64,000 bases of DNA. It comes from Agrococcus terreus (lineage in GTDB: Bacteria; Actinomycetota; Actinomycetes; Actinomycetales; Microbacteriaceae). The notes beneath the pieces are model-generated. The model was not told the DNA's origin. It saw nothing but the letters and a program-made list of their open reading frames with translations, and did not search any database. Both the position numbers and the translations under genes were made by a program. The stretch spans positions 1,178,001 to 1,242,000 of the forward strand of contig NZ_BMLM01000001.1 in assembly GCF_014645235.1 (NCBI RefSeq), read 5' to 3'. Positions 1 through 64,000 of the stretch are shown piece after piece (positions within the stretch are counted from its first letter, which is position 1; each line of letters opens with the position of its first letter).

Positions 1-1
1 C

Positions 2-661
2 GCCGCGCTACGACGGAGGGCGCTCGTCGTGGCGAGCGCCGTCGTGGTGGCGCTGCTCGTGGCCGGCGGCTGGTGGATCGCGGCCACGGGGGCCATGCAG
101 CAGGCGGGTGCGCCGCCCGACGCGTCGAGCTCCGCGACGGCGACCGCGACCGCGACGGAGGCCGCTCCGAGCGGGTCCGCCGCGCCCTCGACGACGCCCG
201 GCGCGGCGACGCCGTCGCCCGCGGCGACGACCGCGGCCCCGCCGGGGACGGACGCCCCGATCGCACCGGAGCTGGATCCGGTCGCCGTCGACGAGCCGAC
301 GGAGGTCGCGGACGTCCGCGTGACGCTCGCCGACGCCGAGCGCGTGCAGGGCGTCGCGAGGCTGCCCGGCGAGATCTCGGGCCCCGCGGTGCGGCTCACC
401 GTGCGCATCGACAACGACGGCGGCGCGCCGCTCGATGCCGAGTACGTCGTGGTGAGCGCCTTCTACGGCGCCGCGCGCACGCCGGCGAACGAGCTGGGCG
501 AGCCCGGCGGCGCCCCGTTCTCGGGCACCATCCCGCCCGGGGGGTCCGCCGAGGGCGTCTACGTCTTCGAGGCCTCGGATGCCGAGCTCGCGGACGTGCT
601 CGTGCGCGTCGAGACCGCTGCGGGGGAGCCCGCGGCGACCTTCCGCGGCGACCTGCGCTGA
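2..661 (+). CDS. Membrane-anchored protein of unknown function (5' end probably outside window)
   Basis: The frame is open to the window edge, so the true start may lie upstream; the first possible internal start is GTG at 29. The visible N-terminus is a basic cluster followed by one hydrophobic helix (about residues 9-30), then a low-complexity Ala/Thr/Ser/Pro linker of about 60 residues, then a compact domain of about 130 residues rich in beta-strand-like segments (ADVRVTLADAERV, VRLTVRIDNDGG, VVVSAFYG). This looks like a single-pass protein with an extracellular beta-sandwich domain, reminiscent of DUF4352-like domains, but I cannot assign a family. It ends about 240 nt before the large PKD protein and reads in the same direction, so it may belong to the surface locus. 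Function is unknown. Confidence 0.6.
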   Translation, partial: AALRRRALVVASAVVVALLVAGGWWIAATGAMQQAGAPPDASSSATATATATEAAPSGSAAPSTTPGAATPSPAATTAAPPGTDAPIAPELDPVAVDEPTEVADVRVTLADAERVQGVARLPGEISGPAVRLTVRIDNDGGAPLDAEYVVVSAFYGAARTPANELGEPGGAPFSGTIPPGGSAEGVYVFEASDAELADVLVRVETAAGEPAATFRGDLR

Positions 662-780
662 CGTCGCCTCGCGATCGCGCGTCGCGCGTCCCGCTGCGCA
701 CGCGCGGGCGCGAGCACCGCGGGAGTGCCGTCTGCGGCGCGCCCGCCGAGCGCGCCGCACGCGACCCGGGCGCCTTGGCG

Positions 781-799
781 AACACTGTGTGAAAACTGC
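781..799 (+). promoter_or_regulatory. EPS-locus shared motif, copy 1
   Basis: The sequence matches AACACTRTGNNNAAACTKC at every fixed position. It lies 34 nt upstream of a TACAGT -10-like element (834-839) in front of the first giant PKD protein. It can be read as two direct half-sites (AACACT and NAAACT) 11 bp apart, the geometry used by OmpR-family regulators. Regulator unknown. Confidence 0.6.
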
Positions 800-833
800 A
801 GGGAGCATCTGTAACGCCGTTCTGCAACCGCTC

Positions 834-839
834 TACAGT
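834..839 (+). promoter_or_regulatory. Putative -10 element of first PKD gene
   Basis: TACAGT followed by G, about 65 nt before the GTG start at 904. The same heptamer occurs before the second PKD gene at 5555. No convincing -35 is visible, which would fit activator dependence. Confidence 0.4.
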
Positions 840-903
840 GGCGCCAGATCGCGCGGCGCCGCCGTGCGGCCCCGCCTCGGCGGGTCACGGGCTGGAGGAC
901 GCA

Positions 904-3900
904 GTGGGCGCGCAGCAGTCGAGCGGCAGGGCCGCGAGCAGGGGGACACGGATCGCGCGCGGCGCGGTCGCGGCGGTCGCGGCAGCGGCGCTCGGGCTGG
1001 GGCTGCTGGCAGCCTCCCCGCCGGGTGCCCAGGCGGCGCCGCTCGCGGGCGACGTGCTGGTCGCGGCGGACCCGACGGCCGCGGAGGCCGCCGGCGAACC
1101 CAGCGTCAGCTCCGACCCGCTGCCGACCGCGCAGGTCAACGGCATCGTGTGGGCGCAGGCCGCGGCCCGCGGCCGCGTCTACGCGGGCGGCGACTTCCAG
1201 AGCGCGCGGCCGGCGGGCGCGGCCCCCGGCACCCAGCTGGTCGCCCGGCAGAACCTGCTGGCCTACGACCTCGCCACCGGCGTCCTCGTCCCGTCGTTCG
1301 CGCCGCAGGTCAACGGCCGCGTGCTCGCCGCAGCGGCATCGCCCGACGGCACCCGCGTCTACATCGGCGGCGCGTTCACCGCGGTCAACGGCGTCGCCCG
1401 GTACCGCGTCGCGGCCTTCGACACCGCCACCGGCGCGCTGATCTCCAGCTTCGCGCCCGGCACGAACTCGACGGTCATCGGCATCGCGGCGACCAACACG
1501 ACGGTCTACCTCGCCGGGCAGTTCTCGAACGTCAACAACACCTCGCGCACCGGTGTCGCGGCCGTGTCGGCCGCGACCGGCCAGCTCACCGCGTTCAACC
1601 CGGTCATGACCGGCGGCTACGGCGCCCGCGGCGTCGTCGTGTCGCCCGACGGCAGCAAGGTCGTCGTCGGCGGCTCGTTCCTCACCACGAACGGCTCCGA
1701 TTCGCCGGGCCGCGGCATGGCGGCCCTCAGCGCGACGACGGGCGCGAGCCTGCCCTGGGCGGTCAACAGCGTCATCCGCAACGCCGGCAACAACGCCGCC
1801 ATCTACTCCCTCTCGTCCGACGGCGACAGCGTCTACGGCACCGGGTACGACTTCGGCGGCACCAAGACCCAGGACGACTTCGAGGGCGCGTTCCGCGCCT
1901 CCTGGTCCGACGGCACGATGGTGTGGATGGAGGACTGCCACGGCGACACCTACTCCGCCGCGCCGCTGAACGGCAACCTCTACACCGCCGGCCACACGCA
2001 CTACTGCGGCAACATCGGCGAGTTCCCGCAGCTCGACCCCTGGTACCTCAACCACTCGCTCGCCTTCGGCCGCGAGCCCTCCGGGCGCCAGATCACCCCC
2101 GACATCTGGGGCTACCGCTCGTTCACCGGCAACCCCGCGGCGAAGCTGCTGCACTGGTACCCGACGTGGTCGACCGGCACCGTCAGCGGCGTCGGGCAGG
2201 CGGGATGGAACGTCATCGCCTCGGGCGGCTACCTGCTCTACGGCGGCGAGTTCACCGCCATCAACGGCGTGCGCCAGCAGGGCCTCGTGCGCTTCGCGGT
2301 GCGCGACGCCGCGCCGAACAAGCAGGGGCCGGTGCTCCAGGGCGGCAGCTTCGCCGTGAACGCGGCGTCCTTCCGCTCCGGCGAGGCGCGCGTGCTGTGG
2401 CAGGCCAACCACGACACCGACGACGCGACCCTCACCTACGAGGTGTACCGGCGCGGCACGACGGCGCCGATCGACACCCGCACGGTGGACTCGACCTACT
2501 GGGTGCGCCCGCAGCAGCGCTTCTCCGACACCTCGGTGCAGCCCGGCGCCACCTACGAGTACCGCGTGCGCGTCTCCGACCCGAGCGGCAACGCCACCAC
2601 CTCGAACTGGGTCGCCGTGACGGTGCCCGCAGCCGGCACGACGCGCTACGCCGACGCCGTGTTCGAGCAGGATCCGCTGCACTACTGGCCGTTGGGTGAG
2701 GCCTCCGGCACGATCGCGCGCGACTGGGCGAGCGGCAGCGACGTCACGCTGACCGCCGGCACCACGCGCGGGGTCGCGGGCCAGGCGACCGACGGCTCCA
2801 CACGGGCCACCGCCTTCTCCGGCGGGAGCTCCTCGGGCGCCTCGGCGGTCCAGGAGGCCGGGCCGGACACCTTCTCGCTCGAGGCGTGGTTCCGCACCAC
2901 GAGCGGCGAGGGCGGCAAGATCGTCGGCTTCGGCGACCGCCAGACCGGTGGCTCGAACAACTACGACCGCCACATCTACCTCACGCCCGAGGGGCGGGTG
3001 ACCTTCGGCGTCCACCCCGGCGGCGTGCGCATCCTCCAGTCCGGGGCCGGTCTCAACGACGGCGGCTGGCACCACGTGGTCGGCACGCTGAGCCCGAGCG
3101 GCATGGCGCTCTACGTCGACGGCGTGCGCATGGGCACGAGCGCCGACACCACCTCGGCGCAGCCGTACCGCGGGTACTGGCGGATCGGCGGCGACAACAT
3201 CGGCGGATGGCCGAACGTCGGCGCGCACAACCTGAGCGGCACGATCGCGGACGTCGCCGTCTACGATCGGGCGCTGACGCGGGGCGAGATCGACGCCCAC
3301 CTCGTCGCCTCGGGACGCGCCTCGACGGTGCCGCCGGTGCCGACGGACCAGTACGGGGCAGCCGTGCGCTCGCTCGACCCGACGCTCTACTGGCGCCTGG
3401 ACGAGACCAGCGGTCCCGTCGCGGCCGACAGCGGCCCGGACGGGCTCGAGGGCACGTACCTCGAGGAGGGCTCGGACCGCATCCAGCGGGCCCAGTCGGG
3501 CGCGCTCACCGGCGTCGACGACGGCGCCGTGCGGTTCACGTCCAACGGCTGGGACAACGGGTGGAGCAACCGGCAGTCGGTCGTCGCCCGCCGCGCCATG
3601 GCCGGCCCGACCACCTTCGCGATCGAGACCTGGTTCCGCACCACGACATCCGGTGGCGGCAAGCTCGTCGGCTTCGGCTCGTCCGACGGCGGCTGGTGGA
3701 ACGCATCGCCGTCGCACGACCGGCACCTCATGATGACGAACGAGGGCACCCTGCAGTTCGGCGTCTGGAACGGCCGGACCGACCTGGTCGGCACCTCGCA
3801 GGCGTACAACGACGGCGGATGGCACCACGTGGTCGCCCAGCAGTCGTCGTCCGGCATGCAGCTCTACGTCGACGGCGCGCTCGTCGCGCAGAACGGCGTC

Positions 3901-5448
3901 ACGACCGCCGAGCCCTTCACAGGCTACTGGCGGGTCGGCGGCGACTCGACCTGGTTCGGCGACCCGTTCTGGGTCGGCACGATGGACGAGGTCGCCGTCT
4001 ACCCGACGCCGCTCACGGCGGCCCAGGTGCGGGCGCACTACGAGCTCGCCACCGAGGGCGTGGCCAACGTCGCCCCGACGGCGTCCTTCACCGCGACGGC
4101 CCAGGGCCTTCGGCTGAGCGTCGACGCGAGCGCATCGAGCGACCCCGAGGGCGGCATCGCCGCCTACGAGTGGTCGTTCGGCGACGGCACGACGGCGACC
4201 GGGCCCGTGGTCGCGCACGACTACGCGGAGGCGGGCGACTACCAGGTGCGGCTCACGGTCCGCGACGCGGCGGGCGCGACCGGCACCACGACGCGCGACG
4301 TGAGCGTCTCGCCCGTGAACCAGCCCCCGACGGCGGCGTTCGAGGCCGTCGTCGACGGCCTCGACGTCTCGGTCGACGCGAGCGCCTCGAGCGACCCGGA
4401 GGGCGCGATCGCGTCGTACTCGTGGGCGTGGGGCGACGGCACGAGCGGCAGCGGCAGCACCGCGACGCACGACTACGCGGCCGCCGGGCAGCGCACGATC
4501 GTGCTCACGGTGCGGGATGCGGCCGGTGCCACCGCCACCGCCTCCCGCACGGTGACGCTCACGGCGCCGAACCAGGCGCCGACGGCTCGCATCGCGGTCA
4601 CGGAGAGCGGGATGAGCGCGACGCTCGACGGCCGCGGGTCCACCGACCCCGATGGCACGATCGCCGCCTACGCGTGGGACTTCGGCGACGGCACGACGGG
4701 GTCGGGCGCCACCGCGACGCATCCCTACGCGTCCGAGGGCACGTACACCGTGCGGCTCACCGTCACGGACGACGACGGCGCCACCGCGCAGGCGACGGCG
4801 ACCGTGCGCGCGGCCGCCGGACCGCCGGCGGGCGCGACCGCCTTCGACCGCTTCGAGCGCTCCGTCGCGAGCGGCTGGGGCAGCGCGGAGGTCGGCGGCG
4901 CGTGGAGCGCGCTCGGCGGGACCGCGGCGTTCTCGGTCGCGGGCGGCGAGGGCGTCATCCGCCTCGCGCCCTCGCACACCCGCGAGGCGCGCCTCGCCGG
5001 GACGCAGACGAGCGCGGTCGCGGAGGTGTCGTTCTCGTCCGACGTGCTGAGCGCCGGCGGCACGGCGAGCGTCACGGTCATCGCCCGTCAGGTCGGCTCC
5101 AACACCTACTCGGGCCGCGTGCGGCTCGAGCCGAACGGGGCCATCCGCCTCTACCTGCTGCGGAACGAGACGTCGCTCGGCACGGTGGTGCTGCCGCAGC
5201 AGTACGCGGCGGGCGCCGACGTCCACGTGCGCGTGATGGCGTCGGGCACGAGCCCGACCGCCCTCGGCGCCTCCGTCTGGCTCGACGGACAGCCGCGCCC
5301 GACCGGCTGGATGCTCCAGGCGACCGACACGACGGCGGGCTTCCAGTCGGCCGGCACCGTGAGCATCAAGGCCGCCCTCAGCGCCGCGTCGACGAACGCG
5401 CAGACCGTGCTGCGGTTCGACGACTGGCTCGTCACGCCCACCCCGTGA
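904..5448 (+). CDS. Giant secreted multidomain protein (propeller-FN3-LamG2-PKD3), paralogue 1
   Basis: The start is GTG at 904, because GGAGGA lies 5 nt upstream and a Sec signal peptide follows at once (basic n-region, Ala/Leu core, cleavage near residue 45 after AQA). Length is 1,514 residues. Domains in order: beta-propeller-like repeats of the GGxFxxVNG kind (about 60-465) containing a conserved Cys/His segment (WMEDCHGD, GHTHYCGN); an FN3-like domain (470-580); two LamG/concanavalin-type domains, each with WFRTT and GxWHHVV motifs (580-800 and 815-1050); three PKD domains with FGDGTT-like cores (1055-1305); and a C-terminal beta-sandwich with a FDRFER start (1312-1514). There is no LPXTG, C-terminal helix or recognisable catalytic site, so it is probably secreted and glycan-binding. 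The domain set and the neighbouring polysaccharide genes suggest a matrix or adhesin protein (inference). A strong terminator separates it from its twin downstream. Confidence 0.85.
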   Translation: MGAQQSSGRAASRGTRIARGAVAAVAAAALGLGLLAASPPGAQAAPLAGDVLVAADPTAAEAAGEPSVSSDPLPTAQVNGIVWAQAAARGRVYAGGDFQSARPAGAAPGTQLVARQNLLAYDLATGVLVPSFAPQVNGRVLAAAASPDGTRVYIGGAFTAVNGVARYRVAAFDTATGALISSFAPGTNSTVIGIAATNTTVYLAGQFSNVNNTSRTGVAAVSAATGQLTAFNPVMTGGYGARGVVVSPDGSKVVVGGSFLTTNGSDSPGRGMAALSATTGASLPWAVNSVIRNAGNNAAIYSLSSDGDSVYGTGYDFGGTKTQDDFEGAFRASWSDGTMVWMEDCHGDTYSAAPLNGNLYTAGHTHYCGNIGEFPQLDPWYLNHSLAFGREPSGRQITPDIWGYRSFTGNPAAKLLHWYPTWSTGTVSGVGQAGWNVIASGGYLLYGGEFTAINGVRQQGLVRFAVRDAAPNKQGPVLQGGSFAVNAASFRSGEARVLWQANHDTDDATLTYEVYRRGTTAPIDTRTVDSTYWVRPQQRFSDTSVQPGATYEYRVRVSDPSGNATTSNWVAVTVPAAGTTRYADAVFEQDPLHYWPLGEASGTIARDWASGSDVTLTAGTTRGVAGQATDGSTRATAFSGGSSSGASAVQEAGPDTFSLEAWFRTTSGEGGKIVGFGDRQTGGSNNYDRHIYLTPEGRVTFGVHPGGVRILQSGAGLNDGGWHHVVGTLSPSGMALYVDGVRMGTSADTTSAQPYRGYWRIGGDNIGGWPNVGAHNLSGTIADVAVYDRALTRGEIDAHLVASGRASTVPPVPTDQYGAAVRSLDPTLYWRLDETSGPVAADSGPDGLEGTYLEEGSDRIQRAQSGALTGVDDGAVRFTSNGWDNGWSNRQSVVARRAMAGPTTFAIETWFRTTTSGGGKLVGFGSSDGGWWNASPSHDRHLMMTNEGTLQFGVWNGRTDLVGTSQAYNDGGWHHVVAQQSSSGMQLYVDGALVAQNGVTTAEPFTGYWRVGGDSTWFGDPFWVGTMDEVAVYPTPLTAAQVRAHYELATEGVANVAPTASFTATAQGLRLSVDASASSDPEGGIAAYEWSFGDGTTATGPVVAHDYAEAGDYQVRLTVRDAAGATGTTTRDVSVSPVNQPPTAAFEAVVDGLDVSVDASASSDPEGAIASYSWAWGDGTSGSGSTATHDYAAAGQRTIVLTVRDAAGATATASRTVTLTAPNQAPTARIAVTESGMSATLDGRGSTDPDGTIAAYAWDFGDGTTGSGATATHPYASEGTYTVRLTVTDDDGATAQATATVRAAAGPPAGATAFDRFERSVASGWGSAEVGGAWSALGGTAAFSVAGGEGVIRLAPSHTREARLAGTQTSAVAEVSFSSDVLSAGGTASVTVIARQVGSNTYSGRVRLEPNGAIRLYLLRNETSLGTVVLPQQYAAGADVHVRVMASGTSPTALGASVWLDGQPRPTGWMLQATDTTAGFQSAGTVSIKAALSAASTNAQTVLRFDDWLVTPTP

Positions 5449-5452
5449 CGCC

Positions 5453-5481
5453 GGCGCCGGGGCCGTCGCGGCCCCGGCGCC
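5453..5481 (+). terminator. Strong GC hairpin after first PKD gene
   Basis: A perfect 13-bp inverted repeat (GGCGCCGGGGCCG ... CGGCCCCGGCGCC) with a 3-nt loop starts 5 nt after the stop codon. There is no U-tract, as is common for high-GC terminators. Confidence 0.7.
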
Positions 5482-5512
5482 GCCTCGCCGACTCCTCGGC
5501 CCCACATTCGCA

Positions 5513-5531
5513 AACACTGTGATGAAACTGC
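5513..5531 (+). promoter_or_regulatory. EPS-locus shared motif, copy 2
   Basis: AACACTGTG, 3 nt, AAACTGC: identical to copy 1 at all conserved positions. It lies 23 nt upstream of TACAGT (5555-5560), exactly 11 nt closer than in copy 1, so it keeps the same helical face. Confidence 0.6.
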
Positions 5532-5554
5532 GGTCGCGCACGCGGCTCGCGGCC

Positions 5555-5560
5555 TACAGT
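5555..5560 (+). promoter_or_regulatory. Putative -10 element of second PKD gene
   Basis: TACAGT followed by G, the same heptamer as at 834, 48 nt before the ATG at 5609. Confidence 0.4.
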
Positions 5561-5608
5561 GACCCCCAGGTCGCCGGGGACGGGCGGCCAGCACGAGCGG
5601 AGGCAGCG

Positions 5609-8600
5609 ATGCGATCCACCACAGCAGCTCTCGGCAGCAGCCGCCGCGGCGGCCACCGGGCCCGCCGCGCGACGGAGGCGCTCCTCGCCTCGGTCGCCGC
5701 GCTGGCGATGGTCGTCGGCGCGGTCGTGGGCGGTCCGCCCGCGCCCGCGGCCGCCGCCGAGCCGTCGCTGGTCGCGGCGGTCGACCCCGCGGGCTCCGAG
5801 ACCGTCAGCGCCGACCCCCTGCCCACCGCGCAGGTCGACGGGGTCGTCTGGGCCCAGGCGGTCGGCAACGGCCGCGTCTTCGCGGGCGGCCAGTTCGCGA
5901 ACGCCCGGCCCGCCGGCGCGGAGCCCGGCACCCAGCTCGTCCCGCGCAGCAACCTGCTCGCCTACGACCTCGCCACCGGCGCGCTCGACCCCGGCTTCGC
6001 GCCGCAGTTCAACGGGCGCGTGCTCGCCGCCGCGACGTCGCCCGACGGGTCCAGGCTCTACGTCGGCGGTGCCTTCACCGCGGTCAACGGCCTCAACCGG
6101 TACCGCCTCGCGGCCTTCGACACCGCCACGGGCGCGCTGCTGACCAGCTGGTCGCCCGGCACCAACTCGACCGTGCACGGCATCGCGGCCACCGAGTCGA
6201 CCGTGTACGTGGTGGGGCAGTTCGGCAGCGTGCAGAACACCACCCGCACCGGCGTGGCCGCGCTCTCGGCGACGAACGGCGCGCTGCTCGCGTTCAACCC
6301 CGTCTTCAGCGGGGGCAACCCCCGCGCCGTCGTCGTCTCGCCCGACCGCTCCAAGGTCGTCGTCTCCGGCTCGTTCCTCACGACCAACGGCTCGGACAGC
6401 CCCGGCCGCGGCATCGTGGCGCTCGACGCGGCCACGGGCGCGAGCCTGCCGTGGGCGATGAACAGCGTGCTGCGCAACGCCGGCTCGAACTCGGCGATGT
6501 ACTCGCTCGCCTCCGACGGCGAGAGCGTCTACGGCTCCGGCTACGACTTCGGCGGGACGAAGACGCAGGACGACTTCGAGGGCACCTTCCGCGCCTCGTG
6601 GGACGACGGCGCCCTCATCTGGATGGAGGACTGCCACGGCGACACATACTCGGTCGCGCCGCTCGACGGCACCCTGTACACGTCCGCCCACACGCACTAC
6701 TGCGGCAACATCGGCGAGTTCCCGCAGCTCGACCCCTGGTACCTCAACCACTCGCTCGCCTTCGCCCACGAGCCGTCCGGGCGCGCGATCACGCCCGACA
6801 TCTGGGGCTATCGCAGCTTCACGGGCCAGCCGGCGGCGAAGCTGCTCCACTGGTACCCGATCTGGGCCACGGGCTCGATCACCGGCGTCGGCCAGGCGTC
6901 CTGGTCGGTCGTCAGCTCCGGCGGCTACCTGCTCTACGGCGGCGAGTTCACCGGGGTGAGCGGCGCGCGGCAGCAGGGCCTCGTGCGGTTCCAGGTGCGC
7001 GAGAGCGCGCCCAACGACGTCGGCCCCACCGTGCAGGGCGGCCAGTGGCAACTCGGCGCGAGCTCGTTCCGCGAGGGCGAGGCCCGGCTGTCGTGGCAGG
7101 CGAACCACGACGCCGACGATGCCACCCTCACCTACGAGCTCTTCCGCCGCGGCACCGCGGCCCCCATCCACGCCGAGTCGCTCGCCACGACCTACTGGAC
7201 GCGGCCGCAGATGCGCTTCGTCGACCGCGCGGTGCAGGCGGGGCAGACCTACGAGTACCGGATCCGGGCCACCGACCCGAGCGGCAACACCACCCAGAGC
7301 GACTGGACGCCCGTCACGATCGCAGCGCCCGGGTCGACGCCCGCCTACGCCGCGGCGGTGCTCGGGGACGGCCCCGCGCACTACTGGCCGCTCGGGGAGG
7401 CGAACGGGGCCGCGGCGCTCGACTGGGCCGGAGCCGCCGACCTCGCGCTGAGCGGCAGCTACACGCGGGCGGCAGCGGGACAGGCGCTCGACGGCAGCGG
7501 AGAGGCCACCGCGTTCGGCGGCACGAACGGCTTCGGCAGCACGCAGGCGGCGGAGACGCCGGCGAGCGCCCTCTCGGTCGAGGCGTGGTTCCGCACGACG
7601 AGCACCACGGGCGGCAAGATCGTCGGCTTCGGCGACCGCGCGACCGGCGTCTCGTCGAGCTACGACCGCCACCTCTACCTCTCCGGCGACGGCCGCATCA
7701 CCTGGGGCGTGTACCCCGGCGCGACGCGCGTCGTGCAGACGGGCGTCGGGTTCAACGACGGCGCGTGGCACCACGTCGTCGGCACCCTCGGCAGCACCGG
7801 CATGACGCTCTACGTCGACGGCGTCCGGATCGGCACGCGCGCCGACACGACCTCCGCGCAGGCCTACCAGGGGTACTGGCGGGTCGGCGGCGACAACCTG
7901 AGCTCCTGGCCGAACATCTCGCAGCGGTACCTCGTCGGCTCCATCGCCGACGTCGCGGTCTACGACCGGGTGCTGGCCCGCACCGAGATCGACGACCACC
8001 GGGTCGCGAGCGGGCGCGCGTCTCGCATCCCCGCGGCACCGGCCGACGCCTACGGCGCCGCCGTGCGCGGGCTCGATCCCACGCTCTACTGGCGGCTCGG
8101 CGAGGCCAGCGGGACGACCGCGGCCGACACGGGGCTCGACGGCATGGCCGGCAGCTACCTCCAGGCCGGGTCCAATCAGATCCAGCGCGGCCAGGCCGGC
8201 GCGCTCCTGGGCGTCGCGGACACCGCGGTGCGCCTCACGTCGGCGCGCACGAACAACCAGTGGTCGAGCCGCCAGTCCGTCGTCAGCCAGCGCTCGATGC
8301 CGAGCCCGTCTGCGTTCGCTGCCGAGACGTGGTTCCGGACGACCTCGTCCGGCGGCGGCAAGCTGCTCGGCTTCGGCAACAGCAACGGCACCGGCACGAA
8401 CGCGTCGACGACCTACGACCGCCACATCATGCTCAGCGGCACCGGAGCCCTGACGTTCGGCGTGCGGAGCGGCGGCGTCCAGCGGACGATCACCGCGCCC
8501 GGCACGTACCGCGACGGCGCGTGGCACCACGTCGTCGCGCAGCAGTCGGCGACCGGCATGCAGCTGTTCGTCGACGGGCAGCTCGCGGCGTCGAACGCGA

Positions 8601-10150
8601 TCGCGACCGCCGACGCCTACACGGGCTACTGGCGGGCAGGCGGCGACAGCACCTGGATCGGCGACCCCTTCTTCGTCGGCACGCTCGACGAGGTGGCCGT
8701 CTACCCGCAGGCGCTCTCGGCGCAGCAGGTGCAGCAGCACTTCGACATCGGCTCCCAGGGAGCGCCCGACCAGCCGCCCACCGCGTCGTTCACCGCCGCG
8801 GTCGACGGGCTCGACGTCGCGGTCGACGCGAGCGCCTCCACCGACGCCGAGGGGCCGATCGCCTCGTACGCGTGGAGCTTCGGCGACGGCGCGACCGCGA
8901 GCGGCGCGACGGCCACGCACCGGTACGCAGCCGGCGGCGAGCACGAGGTCCGCCTGACGGTGCGCGACAGCGCCGGCAACGAGGCCACGACCACGCGGAC
9001 CGTCGCGGTCGTCGCCCCGAACGCCGCGCCCACGGCATCCTTCGAGGCCTCCGTCGACCGGCTCGGGGTGGCCGTGGACGCGTCGGGCTCGACCGACCCC
9101 GACGGACAGGTGGTCGGATGGGCGTGGGACTTCGGCGACGGCACGACCGGCAGCGGTCGCACGGCGGCGCACGACTATGCGGCGACGGGCGACTACACGA
9201 TCCGCCTCACGGTCACCGACGACCGCGGCGGCACGGCCAGCACCGAGCGGCAGGTCTCGGTCGTCGCGCCCAACCGCGCCCCCGACGCCGCGTTCACGGC
9301 GACGACGTCCGGGCTCACCGCGACGCTCGACGCGACAGGCTCGAGCGACCCGGACGGCTCCATCGCCTCCTGGTCGTGGGAGTTCGGCGACGGCACGACC
9401 GGCTCGGGCCGCACGACGACGCACGCGTACGCGACCGACGGCACCTACGCGGTGACCCTCACCGTCGTGGACGACGACGGCGCGAGCGACACCGCGACGA
9501 CGTCGGTGCGCGCCGGCTCGCCCGTCCCGCCCGGAGCCCTCGCGTTCGACGCCTTCGAGCGCTCGGCGACCGGCGGCTGGGGGAGCGCCCAGATCGGCGG
9601 CGCCTGGACGGCGGTCGGCGGCAGCGCGGCGTTCTCGGTCGCGAACGGCCAGGGCGCGATCGCCCTCGCGCCGTCGCACACGCGGGAGGCCCGCATGGCG
9701 CTCTCGTCGACGAGCACGGTCGCCGAGGTCGAGGTCTCCTCGAGCGTCGCCTCCGCCGGCGGCACCGCGAGCGCCACCGTGATCGCGCGCCAGGTGGGCA
9801 CGAGCGTGTACTCGGCCCGCATCCGCTTCGAGCCGAACGGCGTCATCCGGCTGTACCTGCTGCGCGACGAGGTCGCGCTCGGGGGCGTCGTCCTCCCGCA
9901 GTCGTACCAGCCCGGGATGGTGGTGCACGTGCGGGTGCAGGCGATCGGCACGAGCCCGACCGCGCTCGGCGCGTCGGCCTGGGTCGACGGGCAGCCGGCG
10001 CCGACGGGCTGGATGCTGCAGGCGACCGACACGACCGCGGCGCTGCAGGCGGCCGGCTCGGTGGGCATCCGCGCGGCGCTCAGCTCGGCGTCGACGACTC
10101 CGCAGACGGTGCTCCGCTTCGACGACTGGGCCGTGACGCCGACGCCGTGA
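5609..10150 (+). CDS. Giant secreted multidomain protein (propeller-FN3-LamG2-PKD3), paralogue 2
   Basis: The start is ATG at 5609, preceded by GGAGG and followed by a signal peptide (basic start, Leu/Val/Ala core, AAAA cleavage region near residue 50). At 1,513 residues it is colinear with the upstream paralogue: propeller with the same Cys/His segment (about 55-465), FN3-like domain (467-575), LamG 1 and 2 (577-800, 810-1050), three PKD domains (1052-1305) and a C-terminal beta-sandwich beginning FDAFER. Long stretches are near identical between the two, so this is a tandem duplication with substantial divergence, not a recent copy. It has its own motif and promoter. The last 71 nt overlap the 3' end of the convergent Wzy-like gene. 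A surface or matrix role is inferred from domains and context only. Confidence 0.85.
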   Translation: MRSTTAALGSSRRGGHRARRATEALLASVAALAMVVGAVVGGPPAPAAAAEPSLVAAVDPAGSETVSADPLPTAQVDGVVWAQAVGNGRVFAGGQFANARPAGAEPGTQLVPRSNLLAYDLATGALDPGFAPQFNGRVLAAATSPDGSRLYVGGAFTAVNGLNRYRLAAFDTATGALLTSWSPGTNSTVHGIAATESTVYVVGQFGSVQNTTRTGVAALSATNGALLAFNPVFSGGNPRAVVVSPDRSKVVVSGSFLTTNGSDSPGRGIVALDAATGASLPWAMNSVLRNAGSNSAMYSLASDGESVYGSGYDFGGTKTQDDFEGTFRASWDDGALIWMEDCHGDTYSVAPLDGTLYTSAHTHYCGNIGEFPQLDPWYLNHSLAFAHEPSGRAITPDIWGYRSFTGQPAAKLLHWYPIWATGSITGVGQASWSVVSSGGYLLYGGEFTGVSGARQQGLVRFQVRESAPNDVGPTVQGGQWQLGASSFREGEARLSWQANHDADDATLTYELFRRGTAAPIHAESLATTYWTRPQMRFVDRAVQAGQTYEYRIRATDPSGNTTQSDWTPVTIAAPGSTPAYAAAVLGDGPAHYWPLGEANGAAALDWAGAADLALSGSYTRAAAGQALDGSGEATAFGGTNGFGSTQAAETPASALSVEAWFRTTSTTGGKIVGFGDRATGVSSSYDRHLYLSGDGRITWGVYPGATRVVQTGVGFNDGAWHHVVGTLGSTGMTLYVDGVRIGTRADTTSAQAYQGYWRVGGDNLSSWPNISQRYLVGSIADVAVYDRVLARTEIDDHRVASGRASRIPAAPADAYGAAVRGLDPTLYWRLGEASGTTAADTGLDGMAGSYLQAGSNQIQRGQAGALLGVADTAVRLTSARTNNQWSSRQSVVSQRSMPSPSAFAAETWFRTTSSGGGKLLGFGNSNGTGTNASTTYDRHIMLSGTGALTFGVRSGGVQRTITAPGTYRDGAWHHVVAQQSATGMQLFVDGQLAASNAIATADAYTGYWRAGGDSTWIGDPFFVGTLDEVAVYPQALSAQQVQQHFDIGSQGAPDQPPTASFTAAVDGLDVAVDASASTDAEGPIASYAWSFGDGATASGATATHRYAAGGEHEVRLTVRDSAGNEATTTRTVAVVAPNAAPTASFEASVDRLGVAVDASGSTDPDGQVVGWAWDFGDGTTGSGRTAAHDYAATGDYTIRLTVTDDRGGTASTERQVSVVAPNRAPDAAFTATTSGLTATLDATGSSDPDGSIASWSWEFGDGTTGSGRTTTHAYATDGTYAVTLTVVDDDGASDTATTSVRAGSPVPPGALAFDAFERSATGGWGSAQIGGAWTAVGGSAAFSVANGQGAIALAPSHTREARMALSSTSTVAEVEVSSSVASAGGTASATVIARQVGTSVYSARIRFEPNGVIRLYLLRDEVALGGVVLPQSYQPGMVVHVRVQAIGTSPTALGASAWVDGQPAPTGWMLQATDTTAALQAAGSVGIRAALSSASTTPQTVLRFDDWAVTPTP

Positions 10151-11333
10151 CGAGCGGCACGGCGGCGATGGCGAAGAGCAGCGCGAGGGAGCGGTAGGAG
10201 GTGAGCATGGGGCTGAAGAGGGCGTCCCACGCGCCGAGCAGCGCGAGCAGCACGAGCGCGCCGGACGCGTGCCGCACCGAGAGCCCGCTCGCCAGGCCGG
10301 CGATCCCGACCGCGACGATGAGCACGACGAGGGCGGCGCCGAGCGGACCGAACCTGATCCACAGGTCGCCGAGCACGGAGTGGACCTCGTAGTGGCCCCC
10401 GAACATGAAGCGGTCGACATAGCCGTTGTCCGGGTCGTACCCGAGCAGCTGCATGCCCTGCTTCGCGCTCCACACGTCACGGGAGGACGGCAGCGTGCCG
10501 GAGCCGTAGCCCAGCGGCCGCGCGGCGATGAGCGCGGTCGCGGCGCCCAGCTCGGGGCGCGCCCCGGTGATGATCGATCCGGACGCGTCGATCTGCGCCT
10601 CGCTGCGCTGCTGGGCGCTCTGCCCGAGGACGCCGTCGAGGATGAGCGCCTGCAGGAGGCTCGCGGCGGCGAGCCCGACGGCGGCGAGCGCCACGAGCGC
10701 GGTCCACGGCCTCGCCCGGCTGCCCCGCTCGCCGGCGGCCTGCCACAGCATGGCGGCGCCGGCGAGCAGCAGGAACGAGGTCATGGAGCGCGAGTCCGAG
10801 AGCGCGGACACGATCGCGAGGCCGCCGAGGACGACGACCGGCAGCCAGCGCTCGCCGGTGCGCGCCGCGAGGCCCAGCAGGAGCAGCGCGACGGGCACCG
10901 CGAGCGAGTACTTCCACAGGTTCGCCGGGTTCCCGCCGCTCAGGGCCACGTTGAGGAGCGCCCCCACCGCGAAGGACAGCACCGTCGCACCGACGCCGAT
11001 CCGGCTGCGCGCCCAGAGCAGCAGGCCCACCCCGCCGACGAGCGAGAGCAGCGTGCCGGTCTCCTGGCGCAGCAGGACCAGGTCGATGCCGCGCTCCGTC
11101 TGCAGCAGCGTGGCGCCGGCGCCCCACGCCGCCGCCGCGAGGCCGAGCGCGACGAGGGTGCGCGCCCATCGGTACTCCCGCAGCGCGCCGATCCACACGG
11201 GGGCCAGCACGATCGCGACGACGACGCACACGCTCACGCCGTTCACGACCTGCTCGCGGATCGCCGCGGCAGCGGCGGCGAGGACGGGCACGACGACGGA
11301 GAGCGCGTCTCGTCCGCGGAACGCATCCACCAT
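10080..11333 (-). CDS. Wzy-like O-antigen/exopolysaccharide polymerase
   Basis: 417 residues, almost wholly hydrophobic with about ten predicted membrane helices and one large extracytoplasmic loop late in the protein (around residues 245-320, containing ARPLGYGSGTLP and GGHYEVHS). This layout is typical of the Wzy/O-antigen ligase superfamily, which polymerises or ligates lipid-linked repeat units on the outer face of the membrane. The family is assigned from topology and context, since these proteins share little sequence. ATG at 11333 follows GGAGGGG. The gene is divergent from the glycosyltransferase at 11390 and converges on the second PKD gene, overlapping it by 71 nt. Likely partner of the flippase and Wzz in this locus. 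Confidence 0.75.
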   Translation of the reverse strand: MVDAFRGRDALSVVVPVLAAAAAAIREQVVNGVSVCVVVAIVLAPVWIGALREYRWARTLVALGLAAAAWGAGATLLQTERGIDLVLLRQETGTLLSLVGGVGLLLWARSRIGVGATVLSFAVGALLNVALSGGNPANLWKYSLAVPVALLLLGLAARTGERWLPVVVLGGLAIVSALSDSRSMTSFLLLAGAAMLWQAAGERGSRARPWTALVALAAVGLAAASLLQALILDGVLGQSAQQRSEAQIDASGSIITGARPELGAATALIAARPLGYGSGTLPSSRDVWSAKQGMQLLGYDPDNGYVDRFMFGGHYEVHSVLGDLWIRFGPLGAALVVLIVAVGIAGLASGLSVRHASGALVLLALLGAWDALFSPMLTSYRSLALLFAIAAVPLVTASASRPSRRSGAPSAESSTPS

Positions 11334-11389
11334 CCGGCCCCTCCGATCGGGCGCCCTGCTGCCGCCATGATGCCACGAGGAGACGCGCC

Positions 11390-12517
11390 GTGAGCGTCGT
11401 GGGCCCCGCGGGGGCCGACTCGCCGCTCGTCGTGGTCGCGCTCTCGCACGAGCACGACGTCGCCGCGTGGCGGGCCCGGCACGAGCGCGGCGAGGTGCTC
11501 GATGCGACGCCGTACGGCTACGAGCGGGCGGGCGACCGGTTCCGGATGGCGTGGACGGAGCCCGGTGCCGAGGGGCCGCTCGTCGCGCGTGCGCGGCGGG
11601 CGCTCGCCGCGAGGCTGGGCTTCGACGTCGTCCATGCGTGGCGGAACCGCGCGCTCCTGCGCTCCGCCGACGTCATCTGGACCCACACCGAGCGCGAGCA
11701 CCTCGCCGTCGCCGCGCTGCTCGGCCGCGGCGGACCGCCGGTGCTCGCGCAGTCGGTCTGGCTGTGGGACGCGTGGCCGAGCATGCGGCCCTGGCGCCGA
11801 CGGCTCGTGGCGGCGCTGCTGCGGCGGCACCGGGTGGAGGCGGTGCACTCCGCCGAGAACCTGGCGGCCTCGCGCGCGGCGGTGCCGGGGCGCCGCGTCC
11901 AGCTCGTGCCGTTCGGGTCGACCGCGCTGCCCCGGGTGGCGCATCGGCCGGCCGCCGCGGATCCGCCGGTCGTGCTCGCGGTCGGCAACGACGTCGACCG
12001 CGACTGGCCCCTGCTGGCCCGCGCGGCGGCCGAGGTGTCCGAGGCGCGCTTCCTCGTGATCTCGGGCAGCCGCGCGGCACGCCGCGCCGAGTGGCCGGGC
12101 AACGTCGACCGTCGCGCGAGGACGAGCCGCGCCGAGCTCGTCGCGGCCTTCTCGGCGGCGTCGTGCGCCGTCGTGCCGCTGCGCCCGAACCTCCACGCTT
12201 CCGGCACCACGAGCTGCATCGAGGCGCTCGGTGCCGGACGGCCGCTCGTGGTCTCGCGCGCTGGCGGCATCGAGGCCTACGTCGAGGGCGCGGCACGGCT
12301 CGTGCCGCCGGGCGAGCTCGAGCCGCTCGTGGCCGGCATCCGGGACGCGCTCGCCGGGCGCCTGGCCGGCGCTCGGCCCTGCGAGGCGGAGGCGCGCGGG
12401 CTCGGCCAGGGCGACTACGTCGAGCGGTACGTGCGCATCACCCGGTGGCTGCTCGGCGGCCCGTGGGACTCGCGCATCTCGGCGTTCGCGCCGCTCACCG
12501 GCGCTCGGACGCCATGA
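11390..12517 (+). CDS. Glycosyltransferase (GT4-like, GT-B fold)
   Basis: 375 residues. The C-terminal half has the GT-B donor-binding pattern: PVVLAVGNDVDRDW, then a late segment with SGTTSCIEALGAGRPLV and GGIEAYV, resembling the E-x7-E region of GT4 enzymes. The N-terminal half carries an acceptor-side Rossmann-like region. It probably adds one sugar to the lipid-linked repeat unit at the cytoplasmic membrane; donor and acceptor cannot be told. GTG at 11390 is preceded by GAGGAGA. It is the only glycan-assembly gene of the locus on the plus strand, divergent from the polymerase (56-nt gap) and convergent with the flippase, whose 3' end it overlaps by 23 nt. Confidence 0.75.
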   Translation: MSVVGPAGADSPLVVVALSHEHDVAAWRARHERGEVLDATPYGYERAGDRFRMAWTEPGAEGPLVARARRALAARLGFDVVHAWRNRALLRSADVIWTHTEREHLAVAALLGRGGPPVLAQSVWLWDAWPSMRPWRRRLVAALLRRHRVEAVHSAENLAASRAAVPGRRVQLVPFGSTALPRVAHRPAAADPPVVLAVGNDVDRDWPLLARAAAEVSEARFLVISGSRAARRAEWPGNVDRRARTSRAELVAAFSAASCAVVPLRPNLHASGTTSCIEALGAGRPLVVSRAGGIEAYVEGAARLVPPGELEPLVAGIRDALAGRLAGARPCEAEARGLGQGDYVERYVRITRWLLGGPWDSRISAFAPLTGARTP

Positions 12518-13799
12518 GCCGCTCGCGGTGCCGCACGATGTAGACCGCGAACGGCACGAGCTGGCAAGCGACCAGCGCCGCGGCGTTGCCGAGGGGCGGG
12601 CCGCTCGGCCCCAGCGCGGGCGCGAGCGCGATCGAGAGCGCGAGGCTCCCCCCGGCCATCAGGAGGGTCGGGAGCACCTGGAAGCGGATGCCCGGCTTGT
12701 CCATGATGAACATGCCCAGCGGGTAGACCGCGGCGACTGCCGTCACCATCGCCGCGAATGCCAGCACGGTGGCGCGGTGCACGACGACGTGGCCGTCGGT
12801 CACGAGCGCGAAGAGCGGGTCTGCGACGAGCAGCACGGCGCCCGATGCTGCGGCGGCGCTCAGGGCGAACAGGGCCGACATCCGCCACGGCCCGCGCGTG
12901 AGCTCGCCGCGGTGGCGGCTCCGCGCGTAGGCGGGCCACAGCGCCACGCCCGCCGCGAGGACGAGGCCCTGCATCGCGAGGAAGACCTGCGCCACCACGC
13001 CGTACTCGGCGACCTCCGCGGGCGTGCCCGTGTGCGCGAGGACGTACCGCTGCGTGCTGACGGCGATCGGGTAGGTGACCAGCTGCGCGAGCATCGGCCA
13101 GCCGACGTCCATCACCCGCACGCCCGGATGCCGGCGGGGATGCGGCACCATGGCTGCCGCGCGCCCCACGAGCGGCGCGGTGCCGCGCGCGGTGAGGGCG
13201 AGGCCGATCGCACTCACGGCGAGCGAGGCCGCGTACGAGGCGATCGCGAGGGCCGCGTGCGCGGCCTCCTCCGGGATGCGGGTCAGCAGCCAGACGCCCA
13301 GCAGCGTCAGGGGGGAGATGAGCCCCTGGAGCAGGATGACGAGGTGGTTGCGCCGCAGCCCGAGCATGATGCGCACCCAGATGCCGATCGGCACGCCGAT
13401 GCAGAAGATCGCGATGCAGGCCGCCGCGGCGAGCGGCGCGCCCGGCAGGTCGCCCGCATCGGCGAGCACCGCCCGCCACGCGCCCGTCACGAGCATGGTC
13501 GCGTCGACGGCGAGCAGCACCGCCGCGAAGCCCACGAGGATGCGCCCGACCGACGTCACCTGCGCCACGAGATGGTCGTCGCGCCGTGGATCGTCGCTCG
13601 TGGCGACGCCGTTCACGATGACCGCGCCGGCGCCGAGGTCGGTGAACGCCAGCAGCGACGGCAGCACCGTGAGGAGCGAGTACAGCGCGTAGTGCTCGAT
13701 GCCCGCCTCGCCGAGGATCAGGCGCGTCGTGAGGATGCCGCACACGAACGAGACCGCGGTCGCGAGCGCCTTCGCGAGCACAGCGCGCAGCGAGCTCAC
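12495..13799 (-). CDS. Polysaccharide flippase (Wzx/MOP superfamily)
   Basis: 434 residues with about twelve hydrophobic helices and the MOP-type N-terminus (a short cytoplasmic start, then a helix ending in TTRLILGEAG). It should flip undecaprenyl-linked repeat units across the membrane for the Wzy-like polymerase. The start is GTG at 13799, chosen because its GTG overlaps the TGA of the upstream Wzz/kinase gene (GTGA), which implies translational coupling; longer in-frame extensions would only run antiparallel through that gene's reading frame. Last gene of the minus-strand operon that begins near 19194. Confidence 0.85.
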   Translation of the reverse strand: MSSLRAVLAKALATAVSFVCGILTTRLILGEAGIEHYALYSLLTVLPSLLAFTDLGAGAVIVNGVATSDDPRRDDHLVAQVTSVGRILVGFAAVLLAVDATMLVTGAWRAVLADAGDLPGAPLAAAACIAIFCIGVPIGIWVRIMLGLRRNHLVILLQGLISPLTLLGVWLLTRIPEEAAHAALAIASYAASLAVSAIGLALTARGTAPLVGRAAAMVPHPRRHPGVRVMDVGWPMLAQLVTYPIAVSTQRYVLAHTGTPAEVAEYGVVAQVFLAMQGLVLAAGVALWPAYARSRHRGELTRGPWRMSALFALSAAAASGAVLLVADPLFALVTDGHVVVHRATVLAFAAMVTAVAAVYPLGMFIMDKPGIRFQVLPTLLMAGGSLALSIALAPALGPSGPPLGNAAALVACQLVPFAVYIVRHRERLMASERR

Positions 13800-15130
13800 C
13801 CGTCCGGATCCAGGTACGGGCTCCGCGCCTGCGCGACGCCGTTGAGCACGACGCCCAGCACCGGCGCGGGCGTGCCACCGAGCGCCTCGAGCGCCCGCCG
13901 GAGCGTCTCGCGGCGGGTGCGGTGCGCTCGGGCGACGACGATCGCGCCGTCCACTGCCGGCGCGAGCCACAGCGCGTCGCTCACCGACAGCACCGGGGCG
14001 GTGTCGACGACGACGTAGTCGTAGTGCGCGCGGGCGCCGTCGATGATGGAGCGGAGCCGCGCGCTCGACAGCAGCTCGCCCGGGTTCGGCGGGAGCGCGC
14101 CGCTCGCCAGCACGTGGAGCCGCTCGTTGCCCCACGGCTGCGCGACGTCCGCGAGGGTCGCGTCGCCCAGCAGGACGGACGTCAGGCCGGCGGCGCCCTC
14201 GAGGCCGGTGGAGTCCGCGAAGGTCGGGCGCCGGAGGTCCGCCTCGACGGCGAGCACGCGGTGGCCGAGCTCGGCGAGGGTGAGGGCCAGGCCGAGGCTC
14301 ACGGACGACTTCCCCTCGCCCGCGGCGGCGCTCGTCACGAGCAGCACGCGGCGCTCGTCCTCGAGGTCGACGAACTTCAGCGCGGCCGTGACCTGCCGGA
14401 GCGACTCGGCGACGCGCCCCGACGGCCGCTCGCGGAGCGTCCGGGGCACGCCGGCCCGCGGCGCGCGGCCGACGGTGCCCAGGAGCGGCTCGTCGATCGC
14501 CTCGCGGGCGTCGTCGGCGTCGTCGATCCGACCGCCGAAGCGGCGCAGGCCGAGCGCCGCGAGCACGCCGAGGCCGAGGCCCGCAGCGCCGCCCATCGCG
14601 GCGTTCATGCGGGTGTTCGGCGAGATCGGCACGCTCGGCACACGGGCGGGCTGGATGATCGACACCCGCACCGCGGGCTCGCCCCGCTCGCCCTCGGGCG
14701 AGGCGTCCGCGACGGCGATCGCGAACTCGTCGGCGATCGCGTCGGCGATGCTCCTCGCCTGCTCGGCGTCCGCGTCGGTGACGCCGATCGTCAGCACCAC
14801 GGTGTTGAGCGGCGCCTCGACGTCGGTGCGGTTGGCGAGCTGCGAGGCGGTGTCGCCGAGGCCGAGGTCGCGGATGACGGGGTCGAGCACGAAGGGGGAG
14901 CGGGCGAGGATCGTGTAGGTCTGCACGAGGCTCTGGACGTAGTTGGAGCCCTGCACGAGCTCGCTCGTGCTGTCGCCGCGCGCCGGGATGATCATGACGG
15001 TCGCCTGGGCGCGGAACCGCTCCGGCAGCAGCTGCGAGACGCCCCAGCCGGAGACGGCGCCCAGCACGGCGACGACCGCGATCACGAGCCAGTGGCGCCG
15101 CAGCGCGATCCCGTACTCGTGCAGCGTCAT
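13796..15130 (-). CDS. Wzz-type chain-length protein fused to BY-kinase
   Basis: 444 residues. It has an N-terminal Wzz domain with one helix near residues 15-35 and a second near 190-210, followed by a cytoplasmic P-loop kinase domain: Walker A SAAAGEGKSS (about 265), Walker A' VEADLRRP (about 295) and Walker B DYVVVDTAP (about 373). Such fusions control exopolysaccharide chain length and export through autophosphorylation of a C-terminal tyrosine cluster. Here the tail is short (SPYLDPDG) and has only one tyrosine, so cluster-type control is doubtful. ATG at 15130 is supported by GAGAGGA upstream. Overlaps the flippase start by 4 nt. The 94-nt gap to the preceding glycosyltransferase could hold an internal promoter; I see no clear one. 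Confidence 0.85.
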   Translation of the reverse strand: MTLHEYGIALRRHWLVIAVVAVLGAVSGWGVSQLLPERFRAQATVMIIPARGDSTSELVQGSNYVQSLVQTYTILARSPFVLDPVIRDLGLGDTASQLANRTDVEAPLNTVVLTIGVTDADAEQARSIADAIADEFAIAVADASPEGERGEPAVRVSIIQPARVPSVPISPNTRMNAAMGGAAGLGLGVLAALGLRRFGGRIDDADDAREAIDEPLLGTVGRAPRAGVPRTLRERPSGRVAESLRQVTAALKFVDLEDERRVLLVTSAAAGEGKSSVSLGLALTLAELGHRVLAVEADLRRPTFADSTGLEGAAGLTSVLLGDATLADVAQPWGNERLHVLASGALPPNPGELLSSARLRSIIDGARAHYDYVVVDTAPVLSVSDALWLAPAVDGAIVVARAHRTRRETLRRALEALGGTPAPVLGVVLNGVAQARSPYLDPDG

Positions 15131-15224
15131 CGGGGATCCTCTCGCCGGTCGTGCCCGGTGCGGTCCTTCCGGACCGTGTCTCCGCATTGTCCTCCCGCGG
15201 TGCGCAGATCTGCCGTCCGCGCAC

Positions 15225-16457
15225 TCAAGGACGCCGCGGCCTCTGCTGTCCGTGAGCCTCGCGGAGGCTCAGGTCGGGCAGCCGCAGGTCGCGCAGCTGG
15301 GTCGCGATCGCCGCGCGGTAGCGCTCGGGTGCGTGGCGGGAGCGCACCCGTTCGCGATCGGCGCCGACCTCCCCGACGAGCGAGGCCCAGCGCTCGGCCA
15401 CGTCCTGGAGCGCGTCGGCGAGCGCCGCCGCGTCGCCCGGCGGCACGAGCCGCACCGAGCCGCAGCCCTCCGCGGCCTCGCGGAGGCCGCTCGTGTCGCT
15501 CGCGACGACCGGCCGCATCGCGAGGACGCCCTCGATCGCCGCGTTGCCGAACGACTCCTCGGCCGTGCTCGGCACGACGAGCACGTCCGCGTCGGCGAGA
15601 TGCGGTCGGACGTCGTCGACGAAGCCGTGGAAGCGGATCCGCACGGCGGGCGTCGCCGCCGCCGCGGCCCGCAGCTCGTCCTCGAACCACTCGTAGCCGG
15701 CGAAGGGCGCGCCGACGACGTCGAGGGTGCTCGCGATGCCGCGCTCCGCGAGCAGCGCAGCGGCGCGGAGCGCCACGTCCGGGCCCTTGCGCGGCGAGAG
15801 GCGCCCGACGAAGAGGATGCGCAGCGGCCCGTCGATCGACGCCCGCGGGGGCCGCGGGTGCTCGGGTCCCTCGACGCCGTTCGGGACGACCGCGCAGCCG
15901 CGGGCGAGCGCCGGGAGGCTGCGGCGCATGGTGGCCGCGGTGAAGGCGCTGTTGGCGATCGTCCGCCGCGCGAGGAGGTGCGGCGCGTACAGGACGGCGT
16001 TGCGCAGCCGGCCGCTGGAGGCCTCCGCCTCGTGCACGTGCGTGACCGCCGGGATGCCCCGCGCTCGCGCGAGGACGGGCCAGAGCGGCAGCGTGACGGT
16101 GCTGACGTAGACGCTCGAGGGGCGCGCCTCACCCAGCAGGCGCCACGCGGCGGACGCGCCGCGGACGGCGTCGAGCACGAGGCGCGGCCAGCCGCGGGGC
16201 CGCAGCAGCGACCGCCGCAGCACGAGCATCGGCGCGATCGCGACCCGCGCGCCGATCGCGCGCAGCGCATCCTCCAGCGGCCCGTGCTGCGGGAGCGCGA
16301 CGAGGCAGGAGCCGCCCGCCTCGACCGCGCCGCGCACGCTCTCGAGCAGCATCCGGTCCGAGCCGAACAGCTCCGCCCCAGGGTGCGCGAACAGGGTGGT
16401 GGTCGCGCCGCCGCGCGCCGCGATCGGCGCGGCGTCGGGCTCCTGCGCGGTCCGCAC
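15225..16457 (-). CDS. Glycosyltransferase family 4
   Basis: 410 residues with a full GT4 layout: N-terminal HPGAELFGSDRM acceptor-side motif, LRILFVGRLSPRKGPDVALRA at the start of the donor domain (around 215-235), and VVPSTAEESFGNAAIEGVLA with the E-x7-E motif (around 305). It probably adds a hexose or similar sugar to the growing repeat unit. Start is taken as GTG at 16457, 3 nt after the stop of the upstream GT4 gene; the Shine-Dalgarno is weak, so coupling is likely. Third gene of the EPS operon. Confidence 0.85.
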   Translation of the reverse strand: MRTAQEPDAAPIAARGGATTTLFAHPGAELFGSDRMLLESVRGAVEAGGSCLVALPQHGPLEDALRAIGARVAIAPMLVLRRSLLRPRGWPRLVLDAVRGASAAWRLLGEARPSSVYVSTVTLPLWPVLARARGIPAVTHVHEAEASSGRLRNAVLYAPHLLARRTIANSAFTAATMRRSLPALARGCAVVPNGVEGPEHPRPPRASIDGPLRILFVGRLSPRKGPDVALRAAALLAERGIASTLDVVGAPFAGYEWFEDELRAAAAATPAVRIRFHGFVDDVRPHLADADVLVVPSTAEESFGNAAIEGVLAMRPVVASDTSGLREAAEGCGSVRLVPPGDAAALADALQDVAERWASLVGEVGADRERVRSRHAPERYRAAIATQLRDLRLPDLSLREAHGQQRPRRP

Positions 16458-16460
16458 GGC

Positions 16461-17630
16461 TCAGAGGATCGCGGGGTCGGCGACGGCGCGGGCCGGCGCG
16501 CGACGAGCCGCCCGTCCGAGGGCGTGGATCGAGGCGCGGGATGCGAGGGCCTCGGCGAGCCGCTCGTAGCCGGCGGCGACGTCGTCCCAGCGGAACGCCT
16601 GCGCCGCGCGCGATCGGGCGCGGGCGCCCAGCCGCGCGACGAGCGCGTCGTCCGCCTCGGCGGCCGCGAGGATCGACGGCAGCCCCTCGGGCGACCGGAA
16701 CGCCCACTCGCGCGTGCCCAGCACCTCCCGGTTGAAGCCGACGTCCCACGCCGCGACCGCGGCTCCGGCGCCCATCGCGCGCAGCAGCGAGGGGTTCGTG
16801 CCGCCCACGGAGTGCCCGTGCAGGTAGGTGCGGGCGCCGGCGTACAGCGCGTCGAGCAGCTGCTGGTCCCAGATGCCGCCGAGCAGCCGGATGCGCTCGT
16901 CGCCCTCGGCGGCCTCGCGGACGGCCGCGGTGTAGGCGGCGCTGTACGGGGCGGATCCGACGACGACGAGCGGCATGCGGGCGCCGCTGCGGCGGTAGCC
17001 GCGCACGATCTCGAGCACGTGGTTCTCCGGCTCGAAGCGGGCGACGACCAGGTGGAAGCCGCCGTCCTCCAGCCCTGCCTCGGCGATCCGGGCGCGATCG
17101 ACGTGCTCGAGGATGGGCGCTCCGTACCGCAGCAGCTCGGTCGGCACCCCGAACTCGCGCAGGTAGTAGTCGACGAGGCCGGGCGCATCGGCGATGAGCG
17201 CGTCGGCGGTGCGGACGGCCCGGCGCTCGGCCCACCGGTAGTAGCCGCGACCGGCGCGGCCCCACTTCGCGCGCTGCCACTCGAGCCCGTCGACGTGCAC
17301 CGCGACGGGGATGCCGCGGGCGCGCAGCAGCGGCACGTACGGCGCGTTCGCGGCGTTGAAGACGAACGCCGCGTCGGCGCGCCGCCCCGTGACCGCGAGC
17401 AGCGCGGCGATCCCCGTGCGGCTGAGCGTCTCGAGCTGCTTCTGCGGCACGGCGGGCACGTGCACGACCTCCATGCCGAGGTGCTCGCGCACGTGCGGGT
17501 GCTGGCGGTCGCCGTAGACGACGACCTCGTGGCCGCGGGCGACCAGGCGCCGCCCGACCTCCTCGACCGCGGTCTCGAAGCCGCCGTAGGACGCGGGCAC
17601 GCCCCTCGTCCCGAGCATCGCGATGCGCAT
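16461..17630 (-). CDS. Glycosyltransferase with DUF1972 (rhamnosyltransferase WchF-like)
   Basis: 389 residues. The start MRIAMLGTRGVPASYGGFET is the DUF1972 signature of WchF/rhamnosyltransferase-like GT4 enzymes, followed by HVDGLEWQRAKWG and, in the donor domain, VVARFEPENHVLEIVRG and HGHSVGGTNPSLLRAM. Members add rhamnose or another deoxysugar as the second residue of a lipid-linked repeat, which fits its place directly after the initiating transferase. ATG at 17630 lies 16 nt after the WbaP stop, with GGGAG upstream. Confidence 0.85.
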   Translation of the reverse strand: MRIAMLGTRGVPASYGGFETAVEEVGRRLVARGHEVVVYGDRQHPHVREHLGMEVVHVPAVPQKQLETLSRTGIAALLAVTGRRADAAFVFNAANAPYVPLLRARGIPVAVHVDGLEWQRAKWGRAGRGYYRWAERRAVRTADALIADAPGLVDYYLREFGVPTELLRYGAPILEHVDRARIAEAGLEDGGFHLVVARFEPENHVLEIVRGYRRSGARMPLVVVGSAPYSAAYTAAVREAAEGDERIRLLGGIWDQQLLDALYAGARTYLHGHSVGGTNPSLLRAMGAGAAVAAWDVGFNREVLGTREWAFRSPEGLPSILAAAEADDALVARLGARARSRAAQAFRWDDVAAGYERLAEALASRASIHALGRAARRAPARAVADPAIL

Positions 17631-17646
17631 CAGCAGGTCGCTCCCA

Positions 17647-19194
17647 TCAGTAGGCCCCTCTCGGACGGACCATGACCTTGGCGGTGCGCCAAATGATCAT
17701 GACGTCCTCCATGACCGACCAGTTCTCGACGTAGCGGAGGTCCAGGCGGACGCTCTCCTCCCACGAGAGGTCGCTGCGCCCGCTGACCTGCCAGAGCCCC
17801 GTGATGCCGGGCTTGAGGTAGAGGCGACGCGCGACGGTCCCGTCGTAGGAGGTGGCCTCCGCGGGCAGCGGCGGCCGCGGCCCGACGACGCTCATGTCGC
17901 CGCGGAGCGCGTTCCAGAACTGCGGGAGCTCGTCGAGCGAGGTGCGGCGGAGGAAGCGGCCGACGCGCGTGACGCGCGGGTCCTCGCGCAGCTTGAACAT
18001 CGGTCCGTCGGCCTCGTTCTGCGCGAGCAGCGCGGCGAGCTGGGCCTCGGCGTCGACGCGCATCGTGCGGAACTTCAGCATCGAGAAGAGCTGGCCGTCG
18101 CGCCCGACGCGCTGCTGGCTGAAGAGCACGGGGCCGGGGGAGTCGAGGCGGATCGCGATCGCGATGGGGATCGCGAGCAGCGCGATCGGCAGGAGCGCGA
18201 GCGATGCGACCCCGATGTCGAGCGCGCGCTTCAGCACGTGCCGACCGCCGTCGAACGTGGGGATGCGCACCTGCACGAGCGGCAGGCCGTCGACGGGGCG
18301 GAACGAGATCCGCGGCCCGGCGACCTCGGCCAGCCGGCTGTAGAGCACGAGCTCGGCGCAGCAGCCCTCGAGCCGGCGGCTCAGCTCGGCGAGGCCGCGG
18401 GCGTCGCCGTCGGCGTCGCCGGCCAGGATGACGGCGTCGGCACCGATGCGCTGGGCGATCTCGGCGAGCTGCTGGACGTCGCCGAGCACGGGCACGCGGC
18501 GGCCGTCGTGGGCGAAGGGCTCGTTGCCCCCGTCGCGCACGACGGCGCCGAGCACGTGGTACCCGAGCTCGCCGGCTCGCGCGAGCCGGGCGAGCACGTA
18601 GGCGACCTCGGCCCGATCGCCGACCACGACGGTGCGCGACGCCCACTCGCCCTCCCGCCGGCGGCCGATGAGCCAGCGGCGCCACTGCCAGCGGCCCACG
18701 AGCACGGCGACGAGCGCCGCGGGCAGCGCCGCGAGCAGCTGCAGCCGCAGGTCGTGCCACTCGAACGCCAGTGCCGGGATCGCGAGCACGCCGAACGCGA
18801 GCAGCGCCGCGTGCGCGACCCGTCGGTACTCGGTCGCGCCGGAGGTGAGGATGCCGGGCTCGCGCGAGCGGAACGCCGCGAGCAGCAGGAGCACGACGGT
18901 CGCCGTGAGCACCGGCGCGGCGAGCACGGGCATGAGCGGCGGCGTCGGGATCTCGGGGGCGCGCGCGCCCGGCTCGAGCAGGCCGACGATGAGGGTGGTG
19001 GCCACCACGACCGCGAGGTCGGTGGCGGCGAGGCGCAGCCGCGTCCGCCGCTCGAGGCCCAGGCGACGCACGATCGAGGGCGCCGAGCGCGGAGAGCGCG
19101 CCCCGGCGAGGGGGAGCACGGCCGCCGCAGGCTGCACGGGCGCGCGTCGACCCGCGAGCCGGGGTGCCGGCACCGATCGATGCGCCCGTTGCAT
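17647..19194 (-). CDS. Undecaprenyl-phosphate sugar phosphotransferase (WbaP/CpsE-like)
   Basis: 515 residues. There are four to five membrane helices in the first 150 residues, a Rossmann-like middle (about 150-270) and a C-terminal bacterial sugar transferase domain (about 320-515) with KRALDIG, the membrane re-entrant helix, SPGPVLFSQQRVG, MLKFRTM and KPGITGLWQVSGRSDLSW. It transfers a sugar-1-phosphate to undecaprenyl phosphate and so starts repeat-unit assembly. ATG at 19194 is preferred because AGGGG sits 8 nt upstream; an in-frame GTG at 19203 overlaps that Shine-Dalgarno. First gene of the operon; its promoter region contains the third copy of the shared motif. Confidence 0.88.
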   Translation of the reverse strand: MQRAHRSVPAPRLAGRRAPVQPAAAVLPLAGARSPRSAPSIVRRLGLERRTRLRLAATDLAVVVATTLIVGLLEPGARAPEIPTPPLMPVLAAPVLTATVVLLLLAAFRSREPGILTSGATEYRRVAHAALLAFGVLAIPALAFEWHDLRLQLLAALPAALVAVLVGRWQWRRWLIGRRREGEWASRTVVVGDRAEVAYVLARLARAGELGYHVLGAVVRDGGNEPFAHDGRRVPVLGDVQQLAEIAQRIGADAVILAGDADGDARGLAELSRRLEGCCAELVLYSRLAEVAGPRISFRPVDGLPLVQVRIPTFDGGRHVLKRALDIGVASLALLPIALLAIPIAIAIRLDSPGPVLFSQQRVGRDGQLFSMLKFRTMRVDAEAQLAALLAQNEADGPMFKLREDPRVTRVGRFLRRTSLDELPQFWNALRGDMSVVGPRPPLPAEATSYDGTVARRLYLKPGITGLWQVSGRSDLSWEESVRLDLRYVENWSVMEDVMIIWRTAKVMVRPRGAY

Positions 19195-19235
19195 CCGAAC
19201 CACCCCTCGTCGTGACCCGCGCCTGCGGGTTCGCG

Positions 19236-19265
19236 ATAACAGCGTTTCGTAACACTATGCGCAAA
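19236..19265 (-). promoter_or_regulatory. Putative promoter of EPS operon
   Basis: On the minus strand TTGCGC (19265-19260) and TGTTAT (19241-19236) are separated by 18 nt, about 40 nt before the WbaP start. The shared motif at 19251-19269 overlaps the -35 and spacer. Confidence 0.4.
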
Positions 19266-19269
19266 CTTC
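19251..19269 (+). promoter_or_regulatory. EPS-locus shared motif, copy 3
   Basis: AACACTATG, 3 nt, AAACTTC, written on the plus strand while the EPS operon runs on the minus strand. It differs from copies 1 and 2 at only two of the 16 constrained positions. Its overlap with the putative -35 suggests a different regulatory effect from copies 1 and 2. Confidence 0.55.
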
Positions 19270-19343
19270 CTCAGGGTGCCACGCCACCCATCCCCAGGAT
19301 TCGCCCGGCGTGCCGGGCCGTCGCGGGACGGGCGCGAAGCGCG

Positions 19344-19381
19344 GACCGGGCCCCGACGCGCGATGCGTCGTGGGCCCGGTC
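19344..19381 (-). terminator. Terminator of kgd
   Basis: Inverted repeat GACCGGGCCC ... GGGCCCGGTC, continued inward by CGACGC ... GCGTCG with a 5-nt loop and one bulge, about 16 paired bases. It begins 15 nt downstream of the kgd stop and separates kgd from the EPS operon promoter. Confidence 0.75.
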
Positions 19382-19396
19382 AGCGGTGCTCGGCGA

Positions 19397-22300
19397 TCAG
19401 GAGAGCGCGGCCTCCACGAGCGCGGCGAGCTCCTGCGCGGAGCGCTTGGCCGAGCCGGTGGCGGGGCTCGCCGACGAGGCGCGCGAGACGACCTTCAGCG
19501 TACGGCCGTGCAGGTGGCGCGGCAGCACGAGGTGCACGAACGGCCAGGCGCCCTGGTTGAGCGGCTCCTCCTGCGCCCAGACGAGCTCGGCGTCGGGGTA
19601 GCGGTCGACGATCGCGTTGATCTCGTCGATCGGCAGCGGGTACAGCTGCTCGACGCGCACGAGCGCGACGTCCTCGATGCCGCGCTTCGCGATCTCGGCC
19701 TTGAGGTCGTAGTGCACCTTGCCCGAGTGCAGCAGCACGCGGCGGACCTTCGTCGGGTCCTGGATCCGGGCGTCGTCGATCACCGGCTGGAAGCGGCCGG
19801 TGGCGAAGTCCTCCACCGAGCTCGTCGCGTCGCGCAGGCGCAGCATCGCCTTCGGCGTGAAGACGACGAGCGGGCGGCGCGGGCGCGCGTACGCCTGGCG
19901 GCGCAGCAGGTGGAAGTGGTTCGCCGGGGTCGACGGGCGGGCGATCGTCATGTTGCTCTCGGCCGCGAGCTGCAGGAAGCGCTCGATGCGCGCCGACGAG
20001 TGGTCGGGGCCTGCGCCCTCGTAGCCGTGGGGGAGCAGCAGCACGAGCGAGGCGTGCTGGTTCCACTTCTGCTCGGCCGACGAGATGAACTCGTCGATCA
20101 CGATCTGGGCGCCGTTGGCGAAGTCGCCGAACTGCGCCTCCCACAGCACGAGCGCGTCGGGGCGCTCGACCGAGTAGCCGTACTCGAACGCCATCGCCGC
20201 GTACTCGCTGAGGAGCGAGTCGTACATCGAGATGCGGCCCTGGGCCTCGCCGAGGTTCGCGAGCGGCAGCCACTCCTGGCCGTTGTGCTTGTCGTGCATG
20301 ACCGCGTGGCGCTGCACGAACGTGCCGCGGCGCGTGTCCTGGCCCGTCATGCGCACCGAGATGCCCTCGAGCAGCAGCGACCCGAGCGCGAGCAGCTCGC
20401 CGAACGCCCAGTCGATGCCGCCGGAGCGGCTCGCCTCGACGCGCTTGGAGAGCACCTGCTTGACCTTCGGGTGCACGGTGAAGCCCTCGGGCGGGTTCCC
20501 GTGCGCGGCGCCGATCGCCTCGACGACCTCGGTGCCGACGCCGGTCGACTCCGGCTCGCCCTCGGCCTCGGCGGGCGCGGGCTCGACGACGGGCAGCGAG
20601 CCCGTCGCGGCCGCGTGCGTCTCCATGAAGGCCTGCTCGAGCTTGCCCTGGAAGTCGGCCTGCGCGCCCTCGTACTCCTCGAGCGTGATGTCGCCGCGGC
20701 CGACGAGGTTCTCGGCGTAGAGGGTGCGGACGGAGCGCTTCGCCTCGATGAGCGAGTACATGAGCGGCTGCGTCATGGTGGGGTCGTCGCCCTCGTTGTG
20801 CCCGCGGCGGCGGTAGCAGATGAGGTCGATGACGATGTCGCGCTTGAACTCCTGGCGGTACTGGAACGCCAGCTCCGCCACGCGCACGACGGCCTCGGGG
20901 TCGTCGCCGTTCACGTGCAGCACGGGGGCGTGGATCGACTTCGCCACGTCGGTCGCGTACGTCGACGAGCGCGACTCCGACGGCGGCGTCGTGAAGCCGA
21001 GCTGGTTGTTGACGACGAGGTGCACGGTGCCGCCGGTGCGGTAGCCGCGCAGCTGCGAGAGCTGGAGGGTCTCGAACACGACGCCCTGGCCGGCCATGGC
21101 CGCGTCGCCGTGCACGAGCACGGGCAGCACCGAGTGCTCGCCGTTGCCGAGGCGGTCCTGCTTGGCGCGGACGATGCCCTCGAGCACGCCGTTGACCGCC
21201 TCGAGGTGCGAGGGGTTCGCGGCGAGGTAGACGGGCACGGTCGAGCCGTCGGCGGCGGTGAACTCGCCCTCGTTGCCGAGGTGGTACTTCACGTCGCCCG
21301 AGCCGGTGAAGACGGCGGCGCCCTCGAACTCCTGGAACACCTGGCCGTAGGTCTTGCCGGCGATCGAGGTGAGCACGTTGAGGCGGCCGCGGTGCGGCAT
21401 GCCGATCGCGACCTCGTCGAGGCCCTCGGTCGCGGCGCCCTGGAGGAGCGCGTCGAGGAAGGCGATCATCGACTCCGCGCCCTCGAGCGAGAAGCGCTTC
21501 TGGCCGACGTACTTGGTCTGCAGGAACGTCTCGAACGCCTCGGCCTCGTTGAGCTTGCGCAGGATGCGCATCTGCTCGTCGTGGGTGGGCTTGACGTACG
21601 GCACCTCGAGGTGGCTCTGGAACCACTGGCGCTGCGCCGGGTCGGCGATGTGCATGTACTCGACGCCGATGGTGCGGCAGTACGTGTCGCGGAGCACGCC
21701 GAGCACGTCGCGCAGCAGCGCCTGGCGCTTGCCGCCGAAGCCGCCCGTGACGAACTCGCGGTCGAGGTCCCAGAACGAGAGGCCGTGCTGCTCGATCTCG
21801 AGGTCGGGGTGGGTGCGCTGCACGTACTCGAGCGGGTCGATGTCGGCCATGAGGTGGCCGCGGACGCGGTACGAGTTGATGAGCTGGGCGACGCGGGTCT
21901 GCTTCGAGAGCTCGTCGGCCGAGCGGACGGCGACGTCGGTCGACCACTTGATGGGCTCGTAGGGGATGCGCAGGTCCGCGAAGATCCCCTTGTAGAAGTC
22001 CTGCTCGCCGACGAGGAGGCCGTTGACGATCTTCAGGAACTCGCCCGAGCCCGCGCCCTGGATGACGCGGTGGTCGTAGGTCGAGGTGAGCGTGATGGTC
22101 TTGCCGATGCCGGCCTCGGCGAGGCGCTCCGGGCTCGAGCCCGTGAACTCGGCCGGGTAGTCGAGCGCGCCGGCGCCGATGATGCAGCCCTGGCCCTGCA
22201 TGAGGCGGGGCACCGAGTGCACGGTGCCGATGCCGCCCGGGTTCGTGAGCGAGATGGTCGTGCCGGCGAAGTCGCCCGCCTCGAGCTTGTTGGCGCGCGC

Positions 22301-23230
22301 CTTCTTCACGAGCGCCTCGTAGGCGGCGACGAACTCGGCGAAGTCCATCGTCTCGGTGCGCTTGATGCTCGGCACGAGCAGGGCGCGGGTGCCGTCGGGC
22401 TTCGGGAGGTCGATCGCGATGCCGAGGTTGACGTGCGGCGGGGCGACGAGCGAGGGCTTGCCGTCGACCTCGTCGTAGTAGACGTTCTGGCTCGGGAAGG
22501 CCTTGAGCGCCTGGACGAGCGCGTAGCCGATGAGGTGCGTGAACGACACCTTGCCGCCGCGCGTGCGGCGCAGGTGGTTGTTGATGACGATGCGCTGGTC
22601 GATCATCAGCTTCGCCGGGACGGTGCGGACGCTCGTCGCGGTGGGGACGAGCAGCGAGCGGTCCATGTTGGCGGCGAGCGTCTTGGGCATGCCGCGGAGG
22701 GTCGTGACCTTCGGCTCCTCGCTGGGAGCCTCGGCCTCGTCCTTCTTCGCGCCCGGCGCGGGGGCGTCGGCGGGGACGGGCTTGGGGCGCGCGGCCTGCT
22801 TCGTGGTGCGGGCGACGATCGAGCCGTCGCCCTTCGCAGCCGGTGCCGGGGTGTCGGCCTGGTTCTCGGTCTTCTCCTGCGGCGCGTCCTGGTTGCGCTG
22901 CGCCTGGCCGGCGTCGACCGGCTGGTCGGGGCGCGAGCCCGGGCGGACGGGGCGCTTGGGCGGAGCGGGCTGCGAGGCGGAGGCCTGCGGCGTGGAGGCG
23001 GGCTCGGGGGTCGGCGCCGAGGCGGGCTTCGCGGCCTCGCCCGTGGCGGGCTTCGGGGCCTCGCTCATGCTCGTGGCGGCGCCGCCGGCGTCGCGCTGCG
23101 CGGCGTACCGCTCGAGGATCGGCCACCAGGACTGGGCGACGGAGCCCTTGTCCTTGAGGAAGAGCTGGTACTGCTCCTCCACGAGCCATTCGTTCGCTCC
23201 GAACTCGCTGTCGTCCGCAGGGCTGGACAC
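19397..23230 (-). CDS. kgd: Multifunctional 2-oxoglutarate metabolism enzyme (Kgd/OdhA, SucA-SucB fusion)
   Basis: 1,277 residues, close to the usual 1,210-1,260 of the family. Order: N-terminal signature EFGANEWLVEEQYQLFLKD (about 8-26), Pro/Ala-rich linker (about 50-150), E2-type acyltransferase domain (about 185-400) with the catalytic segment YDHRVIQG, then the ThDP-dependent E1 part with RGHLMADIDPL (about 456), GMPHRGRLNVL (about 610) and GDAAMAGQGVV (about 705). It catalyses decarboxylation of 2-oxoglutarate and, with lipoyl E2 and Lpd partners, supplies succinyl-CoA to the TCA cycle; actinobacterial members are regulated by the FHA protein OdhI/GarA. GTG at 23230 is chosen because GGAAGAGG lies just upstream and the family signature starts soon after; ATG at 23302 is an alternative. 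Confidence 0.93.
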   Translation of the reverse strand: MSSPADDSEFGANEWLVEEQYQLFLKDKGSVAQSWWPILERYAAQRDAGGAATSMSEAPKPATGEAAKPASAPTPEPASTPQASASQPAPPKRPVRPGSRPDQPVDAGQAQRNQDAPQEKTENQADTPAPAAKGDGSIVARTTKQAARPKPVPADAPAPGAKKDEAEAPSEEPKVTTLRGMPKTLAANMDRSLLVPTATSVRTVPAKLMIDQRIVINNHLRRTRGGKVSFTHLIGYALVQALKAFPSQNVYYDEVDGKPSLVAPPHVNLGIAIDLPKPDGTRALLVPSIKRTETMDFAEFVAAYEALVKKARANKLEAGDFAGTTISLTNPGGIGTVHSVPRLMQGQGCIIGAGALDYPAEFTGSSPERLAEAGIGKTITLTSTYDHRVIQGAGSGEFLKIVNGLLVGEQDFYKGIFADLRIPYEPIKWSTDVAVRSADELSKQTRVAQLINSYRVRGHLMADIDPLEYVQRTHPDLEIEQHGLSFWDLDREFVTGGFGGKRQALLRDVLGVLRDTYCRTIGVEYMHIADPAQRQWFQSHLEVPYVKPTHDEQMRILRKLNEAEAFETFLQTKYVGQKRFSLEGAESMIAFLDALLQGAATEGLDEVAIGMPHRGRLNVLTSIAGKTYGQVFQEFEGAAVFTGSGDVKYHLGNEGEFTAADGSTVPVYLAANPSHLEAVNGVLEGIVRAKQDRLGNGEHSVLPVLVHGDAAMAGQGVVFETLQLSQLRGYRTGGTVHLVVNNQLGFTTPPSESRSSTYATDVAKSIHAPVLHVNGDDPEAVVRVAELAFQYRQEFKRDIVIDLICYRRRGHNEGDDPTMTQPLMYSLIEAKRSVRTLYAENLVGRGDITLEEYEGAQADFQGKLEQAFMETHAAATGSLPVVEPAPAEAEGEPESTGVGTEVVEAIGAAHGNPPEGFTVHPKVKQVLSKRVEASRSGGIDWAFGELLALGSLLLEGISVRMTGQDTRRGTFVQRHAVMHDKHNGQEWLPLANLGEAQGRISMYDSLLSEYAAMAFEYGYSVERPDALVLWEAQFGDFANGAQIVIDEFISSAEQKWNQHASLVLLLPHGYEGAGPDHSSARIERFLQLAAESNMTIARPSTPANHFHLLRRQAYARPRRPLVVFTPKAMLRLRDATSSVEDFATGRFQPVIDDARIQDPTKVRRVLLHSGKVHYDLKAEIAKRGIEDVALVRVEQLYPLPIDEINAIVDRYPDAELVWAQEEPLNQGAWPFVHLVLPRHLHGRTLKVVSRASSASPATGSAKRSAQELAALVEAALS

Positions 23231-23380
23231 GGTATCGATCGCCTCTTCCGATTGCTTCCGGGCACACCGCAGTGCGTTCTGCGGCACGGTGCCCTCCAGC
23301 ATAGTCCGCGCGCGGTGTGCGCTGCGCCGGTCGCGGGCGCGTCCCGCGGCCTGCTCGGCGTCGGCGTCCGGCGGCGCGCG

Positions 23381-23884
23381 TCAGCGGGCGAGGAGCGCCT
23401 CGAGGTCGACGCCCGCGGCCTCGACCGCGAGCATCATGACCTCGCGCCGCCAGACCACGCGCGGCTCGAAGCGCAGCGGCATGCCGGCCTCGTGCGGGGT
23501 GCGGTCTCCCTTCTTCCCGTTGCACGCGACGCACGCCGTGATCGTGTTGAGCCAGGTCGAGCCGCCGCCGCGCGAGGCGGGGTGGATGTGGTCGATCGTG
23601 GCACCGGGACCCTCGCAGTACGCGCAGCGCCGGCAGTCGCGGTCGAGCACGCCGCGGCGGCTCCACGGCATCCGGTCGTAGATGCGCGTGTGGGGGATCT
23701 GCACGTAGTCGTTGAAGACGACGACGCGGGGCACGGGCAGCTCGATCGACTCGGAGCGGATGGTGCCGTCGCCCGCGAGCATGATCTGCGCGCGCTCCTT
23801 GACGACGAAGGCCACGGCGCGCTGCAGCGAAGCGACGCCGATCGGCTCGAGCGTCGCGTTGAGCACCACCACCTGCGCAGTCAT
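23381..23884 (-). CDS. HNH endonuclease (small actinobacterial type)
   Basis: 167 residues. The N-terminal domain (VVVLNATLEPIGVASLQRAV) is typical of short actinobacterial HNH proteins. The HNH/zinc-binding region follows: CRRCAYC (about 83-89), ATIDHIHPASRGG with the catalytic His, the Asn in WLNTITAC, and VACNGKKGDRTP. Such enzymes cut DNA, but the cellular role of this widespread family is unclear. ATG at 23884 has AGGAGA 5 nt upstream. It is divergent from the DNA polymerase gene, with 135 nt between the starts. Confidence 0.85.
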   Translation of the reverse strand: MTAQVVVLNATLEPIGVASLQRAVAFVVKERAQIMLAGDGTIRSESIELPVPRVVVFNDYVQIPHTRIYDRMPWSRRGVLDRDCRRCAYCEGPGATIDHIHPASRGGGSTWLNTITACVACNGKKGDRTPHEAGMPLRFEPRVVWRREVMMLAVEAAGVDLEALLAR

Positions 23885-24007
23885 CGCGTCTCCTGAGCAT
23901 GATGATGCCGCATCCGGGTGACGCGCAGGTGTACGGCGCGCTGAGCGCCGGTGCCGACCGGCTTCGGAGCGGGCCGCGCTGCGGCGGACGATGTGGGCGC
24001 GGCGCAG

Positions 24008-24013
24008 TACGGT
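24008..24013 (+). promoter_or_regulatory. Leaderless -10 (polymerase)
   Basis: TACGGT exactly 6 nt before the ATG at 24020, so transcription should begin at or next to the start codon. Confidence 0.55.
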
Positions 24014-24019
24014 CGCGGC

Positions 24020-25594
24020 ATGGACCTCGCGGTGGCGCCGCTCGATCGGGGCGCCCGCGTCGTGGTGGCCCGCGTCGTCGACGGCGTCGCGGTCGACCCG
24101 CGCGAGCATCCGGCCGCGGCCGTCGCGGACGACGAGCGGCTCGCGGCGCAGGGCGCGCGCATCGTCTGGCAGGACGCCCGCGCGGTCGCGCCGGCGCTGC
24201 TCGACGCGGGACTCCGCCTCGAGCGCGTCCGGGATCTGCGGCTCGTGCACCGCATCCTCGTCGAGGCGCGCGACCTGCCGCGGCAGGACCGCTGGTCGCG
24301 CTCGCTGCGGGGCGGCGACGACGGCCTGTTCTCGCTCGCGCCCGAGCCGGAGGGCGTCGCGGCGATCGCGGCGGAGCTGGCGTCCCAGGAGGCGACGATC
24401 GACGGCGACGCGGGGCTCGCGATGCTCGCCGCCGCCGAGTCGATGGGCGCGGTCGTCGCGATCGAGCTGAGCCGCGAAGGGCTGCCGTTCGACCGCGCCC
24501 GACACGACGCGCTGCTCGTCGAGGCGCTCGGCGAGCGGCCGGTCGGCGGCGGCCGGCCGCGACGCATGGAGGCGCTCGCCGCCGAGGTGCGCGCGGCGCT
24601 CGCAGACCCGGGCCTCAACCCCGACTCGCCGCAGGACGTGCTGCGGGCGCTCCGCCGCGCCGGCGTCGACGTAGCCTCCACTGCGCGCTGGGAGCTGCGC
24701 GAGCACGAGCACCCCGTCATCGACCCGCTCATCGCCTACAAGCGGATGTCGCGCCTCCACACCGCGAACGGCTGGTCGTGGGCGCAGCGCTGGGCGCGCG
24801 AGGACGCGCGAGGCCGCACGCGGCTCGCGATCGAGTACGTGCCGGGCGGCGTCGTCACGGGCCGCTGGGCGACGGAGGGCTCGGGCGCGATGCAGATCGC
24901 GCGCGGCATCCGGGCGGCGGTCGCGGCGGAGCCGGGCATGCGGCTCGTCGTCGCCGACGCGGCGCAGCTCGAGCCGCGGGCGCTCGCGGCGCTCGCGCGC
25001 GACGAGGCGCTCGCCGACGCGGCGCGCGGCCGCGACCTGTACCAGTCGCTCGTCGACCGCGGTGTGGTCGACACCCGCGACCACGCCAAGGTCGGCATGC
25101 TCGGCGCGCTCTACGGGGCGACCTCCGGCACCGGCGGGCGCATGGTCCCGCGGCTGGCGCGCGCCTACCCGACGGCGATGGGCGCGGTGGAGGCGGCGGC
25201 GCGGGCGGGGGAGCGGCGCGAGCGCGTGCGCACCTGGCTCGGGCGGGCCTCCCCGCTGCCGCCCCGCTGGCGCGACGACGAGCGCGGCGCGATGCAGGCG
25301 CGCGCGTGGGGCCGCTTCACGCGCAACTTCGTCGTGCAGGGCACGGCCGCCGAGTGGGCGCTCGCGTGGATGGCGGGCGTGCGCCGCGCGATCCGCGACG
25401 TCAAGGGTGCCGCGCTCGTCTGCTTCCTCCACGACGAGGTGATCGTGCAGGCGCCCGCCGACCGCGCTGAGGAGGTCGCCGACGCCGTGCGCGAGGCGGC
25501 GGCGCTCGCGGGCCGGACGCTCTTCGGCGCCTTCCCGATCGAGTTCCCGGTGCAGGCCCGCGTCGTCGACGACTGGAGCGAGGGCAAGGGCTGA
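24020..25594 (+). CDS. Bifunctional 3'-5' exonuclease/DNA polymerase (family A-like)
   Basis: 524 residues, lacking a 5' nuclease domain. The C-terminal half keeps PolI-family motifs in altered form: motif A VVADAAQLEPRALAAL (usual DYSQIELR; the first Asp is kept, about 313), motif B HAKVGMLGALYGATSG (usual KxxxFGxxYG, about 355-370), and motif C FLHDEVIVQAP with HDE (about 470). The N-terminal exonuclease region is poorly conserved. This matches the short actinobacterial polymerases named bifunctional 3'-5' exonuclease/DNA polymerase; their in vivo role is not established. ATG at 24020 is chosen from the -10 placed for leaderless initiation. It ends 18 nt before guaB1. Confidence 0.85.
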   Translation: MDLAVAPLDRGARVVVARVVDGVAVDPREHPAAAVADDERLAAQGARIVWQDARAVAPALLDAGLRLERVRDLRLVHRILVEARDLPRQDRWSRSLRGGDDGLFSLAPEPEGVAAIAAELASQEATIDGDAGLAMLAAAESMGAVVAIELSREGLPFDRARHDALLVEALGERPVGGGRPRRMEALAAEVRAALADPGLNPDSPQDVLRALRRAGVDVASTARWELREHEHPVIDPLIAYKRMSRLHTANGWSWAQRWAREDARGRTRLAIEYVPGGVVTGRWATEGSGAMQIARGIRAAVAAEPGMRLVVADAAQLEPRALAALARDEALADAARGRDLYQSLVDRGVVDTRDHAKVGMLGALYGATSGTGGRMVPRLARAYPTAMGAVEAAARAGERRERVRTWLGRASPLPPRWRDDERGAMQARAWGRFTRNFVVQGTAAEWALAWMAGVRRAIRDVKGAALVCFLHDEVIVQAPADRAEEVADAVREAAALAGRTLFGAFPIEFPVQARVVDDWSEGKG

Positions 25595-25600
25595 CCGGCC

Positions 25601-25606
25601 TACCCT
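25601..25606 (+). promoter_or_regulatory. Leaderless -10 (guaB1)
   Basis: TACCCT 6 nt before ATG 25613. The intervening GGAGG could also act as a Shine-Dalgarno if the polymerase transcript reads through. Confidence 0.6.
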
Positions 25607-25612
25607 GGAGGC

Positions 25613-27055
25613 ATGCGGTTCATCGGCGACGTGCCCGAGCACGACCTCACCTACTCCGACGTCTTCCTCGTCCCGAGCCGCTCCGGCGTCGGCTCGCGCA
25701 TGGGCGTCGACCTCTCGCCCGACGACGGCACGGGCGCGACGCTCCCGATCGTCGCTGCGAACATGAACTCCGTCACCGGTCCCCGCATGGCGGCGGCGCT
25801 CGCCCGTCGCGGCGCGCTCGCCGTGCTCACGCAGGACCACGCGCTCGACGACACCATCGCCTCCATCGACTGGGTGAAGGCGCAGCCCATCGGGCTCGCC
25901 TCGCCGCACGTCGCCGGCCCCGACGAGACGGTGCAGCTCGTGCTCGAGCGCGTGCCCGCGATCGCCGGCCACGCGGTCGTGGTCGAGGACGCCGACGGCG
26001 GCTTCCTCGGCGCGATCCCCGCCGAGCGCCTCGGCCACGCCCTCGCCGACGCGACGGTCGGCGACCTGCTGCACTCGCGCCTGCCGGAGCTCGCGCCCGC
26101 CGACGCCGTCGACGGCCGCACGATGTTCGCGGCGCTCGAGCGCGAGGGCGTCGAGGTGGCGCCCGTCGTCGAGGGCGGCCGCTGCGTCGGCGTCGCCTCG
26201 CGCCTCGGGGCCCTGCGCGACGACCTCTACCGCCCGGCGCTCGACGGCCAGGGCCGGCTCTCGGTCGCCGTGGCCGTCGGCATCAACGGCGACCCGGGCG
26301 CCAAGGCCGCCGCGCTCGTCGCAGCGGGCGCCGACGTCATCGTCGTCGACACCGCGCACGGCCACCAGGAGGGGATGCTGCGGGCGCTGGAGGCGGTGCG
26401 GTCGCAGGTGGGCGACGCCGTCCCCGTCGCCGCCGGCAACATCGTCTCCTCCGACGGCGCGCGCGACCTCGTCGCCGCAGGCGCCTCGATCCTCAAGGTC
26501 GGCGTCGGCCCGGGCGCCATGTGCACCACCCGCATGATGACCGCCGTCGGTCGGCCGCAGTTCTCGGCCGTCATGGACACCGCGACGACCGCCATCGAGC
26601 TCGGCGCGCGCGTCTGGGCCGACGGCGGCGTGCGCTACCCGCGCGACGTCGCGCTGGCGCTCGCGGCGGGCGCCTCCAGCGTCATGATCGGCTCCTGGTT
26701 CGCGGGCACGATCGAGGCGCCCGGCCGCCTCCAGCGCGATGGCCAGGGGCGGCTCTTCAAGGAGTCGTGGGGCATGGCCTCCACGAAGGCAGTCCTCGGC
26801 CGCAACGCCGGCCTCGACGCCTACGAGCTCGCCCGCAAGACGCTCTTCGCCGAGGGCATCTCGTCGTCGACGATCCTGCTCGACCCGCAGCGGCCGAGCG
26901 TCGAGGACCTCGTCGACATGATCACCTCGGGCGTGCGCTCCTCGTTCACGTACGCGGGCGCCGACAGCGTGCCCGCGTTCCGCGAGCGCGCCCGCGTCGG
27001 CGTGCAGTCGGCGGCCGGCTACGAGGAGGGCAAGGCCCTGCCCGTCTCCTGGTAG
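25613..27055 (+). CDS. guaB1: GuaB1-family IMP dehydrogenase-related protein (probable GMP reductase)
   Basis: 480 residues with the IMPDH/GMPR barrel: TYSDVFLVPSRSGV near the N-terminus, ANMNSVTG, a CBS-type insertion (about 95-210), VDTAHGHQEGML, the catalytic Cys loop GVGPGAMCTTRMM (about 300-308), ADGGVRYPRDVALALAAGAS and GMASTKA. It belongs to the actinobacterial GuaB1 group, whose mycobacterial member has been shown to be a GMP reductase (GMP to IMP) and not an IMP dehydrogenase. So a role in guanine-to-adenine nucleotide interconversion is likely, with CBS domains sensing nucleotides. Followed by 40 nt, then the leader ORF of the CNNM genes. Confidence 0.9.
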   Translation: MRFIGDVPEHDLTYSDVFLVPSRSGVGSRMGVDLSPDDGTGATLPIVAANMNSVTGPRMAAALARRGALAVLTQDHALDDTIASIDWVKAQPIGLASPHVAGPDETVQLVLERVPAIAGHAVVVEDADGGFLGAIPAERLGHALADATVGDLLHSRLPELAPADAVDGRTMFAALEREGVEVAPVVEGGRCVGVASRLGALRDDLYRPALDGQGRLSVAVAVGINGDPGAKAAALVAAGADVIVVDTAHGHQEGMLRALEAVRSQVGDAVPVAAGNIVSSDGARDLVAAGASILKVGVGPGAMCTTRMMTAVGRPQFSAVMDTATTAIELGARVWADGGVRYPRDVALALAAGASSVMIGSWFAGTIEAPGRLQRDGQGRLFKESWGMASTKAVLGRNAGLDAYELARKTLFAEGISSSTILLDPQRPSVEDLVDMITSGVRSSFTYAGADSVPAFRERARVGVQSAAGYEEGKALPVSW

Positions 27056-27083
27056 CGGCGGCCGGCGCGCGGGCGCGCGCGAG

Positions 27084-27089
27084 TAGGAT
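27084..27089 (+). promoter_or_regulatory. Leaderless -10 of leader ORF/CNNM operon
   Basis: TAGGAT, 6 nt before GTG 27096. It places the transcript start at the leader ORF and not at the CNNM gene 47 nt further on. Confidence 0.6.
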
Positions 27090-27095
27090 GACGCC

Positions 27096-27143
27096 GTGCA
27101 CGACGACCCCAGTCATAGTCCCGCGCCGGTCCCCGTCATCTGA
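27096..27143 (+). CDS. Leaderless 15-codon leader peptide, stop-start overlap with CNNM gene
   Basis: GTG at 27096 opens a 15-codon ORF that ends with TGA at 27141-27143; the A of the stop is the A of the CNNM ATG (TGATG). The peptide would be MHDDPSHSPAPVPVI: two Asp followed by Pro, and four Pro in all. No Shine-Dalgarno precedes the CNNM ATG, an in-frame TAG at 27116 blocks any longer CNNM start, and the -10 is positioned for leaderless start at the GTG. So CNNM translation probably depends on ribosomes finishing this leader. Acidic-proline leaders such as enterobacterial MgtL sense Mg2+ by ribosome destabilisation; a like role is an inference. Confidence 0.55.
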   Translation: MHDDPSHSPAPVPVI

Positions 27144-28462
27144 TGGACACGATCCTCATCCTGATCGGCGTCGTCCTGACGATCGGAACCGGCCTCTTCG
27201 TCGCCAGCGAGTTCTCGCTCGTCAACCTCGACCGCTCGGAGCTCGAGGCCCGCCGCGGCCGCGGCGAGCGCCGGCTCGACGGCACCATCAAGGCGCTCAA
27301 GCAGACCTCCACGCACCTCTCGAGCGCGCAGCTGGGCATCACGCTCACGACGCTCCTCACCGGCTACACGATGGAGCCCGCCATCTCGCGGCTGCTCACG
27401 CCCGTGCTCGTCGGCTGGGGCCTCGCAGAGGGCTTCGCAGCCCCGCTCTCGAGCGTCATCGCCATGACGGGCGCGACGATCCTCTCGATGATCGTCGGCG
27501 AGCTCGTGCCCAAGAACCTCGCGCTCGCGAAGCCGCTCGGCACCGCCATCGGCGTCACGCCCTTCCAGCGCCTCTTCACCGCCATCTTCAAGCCCGCGGT
27601 GCTCGGCCTCAACGGCTCGGCCAACGGCATCCTCCGCTCCATGGGCCTCGAGCCCAAGGAGGAGCTCTCGGGCGCCCGCACGGCCGAGGAGCTCTCGACG
27701 CTCGTGCGCCGCAGCGCCACCGAGGGCGCGCTGGACGTCGGCGCCGCGACGCTCCTCGCGCGCACGCTGCGCTTCGCGGAGCTCAGCGCCGGCGACGTCA
27801 TGACGCCGCGCCCGCGCGTGCACGCGATCGACCGCTCCGGCTCGGTCGCCGAGCTCGTGGCGCTCTCGCGCTCGACGGGCCTGTCGCGCTTCCCCGTGAC
27901 CGACGGCGACCTCGACGAGGTGGTCGGCATCGCCCACATCAAGCAGGCCATCGCCGTGCCGCGCGAGCGCCGCGCCGACGTGCCGGTCGCCGCCATCGCC
28001 GAGGAGCCGCACCGCGTGCCCGAGTCGGTGCGGCTCGACGCGCTGCTCTCGGACCTCAAGGAGCGCGGCTACCAGATGGCGCTCGTCGTCGACGAGTACG
28101 GCGGCACCGCCGGCATCGCGACGCTCGAGGACCTCGTCGAGGAGGTCGTGGGCGAGGTCGCCGACGAGCATGACCGGATGCACGTGGAGGTCGTCCGCGG
28201 CCCCGGCTGGGTCACGTTCCCCGGCTCCTTCCGCCCCGACGAGCTGCTCGAGCGGGCCAGGATCGCCGTGCCCGAGGACGGCCCGTACGAGACGATCGGC
28301 GGCTTCATCATGGCCGAGCTGGGCGCCGTGCCCGTCGTCGGCGACACCGTCGCGATCGAGGCCGGCACGCTGCGCGTCGAGCGCGTCGACGGCCGCCGCG
28401 TCGACCGCGTGCGGTTCATCGAGCTCGCGACGGCGACCGAGGACGAGGGGGCGCAGCGATGA
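27143..28462 (+). CDS. CNNM/CorB-type (hemolysin-family) transporter with CBS and CorC_HlyC domains
   Basis: 439 residues. N-terminal DUF21/CNNM membrane domain (about 1-190; ASEFSLVNLDRSELE, AQLGITLTTLLTGYTMEPA, GELVPKNLALA), a CBS pair (about 205-335; DVMTPRPRVHAID, VDEYGGTAGIATLEDLVEEVVGEV) and a C-terminal CorC_HlyC domain (about 350-430). CNNM/CorB proteins move Mg2+ (and possibly Co2+), and several bacterial members export Mg2+. ATG at 27143 has no Shine-Dalgarno and overlaps the leader ORF stop. Its own TGA overlaps the next gene's ATG (ATGA). Confidence 0.88.
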   Translation: MDTILILIGVVLTIGTGLFVASEFSLVNLDRSELEARRGRGERRLDGTIKALKQTSTHLSSAQLGITLTTLLTGYTMEPAISRLLTPVLVGWGLAEGFAAPLSSVIAMTGATILSMIVGELVPKNLALAKPLGTAIGVTPFQRLFTAIFKPAVLGLNGSANGILRSMGLEPKEELSGARTAEELSTLVRRSATEGALDVGAATLLARTLRFAELSAGDVMTPRPRVHAIDRSGSVAELVALSRSTGLSRFPVTDGDLDEVVGIAHIKQAIAVPRERRADVPVAAIAEEPHRVPESVRLDALLSDLKERGYQMALVVDEYGGTAGIATLEDLVEEVVGEVADEHDRMHVEVVRGPGWVTFPGSFRPDELLERARIAVPEDGPYETIGGFIMAELGAVPVVGDTVAIEAGTLRVERVDGRRVDRVRFIELATATEDEGAQR

Positions 28463-29499
28463 ACGACTGGCTGGGCATCATGTGGCTGGTCATCCTGCTG
28501 ATCGCCAACGCCTTCTTCGTCGGCGCCGAGTTCGCCGTCATCTCGGCGCGCCGCTCGCAGATCGAGCCGCTCGCCGACCGCGGCAACCGCGCCGCGAAGC
28601 TCGCGCTCTACGCGATGGAGCACGTCTCGCTCATGCTGGCGATGTGCCAGCTGGGCATCACGATCTGCTCGCTCCTCATCCTCAACGTGTCGGAGCCCGC
28701 GATCCACCACCTGCTCGAGGGCCCGCTCTCGTGGACGGGGCTCAGCGAGGAGGTCGTCTCGGTGACGGCGTTCGTCATCGCGCTGCTGCTCGTCACCTAC
28801 CTGCACGTCGTGCTCGGCGAGATGGTGCCGAAGAACGCGGCGTTCTCGGTGCCCGACCGCGCCGTGCTGCTGCTCGCGCCGCCGCTCGTGCTCATCTCGC
28901 GCGTCTTCCGCCCGATCATCTGGGTGATGAACGCGATCGCGAACGGCATCCTGCGCCTGTTCCGGGTGGATCCGGTGGACGAGGCCGCGAGCGCGTTCAC
29001 GATCGACGAGGTCGAGACGATCGTCGAGACCTCGAAGCGCGAGGGCGTGCTGTTCGACCCGACGGGCGCGATCTCGCGCACGTTCGAGTTCACGGAGCGT
29101 CGCGTCAAGGACGTCGCGCTGCCGCTCGACGAGATCGTGACGCTGCCGCAGGGCGCGACCACCGCCGACGTCGAGGCGGCGGTGCGCGAGCGCGGCTTCT
29201 CGCGCTACGTCATCACCGACGAGGCCGGCGCCCCGACGGGCTACGTGCACGTGAAGGACGTGCTCGGCGCCGAGGACGACGAGGTCGACGAGCCCGTGCC
29301 GGGCAAGCGCATCCGGCAGCTCGCCTCGATCTACCAGGACGCCGAGGTCGAGGACGCGCTCGCGCTCATGCGCTCCACGGGGGCGCACGTGGCACGATCG
29401 TTCGACGAGCAGGGCGAGACGACCGGCCTGCTCTTCCTCGAGGACATCATCGAGGAGCTGGTGGGCGAGGTCCGCGACGCCACGAGGAGGCTCTTCTGA
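28459..29499 (+). CDS. CNNM/CorB-type transporter, shorter paralogue
   Basis: 346 residues, homologous to the upstream gene: DUF21 domain (about 1-185; GAEFAVISARRSQIEP, CQLGITICSLLILNVSEPA, GEMVPKNAAFS) and a CBS pair (about 200-340; FLEDIIEELVGEV near the end). It lacks the CorC_HlyC domain, so it ends at the CBS module. Paired long and short CNNM genes are common in Actinobacteria and may form a heterodimer. ATG at 28459 overlaps the previous stop (ATGA). An AGGAGG at 29485-29490 inside its last codons serves the next gene. Confidence 0.88.
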   Translation: MNDWLGIMWLVILLIANAFFVGAEFAVISARRSQIEPLADRGNRAAKLALYAMEHVSLMLAMCQLGITICSLLILNVSEPAIHHLLEGPLSWTGLSEEVVSVTAFVIALLLVTYLHVVLGEMVPKNAAFSVPDRAVLLLAPPLVLISRVFRPIIWVMNAIANGILRLFRVDPVDEAASAFTIDEVETIVETSKREGVLFDPTGAISRTFEFTERRVKDVALPLDEIVTLPQGATTADVEAAVRERGFSRYVITDEAGAPTGYVHVKDVLGAEDDEVDEPVPGKRIRQLASIYQDAEVEDALALMRSTGAHVARSFDEQGETTGLLFLEDIIEELVGEVRDATRRLF

Positions 29500-30863
29500 C
29501 CCGAGACCGGGCATGGCTGTGGCTGGCCTTCGGCGGCGTCCACGCGCTCCTCGCCATCCTCAACGCGCCGCAGGTCTCCGACGCGTACGGCGACGTGCTC
29601 ACCGTCTACCCGTGGTGGCTGCAGCAGGCGGAGGCGGGCGAGCGGCTCGGCGTCGACGTGCCGTGGGTCTACCCGCTGCTCGCCTGGGTGCCGATCCTCG
29701 TCGCCGGCGCGCTCGGCACCGCGGCGCTGCCGATCGTGTGGATGCTGCTGGTCGTCGCGCTCGACGCCGTCGCGTTCGCGCTGCTGCTCACGCTCCCGCG
29801 GGGCCGCGCGATGGCGACGGCCTGGCTGGGGCTGCTGCTGCTCATCGGCCCGGTCGCGGTCGGCCGGATCGACGCGGTCGCCGCGGCGCTCGCGATCATC
29901 GCGGTCGTGCAGCTGCGGCAGGGCCGGCAGGGCGTCGCGGCGGGCCTCCTCACCGCAGCGGCGTGGATGAAGGTGTGGCCGGGCGCGCTGTGGCTCGCGC
30001 TGCTCATCGCGCGCCGCGGGCGGCGGACGACGCTCGCCGCCGGCGCCGCGGTGTCGGCGGCGGTGCTCGGCGTCGCCGCGCTCCTCGGCTCGCAGCACGC
30101 GCTGTCGTTCCTCGTCGAGCAGGGCGACCGCGGCCTGCAGATCGAGGCGGTCGCCGCGACGCCGTGGATGTGGCTCGCGACCGCGGGGGAGGCGACGGTC
30201 CGGTTCGACCGGCAGATCTACACGTTCCAGGTCTACGGCGACGGCGTGCGCGACGTCGCGGCGCTCGCCACGCCCGTGCTGGTCGGGGTCGTCGCGGTCG
30301 TCGCGGCGCTGGGTGTCGTCGCGGTGCGCCGCTCGCACGGCCAGGAGGCGACCGTGTGGCTCGCCGTCGCGCTCGTGGCGGCGATGATCGTCACGAACAA
30401 GGTGGGCTCGCCGCAGTTCATGGTGTGGCTCACGGTGCCCGCGCTGCTGCTCGTCGAGGCCGGCGCGCGCCGGCACTGGATCGCCGTCGGCGCGATCGGG
30501 ACCGTCGGGCTGCTCACGCAGCTGCAGTTCCCGTGGACCTACGACTGGCTCGTGCTCGCGGATCCGGCCGCCGTCGCGCTGCTCACGGCGCGCAACCTGG
30601 TGCACGTCGGGATCCTAGCGGGCGCCGTGTGGATGCTCGTGCGCGCCGCGCGGCGCGGTCGGTTCGCGGCCTCAGCCGAGCAGCGGCGCGAGCAGGTCGG
30701 CCACGCGGTCGCGCTCGATGAGGAAGCCGTCGTGGCCGAAGCCGCTCTCGAGCACGATCGGCTCGGGCCCCGACACGCTCGTGGGGACGCCGGCGGCGAG
30801 GCGCTGCTGGTCGGCGACCGGGAAGAGCCGGTCGCTCGAGATCCCGACGACGAGCGTCGGTGA
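29496..30863 (+). CDS. GT87/DUF2029-like integral membrane glycosyltransferase (apparent CTG start)
   Basis: About 11 membrane helices up to residue 390; the segments VGRIDAVAAALAIIAV and TAAAWMKVWPGALWLALL match GT87/DUF2029 mannosyltransferase-like proteins that use polyprenyl-phosphate sugars. AGGAGG lies 5 nt upstream of CTG 29496, and that CTG overlaps the preceding TGA (CTGA), mimicking ATGA coupling; no ATG, GTG or TTG lies near. The next in-frame GTG (29595) would remove the first helix. The final ~62 residues are charged, unlike the rest, and lie antisense to metX: the frame is simply open there. Overlap with metX is 192 nt. Confidence 0.7.
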   Translation: MTRDRAWLWLAFGGVHALLAILNAPQVSDAYGDVLTVYPWWLQQAEAGERLGVDVPWVYPLLAWVPILVAGALGTAALPIVWMLLVVALDAVAFALLLTLPRGRAMATAWLGLLLLIGPVAVGRIDAVAAALAIIAVVQLRQGRQGVAAGLLTAAAWMKVWPGALWLALLIARRGRRTTLAAGAAVSAAVLGVAALLGSQHALSFLVEQGDRGLQIEAVAATPWMWLATAGEATVRFDRQIYTFQVYGDGVRDVAALATPVLVGVVAVVAALGVVAVRRSHGQEATVWLAVALVAAMIVTNKVGSPQFMVWLTVPALLLVEAGARRHWIAVGAIGTVGLLTQLQFPWTYDWLVLADPAAVALLTARNLVHVGILAGAVWMLVRAARRGRFAASAEQRREQVGHAVALDEEAVVAEAALEHDRLGPRHARGDAGGEALLVGDREEPVARDPDDERR

Positions 30864-31868
30864 GCTGACGCGCGCGAGCGCCGCCTCGACGCCGCCGCGC
30901 CCGCGGCCGACGTCGTGGGTGGACATCGCGTCGACGAGCCGCACGTAGGAGCCGGCGTCGAAGCGGCGCACGAAGCGGTTGCCGTGCACGTCGAGGTACG
31001 ACTCCACCTGGAAGCGGCCGCCGGCGAGCGGGTCGACGCTCGACTGCCAGGCGCGCTCGAACCGCTCGTTGAGCTCGTGCTGCGAGCGGTAGCCGAGCAT
31101 CGCCATCCGCCGGGCGAGCGCGAGGCCGCGGGCGGGGCCGGCGTGGCCGGGCAGGTCGTAGAAGTCGCCGCCGAGCCAGCCCGGATCGGTCGTGACGGCC
31201 TCGATCTGCAGCGCGTTCGTGGCGATCTGGTCCGCGGAGGTCGCGGCGTTCGACGCGAGCAGCGCGGTGCTGCCGACGCGGTCGGGGTGCGCGATCGCCC
31301 ACTCGAGCGCGTGCATGCCGCCCATCGAGCCGCCGACGACGGCGTGCCAGCGCTCGATGCCGAGCGCGTCGGCGAGGCGCCGCTGCGCCTCGACCTGGTC
31401 GCGCACGGTGACGCGCGGGAACCTGGAGCCCCACTCGCGGCCGTCGGGCGCGGGGGTGGCGGGGCCGGTGGAGCCCTGGCAGCCGCCGAGCATGTTGGGG
31501 GCGACGACGTGGAAGCGGTCGGTGTCGATCGCGAGGCCAGGCCCCACGACCTCCTCCCACCATCCGGAGGTCGCATGGCCGGATCCGGCGGGGCCGCGCA
31601 CGTGGCTGTCGCCCGTGAGCGCGTGCAGCACGAGGACGGCGTTGTCGCGGGCGGGGGAGAGCTCGCCCCAGGTCTCGTAGGCGAGGACGGCGCCGCGGAT
31701 GGTGCCGCCCGCCTCGACCTCGACGTCGCCGATGCGCGCGAAGCGGCGCTCGCCCGGGTCGTCGCCGGGCCGCCACGCGCCCGTGGTCGGGACCGGCGTG
31801 TGGTCGACGAGCCGGGAGGCGGGCACGGCGGAGAGGAACTGCGCGTCGTCGCTCAGCTGCCAGTCCAC
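30672..31868 (-). CDS. metX: Homoserine O-acetyltransferase
   Basis: 398 residues, the usual size for an alpha/beta-hydrolase MetX. It shows LVLHALTGDSHV, PNMLGGCQGSTGP (acyl-CoA binding region), the nucleophile elbow GGSMGGMHALEW (Ser about 181), the catalytic Asp in SSDRLFPVADQ and the His in GFGHDGFL. It acetylates homoserine in the first committed step of the sulfhydrylation route to methionine. GTG at 31868 has AGGAGG upstream, and the gene follows metY by 40 nt on the same strand. Its 3' end overlaps the open frame of the convergent GT87-like gene by 192 nt. Confidence 0.93.
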   Translation of the reverse strand: MDWQLSDDAQFLSAVPASRLVDHTPVPTTGAWRPGDDPGERRFARIGDVEVEAGGTIRGAVLAYETWGELSPARDNAVLVLHALTGDSHVRGPAGSGHATSGWWEEVVGPGLAIDTDRFHVVAPNMLGGCQGSTGPATPAPDGREWGSRFPRVTVRDQVEAQRRLADALGIERWHAVVGGSMGGMHALEWAIAHPDRVGSTALLASNAATSADQIATNALQIEAVTTDPGWLGGDFYDLPGHAGPARGLALARRMAMLGYRSQHELNERFERAWQSSVDPLAGGRFQVESYLDVHGNRFVRRFDAGSYVRLVDAMSTHDVGRGRGGVEAALARVSSPTLVVGISSDRLFPVADQQRLAAGVPTSVSGPEPIVLESGFGHDGFLIERDRVADLLAPLLG

Positions 31869-31908
31869 CGGTGCCCGCCTCCTGCCGTCGTGTCGGTCGT
31901 CGCGCCGC

Positions 31909-33225
31909 TCAGGCGGCGGCGCTCGCAGCGGCCGCCTTCGCCGCGGCGGCGGCGAGGCCGGCCTCGAGGTCGGCGATGAGGTCGTCGACGTGCTCGACGC
32001 CCACCGAGAGGCGCACGAGGCCCGGCGTGACGCCCGCGGTGAGCTGCTGCTCGGGCGTGAGCTGCGCGTGCGTCGTGGATGCCGGGTGGATGACGAGCGA
32101 GCGCACGTCGCCGATGTTGGCGAGGTGGCTGAAGAGCTGGAGCTCCTCGACGAGGGCCTTGCCGGCCTCCACGCCGCCGACGAGCTCGAACGAGAGCACG
32201 GCGCCCGCGCCGCGCGGCGCGATCTCCTGCTGACGCTCGTGCCACGGGCTCGAGGGGATGCCGGCGTAGTGCACGGTCGCGACCTGCGGGTGCGCCTCGA
32301 GGAAGCGCGCGACCGCGGTCGCGTTCTCGACGTGCCGGTCGAGGCGCAGCGAGAGCGTCTCGATGCCCTGCAGCAGCTGCCAGGCGGAGTCGGGGGAGGC
32401 CGAGGCGCCGACGTCGCGGAGCAGGGTGACGCGCGCCTTGATGATGTACGCGATCGCGTCGCCGAGCGCCTCCGTGTACGTGACGCCGTGGTACGACTCG
32501 TCCGGCGTCGTGAGCCCGGGGAACTTGTCCGACTTCGACCACGCGAAGCGGCCGCCGTCGACGATGACGCCCGCGACGACGGCGCCGTGGCCGCCGAGGA
32601 ACTTCGTGGCCGAGTGCACGACGATGTCGGCGCCGTGCTCGATGGGGCGGATGAGGTAGGGCGTGGCGATCGTGTTGTCGACGATGAGCGGGATGCCGGC
32701 CTCGTGCGCGACGCCGGAGACGCCGGCGATGTCGAGCAGGTTGATGCGCGGGTTGCCGACGGTCTCGCCGAACAGCAGCTTGGTGTTCGGGCGGATCGCG
32801 CGGCGCCACTCGTCGAGGTCGTCCTGGTCCTCGACGAAGGTGACGTCGATGCCGAGGCGCTTCAGCGTGAAGCTGAAGAGGTTGTACGTGCCGCCGTAGA
32901 TCGACGACGACGAGACGATGTGGTCGCCGGCGCTCGCGATGTTGAGGATCGCGAAGGTCTCGGCCGCCTGGCCGGAGGAGACGAGGAGCGCCGCGGAGCC
33001 GCCCTCGAGCGCGGCGACCCGCTGCTCGACGACGTCGTTCGTCGGGTTCATGATGCGGGAGTAGATGTTGCCGAACTCGGCGAGGCCGAACAGCCGCGCT
33101 GCGTGGTCGGCGCTGTCGAAGACGTACGACGTGGTGCGGTACACGGGCGTGACGCGCGCCTTGGTGGTGGGGTCCGGCTGCGCGCCGGCGTGGACCTGCA
33201 GGGTCTCGAACTTCCAGTCGCTCAT
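31909..33225 (-). CDS. metY: O-acetylhomoserine aminocarboxypropyltransferase (sulfhydrylase)
   Basis: 438 residues, PLP-dependent Cys/Met metabolism family. It shows [63 protein letters not shown] and the PLP lysine in [11 protein letters not shown] (about 208). It makes homocysteine from O-acetylhomoserine and sulfide, the step after metX. ATG at 33225 has AGGAGA 6 nt upstream. The tail is Ala-rich. Upstream sequence to the divergent SDR gene (162 nt) shows no riboswitch that I recognise. Confidence 0.93.
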
Positions 33226-33387
33226 GGGGGTCTCCTCTGTCGAAGCGTGGGCCCACGGTACGGAGCGGGCGCGCGGCGCCGGTAGCGGGACCCGTCACGG
33301 GGCGTCACAGTCGGCCGGGCGCCGGTCGCGCGGCGCCGCCCGCAGCGCATCCGGGTGCTGTCTGACCTCCTGTGCTTGCATGGGGCC

Positions 33388-34176
33388 ATGAACGAGAAGC
33401 GGATCATCGTCACGGGTGCGTCGAGCGGCATCGGGGAGGCCGTGGCACGGCACGCCGTCGCGCGCGGCTGGCAGGTGCTCGCGGTCGCGCGCCGCCAGGA
33501 GCGCCTCGACGCGCTGGCCGCCGACATCGGCTGCGAGGTGCTCGCGGCCGACCTCACCGACGAGGGCGACGTCGCCCGGCTCGCGGAGGTCGCGGCGGGC
33601 TTCCGCCCCACCTCGCTCGTCAACGTGGCGGGCGGCGCGAAGGGTGCCGCGGAGATCGCCGAGACGACGCTCGAGGACTGGCGGTGGATGTTCGAGTCGA
33701 ACGTCATCGCGACGAAGCGCGTGCTCGACGCGATCCTGCCGCTGCTGCGGGAGTCCACCCGCCCTGGTCCGGACGGCACCGGGGGCTACGCCGAGATCAT
33801 GACGGTCACGTCGATCGCGGCGACGGTGGCGTACACGGGCGGCTCCGGCTACAACGCCGCGAAGGCGGCCGAGAAGCAGCTCGTCGACGTGCTGCGCCTC
33901 GAGCTGCAGGGCGAGCCGATCCGCGTCATGGAGGTCGCGCCCGGCATGGTGTGGACCGAGGAGTTCTCGCTCGTCCGCTTCGGCGGCGACCAGGCGAAGG
34001 CGGATGCGGTCTACCAGGACGTGCAGGACCCGCTGACGGCCGACGACGTCGCGCAGGTGATGACCGACATCCTCGCCCTGCCCGGCCACGTCTCGGTCGA
34101 CGAGACGATCATCAAGCCCGTCGCGCAGACGCACCCGTGGCGCGTGCACAAGGGTCCGCTCGTCGCGAAGGGCTGA
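33388..34176 (+). CDS. SDR-family NAD(P)-dependent oxidoreductase
   Basis: 262 residues, classical short-chain dehydrogenase. Cofactor motif TGASSGIGEA (about 8-17), NVAGG, and the catalytic Ser/Tyr/Lys set with TSIAATVAYTGGSGYNAAKAAEK (Tyr about 155, Lys about 159). An Arg after the second strand (VARRQERLD) suggests NADP preference. YdfG-like serine/3-hydroxy acid dehydrogenases are close in pattern, but the substrate is unknown. ATG at 33388 is chosen for TTGCAT placed 6 nt upstream and for family alignment. Convergent with the MFS gene, 10 nt apart. Confidence 0.85.
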   Translation: MNEKRIIVTGASSGIGEAVARHAVARGWQVLAVARRQERLDALAADIGCEVLAADLTDEGDVARLAEVAAGFRPTSLVNVAGGAKGAAEIAETTLEDWRWMFESNVIATKRVLDAILPLLRESTRPGPDGTGGYAEIMTVTSIAATVAYTGGSGYNAAKAAEKQLVDVLRLELQGEPIRVMEVAPGMVWTEEFSLVRFGGDQAKADAVYQDVQDPLTADDVAQVMTDILALPGHVSVDETIIKPVAQTHPWRVHKGPLVAKG

Positions 34177-34186
34177 CTCCCGGCGG

Positions 34187-35659
34187 CTACGGCGCGGCGT
34201 CCTCGCGGAGGGCCTCCTCGACCGGTTCCGGGTCGGCGAAGGCGAGCCGCGGGACGGCGACGAGCGCGGCGGCCGCGACGAGCGCGGTCACGCCGCAGAC
34301 GATCCAGACGACGATGTAGCCGCCGAGGCTCGCGGCGGTGCCGATCGCGCCGACGGCGAGCACGATCGCGAAGATCGACGACGCGAACGAGCCGCCGATC
34401 GTCTTCGTGGTGTTCGTCATCGCGGTCGCGACGCCCGTCTGGCCGCGCGGCGCGGCGGCCGCCGCCGCGGCGGGCATCGCGCCGACGAGGGCGCCCGAGC
34501 CGACGCCCGCCACGGCCATGCACGCGAACACCTGCCACACCGCGAGGTGGAACGGGATGAGCAGCAGGTAGCCGACGCCGACGAGCGTCGCCGCCGCGAT
34601 GAGCAGCGTGCGGGGACGCAGGCGCCTGGACAGCGCGGCGAGGGCGATGGCGCCGGCGATGAGGGACAGCAGGTAGACGCCGATGAGGATCGAGCGGCCC
34701 GACGCGTCGAGGCCGAGGCCGTAGCCGAGCGAGGGGTCGGTGCCGGCGTAGGTGGCGAGCGGCGTCTGCGCGCCCAGCAGGCTCACGCCCACGAGGCCGG
34801 CCGTGAGCTGCACGGGCCACATCTCCGGGCGGCGCATGACGCGCAGGTCGATCGCCGGGTCGTCGCGGCGCAGCACCCAGCGGCCGAACGGCAGCAGCAG
34901 CCCGATGCCGACCAGGATCACGCCCCACGCCCACCACGCATCCGGCCCGTTGAGCTTCAGGAACGTGAGGCCCGACGTGATGGTGAGGAGCGACAGCGCG
35001 AGCAGCACGAAGCCGCCCGCGTCGAGGGTGCGGCCGGGCAGCGGCTCCGACTCCGGCACGCCCCACAGCACCGCGAAGAAGCACAGGGTGACGACCGCGG
35101 CGGGCACCGCGAGCGTCGGCACCATCTGCTCGCCGAACGCGCCGAAGGCCGCCGCGGCGCCGAGGGCGCCGACGATCGCGCCGGCCTCGAGCGCGACGAC
35201 GAGGAGGCCCGCGGCGCGCCGGGTCGTCGACGGCGCGGAGGCGGTGCGGCGGCCGCGGTCGAAGATGAGCGCCACCTCGAGCGGCAGCCACACGGCGTAC
35301 GCGCCCTGCAGCGAGAAGGCGATGAGGTAGCCCCAGAAGTCGCCAGCGAACGCCATCCACCAGCTCGCGCCCGCCGTGATCGCGGTGGCGACCAGCAGCA
35401 TCCGCTTGTGGCCGTGCATGTCGCCGAGCTTCGCGAGCACGGGGACGATGAGGGCCGACAGGAGCAGCTGGCCAGCCTCGAACCAGTTGACGTCTGCGTC
35501 CGCGATCGACAGGTGCCGGGCGATGTCGGGCGTGAGGGTGACGTACCAGCCCTGCAGGAGGCCGCTCGTGAGCTCGACGATCACGAGCCAGCCGATGAGC
35601 GCGAACGGGACGGCGCGTGCGGTCGGCAGCGGTGCCGACGGCGGCGAGTGCCGGGTCAT
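34187..35659 (-). CDS. MFS transporter (DHA2-like, 14 helices)
   Basis: 490 residues with about 14 membrane helices. The loop GDMHGHKRMLLVAT after the second helix is the MFS motif A (G-D-x2-G-x-K-R). Late helices contain MTNTTKTIGGSFASSIFAIV as in drug:H+ antiporter-2 exporters. The substrate is unknown; multidrug efflux is possible. ATG at 35659 is chosen because CATGAT lies 6 nt upstream on the minus strand. Divergent from the DinB-like gene with only 47 nt between the starts, so both promoters share that space. No adjacent repressor gene is visible. Confidence 0.85.
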   Translation of the reverse strand: MTRHSPPSAPLPTARAVPFALIGWLVIVELTSGLLQGWYVTLTPDIARHLSIADADVNWFEAGQLLLSALIVPVLAKLGDMHGHKRMLLVATAITAGASWWMAFAGDFWGYLIAFSLQGAYAVWLPLEVALIFDRGRRTASAPSTTRRAAGLLVVALEAGAIVGALGAAAAFGAFGEQMVPTLAVPAAVVTLCFFAVLWGVPESEPLPGRTLDAGGFVLLALSLLTITSGLTFLKLNGPDAWWAWGVILVGIGLLLPFGRWVLRRDDPAIDLRVMRRPEMWPVQLTAGLVGVSLLGAQTPLATYAGTDPSLGYGLGLDASGRSILIGVYLLSLIAGAIALAALSRRLRPRTLLIAAATLVGVGYLLLIPFHLAVWQVFACMAVAGVGSGALVGAMPAAAAAAAPRGQTGVATAMTNTTKTIGGSFASSIFAIVLAVGAIGTAASLGGYIVVWIVCGVTALVAAAALVAVPRLAFADPEPVEEALREDAAP

Positions 35660-35665
35660 GCTCGC

Positions 35666-35671
35666 ATCATG
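35666..35671 (-). promoter_or_regulatory. Leaderless -10 (MFS)
   Basis: CATGAT on the minus strand, 6 nt before ATG 35659, preceded by TGC (extended -10). Confidence 0.45.
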
Positions 35672-35694
35672 GCACCGCTGCCAGGCGCGGCGCC

Positions 35695-35700
35695 TACGGT
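35695..35700 (+). promoter_or_regulatory. Leaderless -10 (DinB-like gene)
   Basis: TACGGT 6 nt before ATG 35707. Confidence 0.55.
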
Positions 35701-35706
35701 GGGCGG

Positions 35707-36363
35707 ATGCCACGCCGATCCGACATCTGGGATGCCGTCCACGTGGAGCGCCGCGCGCTCATCGCCGATCTGCAGGGGCTCGAGCCCGAGCAGTGGGAGG
35801 CGGCGAGCGGCTGCGCGCGCTGGACGGTGCACGACGTCGCGGCGCACCTCGTCGACGTCTGGACCACGACGCGGCTCGGCCTCGTGCGCCGGCTGGTCGT
35901 CGCCGGGTTCGACTTCGACCGCGACAACCAGCTCGGCGTCGATCGCGAGCGACGTGCGACCCCCGCCGAGACGCTGCGGGCGATGCGCGACGCCGCGGGG
36001 CGCACTGACACCCCGCCCGCGCCGCTCGCAAGCCGGCTCGTGGAGGAGATCGCGCACGGCGACGACATCCGTCGCCCGCTCGGCATCGCGCACCCGTACC
36101 CGCTCGGTGCGGTCCTGCCCGCCCTGGACCACCAGCTCGCCACCTCGGCTCGCCTCGGCGGCGCGAAGGAGCGCCTCGGCGGCATGCGGCTCGTGGCGAC
36201 GGATGCTCGGCTGCGCCGCGGCGACGGTCCGGAGGTGCGGGGCACGGCGCTCGCGCTGCTGCTCGTCGCCACCGGGCGCGACGTAGCGCTCGCGGAGCTC
36301 GACGGGGACGGCGCCGCGCTGCTGCGCGCGGGCTCGCCGAGCGTCGGACCGCCGCCGCGGTGA
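35707..36363 (+). CDS. DinB/maleylpyruvate isomerase-like metal-dependent protein
   Basis: 218 residues. The N-terminal four-helix bundle carries the His pattern of the mycothiol-dependent maleylpyruvate isomerase/DinB_2 superfamily: ERRALIADLQGLEPEQWEAAS, then WTVHDVAAHLVDVW with the first conserved His pair, and EEIAHGDDIRRPLGI with the third His. This family (TIGR03083-like) binds a divalent metal and is often linked to mycothiol in Actinobacteria; the reaction here is unknown. The C-terminal part (about 140-210) resembles the SCP2-like accessory domain. ATG at 35707 is fixed by the -10 spacing. Confidence 0.75.
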   Translation: MPRRSDIWDAVHVERRALIADLQGLEPEQWEAASGCARWTVHDVAAHLVDVWTTTRLGLVRRLVVAGFDFDRDNQLGVDRERRATPAETLRAMRDAAGRTDTPPAPLASRLVEEIAHGDDIRRPLGIAHPYPLGAVLPALDHQLATSARLGGAKERLGGMRLVATDARLRRGDGPEVRGTALALLLVATGRDVALAELDGDGAALLRAGSPSVGPPPR

Positions 36364-36446
36364 TCGACGCGCGGGTGTGCTGAGCGCGCTCGGAGGCGCG
36401 AGCGGCGTGCGGGCGCGCGGCCCATGGCGCTGCGGTCGTCCAGCGG

Positions 36447-37988
36447 TCAGAACGGCGGCGGCCCGAGAGCGGCGACCGGCTGCGGCTCCGGCGACCACGG
36501 GTCGTGGGCGCGCCGCGGCTCGGCCGATGCGTCGACGAAGCGGGGGCCGCGACGGCTGCCGGGCGGCGCGGTGCTCGGCGCGCCGGGCGGCGGGCCGGGC
36601 GATGGCTCCGGCTCGTCGACGACGAGGCGGCCCGTGGGGCTCGTCCACTCGAGCACGCCGCCCGCACGCTGGCGCACCCGCCAGCCGGTGGCGTGCTTCA
36701 TCGTGTGGTGGCGCCTGCACAGGTGCGCGAGGTTGCGCACGTCGGTGGCGCCGCCGAGCGCGTGGTCGTGGGTGTGGTCGGCGTCGGCGCGCGTGACCGG
36801 GTTCGCGCAGCCCGGCCAGCGGCAGCGCCCGTCGCGGTGGCGCAGCCAGCGGCGCTGGGCGGCGGACGGTCGGTAGGCGTCGACGGCGACCGGTGCGCCC
36901 GTGCCGCCCGCGAGGAGGAGGCGCTCCCAGGTGCCTGCGTCGCCTGCGATCGCGCGCGCCGTGGCCGGGTCGAGCAGCGCGCCGCCGTCGAGCACCGCCG
37001 GAGCCTCGCCTCCGAGCAGGGTCGAGACCGGGATCGTGACCGCGACGACGGGCCGGATGGGCCGCATCGCGTGCACGTCGTCGGGCGCGGCCCCGGCGAG
37101 CAGCAGCTCGCACAGCGCATCGGCCCGCCACTGCGGGAACGTGCGCGGGTCGTCCTTCGGCTTCGCGGCGGCGCCCTGCGTGAGCCGGTCGAGGATCGCG
37201 CCGCCCAGCACGGCGGGCACGAGCGCGGTGAGCCGCGCCATGCCGTCGCCCGCGTCGTCGAGCCACACGCCGCGGCGCTCGCGCGCGGCCTCGTGCCGCT
37301 GCTGCAGCGGGCGCTCGAGCGCCGCGTCGACGATCCGAGCGGCTCGCCGCCGGAGGCGCCCGGGCGTGGTCTCCTGCGCGATCGCGACGAGCGCCTCCTC
37401 GACACGGTGCCGCTCATCGGCGGCGTTGCCGTCGTCGAGGCGCAGCGCCTCGGTCGCCCGCACGATGACCGCGAGGTGCGCCGCGTCGATCGCCCCGTCT
37501 CGGTGCGCGGCGTGCGCGAGCGGGAGGTCGCGCACGACCTCGTGGGCCGCGACCATGCGCCGCTCGATCGTCGTGTCGCCGAGCCGCAGCTCGCACGCGA
37601 GCTCCGACGCGGTCTCGCGCACGGCGACGCGGGCGTCGCCGCCGGCCGCGAGGCTCGCGGCGAACGCCTGCGCGAGCAGCTCGCGCTCGCGGGCCGCGAT
37701 GCGCGCGGACTCGGCCCGCAGCAGCACGAGCTCGTCCTGCACAGCCTCGGCAGGGGAGCGCGGTGACTCGGCATCGGGGGCGTCGGCGCGGGCCGGCAGC
37801 ATCCCGCCTCGATCGGCGATGGCCGCGACCTCGGCGTCGTCGAGCGCCATGAGCCGCTCGAGCCAGGCGGACTCGGCCGCGTCGAGCGCGTCCTCCAGGG
37901 CGCGGACGGAGCCTCCGAACGGTCCCGGCGCGAGGCCGGCGCGCGCGGCCTCGACCGCCTCCGCCCCGCTCACGCCCCATCGCTCCAT
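36447..37988 (-). CDS. DUF222/HNH endonuclease signature protein
   Basis: 513 residues: a long helical DUF222 region (about 60-330), then an HNH motif CRWPGCANPVTRADADHTHD ... LAHLCRRHHTMKH (about 400-440) with paired Cys for zinc and catalytic His residues, then a Pro-rich disordered tail. DUF222-HNH proteins are multicopy in many Actinobacteria; their function is not settled and a mobile-element or host-defence origin has been suggested. ATG at 37988 is preceded at 6 nt by TCTGAT. Not in an operon with either neighbour. Confidence 0.85.
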   Translation of the reverse strand: MERWGVSGAEAVEAARAGLAPGPFGGSVRALEDALDAAESAWLERLMALDDAEVAAIADRGGMLPARADAPDAESPRSPAEAVQDELVLLRAESARIAARERELLAQAFAASLAAGGDARVAVRETASELACELRLGDTTIERRMVAAHEVVRDLPLAHAAHRDGAIDAAHLAVIVRATEALRLDDGNAADERHRVEEALVAIAQETTPGRLRRRAARIVDAALERPLQQRHEAARERRGVWLDDAGDGMARLTALVPAVLGGAILDRLTQGAAAKPKDDPRTFPQWRADALCELLLAGAAPDDVHAMRPIRPVVAVTIPVSTLLGGEAPAVLDGGALLDPATARAIAGDAGTWERLLLAGGTGAPVAVDAYRPSAAQRRWLRHRDGRCRWPGCANPVTRADADHTHDHALGGATDVRNLAHLCRRHHTMKHATGWRVRQRAGGVLEWTSPTGRLVVDEPEPSPGPPPGAPSTAPPGSRRGPRFVDASAEPRRAHDPWSPEPQPVAALGPPPF

Positions 37989-37994
37989 GCCTGC

Positions 37995-38000
37995 ATCAGA
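37995..38000 (-). promoter_or_regulatory. Leaderless -10 (DUF222-HNH)
   Basis: TCTGAT on the minus strand, 6 nt before ATG 37988. A weaker match than the others. Confidence 0.35.
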
Positions 38001-38136
38001 CCACGGGCCACTGACATCGTGGATCGCTCGCGGCGACGGTGCCGCGGCCGGCGACCCGGCGCCGCATCCCGCGCCGCCCGCCCCCGCCGCATCCCCACGT
38101 CGCCGCCGTCTGTCCGCCCCCGTCGCCGGCCGCCGG

Positions 38137-38142
38137 TAGGCT
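38137..38142 (+). promoter_or_regulatory. Leaderless -10 (DUF177-rpmF-rnc-mutM operon)
   Basis: TAGGCT 6 nt before ATG 38149. Confidence 0.6.
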
Positions 38143-38148
38143 CGAGGC

Positions 38149-38709
38149 ATGCCTGCTCACCCCTTCACGATCTCCGTGCGCGACATCGTGCGGAAGCCGG
38201 GCCAGATGCGCGAGCTCGAGCTCGACGGCACCTTCGGCGACACGGTCGGCGAGGGCCTCGCGACCGTCGCGGCCGATGCTGTGATCGAGCTCGACGCGCG
38301 CCTCGAGAGCGTCCACGAGGGCATCCTCGCGACCGGCAGGGCGTCGGTGCCCGCGCGCGCGACGTGCTCGCGCTGCCTCACCGAGTTCGCGCTCGACGTC
38401 GATGTCGACTTCCTCGAGCTGTTCGCGTATGATGGTGCGTCGGAATCCGACTACCTCGTGGCCGACGACTTCGTCGACCTGCTGCCGGTGGTCCGGGACG
38501 CGGTGGTGCTGGCGCTGCCGTTCCAGCCGGTCGACCGACCGGACTGCGCGGGGCTCGACCCCGTCACGGGGGAACGGCTCGAGCCTGGCACGACGTACGT
38601 GCCCGAGGAGACCACCGATCCGCGGTGGGCAGCCCTCCAGGGATTCTCTGCAGATGTGACCGACGAGGCCTCGTCGGACGAGGGCGCGCAGGCGCCGAAG
38701 AAGGAGTGA
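38149..38709 (+). CDS. DUF177 (YceD-like) protein, 23S rRNA accumulation factor family
   Basis: 186 residues. The DUF177 core is visible: FTISVRDIVRKPGQMREL at the start, VPARATCSRCLTEFALDVDVDFLELF in the middle, and LPFQPVDRPDCAGLDPVTGERL near the end. YceD/DUF177 genes almost always precede rpmF, and members have been linked to 23S rRNA accumulation. It is the first gene of the operon with rpmF (3-nt gap), rnc and mutM. ATG at 38149 is supported by the leaderless -10. The C-terminal tail (VTDEASSDEGAQAPKKE) is acidic then basic and probably disordered. Confidence 0.9.
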   Translation: MPAHPFTISVRDIVRKPGQMRELELDGTFGDTVGEGLATVAADAVIELDARLESVHEGILATGRASVPARATCSRCLTEFALDVDVDFLELFAYDGASESDYLVADDFVDLLPVVRDAVVLALPFQPVDRPDCAGLDPVTGERLEPGTTYVPEETTDPRWAALQGFSADVTDEASSDEGAQAPKKE

Positions 38710-38712
38710 GCA

Positions 38713-38916
38713 ATGGCTGTTCCCAAGAGGAAGATGTCGCGGTCGAACACGCGCGCCCGCCGTTCGCAGTGGAAGGCCGTCGTGCCCAAGCTCGTGAAGA
38801 CCGTCGAGGGCGGCAAGACCGTCTACAGCCTCCCGCACCGTGCGAAGGTCGTCGAGGACTCGGCCGGCACGCCCCTGTACATGGAGTACAAGGGCCGCAA
38901 GGTCGCCGACGTCTGA
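38713..38916 (+). CDS. rpmF: 50S ribosomal protein L32 (cysteine-free form)
   Basis: 67 residues starting [20 protein letters not shown], the invariant L32 N-terminus. The zinc-binding CxxC pairs of the C+ form are absent; the middle reads [15 protein letters not shown], as in the usual actinobacterial C- form. AGGAG lies just upstream, inside the end of the DUF177 gene. It is a large-subunit protein near the peptidyl transferase exit side. Confidence 0.97.
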
Positions 38917-38938
38917 TCCGCGCGGGAGCACTCGTCGC

Positions 38939-39622
38939 ATGACGGACGAGCACGCACTGCTCGAGCAGCTCGGGGTCGAGATCGACCCCGAGCTGCTGTC
39001 GTTGGCGCTCACGCACCGCTCGTGGGCGTACGAGCACGGCGCCGCGCCGCACAACGAGCGCCTCGAGTTCCTCGGCGACTCGATCCTCGGCCAGGCCATC
39101 ACGATCGAGCTGTTCCGGCGCCACCCCGAGGCGACCGAGGGGCAGCTCGCCAAGCGCCGCGCCGGCGTCGTCTCCACGATCGCGCTCGCCGAGGTCGCCC
39201 GCACCATCGGGCTCGGCCAGCACATCCGGCTCGGCAAGGGAGAGGCAGCGTCCGGCGGCGCCGACAAGGCGTCGATCCTCGCCGACACGATGGAGGCCGT
39301 CTTCGGCGCCGCCTTCCTGTCGGCCGGGCACTCCGCATCCGCCGCCCTCGTGCTGCGCCTCGTCGGCCCGCTGCTCGACGACCCGGGCCGCACGGGCGCA
39401 GCGCTCGACCCGAAGACCGCCCTCCAGGAGGCCGCCGCCGCGCAGGGCCGCGGTGCGCCCGCCTACGAGGTGGCGGCGAGCGGTCCCGACCACGCGCGCA
39501 CCTTCGTCGCCACCGTGCGCATCGACGGCGCGGCCGTCGCCGAGGGCACCGGCACGAGCAAGAAGGTGGCCGAGATGGCCGCCGCGCTCGCCGCCCACCG
39601 GCAGCTCGTCGCCGAGGGCTAG
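38939..39622 (+). CDS. rnc: Ribonuclease III
   Basis: 227 residues. The RNase III signature NERLEFLGDSILGQ (about 38-51) carries the catalytic Glu/Asp set, and the second acidic site is in DKASILADTMEAVFGAAFL (about 105-123). A dsRNA-binding domain follows (about 155-227; DPKTALQEAAAAQGRG ... GTSKKVAEMAAALAA). It processes rRNA precursors and other duplex RNA. ATG at 38939 has GGGAG 10 nt upstream and matches the family's N-terminus. Gap to rpmF 22 nt, to mutM 7 nt. Confidence 0.95.
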   Translation: MTDEHALLEQLGVEIDPELLSLALTHRSWAYEHGAAPHNERLEFLGDSILGQAITIELFRRHPEATEGQLAKRRAGVVSTIALAEVARTIGLGQHIRLGKGEAASGGADKASILADTMEAVFGAAFLSAGHSASAALVLRLVGPLLDDPGRTGAALDPKTALQEAAAAQGRGAPAYEVAASGPDHARTFVATVRIDGAAVAEGTGTSKKVAEMAAALAAHRQLVAEG

Positions 39623-39629
39623 GCGCCGG

Positions 39630-40508
39630 ATGCCGGAGCTGCCCGAGGTCGAGGTCGTGCGCGCGGGACTCTCGCCGGCCGTCGACGGCGCGCGCGTCGA
39701 GGCCGTCGAGGTGCTCGACGCCCGCTCGGTCGCGCGCCACGACGGCGACCCCGCCGACTTCGAGGCGGCGCTCGTCGGCCGCACGCTCGTGCTGCCCGAG
39801 CGGCGTGGCAAGTTCCTGTGGATCCCGGTCGCCGAGGGCGACGAGGGAGCGCCACGCCGCGCCCTGCTCGCGCACCTGGGGATGTCGGGACAGATGCTGC
39901 TGCGCGAGCCCGGCGCGCCCGCCGACCGCCACACCCGCATCCGCCTCGTGCTCGACCAGCCGCAGCACGGGAGCGTCGAGGTGCGCTTCGCCGACCAGCG
40001 GCTCTTCGGCGGCCTCGCGGTGCGCCCGCTCGTCGACGGCGTGCCCGACCAGGCGTCGCACATCGCGATCGACCCGGTCGACGCGCGCTTCGACGCCGCC
40101 GCGGTCGCCCGGCGCCTGCGTCGGCGCCGCCAGGGCGTGAAGGCAGCGCTGCTCGACCAGACGCTCGTGTCGGGCATCGGCAACATCTACGCCGACGAGG
40201 CGCTCTGGCGCTCCCGCCTCCACTACGCGACGCCCGCCGAGCGGCTGACGCAGGCGCGGGCGCTCGCGCTGCTCGGGGACGTGCGCGACGTGCTCGACCT
40301 CGCGCTCGCCGAGGGCGGCACCTCGTTCGACGCGCAGTACGTGAACGTCAACGGCCAGGCCGGCTACTTCGCGCACTCGCTGAACGCCTACGGCCGCGGC
40401 GGCCAGCCCTGCCCGCGCTGCGGCACCACGATGGTGCGCGAGCCCTGGGCGAACCGCTCCTCGCACCGCTGCCCGCGCTGCCAGCGGCGCCCGCGCGGCC
40501 TCGCCTGA
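39630..40508 (+). CDS. mutM: Bifunctional DNA-formamidopyrimidine glycosylase/AP lyase (Fpg)
   Basis: 292 residues. It starts MPELPEVEVVR with the catalytic Pro2/Glu3. The conserved Lys is in RRGKFLWI (about 60), the helix-two-turn-helix region contains DQTLVSGIGNIYADEALW, and the C-terminal zinc finger is CPRCG ... CPRCQ (about 260-285). It removes oxidised purines such as 8-oxoguanine and cleaves the AP site. ATG at 39630 follows rnc by 7 nt. In many Actinobacteria smc follows directly; here it is 5.6 kb away. Confidence 0.95.
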   Translation: MPELPEVEVVRAGLSPAVDGARVEAVEVLDARSVARHDGDPADFEAALVGRTLVLPERRGKFLWIPVAEGDEGAPRRALLAHLGMSGQMLLREPGAPADRHTRIRLVLDQPQHGSVEVRFADQRLFGGLAVRPLVDGVPDQASHIAIDPVDARFDAAAVARRLRRRRQGVKAALLDQTLVSGIGNIYADEALWRSRLHYATPAERLTQARALALLGDVRDVLDLALAEGGTSFDAQYVNVNGQAGYFAHSLNAYGRGGQPCPRCGTTMVREPWANRSSHRCPRCQRRPRGLA

Positions 40509-40521
40509 CAGGCGGCGGGCG

Positions 40522-40527
40522 TAGGGT
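40522..40527 (+). promoter_or_regulatory. Leaderless -10 (DUF2461 gene)
   Basis: TAGGGT 6 nt before ATG 40534. Confidence 0.6.
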
Positions 40528-40533
40528 GATCGG

Positions 40534-41166
40534 ATGCCCTTCGACGGATTCCCGGCCGACGCGTTCGCCTTCTACCGCGAGCTCGAGACGCACAACGAGA
40601 AGCCCTGGTGGGAGGCGAACAAGCCGCGCTACGAGGCGGCCGTGAAGGCGCCGTTCGAGGCGCTCGCCGAGGAGCTCGAGCCCGTCGCCAACCGGGTCAA
40701 GGTGTACCGCCCCTACCGCGACGTGCGCTTCAGCCACGACAAGACGCCCTACAAGACGCGGCAGGGGATGTTCGCGCAGCGGGCCGAGGGCGTCGGGTGG
40801 TTCCTCAACCTCGACGCCGAGGGCGTGTGGCTCGGCGGCGGCTTCTTCGGCGACGCGTCGCTCACGAAGGCGTACCGCGCGGCCGTGGAGGCCGCGGCGC
40901 CCGGCACCTCCCTCGAGCGCATCGTCGGCGACCTGCAGGAGGCCGGCTACGAGCTCGGCGGCGAGCAGCTGAAGACCGCGCCGCGCGGCGTCGACCGCGA
41001 CCACCCGCGCATCGAGCTGCTGCGCTACAAGTGGCTCACCGCGCGCCGCCATCTCGCGCCCGAGGCCGCCGGCGGCCCCGAGCTGCTCGACGCGCTCTTC
41101 GACGCCGTCGAGGACCTGCGGCCGCTCGTCGCCTGGGGTGCCGAGCACGTCGCGCCCGCCCGCTGA
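40534..41166 (+). CDS. DUF2461 (TIGR02453) family protein
   Basis: 210 residues. The family core is clear: LETHNEKPWWEANKPRYEAA (about 14-33), VKVYRPYRDVRFSHDKTPYKT (about 55-75) and a GxGxFF segment (WLGGGFFGDASL). DUF2461 proteins are widespread and of unknown biochemical function. The gene has its own leaderless promoter after mutM and converges with the aldehyde dehydrogenase gene (19 nt between stops). Confidence 0.85.
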   Translation: MPFDGFPADAFAFYRELETHNEKPWWEANKPRYEAAVKAPFEALAEELEPVANRVKVYRPYRDVRFSHDKTPYKTRQGMFAQRAEGVGWFLNLDAEGVWLGGGFFGDASLTKAYRAAVEAAAPGTSLERIVGDLQEAGYELGGEQLKTAPRGVDRDHPRIELLRYKWLTARRHLAPEAAGGPELLDALFDAVEDLRPLVAWGAEHVAPAR

Positions 41167-41185
41167 GCCCGGGTCTCCGAGCGAT

Positions 41186-42715
41186 TCAGCCCAGGATGCG
41201 GCGGATGAGGTCGCGGCGGCCCGCGGGGATCGGCGGGTAGACGAGCCGCAGCGTGTCGAGCGCGGTCGGCTTCGAGAGCACGGCCTTCCGGTGGCTGAAC
41301 GCCTCGAACGAGTGACGCCCGTGGTACGCGCCCGAGCCGCTCTCGCCGACGCCGCCGAACGGCAGCGCGGCCGAGCCGACATGCGCGACCGTGACGTTGA
41401 TCCCGAGCCCGCCCGAGGTCGTCTCGCGCTCGACGCGCCGGATCGCCTCGCCGTCGCGCGCGAAGACGTACAGGGCGAGCGGCTTCTCGAGCCCCCGCAT
41501 CCGCCGCACGAACGCATCCACGCCGTCGATCGGCAGCACCGGGAGCAGCGGCCCGAAGATCTCCTCCTGCATGAGGTCGGAGGACTCGTCGACGTCGACG
41601 AGGATCGTCGGGGCGACGTAGCGCGCCCGCACGTCGACGTCGCCGCCCGTCACAGCGGTGCCGCCGGGCAGCAGGTCGCGGAGGCGCTCCGCGTGCCGCG
41701 CCGTGACGATGCGGCCGAAGTCGTCGGAGTCGCGCGCCTCGCCGAGCTGCTCGGCGGTCGCGACGCGCAGCTCCTCGACGAGCTGCCCGGCGACCTCGCG
41801 GTCGACGAGCACGTGGTCGGGCGCCACGCACGTCTGGCCGGCGTTCAGCCACTTGCCCCACGCGATGCGGCGCGCGGCGGCCGGGATGTCGGCGGAGCGG
41901 TGCACGTAGACGGGGCTCTTGCCGCCGAGCTCGAGGATCGTCGGCGTGAGGTGCTTCGCCGCGGCCTCGGCGACGATCCGGGCGACGCGGCCGTTGCCGG
42001 TGTAGAAGATCAGGTCCCAGCGCTCGGCGAGCAGCGTCGTCGTCGCTGCGGCATCGCCCTCGACGACCCGCACGGCACGCTCATCGAGGTAAGCGGGGAT
42101 GAGCTGCGCGAGCAGGCGCGAGGTGGCCGGCGCGACCTCGCTCGGCTTCACGACCGCCGCATCGCCCGCTGCGAGGGCGCCGATGAGCGGCGCGAGCGCG
42201 AGCTGCAGCGGGTAGTTCCACGGCGCGATGATGAGCGCCACGCCGAGCGGCTCCGCGACCGTGCGGGCGACGGCGGGCTGCAGGGCGAGCGGCGCGGCGA
42301 CGGGCGTCGGCGCCATCCAGCGGCGCAGCGAGCGCTTGGCGCGGCGGGCCTCGGCGGCCGTGTAGCCGATCTCGGTGAGGTGCGCCTCCAGGGCGCTCTT
42401 GCCCAGGTCGTCGGCGAGCGCGCGCTCCCACAGCGACACGTTCTGCAGCAGCATCCGCGCGACGCCGTCGAGCTGCGCCTCGCGCCACGCGCGCGGACGG
42501 GTCGTGCCGCCGAGCACCGCCTCGCGCAGCTCGGCGGCGATGCCGAGGAGCTCGGGATGCGCGGTCGCGGCCTCGGGTGCATCGACCCCGGGTGCATCGA
42601 CCCCGGGTGCATCGACCTCGGTCGCATCGAGCTCGGGCGCATCGGCCTCGACGGAGGCCTCCGCTCGGGCGTCGTCGACGGGCGAGGTCCGGGTGGTGGC
42701 GCTCATGCGGCCCAT
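41186..42715 (-). CDS. Aldehyde dehydrogenase (class 3-like) with acidic repeat N-terminus
   Basis: About 509 residues. The NAD(P) enzyme core has IIAPWNYPLQLALAPLIGAL (about 150-170), KPSEVAP, FYTGNGRVARIVAEAA, the general-base Glu in TPTILELGGKSP and the nucleophile Cys in NAGQTCVAPDHVLV. The C-terminus (YPPIPAGRR) resembles class 3 fatty-aldehyde dehydrogenases; the substrate is unknown. The first ~55 residues are a low-complexity Asp/Ala/Glu/Val segment encoded by a 15-bp tandem repeat and are probably disordered. ATG at 42715 is used (a weak GCGGAT 6 nt upstream); ATG at 42706 is an equal candidate. It lies 25 nt after the third GNAT gene, so it may be the last gene of that operon. Confidence 0.85.
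   Translation of the reverse strand: MGRMSATTRTSPVDDARAEASVEADAPELDATEVDAPGVDAPGVDAPEAATAHPELLGIAAELREAVLGGTTRPRAWREAQLDGVARMLLQNVSLWERALADDLGKSALEAHLTEIGYTAAEARRAKRSLRRWMAPTPVAAPLALQPAVARTVAEPLGVALIIAPWNYPLQLALAPLIGALAAGDAAVVKPSEVAPATSRLLAQLIPAYLDERAVRVVEGDAAATTTLLAERWDLIFYTGNGRVARIVAEAAAKHLTPTILELGGKSPVYVHRSADIPAAARRIAWGKWLNAGQTCVAPDHVLVDREVAGQLVEELRVATAEQLGEARDSDDFGRIVTARHAERLRDLLPGGTAVTGGDVDVRARYVAPTILVDVDESSDLMQEEIFGPLLPVLPIDGVDAFVRRMRGLEKPLALYVFARDGEAIRRVERETTSGGLGINVTVAHVGSAALPFGGVGESGSGAYHGRHSFEAFSHRKAVLSKPTALDTLRLVYPPIPAGRRDLIRRILG
42574..42650. repeat. 15-bp tandem repeat in aldehyde dehydrogenase 5' region
   Basis: About five units of a 15-bp sequence close to GGTGCATCGACCCCG, the first ones identical and the later ones degenerate. 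The reading frame is kept because the unit is five codons; on the coding strand each unit encodes a variant of VDAPG. Confidence 0.75.
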
Positions 42716-42740
42716 GGTGGCATCCGCGTCCGAGCACGAC

Positions 42741-43868
42741 CTATGCGGCGGCTGCGCCGCCGTCCAGCAGCGCAAGACGCCGCTGCCACCCGCCCTCGGC
42801 CCCCACGGCGACGAAGCCGAGCACCTCGTTCACCGCGAGCATCGGCCGGTTCTCCTCGGCGTTCCAGGTGAGGATGCGCGCGCGGTCGGGGTGCAGGCGG
42901 CCGAGCTGCAGGAGGTTCTCGGCCTTGACGAGCATCCCGAGCCGGTGCCCGCGGTGCTCCGCGTGCACGAGCGTGTCCTCCTGGTACGCGGGCCGGCCGT
43001 CGGCGGGCACCGCGATCCACGTGAACGCGACCGGCTCGCCGGTCGGCACGTGGATCGCGATCGCCTGCACGAGCTCGAGGCCCGACGCCTCCTGCTGCCG
43101 CTCGCTGCGCTCGAGCCGGGCGACGTCCCAGGTCTCGTCGTCGACGTCGAGCCCCGCGGCGGGGGCGTCGGTGACCATGCGGCCATGGAGCGCCGCGAGA
43201 CCCTCGGCGAGCTCGGTCGGCGTGCGGCCCGACCATGAGCGCACCGCGTACGCGTCGCCGGCGGCCGCGAGCGCGGCGGCGCGGTGGCCCTCCAGCGCGG
43301 CGCGCGCGGCCTCGACGTCGAGCACGGAGATGCGGTCGACCTGCTCGAGCGCGTAGCCGAGCGAGAGGGCGAGCCGCGCGGCGGCGTCCGCGGCGACGGC
43401 GCCGTGCCCGCTCACGGCCGCCACCGCCTCCTCGCCCTCGGCCGGTGCTCGGTGATCGACCCAGGCCTGCAGCGTCGTCGCGCCGATCGAGCGCGCGACC
43501 TCCTCGATGCGCGTCGCGACGGCGCGGCCGATGCCGCGCCCGCGGGCGGCCGGCACGACCCAGGCCGAGACGTAGCCCACGCTCGAGCCCTCCTCGCGCG
43601 CGACCGACGCGACGGCGCGGGCCACGTCGCGGCCCTCGTGCACGACGAGCAGGCGCCGGGTGTCCTCGTCCTCGTCGCCCGTGAGGCTCGCGAGGATCTC
43701 GCCGACCGTGGTGTCGTGCGAGTCGTCGCCCCAGAACGCCTGCGTCACCGCGTTCGCGACGGCGACGTAGCGGTGGATGCGGGTGAGCGCGGGCTCGTCG
43801 AAGGCGTCGGCGGGCGCGGCGAGCTCGAGCCACTCGAGCGTCGCCGGGTCGATCCGTCCTGCGCTCAC
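42741..43868 (-). CDS. Two-domain GNAT N-acetyltransferase, tandem copy 3
   Basis: 375 residues with two GNAT folds. The N-terminal domain carries VVPAARGRGIGRAVATRIEEVA (Q/R-x-x-G-x-G/A acetyl-CoA loop); the C-terminal domain has AEHRGHRLGMLVKAENL and ends TWNAEENRPMLAVNEVLGFV. The layout resembles mycothiol synthase-like tandem GNATs, but substrate and product are unknown. GTG at 43868 overlaps the stop of copy 2 (GTGA), so translation is coupled. Third of three tandem paralogues; the aldehyde dehydrogenase gene follows after 25 nt. Confidence 0.82.
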   Translation of the reverse strand: MSAGRIDPATLEWLELAAPADAFDEPALTRIHRYVAVANAVTQAFWGDDSHDTTVGEILASLTGDEDEDTRRLLVVHEGRDVARAVASVAREEGSSVGYVSAWVVPAARGRGIGRAVATRIEEVARSIGATTLQAWVDHRAPAEGEEAVAAVSGHGAVAADAAARLALSLGYALEQVDRISVLDVEAARAALEGHRAAALAAAGDAYAVRSWSGRTPTELAEGLAALHGRMVTDAPAAGLDVDDETWDVARLERSERQQEASGLELVQAIAIHVPTGEPVAFTWIAVPADGRPAYQEDTLVHAEHRGHRLGMLVKAENLLQLGRLHPDRARILTWNAEENRPMLAVNEVLGFVAVGAEGGWQRRLALLDGGAAAA

Positions 43869-44947
43869 GTCGCATCCTTCCGCTGCCACACGCCCTCGCT
43901 GCAGATCGCGACGAAGCCCAGCGCCTCGTTGACGGCGAGCATCGGCCGGTTCTCCTCGGCGTTCCACGTGCGCACCACTGCGCCGGGCTCCCGCGCGTCG
44001 AGGGCGAGCAGGTTCGCCGCCTTCACGAGCATCCCGAGCCGGTGGCCTCGGTGGTCGCCGTGCACGAGGGTGTCGTGCTGGTACCAGGGGGAGCCGTCGC
44101 CCGAGCCGGTCAGGGTCGTGAAGGCGATGACCTCGCCGCTCGCCTCCTCGACCGCGACGGCCCGCAGGAGCGTCCGGCCGCCGTCGATCTGGCTCGCCTC
44201 GTAGCGCTGCAGCCGCTCGAGGTCCCAGACCTCCGGCTCGCTGGCGAGGCCGGCGCTCGGCGCATCCGTCGACATGCGGGCGTGCAGGGCCGCGAGCTGC
44301 TCGGCGAGGGCGGTCGGCGTCGCTCCCGACCAGGTCTCCGCGCGGTAGCGGGGGAGCGCGTGGCGCTCCGCGTCGGCCCGGAGGTCGGCGAGGCCGTCGC
44401 GCGCGTCGCCGAGCCGCAGCTCGCTCATCCGCTCGATCTGCTCGAGCGCGAAGCCGTACCGCCGCAGCATCCGCACCTGCGGCGAGTCGGCGGGCACCGC
44501 GCCGAAGCCCGTGGGCGGCGCGATCGTCGGCCCGGGCGCCGGATGGTGGTCGACCCACGACTGGAAGGTCGTCGCGCCCTGCGACCGCATCCGGCCGATG
44601 AGGTCGTCGGCGAGGGCGGTGCCCACCCCCCGACCGCGGGCGCCGCGGCGCACCATGACGTCGATCTCGGCGATCTCGGTGGCCTCCAGCAGGCTGCGCG
44701 AGGCGTAGCCGCGGCCCACGGGCTCGCCGTCCAGGAGCGCGACCGTCCGGATGTCGTCGGACTCGCCCTCCTGGCGGCGCCATTGCGCCCACGCCTCGCG
44801 GTAGGTGAAGGCGTGGCTCGCGTCGCCGCCCCAGGCGTCGACGACGACGGCGTTGCGCACGTCGACGAGGCTCCGCAGCAGCCGCGCGCCCTCGCTGTCG
44901 TCGTCCCACGCCTCCGGCACGGGCACGTCCACGATCTCGATCCTCAT
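43865..44947 (-). CDS. Two-domain GNAT N-acetyltransferase, tandem copy 2
   Basis: 360 residues. N-terminal GNAT domain with VMVRRGARGRGVGTALADDLI, and a C-terminal domain with HGDHRGHRLGMLVKAANL and the shared end motif TWNAEENRPMLAVNEALGFV. It is clearly homologous to copies 1 and 3 across its full length but not recent, since identity is concentrated around the C-terminal motif. ATG at 44947 overlaps the stop of copy 1 (ATGA), and its own stop overlaps the next start. Substrate unknown. Confidence 0.82.
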   Translation of the reverse strand: MRIEIVDVPVPEAWDDDSEGARLLRSLVDVRNAVVVDAWGGDASHAFTYREAWAQWRRQEGESDDIRTVALLDGEPVGRGYASRSLLEATEIAEIDVMVRRGARGRGVGTALADDLIGRMRSQGATTFQSWVDHHPAPGPTIAPPTGFGAVPADSPQVRMLRRYGFALEQIERMSELRLGDARDGLADLRADAERHALPRYRAETWSGATPTALAEQLAALHARMSTDAPSAGLASEPEVWDLERLQRYEASQIDGGRTLLRAVAVEEASGEVIAFTTLTGSGDGSPWYQHDTLVHGDHRGHRLGMLVKAANLLALDAREPGAVVRTWNAEENRPMLAVNEALGFVAICSEGVWQRKDAT

Positions 44948-46029
44948 GCGTCGTCCTTCCGCTGCCAGGCGCCCTCGTGGGCGACGGCGACGAAGCCCGT
45001 CGCCTCGTTCACGGCCAGCATGTGGCGGTTCTCCTCCGCGTTCCACGTGGCGATGCGCGGATGCGTCGGATGGTGGTCGCGCAGCTCGACGAGGTTGGCG
45101 AGCTTCAGCAGCATCCCGAGCGCGTGGCCGCGGTGCGGGCCGACGACGAGGGTGTCGTGCTGGCGGGCGACGTCCTGCCCGTCGCCCAGCAGTGCGGCGC
45201 CGACGTAGAGGGACGTGAAGCCCGCGAGCTCCCCGGTGGGTCGGTGGCGGGCGACGACGGTGCGCAGGACGCGGCCGCCGGCCGTCGTGGTGCGCTCGAA
45301 CTCGGCGAGCCGCTCCTCGCTCCAGGTCTCCGGCTCGAGCGCGAGGCCGCCGATGGGCGCATCGATCGACATGCGCTCGTGCAGTCCCCGCATGGCGTCG
45401 CGGTGCTCCGCGGGCGTCGGCCCCTCCCACGCGAGCAGCTCGTAGTCGGGCCCGGAGCGCTCGCGCGCCGCGGCGAGCCGCGCGTCGAGGTCGAGCTCGC
45501 GGATGTCGGCGACGCTGACTCGGAACACCTGCTCGAGCGAGAACCCGCGCTCGATGAGCGCGCCCGCCTCCGGGTCGTCGGGCTCCGCGCCGCCGAAGCC
45601 GGTCGATGCCATGACCGTGCCGGTCGCGGCGGCGGGCGAGCCGCCGACGATGGTCGTCCGGCCGAGCGCCGCGGCCATCGCCACGGCGTCGTCCATCAGC
45701 GCGTCGGCGAGCGCCCGGCGCTCGTGCCCGGGCAGCGCTGGGTCGATGACGAGGCCCACGTCGAGCAGGTCGGTCGACTCCTGCAGCGGCAGCCAGATGG
45801 TCGACAGCGCGACCGGCACGGGGTCGCCGACGACCCGCAGCACGTGGTCGTCGACGCTCGAGGGCTGCCAGATGGCGAGCTGCTCCACGGGCGTCACCGC
45901 GGAGGTCCCGGCGAACCTCGGTCCGTACGTGCGCTCGACGAGCGCCGCGACGGCGCGGAAGCGCTCGCCGTCGCCACCGGCCTCGTCGGCGCGCGCGGGC
46001 AGCGTCAGGGTGCGGATGTCGTGGCGCAT
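44944..46029 (-). CDS. Two-domain GNAT N-acetyltransferase, tandem copy 1
   Basis: 361 residues. The N-terminal domain is the most diverged of the three copies (DPALPGHERRALADALMDDAV), while the C-terminal domain keeps VGPHRGHALGMLLKLANL and TWNAEENRHMLAVNEATGFV. It is the first gene of the unit and divergent from smc (126 nt between the starts). ATG at 46029 has no strong Shine-Dalgarno. A TATCCT -10 sits upstream on the minus strand at 46083-46078, leaving a leader of about 40 nt. Function unknown. Confidence 0.82.
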   Translation of the reverse strand: MRHDIRTLTLPARADEAGGDGERFRAVAALVERTYGPRFAGTSAVTPVEQLAIWQPSSVDDHVLRVVGDPVPVALSTIWLPLQESTDLLDVGLVIDPALPGHERRALADALMDDAVAMAAALGRTTIVGGSPAAATGTVMASTGFGGAEPDDPEAGALIERGFSLEQVFRVSVADIRELDLDARLAAARERSGPDYELLAWEGPTPAEHRDAMRGLHERMSIDAPIGGLALEPETWSEERLAEFERTTTAGGRVLRTVVARHRPTGELAGFTSLYVGAALLGDGQDVARQHDTLVVGPHRGHALGMLLKLANLVELRDHHPTHPRIATWNAEENRHMLAVNEATGFVAVAHEGAWQRKDDA

Positions 46030-46077
46030 GGGTCGTCCGCCGCTCGAACGAGGCACCGTGCCTGCGGGCAGCCTTGC

Positions 46078-46083
46078 AGGATA
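46078..46083 (-). promoter_or_regulatory. Putative -10 of GNAT operon
   Basis: TATCCT on the minus strand, 48 nt before ATG 46029. No clear -35. Confidence 0.4.
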
Positions 46084-46123
46084 GACGTGCGCGCGGCGAC
46101 AGCACAACACCGCGCCGCGCCGC

Positions 46124-46129
46124 TACCGT
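46124..46129 (+). promoter_or_regulatory. Putative -10 of smc
   Basis: TACCGT, 26 nt before the smc ATG. Unlike the leaderless cases it leaves a leader of about 20 nt that contains GGGAG. Confidence 0.45.
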
Positions 46130-46155
46130 GGGGCGGAGCAGAACCCGGGAGCCGC

Positions 46156-49100
46156 ATGCACCTCAAGACCCTCACCGTCAAGGGCTTCAAGTCGTTCGCG
46201 CGCCCCACGACCTTCCAGTTCGAGCCGGGCGTCACGTGCGTCGTCGGCCCGAACGGGTCGGGCAAGTCGAACGTCGTCGACGCCCTCGCCTGGGTGATGG
46301 GCGAGCAGGGCGCGAAGACGCTCCGCGGCGGCAAGATGGAGGACGTCATCTTCGCCGGCACGGCGACCACCGGGCCGCTCGGGCGCGCGCACGTCGAGCT
46401 GACCATCGACAACGCCGACGGCGCGCTGCCGATCGAGTACGCCGAGGTCCAGATATCGCGCACGCTCTTCCGCAACGGCGGCTCCGAGTACGCGATCAAC
46501 GGGGAGTCGTGCCGCCTGCTCGACGTGCAGGAGCTGCTGAGCGACTCGGGCCTCGGCCGCGAGATGCACGTCATCGTCGGCCAGGGGCAGCTCGACGCCG
46601 TGCTGCAGGCGACGCCCGCCGACCGCCGCGGCTACATCGAGGAGGCCGCGGGCATCCTCAAGCACCGCCGCCGCAAGGAGAAGACGCTCCGCAAGCTCGA
46701 CGCGATGCAGGCGAACCTCACGCGACTCCAGGACCTCACGGGCGAGATCCGCCGGCAGCTGAAGCCGCTCGGCCAGCAGGCCGAGATCGCCAAGGAGGCG
46801 GCGACCATCCAGGCGACCGTCCGCGAGGCCCGCGCGCGCATGATCGCGGCGGAGGTCGTGGGCCTGCGCCAGCAGCTCGAGCTCGCGGCGCGGTCGGAGT
46901 CGGAGCGGAAGTCGGAGCGGATCGTGCTGCAGGAGCAGCTCGAGCAGGCGCGGCTGCGCGCCACCCGCATCGAGGAGTCGATGGCCGGCGACGACGTCGA
47001 CCGCGCCCGGCAGGTCGCGCACGCGCTCGAGCGCGAGCTCTCGCGCCTCCAGTCGCTCCACGCGCTCGCCGGGCAGCGGCTCGCCCTGCTCGAGGAGGCG
47101 CCGGAGGCCATCGACGCCGCCCCGCTCGTGACGCCCGACATGGTGCAGGCCGCCCGCGACGAGGCCGCCTCGCTCGGCGCCCGGGTCGCCGAGGCGGAGG
47201 GCCAGCTCGGCCGCGCCGCGTCGGCGACCGCCCTCGCGCGCGCCAACCTCGACTCGCTCGACGAGGAGATCGCCGCCCAGGCGGCGCTCGTGTCGAAGCA
47301 CGACCTCGAGGCCGCCTCCCACCGCTCCCGCGTGGAGGTGGCGCAGTCGACCCTCGCCGCGCGCGAGGCGGAGGTCGCCCGTCGCGAGGCGCAGGTCGGC
47401 ACGGCCGCGCAGCGCCTCGCCGAGGCGCAGGCCGCCGCCGGCGAGCTCGGCGACGACGCGGATGCGGGCGACAACGAGTCGCTCGCATCCGCCTACCGCG
47501 ACGCGGACGACGCGCAGGCGCGGCTGTCTGCGGCGCTCGACGAGCGGCGCGACGCGCTCCACGCGGTCGAGCGCGAGCGCGACGCCCTCGCGGCCCGCAC
47601 CTCCGCGCTCACGCTCGCGCTCTCGCAGGCGAACGCCTCCGCCGGGGTGCTCGACGCGGGGCTCGACGGCATCGCCGGGCTCGTCGCCGAGCGCGTGAAG
47701 GTGCGCAAGGGCTTCGAGGCGGCGATCGCCGCGGCGCTCGGCACGCTCGGCGAAGCGGTGCTCGCGCAGTCGCGCGGCGCCGCGGCGGCCGCCGTCGACC
47801 ACGCCCACGCCGAGGGGCTGGGTCGCATCGAGGCCGTCGTGGCGGATGCGGGCCGGATGCGTCCGCGCGTCGACGTCGCCGCGGAGGGCGTCGACGGCGC
47901 CGTGCACGCGCCCGAGGTGATCGACGCGCCCGAGGGCGTGCTCGGCATCCTCGCCTGGACGTACGTGGTCGACGACCTCGCGGCCGCGCAGGAGCTCGGC
48001 CCCCGACTCGCCGACCTCGAGCTCGGCGGGCCGATCACGATGGTGACGCGCCGCGGCGACCTCGTGACCGAGCACCTGCTCCGCGGCGGCAGCGACGACA
48101 GCCAGTCGCGCCTCGAGCTGCTCGCCGAGCGCGATGCCGCCACCGAGCGACTCGACGCGCTCTCCACGTCGATCGAGCGGCAGGCGGGGGCGCTCGAGGA
48201 CGCCCGCCAGGCGCATCAGCAGGCCAAGCGCGCCGCGGCGGAGGCGCTCGAGGCGCTCCGCGCGCACGACGCGGCCTCGGCGTCCCGCGGCGAGCAGCGC
48301 TCCCGCGCCCGCGCGCGCCTCGAGTCGGCGACGGGCGAGCACGAGCGGGCGGAGGCGGCGCTCGCGGAGGCGCGCGGCGGCATCCAGGAGGCCGTGGACG
48401 GCGTCGACGCCGCGCAGCGCGCGCTCGACCGCTTCGAGGCGAAGCCGCGGCCCATCCTCGACGCCTCGGAGCGCGAGGCGCTGCTCGTGGAGCTCGAGGA
48501 GGCGCGCGCGGACGAGACCGACCTCCGGATCGAGCTCGAGACGGCGCGCGAGCGCGTGCGCGCCGAGCTCGCGCGGGCCGACCAGCTCGGGCGCGACGTC
48601 GAGGCGCAGCGGGCCCGGGCCGAGGAGGCCGCCCGGCGCGCCGTGCTGCGCGAGCGGCAGCGCGCGCAGGCGCAGCGCGTGCTGGACGCCATCCCGCCCG
48701 TGCTCGGCGTCGCCGAGCGCAGCGTGCAGGAGGCGCGGGCCTCCCTCGCCGAGCGCGAGGCGGCCCGGCGCGACCGCAACGAGGAGCTCTCGCGCCTCCG
48801 ACGCGACGAGGGCGGGCTGCGCGAGCGGCTGCAGGAGCTCACCGAGCACGTCCACGTCGCCGAGATGGAGGCGTACGAGCAGCGCCTGCACCTGTCGAAC
48901 CTGCTCGAGCGCGCCGGCAGCGAGCTGGGCCTCGAGGAGGCCGTGCTCGTCGCCGAGCACGCGCCCGAGGAAGGATGGGACCGCACGGCCGAGCAGGCGC
49001 GGCTGCAGGACGCGGAGCGCAAGCTCGGGCGCCTCGGCCGCGTCAACCCGCTCGCCCTCGAGGAGTTCGAGGCGCTCGAGCAGCGGCACCGGTTCCTCAC

Positions 49101-49656
49101 CGAGCAGCTCGCCGACCTCGCCTCCACCCGCAAGGACCTCGAGCAGATCATCGCCGACCTCGACGTGACGATGGAGACGATCTTCGCGGCCGCGTTCGAG
49201 GACACGAAGGCCGCCTTCGCCGAGGTCTTCCCGGTGCTGTTCCCGGGCGGCTCGGGCTCGCTCGCGCTCACCGACCCGGACGACATGCTTGCGACGGGCG
49301 TCGAGGTGGCGGTGCGGCCGGCGGGCAAGAAGATCGACCGCATCTCGCTGCTCTCGGGCGGCGAGCGCTCGCTCGCGGCCGTCGCCTTCATGGTCTCGAT
49401 CTTCAAGGCGCGGCCGAGCCCGTTCTACATCTGCGACGAGGTGGAGGCGGCGCTCGACGACGCGAACCTGGGGCGCCTGCTGGCGGTGTTCGAGCAGCTG
49501 CGCGAGAGCTCGCAGCTCATCATCATCACGCACCAGAAGCGCACGATGGAGATCGCGGATGCGCTCTACGGCGTCTCGATGCGGCAGGACGGCGTCTCGG
49601 CGGTCGTCGGGCAGCGCACGGCGCGCGAGCGCGACCGGGAGCCGGTCGACGCCTAG
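46156..49656 (+). CDS. smc: Chromosome segregation protein SMC
   Basis: 1,166 residues. N-terminal ATPase half with Walker A GPNGSGKSNVVDALAWVMGE (about 32-51), a first coiled coil (about 165-500), a hinge (about 510-650; RKGFEAAIAAALGTLGEAVL), a second coiled coil (about 670-1000), then the ABC signature LLSGGERSLAAVAF (about 1065) and Walker B FYICDEVEAALDDAN (about 1093). It is the core of the ScpAB-SMC condensin that organises and segregates the chromosome. ATG at 46156 has GGGAG 5 nt upstream. In the usual actinobacterial order it sits between mutM and ftsY; here both sides carry inserted genes. Confidence 0.96.
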   Translation: MHLKTLTVKGFKSFARPTTFQFEPGVTCVVGPNGSGKSNVVDALAWVMGEQGAKTLRGGKMEDVIFAGTATTGPLGRAHVELTIDNADGALPIEYAEVQISRTLFRNGGSEYAINGESCRLLDVQELLSDSGLGREMHVIVGQGQLDAVLQATPADRRGYIEEAAGILKHRRRKEKTLRKLDAMQANLTRLQDLTGEIRRQLKPLGQQAEIAKEAATIQATVREARARMIAAEVVGLRQQLELAARSESERKSERIVLQEQLEQARLRATRIEESMAGDDVDRARQVAHALERELSRLQSLHALAGQRLALLEEAPEAIDAAPLVTPDMVQAARDEAASLGARVAEAEGQLGRAASATALARANLDSLDEEIAAQAALVSKHDLEAASHRSRVEVAQSTLAAREAEVARREAQVGTAAQRLAEAQAAAGELGDDADAGDNESLASAYRDADDAQARLSAALDERRDALHAVERERDALAARTSALTLALSQANASAGVLDAGLDGIAGLVAERVKVRKGFEAAIAAALGTLGEAVLAQSRGAAAAAVDHAHAEGLGRIEAVVADAGRMRPRVDVAAEGVDGAVHAPEVIDAPEGVLGILAWTYVVDDLAAAQELGPRLADLELGGPITMVTRRGDLVTEHLLRGGSDDSQSRLELLAERDAATERLDALSTSIERQAGALEDARQAHQQAKRAAAEALEALRAHDAASASRGEQRSRARARLESATGEHERAEAALAEARGGIQEAVDGVDAAQRALDRFEAKPRPILDASEREALLVELEEARADETDLRIELETARERVRAELARADQLGRDVEAQRARAEEAARRAVLRERQRAQAQRVLDAIPPVLGVAERSVQEARASLAEREAARRDRNEELSRLRRDEGGLRERLQELTEHVHVAEMEAYEQRLHLSNLLERAGSELGLEEAVLVAEHAPEEGWDRTAEQARLQDAERKLGRLGRVNPLALEEFEALEQRHRFLTEQLADLASTRKDLEQIIADLDVTMETIFAAAFEDTKAAFAEVFPVLFPGGSGSLALTDPDDMLATGVEVAVRPAGKKIDRISLLSGGERSLAAVAFMVSIFKARPSPFYICDEVEAALDDANLGRLLAVFEQLRESSQLIIITHQKRTMEIADALYGVSMRQDGVSAVVGQRTARERDREPVDA

Positions 49657-49668
49657 CGCCCTCCGCCA

Positions 49669-49707
49669 GTCGAGCCGTCGCCCGCAGGCCGACGAGTCGA
49701 GACCATC
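49669..49707. repeat. REP-like palindrome, type B
   Basis: AGTCGAGCCGTC ... GACGAGTCGAGACCA with a head that is slightly altered (CGCCCGCAGGCCG) relative to the perfect copy at 49777. First of three units between smc and the GIY-YIG gene. Confidence 0.6.
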
Positions 49708-49721
49708 GCTGGCGCGAGGGT

Positions 49722-49755
49722 GGGCTCGAGACGCGGCTGCGCCGCTCCTCGACCC
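49722..49755. repeat. REP-like palindrome, type A
   Basis: CTCGAGACGCGGCTGCGCCG continuing CTCCTCGACC, with a GCGGC/GCCGC hairpin head. The same unit recurs at 50177 and 50947. Confidence 0.65.
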
Positions 49756-49776
49756 GCGGTGGGGTGCTCAGCCCGC

Positions 49777-49815
49777 TGGTCGAGCCGTCGGCCGAAGGCC
49801 GACGAGTCGAGACCA
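49777..49815. repeat. REP-like palindrome, type B
   Basis: TGGTCGAGCC ... GAGTCGAGACCA around a perfect GTCGGCC-GAA-GGCCGAC hairpin. Its ends are the reverse of the type A ends. Confidence 0.65.
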
Positions 49816-49876
49816 TCGTCCACAGGGGCGACCGCTCGCCGAGCGACGCGACCGGCGGACGCGAGACGGTACCGCG

Positions 49877-50173
49877 ATGGGATGGGTGTACATGCTCCGC
49901 TGCCGCGACGGCAGCTACGACGTCGGCAGCGCCCGCGACCTCGAGTCGCGGCTGGAGCAGCATCACCGCGGCACGGGAGCGCAGTACACGCGGCATCGGC
50001 TGCCGGTGGAGCTGGTCTGGTGCGAGGCGTTCGAGAGCATCGCGGATGCGTTCGCGCTCGAGAAGCGCATCCAGGGCTGGAGCAGGGCCAAGCGGGAGGC
50101 GCTGATCCGCGGCGACTTCGACGAGATCTCGCGCCTGGCGCATCGGCGGGGACCGCGAACGTCCTCCGAGTGA
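49877..50173 (+). CDS. GIY-YIG domain protein with altered YIG tyrosine
   Basis: 98 residues, the size of UPF0213/GIY-YIG single-domain proteins. The start MGWVYMLRCRDGSYDVGSAR aligns with the GIY...YIG core, then DLESRLEQHHRGTGAQYTR (conserved Arg), the Glu-bearing FALEKRIQGWSRAKREALI, and a short tail. The second motif, normally Y-x-G (YVG or YTG), reads DVG: the conserved tyrosine is Asp, so nuclease activity is doubtful, although a Tyr lies one position before. It is flanked on both sides by REP-like palindromes (49669-49815 and 50177-50211). Function unknown. Confidence 0.75.
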   Translation: MGWVYMLRCRDGSYDVGSARDLESRLEQHHRGTGAQYTRHRLPVELVWCEAFESIADAFALEKRIQGWSRAKREALIRGDFDEISRLAHRRGPRTSSE

Positions 50174-50176
50174 CGG

Positions 50177-50211
50177 TGGTCTCGAGACGCGGCTGCGCCG
50201 CTCCTCGACCA
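50177..50211. repeat. REP-like palindrome, type A
   Basis: Full copy with TGGTCTCGAGAC at one end and CTCCTCGACCA at the other around GCGGC-TGC-GCCGC. It sits between the convergent GIY-YIG and lipoprotein genes and could also act as a bidirectional terminator. Confidence 0.7.
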
Positions 50212-50222
50212 GCGGGGAGGGG

Positions 50223-50879
50223 CTAGCGGAGCGCCGAGACGACGAACACGGCGCCCTCGCCGTAGATGTCGTCGAGCGCCGCCTGGATCGAGCCGTCGTC
50301 GAGCACGACGTCGAGCACGACCACCCCGTCCATCCCGCCGTGGCCCAGCAGGTCGGGGCGGTCGAGCGTCGCGAGATCCTCCGAGATCGCCGCGACCTGC
50401 GCCTCGTCGAGGTCGCCCGTCGGGTACTCGATCGCCGGCATCGTGAGCGACGCGAGGTCGAGCAGCTCGCCCGCGACCGTCGCCGTGCCGCTCGCGGCGT
50501 CGTACGTCACCGGCGCGGCGATGCCCTGCACCCACCGCACGCCCGACATCTCCTGGTGGTCCACGAGCGACCAGTCCCAGCCGACCAGATCCGGGCCGTC
50601 GCACTGCGGCGGGGCGGACTCGGCGACCGGGCCCAGGCACAGCACCTGGCCGCCGTCGCGGTCGAGCACGGTGCCGATGGCGAGGGCCGGCTCCGTCGCG
50701 CTCGGCGTCGGGAGGCCGGCGAGCAGCGCCTGCGCCTGCGGGCCGGTGACGAGCGGTGCCTCGGGGGCGGACGGGGCGGAGGAGGGCGGTTCGGCGCCGC
50801 CGGAGCCGGGCGCGCTCATGGCGCAGCCGGCGAGGACGAGGAGGGCGGCTGCGGAGCCGACGACGGCGATGCTGCTCAT
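50223..50879 (-). CDS. Putative lipoprotein of unknown function
   Basis: 218 residues. Signal peptide with lipobox LVLAGC (Cys about 19) followed by a Ser/Pro/Ala linker (20-40). The mature domain has two Cys (VLCLGP and PPQCDGP), a Trp-rich patch (VGWDWSLVDHQEMSGVRWV) and the C-terminal LDDIYGEGAVFVVSALR. No family is recognised. ATG at 50879 is chosen because it places the lipobox correctly, with GTGAGG upstream. Likely anchored on the outer face of the membrane. Confidence 0.75.
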   Translation of the reverse strand: MSSIAVVGSAAALLVLAGCAMSAPGSGGAEPPSSAPSAPEAPLVTGPQAQALLAGLPTPSATEPALAIGTVLDRDGGQVLCLGPVAESAPPQCDGPDLVGWDWSLVDHQEMSGVRWVQGIAAPVTYDAASGTATVAGELLDLASLTMPAIEYPTGDLDEAQVAAISEDLATLDRPDLLGHGGMDGVVVLDVVLDDGSIQAALDDIYGEGAVFVVSALR

Positions 50880-50946
50880 GGCCTCACGGTAGGTCGCCGG
50901 CGCGGGAAGCACAGCCCAACGTTGTGGGGGATCCGTTCGTCACGAG

Positions 50947-50980
50947 TGGTCTCGAGACGCGGCTGCGCCGCTCCTCGACC
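50947..50980. repeat. REP-like palindrome, type A
   Basis: TGGTCTCGAGACGCGGCTGC continuing GCCGCTCCTCGACC; the first 34 nt are identical to the copy at 50177. It lies 8 nt beyond the stop of the FAD oxidoreductase gene. Confidence 0.7.
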
Positions 50981-50988
50981 GGCGGGCG

Positions 50989-52380
50989 TCAGCGGGGCAA
51001 GCGGCCCTCGTGCATCACGCCGTCGGGGTCGGCGGCATCGCGCGCCGCGCGCAGCCGCGCGATCGCCTCCGGCGACCCGCACGCGTCGAGCGGCTCGCCC
51101 TCGCCGAGGAACGTCTGGATCATGCGGGGCACGGCGTTCGGCGCGAGCACCGACGAGAGGCCGGCGAGGCTTGCGAGCCCCGGCTCGGGCGGCACCCCGG
51201 GGAGCAGCGGCGCGAGGCCCATCACGAGCCAGCGCGCACCCTCGAGCGTCGCGAACGCCGGGCGGCGCGGCTCGTCGACGGCCCCGCCGAGCAGCCGCAT
51301 CCCGATCCCCACGAGGCTCGCCTGCTCCGGCAGCGCGCGCCATCCGAGCATCGCGTCGATCACGGCGTCGTCGAGGCCCCCGAGCGCCACGGACGCGCCG
51401 CGGCTCGGGGAGGGATCGGTGGGCTCCATCGCCTGCATCGCCATCTGCAGCTGCGTCGTCGGCGCGACGGCATCCATCTCGGGCGTCGTCGCCGCCCGCA
51501 CGCCGTCGAGGAACGCGAGCGATGCCTCGTCGGGCCCCAGCGCCTCGATCGTCAGCAGCGTGCGGCCGCGCACGGGCTCGGGCACCTGCGGCGCGTCGGG
51601 CATCCGCATCGAGGTCGCGAAGAGGCCGAGCGCGCGGTCCGCGCCCTCCGGCCCGCGTGCCTCGGCGGCATCGCGCAGCGCCCGCAGCGCCGCACCCGCC
51701 TGGGCGCCGTCGACGACCAGCTCGGCCCGCACGAGCGACGGCACGGGATGCAGGTCCAGCTCGATCCCCGTGACGACGCCCGCGATGCCGCCGCCGCCGC
51801 GCATCGCCCACATCGCCTCCGGATCGCTCGCGTCGTCGACGCGGTCGAGCGAACCGTCGGGCCGCAGCACCCGCACCGCGCGCAAGCCGTGCGCGCCCAG
51901 GCCCGCCTCGCGCGCGAGCCAGCCGTGGCCGCCGCCGAGCGCGTAGCCGGTGGCGCTCACCACCCGGCTCGTGCCGGAGGGCGCGCCGAGCCCCGTGCCC
52001 TCGAGCGCCTGCAGCACCGGCCCCCACGGCACGCCCGCGCCTATCCGCGCGACCCGCGCGTCCGCGTCGACCTCCAGGTGGTCGAAGGCGGCCGTGCGCA
52101 CGAGGATCGCGCCCTCGAGCGCGCTCGAGGCGCCGTGCCCGTTCGGCTGCACCGCCACGGCGAGCCCGGCCTCGCGGGCCGCCCGCAGCACCCCGCGCAG
52201 GTCGTCGACCCCGGCAGGGTGCGCGACCGCCTGCGGCCGCTGCTCGACCGCGAGGTTCCACGGCCGCCGGTCGGCGTCGTACGCCGCGTCGTCGGGCAGC
52301 ACGAGCCGCCCCTCCATCTGCTCCTGCAGGGAGCGCAGCGACGCCGGGGCGTCCGCTCGCTCGTGCGCCTCGGTGCTCAC
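50989..52380 (-). CDS. FAD-binding oxidoreductase (PCMH/BBE type)
   Basis: 463 residues. N-terminal FAD-binding PCMH domain: AVQPNGHGASSALEG, where His in GHG matches the histidyl-FAD position of the berberine-bridge enzyme group, and APSGTSRVVSATGYALGGGHGWLAREAGL (about 130-158). The second covalent cysteine of bicovalent enzymes is not seen. The C-terminal BBE-like end is short. Such flavoenzymes oxidise sugars or small alcohols; the substrate is unknown. GTG at 52380 is chosen because TACGGT lies 7 nt upstream. It is divergent from the methyltransferase gene (65 nt). Confidence 0.8.
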   Translation of the reverse strand: MSTEAHERADAPASLRSLQEQMEGRLVLPDDAAYDADRRPWNLAVEQRPQAVAHPAGVDDLRGVLRAAREAGLAVAVQPNGHGASSALEGAILVRTAAFDHLEVDADARVARIGAGVPWGPVLQALEGTGLGAPSGTSRVVSATGYALGGGHGWLAREAGLGAHGLRAVRVLRPDGSLDRVDDASDPEAMWAMRGGGGIAGVVTGIELDLHPVPSLVRAELVVDGAQAGAALRALRDAAEARGPEGADRALGLFATSMRMPDAPQVPEPVRGRTLLTIEALGPDEASLAFLDGVRAATTPEMDAVAPTTQLQMAMQAMEPTDPSPSRGASVALGGLDDAVIDAMLGWRALPEQASLVGIGMRLLGGAVDEPRRPAFATLEGARWLVMGLAPLLPGVPPEPGLASLAGLSSVLAPNAVPRMIQTFLGEGEPLDACGSPEAIARLRAARDAADPDGVMHEGRLPR

Positions 52381-52387
52381 GGGCGCG

Positions 52388-52393
52388 ACCGTA
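52388..52393 (-). promoter_or_regulatory. Leaderless -10 (FAD oxidoreductase)
   Basis: TACGGT on the minus strand, 7 nt before GTG 52380. Confidence 0.55.
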
Positions 52394-52433
52394 CACCCGG
52401 ATCGCGGCACCGCGACAGGGTGCGGATGCGTGC

Positions 52434-52439
52434 GAGGAT
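52434..52439 (+). promoter_or_regulatory. Leaderless -10 (methyltransferase)
   Basis: GAGGAT preceded by TGC (extended -10), 6 nt before GTG 52446. Confidence 0.45.
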
Positions 52440-52445
52440 CGAGAG

Positions 52446-53579
52446 GTGACCGACCGCGACGCCCTCTTCCAGGCGCTGCGGCGCAGGCCCGACGTCGAGG
52501 ACCCGACGCTGCAGGCGCACGACGCGAGCGACGCGCTCATCCTCGACCAGGCGGCGGGCCTCGGCCGCCTCCCCGCCGACGTCGTCGTCATCGGCGACCG
52601 CCACGGCGCGCTGACCCTGGGCGCGCTGCACGACGGCGCCGAGCGCGTGCGCGTGCACCAGGACTCGATCGTGGGGGAGCGCGCCCTCGACGCGAACGCC
52701 GCCGAGCTCGGCGTCGCCGGGTTCGAGCACCGTCCCCTCGACGCCTCGCTCGTCGAGGGCGCGCGGCTCGTGCTGCTGCAGCTGCCGCGCTCGCTCGACG
52801 CGCTGCAGGAGATCGCGGAGCTCGTCGCGGCGCACGCCGACGAGCGCGTGCGGGTCGTCGCGGGCGGCCGCGTCAAGCACATGAGCATGAGCATGACGGC
52901 GCTGCTCGGCGGCTCGTTCCGCTCGGTGCACGCCTCGCTCGGCTGGCGGAAGTCGCGCGTCATCCACGCGAGCGGACCGCGGCACCAGGCCGAGGGCATG
53001 CCTGCCACGACGTGGCCGCGCCGGCGCGCGCATGAGCTCCCGGGCGTCGGCCGCATCGAGCTCGTCGCGCACGGCGCGGCGTTCGCCGGCACGTCGGTCG
53101 ACATCGGCGCGCAGGCGCTGCTCGCGCAGCTGCCGTCGATGCCGGATGCGGCGAGCGCGATCGACCTCGCGTGCGGCACCGGCGTGCTCGGCACCGCCCT
53201 CGCGCTCGCGCGCCCCGGCATCCGCGTGCTCGCGACCGACGCCTCGGCCGCCGCCGCGGCATCCGCCGCCGGCACGGCCGCTGCGAACGGCGTCGCCGAC
53301 CGCGTCGAGGTGCGCCGGGCCGACGGGCTCGAGGGCGTGCCCGACGCGTCGGCGCCGCTCATCCTGCTCAACCCGCCGTTCCACATCGGCGCGGCGGTCC
53401 ACACGGGCGCCGCCGAGCGCCTCATCGCCGACGCCGGCGGCGCGCTCGCGCCGGGCGGCGAGCTGTGGTGTGTGTGGAACGCGCACCTCGGCTACCGCCC
53501 GCTGCTGACGCGGATCGGCGAGACGCGGCAGCTGTCTCGCGACGCGAAGTTCATCGTCACGGCGACCCGCCGCCGCTGA
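52446..53579 (+). CDS. Class I SAM-dependent methyltransferase (RsmC/RlmG-like)
   Basis: 377 residues in two tandem Rossmann-like halves, as in RsmC and RlmG. The N-terminal half is degenerate. The catalytic half has IDLACGTGVLGTALAL (SAM motif I, about 239-254), VRRADGLEGV and the NPPF motif in ILLNPPFHIGAAVHTG (about 310), typical of N2-guanine rRNA methyltransferases, then GGELWCVWNAHLGY. Likely target is a guanine in 16S or 23S rRNA; which one cannot be decided. GTG at 52446 is supported by a -10 at leaderless spacing. Confidence 0.85.
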   Translation: MTDRDALFQALRRRPDVEDPTLQAHDASDALILDQAAGLGRLPADVVVIGDRHGALTLGALHDGAERVRVHQDSIVGERALDANAAELGVAGFEHRPLDASLVEGARLVLLQLPRSLDALQEIAELVAAHADERVRVVAGGRVKHMSMSMTALLGGSFRSVHASLGWRKSRVIHASGPRHQAEGMPATTWPRRRAHELPGVGRIELVAHGAAFAGTSVDIGAQALLAQLPSMPDAASAIDLACGTGVLGTALALARPGIRVLATDASAAAAASAAGTAAANGVADRVEVRRADGLEGVPDASAPLILLNPPFHIGAAVHTGAAERLIADAGGALAPGGELWCVWNAHLGYRPLLTRIGETRQLSRDAKFIVTATRRR

Positions 53580-53593
53580 TTGGCGGCTGACCG

Positions 53594-54433
53594 TCAGTCG
53601 GTGCCAGGCCCAGCCGCGGCCGCCCAGCACCGCAGCATGAGGGCGGAGCGGTGGCCCGCGCAGCTCGCTGCGACCGCCGGCAGGTCGTCGACCCCGAGGC
53701 GCCGAGCGCCCTTCCGGACCGCGACGTCGCCGAGCAGCAGCACGTCCGGATCGCCGAGCCGGAGCGAGAGGTAGCCGACCGTCCACGGGCCGATGCCCTT
53801 GAGCGCCAGCAGCTCGGCGCGCATGCGCTCGAGGTCGCCGCCGGGGGCGACCTCGATCTCGCCGGAGGCGACCGCCTCCGAGGCGCGACGCACCGCCGCC
53901 GTCTTCGCCGCCGGACCCCGCAGCAGGTCGGCGCCCTCGACCACCTGCGCCATCGTCGGGAAGAGCCGGTGCACCGCGTCGTCGGCGAGCGCCGCGGGCA
54001 GCGGGTCGCCGGCCGCGGCAAGGAGGCCCAGCTGCAGCGTGGCCGCCGCGACGCTGATCTGCTGCCCGACGATCGCCCGCACGAGCATCTCGTGCGCGTC
54101 GGCGCAGCCGGGCTGCGCGAGCGCGGGGGAGGCGGCGATCGCGTCGGCCAGGGCCGGCGCGTCGTGGTCGGCGGCGGCGCGCAGGAGCACCGCGTCCGCC
54201 TCCAGCCGGGCCGCGCGGCCGCCGAGGTCGAAGGCGCGGGCGAGATCCGGATCCGTCGTCGTCGCGACGTCGTCGACGACCTCGGCGATCGCGACGCGAG
54301 GCCCGTCCGGCGCGCGCAGCGAGCGCCGGTACGCGACGAGGCCGCCCCGCTGCTGCGGGGCGGCCTCGATCGTCTCGATGCCCGGGACCGCTCGGGGCGC
54401 GAGCCAGGCGAGGATGCCGCTCGCGCCCGTCAC
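53594..54433 (-). CDS. DNA-3-methyladenine glycosylase (AlkA-like HhH-GPD)
   Basis: 279 residues. The N-terminal AlkA_N-like part precedes the HhH-GPD fold: DAHEMLVRAIVGQQISVAAA (about 110-130), then the helix-hairpin-helix ALKGIGPWTVGYLSLR and the catalytic Asp in LLLGDVAVRKGARRLG (about 240). It excises alkylated bases in base-excision repair. GTG at 54433 lies 4 nt after the terC stop on the same strand, so it is probably transcribed with terC under the riboswitch. It converges with the methyltransferase gene (14 nt). Confidence 0.85.
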   Translation of the reverse strand: MTGASGILAWLAPRAVPGIETIEAAPQQRGGLVAYRRSLRAPDGPRVAIAEVVDDVATTTDPDLARAFDLGGRAARLEADAVLLRAAADHDAPALADAIAASPALAQPGCADAHEMLVRAIVGQQISVAAATLQLGLLAAAGDPLPAALADDAVHRLFPTMAQVVEGADLLRGPAAKTAAVRRASEAVASGEIEVAPGGDLERMRAELLALKGIGPWTVGYLSLRLGDPDVLLLGDVAVRKGARRLGVDDLPAVAASCAGHRSALMLRCWAAAAGPGTD

Positions 54434-54437
54434 GGCG

Positions 54438-55724
54438 TCAGGACTGGTGGCCGTCGCGGTCCGTGAGGTCGTGGCGCGCGTTCGCCTCGCCCTCGCGGAT
54501 GCGGCGCCGCAGCTCCTCGAGCGCGGCCTCGTCCATGTCCTCGCGGGCGGCCTCGCGGAGGACGTCCTCCGAGAAGTCGCTCGCGGGCGCCTCCTTGCCC
54601 TCGGCGTCGACCACCGTCACCGTGCCGGTGTGGGAGGCCTCGACCGTGAGCGGGCGGCGGAACGTGTTGCCCGTCGCGTCGACGATGTGGAAGTGGCCGT
54701 CGGCACCCATCTCGGCCTCCGACGGTCCGAGGTGCAGCGAGGGGTCGCCGCCCTTGCGCGCGTCGATGCGGATCTTGATGAGCGAGGCGACGACCGCGAT
54801 GACCATCGAGGCGAGGATGACGACGAGCGAGTGCCAGACCTCGATGTGGGGGACCCACTCGATCGGCTGGCCGCCGTTGATGAACGGCAGCTCGTTGGCC
54901 TCCATGGCGTGGAAGACGAGCTTGACGCCGATGAAGCCGAGGATCGCCGCGATGCCGTAGTGCAGGTAGACGAGGCGGTCGAGCAGGCCGCCGAGCAGGA
55001 AGTACAGCTGGCGGAGGCCCATGAGGGCGAAGATGTTGCACGCGAAGACGAGGAACGGATCCGTCGTCACCGAGAAGATCGCGGGGATCGAGTCGATCGC
55101 GAAGAGCAGGTCGGTCGTGCCGAGCGCGAGGATCACCATGAGGAACGGCGTCACGTACTTCACGCCGTCCTCGGTGAGCGTGGCCTTGCCGCCGTTCCAG
55201 CGGTCGGTCACGTTGACGCGCTTCTTCAGCATCCGGACGAGGAGGTTGTCCTTCTCGCCCGCGTCGTCCTCGCCGCCGAACGCCTGCTTGTAGGCGACGT
55301 AGACGAGGTAGGCGCCGAAGATGTAGAAGACCCACGAGAGCTGCTCGACGAGCTGCACGCCGACGAGGATGAAGATGCCTCGCAGCACGATCGCGATGAG
55401 GATGCCGATCATGAGCACCCGCTGCTGCATCTCCTTCGGCACCGCGAAGCGGCTCAGGATGATGATGAAGACGAACAGGTTGTCGATCGAGAGCGAGTAC
55501 TCGAGGAGCCAGCCGGTGACGAACTCGCCCGCGTGCTGGGCATCGCCCATGAGCAGCAGGACGCCGGCGAACACGAGCGCGAGCGAGACGTAGAAGACGA
55601 CCCAGCCGGTCGCCTCCTTCATCGACGGCACGTGCGGCCGCTTCACGACGATGAGCAAATCGAAGATCAGGATGGCGACGAGGATCGCGAGGGATGCGAT
55701 CTCGAAGATCTGGTACGGGGTCAA
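54438..55724 (-). CDS. TerC-family integral membrane protein (Mn2+ export-type)
   Basis: 428 residues; about nine membrane helices and a hydrophilic C-terminal tail (about 330-428). Family motifs: WLLEYSLSIDNLFVFIIILSRF (about 75-96), RGIFILVGVQLVE, FLMVILALGTTDLLFAIDSIPAIF with acidic residues in the membrane, and NIFALMGLRQLYFLLGG. TerC/Alx proteins are linked to Mn2+ homeostasis and membrane-protein metalation. TTG at 55724 is taken as start because GGAAGG lies about 10 nt upstream and the sequence aligns with the family from there; no ATG is near. A probable Mn2+ riboswitch precedes it. Confidence 0.88.
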   Translation of the reverse strand: MTPYQIFEIASLAILVAILIFDLLIVVKRPHVPSMKEATGWVVFYVSLALVFAGVLLLMGDAQHAGEFVTGWLLEYSLSIDNLFVFIIILSRFAVPKEMQQRVLMIGILIAIVLRGIFILVGVQLVEQLSWVFYIFGAYLVYVAYKQAFGGEDDAGEKDNLLVRMLKKRVNVTDRWNGGKATLTEDGVKYVTPFLMVILALGTTDLLFAIDSIPAIFSVTTDPFLVFACNIFALMGLRQLYFLLGGLLDRLVYLHYGIAAILGFIGVKLVFHAMEANELPFINGGQPIEWVPHIEVWHSLVVILASMVIAVVASLIKIRIDARKGGDPSLHLGPSEAEMGADGHFHIVDATGNTFRRPLTVEASHTGTVTVVDAEGKEAPASDFSEDVLREAAREDMDEAALEELRRRIREGEANARHDLTDRDGHQS

Positions 55725-55754
55725 GCGAGGAGCCTTCCGAGAGGTGCGCGAACG

Positions 55755-55860
55755 GGCGCGAACGTCTCTCCCGCGCGGATCACGCGCCGCCGCGACCGGG
55801 AGCCCAGCGCTGCGCTCCGTGATGACGATCGCGGCGAGATCGGGATACTCCCCTTCGCCA
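55755..55860 (-). promoter_or_regulatory. Probable yybP-ykoY (Mn2+) riboswitch upstream of terC
   Basis: The RNA begins at the expected start of a TAGGAT promoter. It reads GGCGAAGGGGAGUAUCCC at the 5' side and CGGGAGAGACGUUCGCGCC at the 3' side, so GCGAA pairs with UUCGC (P1) and UCCCG with CGGGA (P2), enclosing the conserved GGGGAGUA and GAGAC strands. An 11-bp stem (CGCCGCGAUCG/CGGUCGCGGCG, one wobble) and an inner GGAGC/GCUCC hairpin follow. Rfam RF00080 members lie upstream of terC-type genes. The last 30 nt before the TTG hold the Shine-Dalgarno, so translational control is likely. Confidence 0.75.
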
Positions 55861-55867
55861 GGGGACG

Positions 55868-55873
55868 ATCCTA
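55868..55873 (-). promoter_or_regulatory. -10 of riboswitch-terC-alkA transcript
   Basis: TAGGAT on the minus strand, 7-8 nt before the first base of the aptamer helix. Confidence 0.55.
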
Positions 55874-55886
55874 CCGCGCGCCCGCC

Positions 55887-55892
55887 TAGGCT
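55887..55892 (+). promoter_or_regulatory. Leaderless -10 (ftsY)
   Basis: TAGGCT 7 nt before ATG 55900. It lies back-to-back with the terC promoter. Confidence 0.55.
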
Positions 55893-55899
55893 GGGACGC

Positions 55900-56769
55900 A
55901 TGGCAGCGAAGTGGTCCCTCACCGGCGCCCTCCGGGGCATGTTCACCAGGGAGACGATCACCGAGGAGACCTGGGACGACCTCGAGGCGGCGCTCATCAC
56001 CGCCGACTTCGGCCCCGACATCACCGAGCAGCTCGTCGACGCGCTCCGCGCCGACGTCGAGCGCCTCGGCGTCGACGACCCGCAGGACCTGCGGCGGATG
56101 CTGCGGGAGCGGCTCGAGGAGCGCTTCGCCGCGTACGACCCGACCCTGTCGCTGCAGGAGCGGCCAGCGGTCATCCTCGTCGTCGGCGTCAACGGCGTCG
56201 GCAAGACGACCACGATCGGCAAGCTCGCCCGCTTCCTCGTGCGCAACGGCCAGTCGGTCGTCGTCGGCGCCGCCGACACGTTCCGCGCCGCCGCCGTCGA
56301 GCAGCTCGCGACGTGGGCGCAGCGCGCCGGCAGCGCGATCGTGCGACCGGAGCGCGAGGGGCAGGACCCCGCATCCGTCGCCTATCAGACCGTCGAGGCC
56401 GCGAAGGCGCACCAGCACTCGATGTGCATCATCGACACCGCCGGCCGGCTCCACACCAAGGGCGGGCTCATGGACGAGCTCGGCAAGATCAAGCGCGTCA
56501 TCGAGAAGCAGTCGCCCGTCGCCGAGGTGCTGCTCGTGCTCGACGCGACCACAGGCCAGAACGGCGTCAACCAGGCGATGGCGTTCATCGAGCACGCCGG
56601 CATCACGGGGCTCGTCGTGACGAAGCTCGACGGCAGCGCCAAGGGCGGCTTCATCCTCGCGGTGCAGGAGCGTACGGGCATCCCCATCAAGCTCATCGGC
56701 CAGGGCGAGGGCATCGACGACCTGACGGGCTTCACGGCGCACGTCTTCGTACAGCAGCTCGTCGGCTAG
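55900..56769 (+). CDS. ftsY: Signal recognition particle receptor FtsY (no A domain)
   Basis: 289 residues, essentially the NG domain only; the acidic A domain found in E. coli is absent. G1 loop GVNGVGKTTTIGKLA (about 95-109), insertion-box region GAADTFRAAAVEQL, DTAGRLHTKGGLMDEL (about 178), TKLDGSAKGGFIL (about 241-253) and GQGEGIDDLTGF. It docks SRP-ribosome complexes at the membrane and hydrolyses GTP with Ffh. ATG at 55900 is 7 nt after a TAGGCT -10. The stop is followed by an in-frame second QLVG-stop 23 codons on (see findings). Confidence 0.94.
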   Translation: MAAKWSLTGALRGMFTRETITEETWDDLEAALITADFGPDITEQLVDALRADVERLGVDDPQDLRRMLRERLEERFAAYDPTLSLQERPAVILVVGVNGVGKTTTIGKLARFLVRNGQSVVVGAADTFRAAAVEQLATWAQRAGSAIVRPEREGQDPASVAYQTVEAAKAHQHSMCIIDTAGRLHTKGGLMDELGKIKRVIEKQSPVAEVLLVLDATTGQNGVNQAMAFIEHAGITGLVVTKLDGSAKGGFILAVQERTGIPIKLIGQGEGIDDLTGFTAHVFVQQLVG

Positions 56770-56793
56770 GTTCACCGCCGCCGTCCAGCACTG

Positions 56794-56818
56794 CGCGGAG
56801 GTCCACTGGACCTCCGCG
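56794..56818. repeat. Perfect palindrome after ftsY
   Basis: CGCGGAGGTCCA and TGGACCTCCGCG form 12-bp arms around one base. There is no U-tract. It may end ftsY transcription or be a protein-binding palindrome. It lies between two copies of a 14-bp direct repeat. Confidence 0.55.
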
Positions 56819-56967
56819 TCGAGCAGCTCGTCGGCTGAGGCTCGCTTCGCCCCCGAGTGGCGGCAGGTGGCGTCGAGTGGCGCCGATCGGCTGCCACTGG
56901 CGCCGAATGACGACCGAATCCCGCCACTCAGCGCCGGAACCCGCCGCTCAGGGCCGGATGTCGGGCG

Positions 56968-58134
56968 CTATTCCGCGCGGTCCGGCCGCGTGAGCGCGCC
57001 CGTGAGCGTCAGCCGCCCGTCGTGCACGCGGGCGCTGTCCTCGGTGATGACCGTGGCGTGCGCGCCGCGCACCCACAGCAGCCCGCGCGCGTCCCCGCGG
57101 CCGCGGTGGCCCACGATGCCGAAGTCGGTGCCGGGCAGCGGATGCCCGACGGTGCCCGGGTGCGAGGCGAGCACCTCGGGGGTCGCGACGGCCACGGTGC
57201 CCGTCTGCACCGTCCCGTAGGCGCTCAGCACGATCGGACCCCAGGTGTCCTGCACGCGCCGCACGAGCTCGGCGTCGAGGTCCTGGCCCGCGAGCAGGAT
57301 GCGGCGCAGGCGCGGCGGCTCCTCGCCCGTGCGGTCGAGCTCGTCGAGGAGCGCGGCGAGCTGGCTGGGGGAGGCGGAGAGCACCGAGACGAAGCGGTGG
57401 CGGATGATCGCCAGCCGCTCGGCGGCCGGCGTGTGCGCGGCGCTCACGAGCGTCGCGCCGGTGAGCAGCGCCATGCCGAGCAGCTGCAGCCCCGTGCCGC
57501 GGTGGAGCGGCGCGCAGGCGAGCACGACGTCGGTGCCCACGACGCCGAGGCGGTCGTGCAGGCCCGCGAGCTGCCGCAGTCCCTGCACGCCCATCGCGCC
57601 CTGCACGTGGGTCGTGACGGTGCCGGAGGAGGTGATCGAGGGGAGCACGATGCGGGCGCGCCGGCGCGTGCGGCCGAGCCGGGCGCCGTCGGTCGCCGAC
57701 CACTCGAGGATGCGCTCGGCCGGCACGGCGGGCCCGCGGTGCCACGCCGGGCGCTCGCGGTCGTGCACGAGCAGCGCCTCGCGCGGCACCGCGCGGGCGA
57801 GGTCGTCGCCGAGCGAGCGCGGGCTCAGCGGCATGACGTCGAGGCCGAGCCGGGAGGCGGCGAGCAGCGAGATGGGCATCGCGGGGCCGTCGCACGCGAT
57901 GACGATCGGCCGGGGGCTCCGCCGCAGCGGCTCGAGGTAGAGCACGGCCGCCACGGACTCCGCCGCGCGCCAGAGCTCGCAGTAGGTGGCGCTCCAGCCG
58001 TCGACGACGAGGCCCGGCCGCTCGCCGTGCACGGTCGCCGCGTGCCGCGCGAGGGCGGTGATCGTGAAGCCGTGCGCGCGCACGCTGCGCCACAGCGACC
58101 TCGCCTCGGTCGGCGACATGCCGCGCAGTGCCAT
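56968..58134 (-). CDS. Short, degenerate AMP-binding (ANL-superfamily) protein
   Basis: 388 residues, against about 500-560 for full acyl-CoA synthetases. It matches the large N-terminal ANL domain: YCELWRAAESVAAVLY, a P-loop-like VLPSITSSGTVTTHVQGA (about 150-170), SASPSQLAALLDEL, RRILLAGQDLDAELVRRVQ, SAYGTVQTGTVAVATP, and GTVGHPLPGTDFGIV. The P-loop lacks the usual Gly-x-Pro-Lys, and the C-terminal lid with its catalytic Lys is missing: the protein stops after the adenylation core. It may be a non-catalytic or partial-reaction enzyme. ATG at 58134 has GAGGGGG upstream. It lies between ftsY and ffh on the opposite strand. Confidence 0.75.
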   Translation of the reverse strand: MALRGMSPTEARSLWRSVRAHGFTITALARHAATVHGERPGLVVDGWSATYCELWRAAESVAAVLYLEPLRRSPRPIVIACDGPAMPISLLAASRLGLDVMPLSPRSLGDDLARAVPREALLVHDRERPAWHRGPAVPAERILEWSATDGARLGRTRRRARIVLPSITSSGTVTTHVQGAMGVQGLRQLAGLHDRLGVVGTDVVLACAPLHRGTGLQLLGMALLTGATLVSAAHTPAAERLAIIRHRFVSVLSASPSQLAALLDELDRTGEEPPRLRRILLAGQDLDAELVRRVQDTWGPIVLSAYGTVQTGTVAVATPEVLASHPGTVGHPLPGTDFGIVGHRGRGDARGLLWVRGAHATVITEDSARVHDGRLTLTGALTRPDRAE

Positions 58135-58206
58135 GCGAGCCCCCCTCGTGCGTCGGACGCCCCCAGCATGCCAGGCCCGTGCATCCGGCTCGCCGCGCCC
58201 CGGCGG

Positions 58207-58212
58207 TAGGAT
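58207..58212 (+). promoter_or_regulatory. Putative -10 (ffh)
   Basis: TAGGAT, 10 nt before ATG 58223, so the leader is at most a few bases. Confidence 0.5.
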
Positions 58213-58222
58213 CGACCCCACC

Positions 58223-59764
58223 ATGGCTGCGTTCGGATCCCTCTCCACCCGTCTCACCGAGACCCTCGCCAAGCTGCGCTCGAAGGGCAAGCTCACGGCG
58301 TCGGACGTCGACGGGACCGTCCGCGAGATCCGCCGCGCGCTGCTCGACGCCGACGTCGCCCTCGAGGTCGTGAAGTCGTTCACCGCGGCGATCCGCGAGC
58401 GCGCGCTCGGCGCGGAGGTGTCGGAGGCGCTCAACCCCGCGCAGCAGGTCGTGAAGATCGTCAACGACGAGCTCGTCGGCATCCTCGGCGGCGAGACGCG
58501 CCGCCTCGAGCTCGCGAAGCAGCCGCCGACCGTCATCATGCTCGCCGGCCTCCAGGGCGCCGGCAAGACGACGCTCGCCGGCAAGCTCGCGAAGCACCTC
58601 GCCGGCCAGGGCCACACGCCGCTGCTCGTCGCGAGCGACCTCCAGCGCCCGAACGCCGTCACGCAGCTCCAGGTCGTCGGCGGCCAGGCGGGCGTGCCCG
58701 TGTTCGCGCCCGAGCCCGGCAACGGCGTCGGCGATCCCGTGCGGGTCGCGCGCGACGGCGTCGCCGAGGCGCGCCGCCGCCAGCACGACGTCGTCATCGT
58801 CGACACCGCCGGACGCCTCGGCGTCGACGCCGAGATGATGCAGCAGGCGGCGAGCATCCGGAAGGCGGTGCAGCCCGACGAGGTGCTGTTCGTCATCGAC
58901 GCGATGATCGGCCAGGACGCCGTCGCCACGGCGCGCGCCTTCCAGGAGGGCGTCGACTTCACCGGCGTCGTGCTCACGAAGCTCGACGGCGACGCGCGCG
59001 GCGGCGCCGCGCTCTCGATCCGCGGCGTCACGGGCAAGCCCATCCTCTTCGCCTCCACGGGCGAGGGCCTCGACGACTTCGAGGCGTTCCACCCCGACCG
59101 CATGGCGAGCCGCATCCTCGACCTCGGCGACATCCTCACCCTCATCGAGCAGGCGCAGAAGGCCTTCGACGAGGACGAGGCGATGCGCCTCGCCGAGGCG
59201 ATGGCGACCGACCAGTTCACGCTCGAGGACTTCCTCAAGCAGATGCAGCAGCTGCGGAAGGCCGGCAACTTCAAGCAGATGCTCGGCATGCTGCCGGGCG
59301 CGAAGGGCATGCGTGAGGCGATCGACGGCTTCGACGAGAAGGAGCTCGTGCGCACGGAGGCGATCATCCAGTCGATGACGCCGCAGGAGCGCAAGCAGTC
59401 GAAGATCCTCAACGGCTCGCGGCGGCTCCGCATCGCGCGCGGCGCGGGCGTCACCGTGACCGACGTCAACCAGCTCGTCGCGCGCTTCGAGCAGGCGGCG
59501 AAGATGATGAAGACGGTCGCGAAGGGCGGCGTGCCGCAGATGCCCGGCATGGGCCCGATGCCCGGCATGCGCCCCAAGAAGCAGCAGAAGCCGCAGGGCA
59601 AGCAGCAGCGGCGCTCCGGCAACCCCGCGAAGCGCTCGGCGGAGCCCGCGCCGCAGCTGCAGCAGGGGGGCGTCTTCGGCCAGCCGCAGCAGCAGGGCGG
59701 CGCGTTCGGCGACCTGTCGGGCGACGACCAGGCGGCCCTGCAGCGCATGCTCGGCAACCGCTGA
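58223..59764 (+). CDS. ffh: Signal recognition particle protein Ffh
   Basis: 513 residues. N domain (1-90), G domain with GLQGAGKTTLAGKLA (about 107-121), DTAGRLGVDAEMM, TKLDGDARGGAALS and the GKPILFASTGEGLDDF region, then a Met-rich M domain (about 295-430; LEDFLKQMQQLRKAGNFKQM, IQSMTPQERKQSKILNGSRR, the SRP RNA-binding segment) and a Gln/Gly/Pro-rich tail of about 75 residues. It binds signal sequences at the ribosome and targets them to FtsY. ATG at 58223 follows a TAGGAT -10. Confidence 0.95.
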   Translation: MAAFGSLSTRLTETLAKLRSKGKLTASDVDGTVREIRRALLDADVALEVVKSFTAAIRERALGAEVSEALNPAQQVVKIVNDELVGILGGETRRLELAKQPPTVIMLAGLQGAGKTTLAGKLAKHLAGQGHTPLLVASDLQRPNAVTQLQVVGGQAGVPVFAPEPGNGVGDPVRVARDGVAEARRRQHDVVIVDTAGRLGVDAEMMQQAASIRKAVQPDEVLFVIDAMIGQDAVATARAFQEGVDFTGVVLTKLDGDARGGAALSIRGVTGKPILFASTGEGLDDFEAFHPDRMASRILDLGDILTLIEQAQKAFDEDEAMRLAEAMATDQFTLEDFLKQMQQLRKAGNFKQMLGMLPGAKGMREAIDGFDEKELVRTEAIIQSMTPQERKQSKILNGSRRLRIARGAGVTVTDVNQLVARFEQAAKMMKTVAKGGVPQMPGMGPMPGMRPKKQQKPQGKQQRRSGNPAKRSAEPAPQLQQGGVFGQPQQQGGAFGDLSGDDQAALQRMLGNR

Positions 59765-59852
59765 CGCCGCTCGTCCCGAGAGGTCGGCCGGCCCGCGTTT
59801 GGCGTGCCCTCCGCGACCCACGGACGAGCGCGCGCACCCCTCCGATGTCAGA

Positions 59853-59882
59853 TTGCGGACTCCGCAGAAGTAAGGTTAGGCT
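59853..59882 (+). promoter_or_regulatory. Promoter of siderophore-uptake operon
   Basis: TTGCGG (59853-59858), an 18-nt spacer and TAGGCT (59877-59882). The -10 lies inside the iron box, so repressor binding would block RNA polymerase. Confidence 0.55.
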
Positions 59883-59889
59883 CACCTAA
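59871..59889 (+). promoter_or_regulatory. IdeR/DtxR iron box
   Basis: TAAGGTTAGGCTCACCTAA fits the 19-bp IdeR/DtxR consensus TWAGGTWAGSCTWACCTWA at 18 positions. It overlaps the -10 of the siderophore-uptake operon, 47 nt before the first start codon. Confidence 0.85.
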
Positions 59890-59936
59890 GTAGGCGTGAC
59901 GCAGCGCCGAGCCTTCCCCCCTTCGAACGGAGCCCC

Positions 59937-60917
59937 ATGTCCCGTGCCGTCCGCACCTCCCTGGCCGCCGCAGCCGCGGTCGTCCTCCTCGCCGGCTGCA
60001 GCGCCACGAGCGCCGCCCCCGAGGAGCCGACCGAGACCGCCTCGACCGTGACCGTCGAGGACAACGCCGGCTCGCAGACGATCGCGACGCCGCCGCAGTC
60101 GGTCGTCGCCCTCGACAACCGCACCTTCGAGACGCTCTCGGACTGGGGCGTCGAGCTCTCGGCCGCCGCCGTCGCGCTCATGCCCGACACGATCGCCTAC
60201 ACGGAGGACGCCTCGATCGTCGACATCGGCAACCACCGCGAGCCGAACCTCGAGCTCATCGTGGCGGCCGAGCCCGACCTCGTCATCAGCGGCCAGCGCT
60301 TCTCGGACCGCGACGCCGACATCGCGGCGCTCGTGCCCGACGCCACGATCCTCCAGCTCGAGCCGCGCGACGGCGAGCCCTTCGACGAGGAGCTCCGCCG
60401 CCAGGTGACGGTGCTCGGCGCGGTCTTCGGCAAGCAGGCCGAGGCGGAGCAGCTCGTCGCCGACCTCGACGCCGCCATCGAGCGCGCCGCGGCCGCGTAC
60501 GACGAGTCGCAGGGCGTCATGGCCGTCACCACCACGGGCGGCGAGATCGGCTACCTCGCACCCTCGGTCGGCCGCACCCTCGGCCCGGTGTTCGACCTGC
60601 TCGGCCTCACGCCCGCGCTCGAGGTCGAGGGATCGACCGACGACCACCAGGGCGACGACATCTCCGTCGAGGCGATCGCCGACTCGAACCCCGACTGGAT
60701 CCTCGTGATGGACCGCGACGCGGCGGTCGCGGCCGACGACCCCGCGTACGCGCCGGCCGCCGACATCCTCGAGGGCTCGGAGGCGCTCGCCGGCGTCACC
60801 GCGGTGCAGGAGGACCAGATCGTCTACATGCCCGCCGACACGTACACGAACGAGTCGATCCAGACGTACACCGAGTTCCTGAACGACCTGGCCGACGCCC
60901 TCGAGGCGCAGGCCTGA
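59937..60917 (+). CDS. Siderophore-binding lipoprotein of ABC importer
   Basis: 326 residues. Signal peptide with lipobox VLLAGC (Cys about 21), then a Ser/Glu/Thr linker and two Rossmann-like lobes of the cluster A-8/FecB family: VALDNRTFETLSDWGVELS, EPNLELIVAAEPDLVISGQR, LGLTPALEVEG and WILVMDRDAAVA. The pattern is closest to CeuE/FatB/YclQ-type catecholate or petrobactin-class binding proteins (inference from motif order and the co-encoded permease pair). ATG at 59937 lies 47 nt after the iron box. The partner permeases and ATPase follow. Confidence 0.88.
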   Translation: MSRAVRTSLAAAAAVVLLAGCSATSAAPEEPTETASTVTVEDNAGSQTIATPPQSVVALDNRTFETLSDWGVELSAAAVALMPDTIAYTEDASIVDIGNHREPNLELIVAAEPDLVISGQRFSDRDADIAALVPDATILQLEPRDGEPFDEELRRQVTVLGAVFGKQAEAEQLVADLDAAIERAAAAYDESQGVMAVTTTGGEIGYLAPSVGRTLGPVFDLLGLTPALEVEGSTDDHQGDDISVEAIADSNPDWILVMDRDAAVAADDPAYAPAADILEGSEALAGVTAVQEDQIVYMPADTYTNESIQTYTEFLNDLADALEAQA

Positions 60918-60937
60918 TCCAGGCGCACCGCACCGCT

Positions 60938-60985
60938 GCGGCGGCGGAGGCCCCGGCCGGCAGGCCGGCAGCCCTCCGTCGCCGC
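60938..60985 (+). terminator. Intra-operon hairpin
   Basis: GCGGCGGCGGAGG (60938-60950) pairs with CCTCCGTCGCCGC (60973-60985) with one mismatch; the loop itself contains GCCGG repeats. With no U-tract it is more likely an RNA-stabilising or partial-termination stem that keeps the binding protein more abundant than the permeases. Confidence 0.55.
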
Positions 60986-61049
60986 GGCGCGCGGCCCCGC
61001 CACCGACGTCGATCCCACGCGACGACGCCCACCACCTGACGACGGCAGC

Positions 61050-62033
61050 ATGACCACCACCGCCCCCACCGCCCGCCCCCCGCGCGGCCGGCTCCTCGAC
61101 CCCCGGCTCGCCATCGGCGTCGCGATCGTGCTCGCGCTGCTCGCGGCGTCGCTCATGACCGGTGTCTACGACGTCGTCGGCGCCGCCGACGGCGCCGAGA
61201 TGTTCGCCATCACCCGCATCCCGCGCACGGTCGCACTCGTGCTCGCCGGCGCGGCGATGGCGATGTCGGGCCTCGTGATGCAGCTGCTCACGCAGAACCG
61301 ATTCGTCGAGCCGACGACCACCGGCACCACCGAGTGGGCCGGGCTCGGCCTCATGCTCGTCATGATCGCCGTGCCGACCGCCGGCATTCTGCCCCGGATG
61401 CTCGGGGCGATCGTCGCCGCCTTCGTCGGCACGATGCTCTTCTTCCTGCTGCTGCGACGGATCTCGTTGCGATCGTCGCTCGTCGTGCCGATCGTCGGCA
61501 TCATGCTCGGCGCCGTCGTCTCGGCCGTCACGACGTTCATCGCCCTGCAGACCGACATGCTGCAGAGCCTCGGCGTGTGGTTCGCCGGCAGCTTCACGTC
61601 GGTGCTCCGCGGCCAGTACGAGCCGCTCTGGATCGTCGCGGTCGTCGCGGTGGCGATCTTCCTCGTGGCCGACCGCTTCACGATCGCGGGCCTCGGCGAG
61701 GAGGTCGCGACGAACGTCGGCCTCGACCACCGGAAGGTGGTGCTGCTCGGGGCGGGCCTCGTCGCGGTCGCGACGGGCGTCGTCACCGTCGTCGTCGGCA
61801 ACCTGCCGTTCCTCGGCCTCGTCGTGCCGAACGTCGTCTCGATGCTCCGCGGCGACGACCTGCGCAGCAACCTGCCGTGGGTGTGCCTCGTGGGCATCGG
61901 CGTCGTCACGGCCTGCGACCTCCTGGGCCGCACGATCATCGCCCCGTTCGAGGTGCCCGTCTCGCTCATCCTGGGCGTGCTCGGCGCCATCGGCTTCGTG
62001 CTCCTCATCCTCCGGCAGCGCCGCCGTGGCTGA
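61050..62033 (+). CDS. Iron-siderophore ABC permease 1 (FecCD family)
   Basis: 327 residues with about nine or ten helices. FecCD signatures: FAITRIPRTVALVLAGAAMAMSG (about 52-74), EPTTTGTTEWAGLG, LGEEVATNVGLDHRKVVLL (coupling-helix region) and VVGNLPFLGLVVPNVVSML. It pairs with the next gene to form the membrane channel. The start is ATG at 61050; no strong Shine-Dalgarno is visible (ACGACGGC upstream). Its stop overlaps the next start by 8 nt. Confidence 0.9.
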   Translation: MTTTAPTARPPRGRLLDPRLAIGVAIVLALLAASLMTGVYDVVGAADGAEMFAITRIPRTVALVLAGAAMAMSGLVMQLLTQNRFVEPTTTGTTEWAGLGLMLVMIAVPTAGILPRMLGAIVAAFVGTMLFFLLLRRISLRSSLVVPIVGIMLGAVVSAVTTFIALQTDMLQSLGVWFAGSFTSVLRGQYEPLWIVAVVAVAIFLVADRFTIAGLGEEVATNVGLDHRKVVLLGAGLVAVATGVVTVVVGNLPFLGLVVPNVVSMLRGDDLRSNLPWVCLVGIGVVTACDLLGRTIIAPFEVPVSLILGVLGAIGFVLLILRQRRRG

Positions 62034-63090
62034 GCGCGCCGTGCTCGCCGGGACCACGGCGACCGGGGCCGCGGCGACCGAGGCCGAGGGACGCGCCTCC
62101 GGCCCGTTCCCCACCGCCCGCGCCCGCCGGCGCTACCGGCTCGTGGTGGCGGGGCTCGTCGCCGTCGCCGCGCTCATCGCCCTCGGCCTGCTCGCCTGGG
62201 ACAACCCCATGCCGCTCGGCTCGGACGGCTTCTGGCGCATCGCCGAGCTGCGCATCACGAGCCTCGTCGTGATGGCGGTCGTGGCGGTCGCCCAGGGCGT
62301 CGCGACGGTGGCGTTCCAGACGGCCGCCGGCAACCGCATCCTCACGCCCTCGATCCTCGGCTTCGAGGCGCTCTACGTCGCCGTGCAGACCTCGGCGGTC
62401 TACTTCCTCGGCGCCGCCGGCATCTCGGCGGTGCAGGGCGTGCCGCAGTTCCTGCTGCAGGTCGCGCTCATGATGGGCCTCGCGACCGCGCTCTTCGGCT
62501 GGCTGCTGCGGGGCCGGCGGGGGAGCGTGCACGTGATGCTGCTCGTCGGCATCGTCATCGGCGGCGGGCTCGGCTCCGTCTCGGCGTTCATGCAGCGGCT
62601 GCTCACGCCCTCCGAGTTCGACGTGCTCTCGGCACGGCTCTTCGGCAGCGTCGCGAACGCCGACGCCGCCTACCTGCCCTTCGCGGTCCCGCTCGTCGCG
62701 CTCGGCGCGGTCGTGCTGTGGCTGCGCTCGCGCCGCCTCGACGCCCTCGCGCTCGGCCGCGACGTCGCGACGGGCCTCGGCGTCGACCACCGCCGCGAGA
62801 CGATGCTCGTGCTGCTGCTCGTGTCGCTGCTCATCGCGGTCTCCACCGCGCTCGTGGGACCCATGGTGTTCCTCGGCTTCCTCGTCGCGACCCTCGCGTA
62901 CCAGCTGAGCGGCACCTACGACCACCGGCGCATCCTCCCCGTCGCGGCGCTGCTCGGCTTCGTCGTGCTCGGCGGCGCGTCCTTCGTCATGCGCCACGTC
63001 TTCTCCGCGGAGGGCGTGGTGTCGATCATCATCGAGCTGGTCGGCGGCACCGTCTTCCTGCTCGTGCTCCTCAGGAAGGGCCGGCTGTGA
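62026..63090 (+). CDS. Iron-siderophore ABC permease 2 (FecCD family)
   Basis: 354 residues with a longer cytoplasmic N-terminus (about 40 residues), then nine or ten helices. Motifs: LRITSLVVMAVVAVAQGVATVAFQT, NRILTPSILGFEALYVAVQT, LGRDVATGLGVDHRRETML and VGPMVFLGFLVATLAYQL. It is the heterodimer partner of the upstream permease (the YclN/YclO arrangement). GTG at 62026 overlaps the previous stop by 8 nt, and its TGA overlaps the ATPase GTG (GTGA). Confidence 0.9.
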   Translation: MAERAVLAGTTATGAAATEAEGRASGPFPTARARRRYRLVVAGLVAVAALIALGLLAWDNPMPLGSDGFWRIAELRITSLVVMAVVAVAQGVATVAFQTAAGNRILTPSILGFEALYVAVQTSAVYFLGAAGISAVQGVPQFLLQVALMMGLATALFGWLLRGRRGSVHVMLLVGIVIGGGLGSVSAFMQRLLTPSEFDVLSARLFGSVANADAAYLPFAVPLVALGAVVLWLRSRRLDALALGRDVATGLGVDHRRETMLVLLLVSLLIAVSTALVGPMVFLGFLVATLAYQLSGTYDHRRILPVAALLGFVVLGGASFVMRHVFSAEGVVSIIIELVGGTVFLLVLLRKGRL

Positions 63091-63842
63091 TCCAGCTCCA
63101 GGACGTCCGCAAGGACTACGGCGACGAGGTCTCGATCGGGCCCGTCGACCTCGCGATCCCGCGCGGCGGCATCACCGCGCTCGTCGGGCCCAACGGCGCC
63201 GGCAAGTCGACGCTGCTCACGATGGTCGGGCGCCTGCTCGGCCTCGACGGGGGCACGATCTCGATCGGCGGCCACGACGTCGCCCGCACGCCGTCGAAGG
63301 CGCTCGCCAAGGTCGTCTCGGTGCTGCGGCAGGAGAACCACTTCGTCACGCGGCTCACGGTGCGGCAGCTCGTCGGCTTCGGCCGCTTCCCGCACTCGAA
63401 GGGGCGGCTGACCGTCGACGACGAGGCGCGCATCAGCGAGGCGATCGACTTCCTCGACCTCGGCGCGCTCGAGGGCCGCTACCTCGACGAGCTCTCCGGT
63501 GGCCAGCGGCAGCGCGCCTACGTGGCCATGGTGCTCGCGCAGGAGACCGACTACGTGCTGCTCGACGAACCGCTCAACAACCTCGACATGCGGCACTCGG
63601 TGCAGATGATGCAGCACCTGCGGCGGGCGGCGGAGGAGCTCGACCGCACGATCGTGGTCGTGCTCCACGACATCAACTTCGCCGGCCGCTACGCCGACCG
63701 CATCTGCGCGGTGAAGGACGGCCGCGTCGTCGAGTTCGGGACCCCCGCGGAGATCCTCCGCGACGATGTGCTCTCGGCGGTGTTCGAGACGCCCGTGCGC
63801 GTGATCGAGGGGCCCGACGGGCCGCTCGCCGTGTACTACTGA
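63087..63842 (+). CDS. Iron-siderophore ABC transporter ATPase
   Basis: 251 residues. Walker A GPNGAGKST (about 33-41), Q-loop VLRQEN, ABC signature LSGGQRQRAYVAM (about 137), Walker B DYVLLDEPLNNLD (about 155-167) and switch His in VLHDINFAGRYADR. It energises the two FecCD permeases. GTG at 63087 is chosen because it overlaps the permease stop (GTGA) with AGGAAGG upstream; there is no in-frame ATG nearby. Last gene of the iron-regulated operon. Confidence 0.92.
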   Translation: MIQLQDVRKDYGDEVSIGPVDLAIPRGGITALVGPNGAGKSTLLTMVGRLLGLDGGTISIGGHDVARTPSKALAKVVSVLRQENHFVTRLTVRQLVGFGRFPHSKGRLTVDDEARISEAIDFLDLGALEGRYLDELSGGQRQRAYVAMVLAQETDYVLLDEPLNNLDMRHSVQMMQHLRRAAEELDRTIVVVLHDINFAGRYADRICAVKDGRVVEFGTPAEILRDDVLSAVFETPVRVIEGPDGPLAVYY

Positions 63843-63855
63843 CAGGCGGCGCGCG

Positions 63856-63861
63856 TAGCGT
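63856..63861 (+). promoter_or_regulatory. Leaderless -10 (last gene)
   Basis: TAGCGT 7 nt before ATG 63869. Confidence 0.5.
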
Positions 63862-63868
63862 GTGCCGC

Positions 63869-64000
63869 ATGGCACGCATCCTCGTCATCGGCGCCCACGG
63901 CAAGATCGCCCTCCTCGCGCAACCCCTGCTCGCGCAGGCGGAGCACACCGTCCACGGCGCCATCCGCAACCCCGACCACGCCGACGACGTCGCCGCCACG
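63869..64000 (+). CDS. NAD(P)-binding Rossmann-fold protein (3' partial)
   Basis: Only 44 codons are in the window. The start MARILVIGAHGKIALLAQPL is a dinucleotide-binding turn (GAHGKI in place of the usual GATGxx), followed by AIRNPDHADD, as in the NAD(P)H-binding (NmrA/YwnB-like) atypical SDR family. ATG at 63869 lies 7 nt after a TAGCGT -10. The product beyond this cannot be judged. Confidence 0.7.
   Translation, partial: MARILVIGAHGKIALLAQPLLAQAEHTVHGAIRNPDHADDVAAT

What the first reader, a model, noticed from the sequence alone, without database searches (positions are those of the whole stretch)
27084..27145. Possible Mg2+-sensing leader peptide coupled to a CNNM/CorB transporter
A leaderless GTG opens a 15-codon ORF (MHDDPSHSPAPVPVI) whose TGA shares its A with the CNNM ATG; that ATG has no Shine-Dalgarno and no longer start is possible because of an in-frame TAG. 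Acidic residues followed by prolines destabilise translating ribosomes at low Mg2+ in the MgtL leader of enterobacteria. Here abortion in the leader would stop coupled translation of a likely Mg2+ exporter, while high Mg2+ would allow it. Sensor and output are linked in one 60-bp element.
Basis: partly seen in the sequence, partly recalled or inferred. Interest (0 to 1): 0.75.

Follow-up and report, generated by a model that had tools for sequence, protein, structure and literature searches.

The report
Conserved leader peptide before CNNM gene
A tiny, easily overlooked reading frame that overlaps the start of a probable magnesium-transport gene is conserved across a family of bacteria, and its acidic-proline beginning suggests that the translating ribosome itself may act as the magnesium sensor.

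Summary
The GTG at 27096, 6 nt after TAGGAT, opens a 15-codon ORF ending in TGATG on a CNNM gene without a Shine-Dalgarno. A uORF with such a promoter box that ends at the CNNM start occurs in 24 of 24 genus loci, 97 of 106 other loci of the family (inferred Microbacteriaceae) and 38 of 62 loci of other families in the order; shuffles predict 0.6, 3.0 and 1.3. Only 1 of 49 more distant named loci has one. In the family the peptide begins M[DE][DE]PP in 89 of 106 loci. Of 89 hits of ATGGAYGAYCCNCC in 100 family genomes, 71 precede CNNM genes. CorA importer controls show one short candidate in 30.

I conclude it is a conserved cis-acting leader peptide. Most likely its acidic-proline start makes ribosomes drop off at low Mg2+, so the coupled CNNM gene is translated when Mg2+ is ample. 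Drop-off, Mg2+ and export are inferred, not shown. A conserved RNA hairpin was tested and not supported. The window copy is a weaker, genus-specific variant of the MDDPP leader.

The parts
27084..27089 (+). TAGGAT, -10-type box 6 nt before the uORF GTG (could also act as a weak Shine-Dalgarno on a longer transcript)
   Evidence: TANNNT in 24/24 genus and 98/99 family leaders against 10/1446 controls; anti-SD duplex -5.9
27096..27143 (+). 15-codon leader ORF (GTG start, TGA stop), MHDDPSHSPAPVPVI
   Evidence: such a uORF in 24/24 genus loci
27102..27110 (+). acidic-proline core, codons 3-5 (Asp Asp Pro); Asp3 and its GAC codon invariant in the 17 genus loci compared
   Evidence: family equivalent is M[DE][DE]PP in 89/106
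27111..27122 (+). Ser-His-Ser-Pro (AGT CAT AGT CCC), second conserved block with rare codons
27120..27134 (+). PxPxP run: Pro9, Pro11, Pro13 invariant in the 17 genus loci compared; position 12 is Glu or Asp in 13 of 17 but Val here
27116..27118 (+). TAG stop in the CNNM frame, excludes a longer CNNM start
27141..27145 (+). TGATG stop-start overlap joining leader and CNNM
   Evidence: TGATG in 18 and ATGA in 6 of 24 genus loci
27143..28462 (+). CNNM/CorB-type transporter (CNNM, CBS, CorC_HlyC domains), no Shine-Dalgarno
28459..29499 (+). second CNNM gene (CNNM + CBS), ATGA overlap with the first, strong Shine-Dalgarno
25613..27055 (+). upstream IMP dehydrogenase/GMP reductase-type gene, ends 40 nt before the uORF start

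Best explanation
The element is a cis-acting leader peptide that gates translation of the CNNM operon. A promoter starts the mRNA at or within a few bases of the leader start codon, so ribosomes enter through the leader. The leader begins with acidic residues and prolines (MDDPPS in the family, M[NHT]DD..SHSPxPEP in most of the genus), the kind of nascent chain that destabilises ribosomes early in elongation when Mg2+ is low. Ribosomes that survive reach the leader stop, which overlaps the CNNM start, and reinitiate there; ribosomes that fall off leave CNNM untranslated. CNNM would be made when Mg2+ is ample and not when it is scarce, the right sign for an exporter. Shown here: the leader, its conservation, its CNNM specificity, its promoter-box spacing and its coupling geometry. 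Inferred: translation of the leader, ribosome drop-off, Mg2+ as the signal, export as the output.
For: uORF with promoter box ending at the CNNM start in 24/24 genus, 97/106 family and 38/62 other-family loci, with 0.6, 3.0 and 1.3 expected. M[DE][DE]PP in 89/106; among these 89 (selected for the motif) Pro5 is CCT 38, CCG 25, CCC 23, CCA 3 and Asp2 GAC 63, GAT 26, so synonymous sites vary; length 11-63 aa with only the beginning alike, as in a leader rather than a functional small protein. Specificity: 71 of 89 pattern hits lie before CNNM genes (65 by coordinates; 4; 2 at contig ends by their first residues); 18 lie elsewhere, against 22 hits of the reversed control pattern. CorA controls: 0 of 29, one 8-residue candidate in the window's own genome. 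No SD for CNNM in 18 of 18 core genus loci at the -4.5 cut. Precedents: EPDP in MgtL causes drop-off at low Mg2+ (PMC11282234, passages); a leader overlapping yoaE/mgpA whose start mutation lowers MgpA translation, suggested to act at high Mg2+ (PMC12421838, passages). No M-box in this genome.
Against: There are no expression, ribosome-profiling or Mg2+ data. The genus has no Pro-Pro in any of 24 leaders, so the window differs from the family consensus. In three named Leucobacter loci and L139 the [DE]PPS core sits at residues 10-13, which also fits a polyproline stall. In other families only 21 of 62 loci have a leader with an acidic residue near a proline in the first 16 residues. In most of the family CNNM keeps a Shine-Dalgarno inside the leader (72 of 89 at or below -4.5), so coupling need not be absolute there. 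SD-like pairing before some uORF starts (window -5.9; 8 of 17 genus, 18 of 89 family at or below -4.5) weakens the leaderless reading. The CNNM of this clade has no tested substrate or direction, and its Mg2+-binding Ser/Asn positions were not mapped.
Confidence: 0.5

Rival explanations
1. Constitutive ribosome loader: the uORF only recruits ribosomes and hands them to CNNM by reinitiation, with no sensing.
For: Termination-reinitiation geometry; reinitiation at leader genes has been proposed as a general booster of expression in Actinobacteria (PMC4833913, abstract and Results section). Codons 2-7 keep the 5' end more open than recoded versions (0.55 against 0.507 unpaired, 59 of 89, p 5e-5). 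In other families 38 of 62 loci have such a uORF but only 21 of 62 an early acidic-proline start.
Against: A pure loader needs no fixed peptide, yet M[DE][DE]PP is conserved in 89 of 106 family loci and is largely specific to CNNM.
Confidence: 0.22
2. Proline or EF-P/tRNA-Pro sensor: ribosomes pause at DPP or PxPxP, and the signal is EF-P capacity or the charging or m1G37 state of tRNA-Pro rather than Mg2+ acting on the nascent-chain complex.
For: The [DE]PPS core moves to residues 10-13 in some loci; Pro4 is CCT or CCC in 87 of 89; XPP stalling favours a codon starting with G in the E site (PMC11611912, passage), as GAC does.
Against: Pro5 uses CCG in 25 of 89; 0 of 24 genus leaders have Pro-Pro; a CNNM output gives no obvious reason for a proline signal. 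Partly compatible with Mg2+, because mgtL is reported to depend on proline codons (cited in PMC12421838 and PMC11611912; the original was not held).
Confidence: 0.17
3. RNA element: a hairpin that hides the CNNM ribosome-binding site, or a nucleotide motif such as CATAG[TA]CC, is what is conserved.
For: In 17 genus loci D3, H7 and S8 show no synonymous change, while 17 of 24 invariant CNNM codons do; HxP in 47 of 99 family leaders with AGA, AGT or AAA in the middle in 30 of 47; apparent SD hairpins in the far paralogue leaders (by eye).
Against: RBS accessibility equals shuffles (0.364 against 0.354, p 0.19, 83 of 89 loci); covariation term +0.18 with 2 of 18 pairs showing a change on both sides; window fold z 0.33; codons 2-7 make on average 1.1 pairs with the RBS.
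Confidence: 0.08
4. The uORF encodes a small protein with its own function.
For: It is conserved.
Against: Length 11-63 aa, and beyond the first residues only short motifs are shared.
Confidence: 0.03

Closest known systems
MgtL leader of mgtA (enterobacteria)
   Same: Short leader with early acidic and proline residues ahead of a Mg2+ transport gene; ribosome drop-off at EPDP when Mg2+ is low (PMC11282234, passages read).
   Different: MgtL abortion turns an importer on by preventing Rho-dependent termination through alternative RNA folds. Here the leader overlaps the gene, appears leaderless, shows no conserved fold, and abortion should turn a putative exporter off.
YoaL leader of yoaE/mgpA (E. 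coli, Salmonella)
   Same: Leader overlapping the upstream part of a CorC-domain gene that protects from excess Mg2+; leader start mutation lowers MgpA translation; a high-Mg2+ role is suggested (PMC12421838, discussion passage).
   Different: MgpA has a TerC transmembrane domain, not CNNM; other phylum. YoaL's sequence was not compared.
mgtQ uORF before mgtB (Salmonella)
   Same: 8-residue uORF whose Asp2 and Glu5 destabilise ribosomes and set translation of the next gene (PMC8092293, passages).
   Different: mgtQ abortion opens an RBS by refolding and raises an importer; mgtQ has a strong SD. No RBS hairpin beyond chance here.
corL uORF of corA (E. coli)
   Same: uORF whose translation rises with Mg2+ and controls a Mg2+ transporter gene (PMC11552253, passages).
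   Different: corL translation lowers corA through structure and Rho; few acidic or proline residues.
CorC/YbeX N-terminal destabilising sequence
   Same: Destabilising start tied to a protein of Mg2+ efflux (as stated in PMC12421838; the original paper was not held).
   Different: It lies inside the protein's own N-terminal region, not in a separate overlapping leader.
M. tuberculosis M-box with uORF2 at pe20
   Same: Actinobacterial uORF linked to Mg2+ (PMC12810186, passages).
   Different: Riboswitch-driven; no M-box match in this genome or region.

Membership tests
MgtL-type Mg2+ leader peptides | Short translated ORF upstream of a Mg2+ transport gene | tested here: inconclusive
   ORF and CNNM gene present and conserved; translation inferred from conservation only
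MgtL-type Mg2+ leader peptides | Acidic residues and prolines near the N-terminus | tested here: met
   M[DE][DE]PP in 89 of 106; acidic-Pro in the first 16 aa in 94 of 106 family and 19 of 24 genus loci
MgtL-type Mg2+ leader peptides | Alternative RNA structures with Rho-dependent termination | tested here: inconclusive
   No covariation in the genus, no fold excess in the window; Rho not testable
MgtL-type Mg2+ leader peptides | Response of the downstream gene to Mg2+ that depends on Asp/Glu/Pro and bL31 | not testable with these tools
   needs reporters
mgtQ-type RBS-sequestering uORF | Downstream RBS sequestered by a stem-loop | tested here: not met
   83 of 89 loci, no excess over shuffles
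YoaL-type overlapping leader | Leader overlaps the start of a CorC-domain gene | tested here: met
YoaL-type overlapping leader | Sequence relationship to YoaL | not tested
   YoaL sequence not fetched
M-box riboswitch (RF00380) | Covariance model match | tested here: not met
Leaderless mRNA | -10 box about 6-7 nt before the start codon (spacing rule recalled) | tested here: met
   genus spacing 6 (15) or 7 (9) in 24 of 24; family mostly 9-10, that is a 5' UTR of a few bases; transcript start not measured
Leaderless mRNA | No Shine-Dalgarno before the start codon | tested here: inconclusive
   family median -2.4 kcal/mol but 18 of 89 at or below -4.5; genus 8 of 17; window -5.9, from the TAGGAT box itself
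CNNM/CorB transporter | CNNM, CBS and CorC_HlyC domains; E, P, K of the pi-helical turn | tested here: met
   E120, P123, K124 invariant in 12 aligned proteins; functional residues in PMC8242095 (passages)
CNNM/CorB transporter | Mg2+ export activity | not testable with these tools
   inferred from family

The most novel reading that the evidence does not exclude
This order of Actinobacteria carries its own, previously undescribed family of leaderless Mg2+-sensing leader peptides in which the ribosome is the sensor and stop-start overlap is the switch: low Mg2+ makes it drop off at Asp-Asp-Pro-Pro and silences a Mg2+ exporter, without any riboswitch, hairpin or Rho step. It would be the exporter-side counterpart of MgtL in another phylum.
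Probability: 0.42. Interest if true: 0.82.

Novelty: new variant of a known kind. Interest (0 to 1): 0.68.

Why it matters
Leader peptides that read Mg2+ through nascent-chain effects are known, in the papers read here, from enterobacteria and there mostly drive importers. A conserved leader on exporter-type genes in Actinobacteria, entered at the 5' end and acting by simple overlap, would suggest that acidic-proline leaders arose more than once as ribosome-based ion sensors, and would show how a genome without an M-box could control CNNM genes. It makes a cheap test possible: a 60-bp element with a predicted sign.

Tried and rejected
RBS hairpin as the switch: suggested by eye in several loci, but RBS accessibility did not differ from shuffles (83 of 89 loci, six were left out by the length filter), codons 2-7 pair little with the RBS, and the genus alignment shows no covariation. 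A hairpin may still matter in the far paralogue leaders (L025-L030); not tested statistically.

+1 frameshifting at CCC/CCT into the CNNM frame as a general mechanism: a stop in the CNNM frame lies between codon 4 and the CNNM start in 64 of 89 loci, and in 47 of the 62 where a +1 shift would enter the CNNM frame. The window has one (TAG at 27116). It is not excluded for the rest.

CATAGTCC as a regulon motif: five copies in the genome; only the window copy was seen in a leader, one lies in a tRNA-like stretch, and the others were judged by eye only.

tRNA-Pro(GGG)/TrmD sensing as the sole reason for codon choice: Pro4 is CCY in 87 of 89, but Pro5 is CCG in 25 of 89.

Known RNA families: no relevant Rfam match in 26500-28000, no M-box in the genome.

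Importers as control: 0 of 29 usable CorA loci (30 loci returned, L329 dropped for a frame problem).

Limits of the counts. Family set: 106 of 146 non-genus genomes with a match; L046 was dropped because its locus is cut by the contig end, but a later fetch shows it also has MDDPPS (L319). The 99 family leaders are the 89 plus ten chosen by me (eight MDD, one MDH, one MDS); seven loci were left out. Distances use the candidate CNNM start nearest the leader end, and the leaders were picked for ending near it. Other-family set: 62 loci from 59 of 93 genomes with a match; L180 and L183 are cut by contig ends and could not have shown a leader. Named set: 2 of 80 loci dropped for too little upstream sequence; the distant set of 49 includes one Arthrobacter (L264), and starts more than 60 nt upstream of the match were not considered. 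Shuffles: 10 per locus. One search printed minus-strand loci unturned and was superseded.

Full report
What is in the sequence. TAGGAT (27084-27089) is followed after 6 nt by GTG (27096), a 15-codon ORF MHDDPSHSPAPVPVI and TGA (27141-27143), whose A is the A of the CNNM ATG. A TAG in the CNNM frame at 27116 excludes a longer start. The CNNM ATG has no Shine-Dalgarno (-2.4 kcal/mol), unlike the second CNNM gene at 28459 (-11.7). The protein has CNNM, CBS and CorC_HlyC domains and is followed by a second CNNM gene. Its best solved relatives by sequence are 7m1u and 7m1t, listed as hemolysin with CBS domains and, by recall, the archaeal CorB of PMC8242095; the E, P and K of the CorB pi-helical turn are invariant in 12 aligned proteins.

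Conservation in the genus. In 24 of 24 genomes of the genus a CNNM match was found, and the best-matching locus of each has the uORF, with a TANNNT box 6 or 7 nt before the start codon. In 18 loci the ORF ends in TGATG; in 6 it overlaps the CNNM start as ATGA. In the 17 loci with a 15-codon version (one 14-codon and six divergent loci left out), Asp3, His7, Ser8, Pro9, Pro11 and Pro13 are invariant, residue 4 is Asp (16) or Glu (1), and residue 12 is Glu or Asp in 13 of 17; the window has Val there. None of 24 genus leaders has Pro-Pro. The window is thus one of the weaker copies of a genus-specific leader.

Conservation in the family and order. In 106 loci of other genera, 89 uORFs begin M[DE][DE]PP; of the other 17, eight begin MDD, one MDH and one MDS. 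The family is inferred to be Microbacteriaceae because the nearest named relatives include Microbacterium, Compostimonas, Clavibacter and Leifsonia. Counting any uORF of at least 8 residues with the promoter box that ends at the CNNM start, 97 of 106 family loci have one (3.0 expected from shuffles), as do 38 of 62 loci of other families in the order (1.3 expected; two of the 62 were unusable), 25 of 29 named loci, nearly all Microbacteriaceae and Micrococcaceae (0.4 expected), but only 1 of 49 more distant named loci such as Streptomyces, Mycolicibacterium and Nocardia (0.1 expected). An acidic residue followed within two residues by proline in the first 16 was found in 94 of 106, 21 of 62, 25 of 29 and 0 of 49 of these sets, and in 19 of 24 genus loci.

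Peptide and nucleotides. Among the 89 family leaders Pro5 is coded CCT 38, CCG 25, CCC 23, CCA 3, and Asp2 GAC 63, GAT 26 (these 89 were selected for the motif, so only the spread at synonymous sites is informative). Lengths run from 11 to 63 residues. There is also a nucleotide preference: codon 6 ends in G or C in 8 percent of 99 leaders, against 86 percent in the first 50 CNNM codons, and Pro4 is CCT in 61 of 89, against 2 percent of 46 CNNM prolines. Recoding codons 2-7 to CNNM usage closes the 5' end somewhat (0.55 to 0.507 unpaired), so part of this preference may serve initiation at the 5' end. In the genus, D3, H7 and S8 show no synonymous change at all, which the peptide alone does not explain.

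Specificity for CNNM. The pattern ATGGAYGAYCCNCC has 89 hits in 100 family genomes. Sixty-five lie within 350 nt upstream of a CNNM gene by coordinates, four more by inspection of 20 others and two more at contig ends by their first residues, giving 71; 18 lie elsewhere, comparable with 22 hits of the reversed pattern. The pattern also marks second CNNM paralogues. Among CorA loci, taken as an importer control, 0 of 29 usable ones have such a uORF; the window genome's own CorA has one 8-residue candidate, MGDLTRPR, and its MgtE has none. In one genome (G068) corA ends 45 nt before the leader, an association with Mg2+ transport.

How it most likely works. The promoter box leaves little or no 5' UTR, so ribosomes should enter at the leader; this is inferred, and the TAGGAT box could also serve as a weak Shine-Dalgarno on a longer transcript (-5.9 kcal/mol). 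Early acidic residues with proline cause ribosome drop-off at low Mg2+ in MgtL (PMC11282234, passages), and in mgtQ they control translation of the next gene (PMC8092293, passages). A leader overlapping the CorC-domain gene mgpA is needed for its full translation and has been suggested to act at high Mg2+ (PMC12421838, passages). Here the stop-start overlap with no Shine-Dalgarno for CNNM (in the genus) makes CNNM translation depend on completing the leader. Loss of ribosomes at low Mg2+ would lower CNNM; ample Mg2+ would raise it. Shown: the leader, its conservation, its CNNM specificity, its coupling geometry. Inferred: translation of the leader, drop-off, Mg2+ as signal, export as output.

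What was tested and did not hold. A conserved RBS hairpin is not supported in 83 family leaders, nor is a covarying structure in the genus. No M-box was found. A constitutive ribosome loader (compare PMC4833913, abstract and Results) explains the geometry but not the fixed peptide. A proline or EF-P sensor remains open, especially because some loci carry [DE]PPS at residues 10-13.

Novelty. Searches for CNNM, CorB or CorC with leader peptide, leaderless or uORF terms, for YoaL, and for the string MDDPP listed no paper describing this leader. Only the top rows of each listing were seen, mostly by title and start of abstract, and the library holds open-licence papers only. I file it as a new variant of Mg2+-type leader peptides, with the Mg2+ response still to be tested.

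Noticed in passing
L029 (G000:C2, about 588667-588838, - strand) and L026-L028, L030: A distant CNNM pair in the same genome has a different overlapping leader, MSHRSP followed by DSEG[RH]SP-type repeats of variable number, with a conserved CCCACGAGAGAG upstream and a C-run/G-run that could pair over the CNNM Shine-Dalgarno. A second acidic-proline leader on the same gene class.
   Followed up: partly
family leaders, e.g. L073, L079, L105; window 27111-27122: A second motif H-x-P, often H-[R/S/K]-P, in 47 of 99 family and 24 of 24 genus leaders uses rare codons AGA, AGT or AAA in the middle (30 of 47 and 24 of 24); reason unknown.
   Followed up: partly
family leaders, codons 4 and 6: Strong preference for T-ending codons such as CCT and TCT in high-GC genomes, more than the peptide needs.
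   Followed up: partly
L188, L197, L201 (one other genus of the order): Leaders beginning M[TP]SDSP[SG]RREAG before CNNM, alike within that genus but different from MDDPP.
   Followed up: no
L247, L249, L252 (Leucobacter), L139: Leaders carry [DE]PPS at residues 10-13 instead of DDPP at 2-5; may separate N-terminal destabilisation from polyproline stalling.
   Followed up: no
L321 (G068:C1, near 659081-659142): corA ends 45 nt upstream of the MDDPP leader and CNNM operon in this genome.
   Followed up: partly
L311 (G000:C1, upstream of CorA at 995497-996387, - strand): A short uORF candidate MGDLTRPR with a TANNNT box beside a possible CorA start in the window's own genome; conservation not examined.
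   Followed up: no
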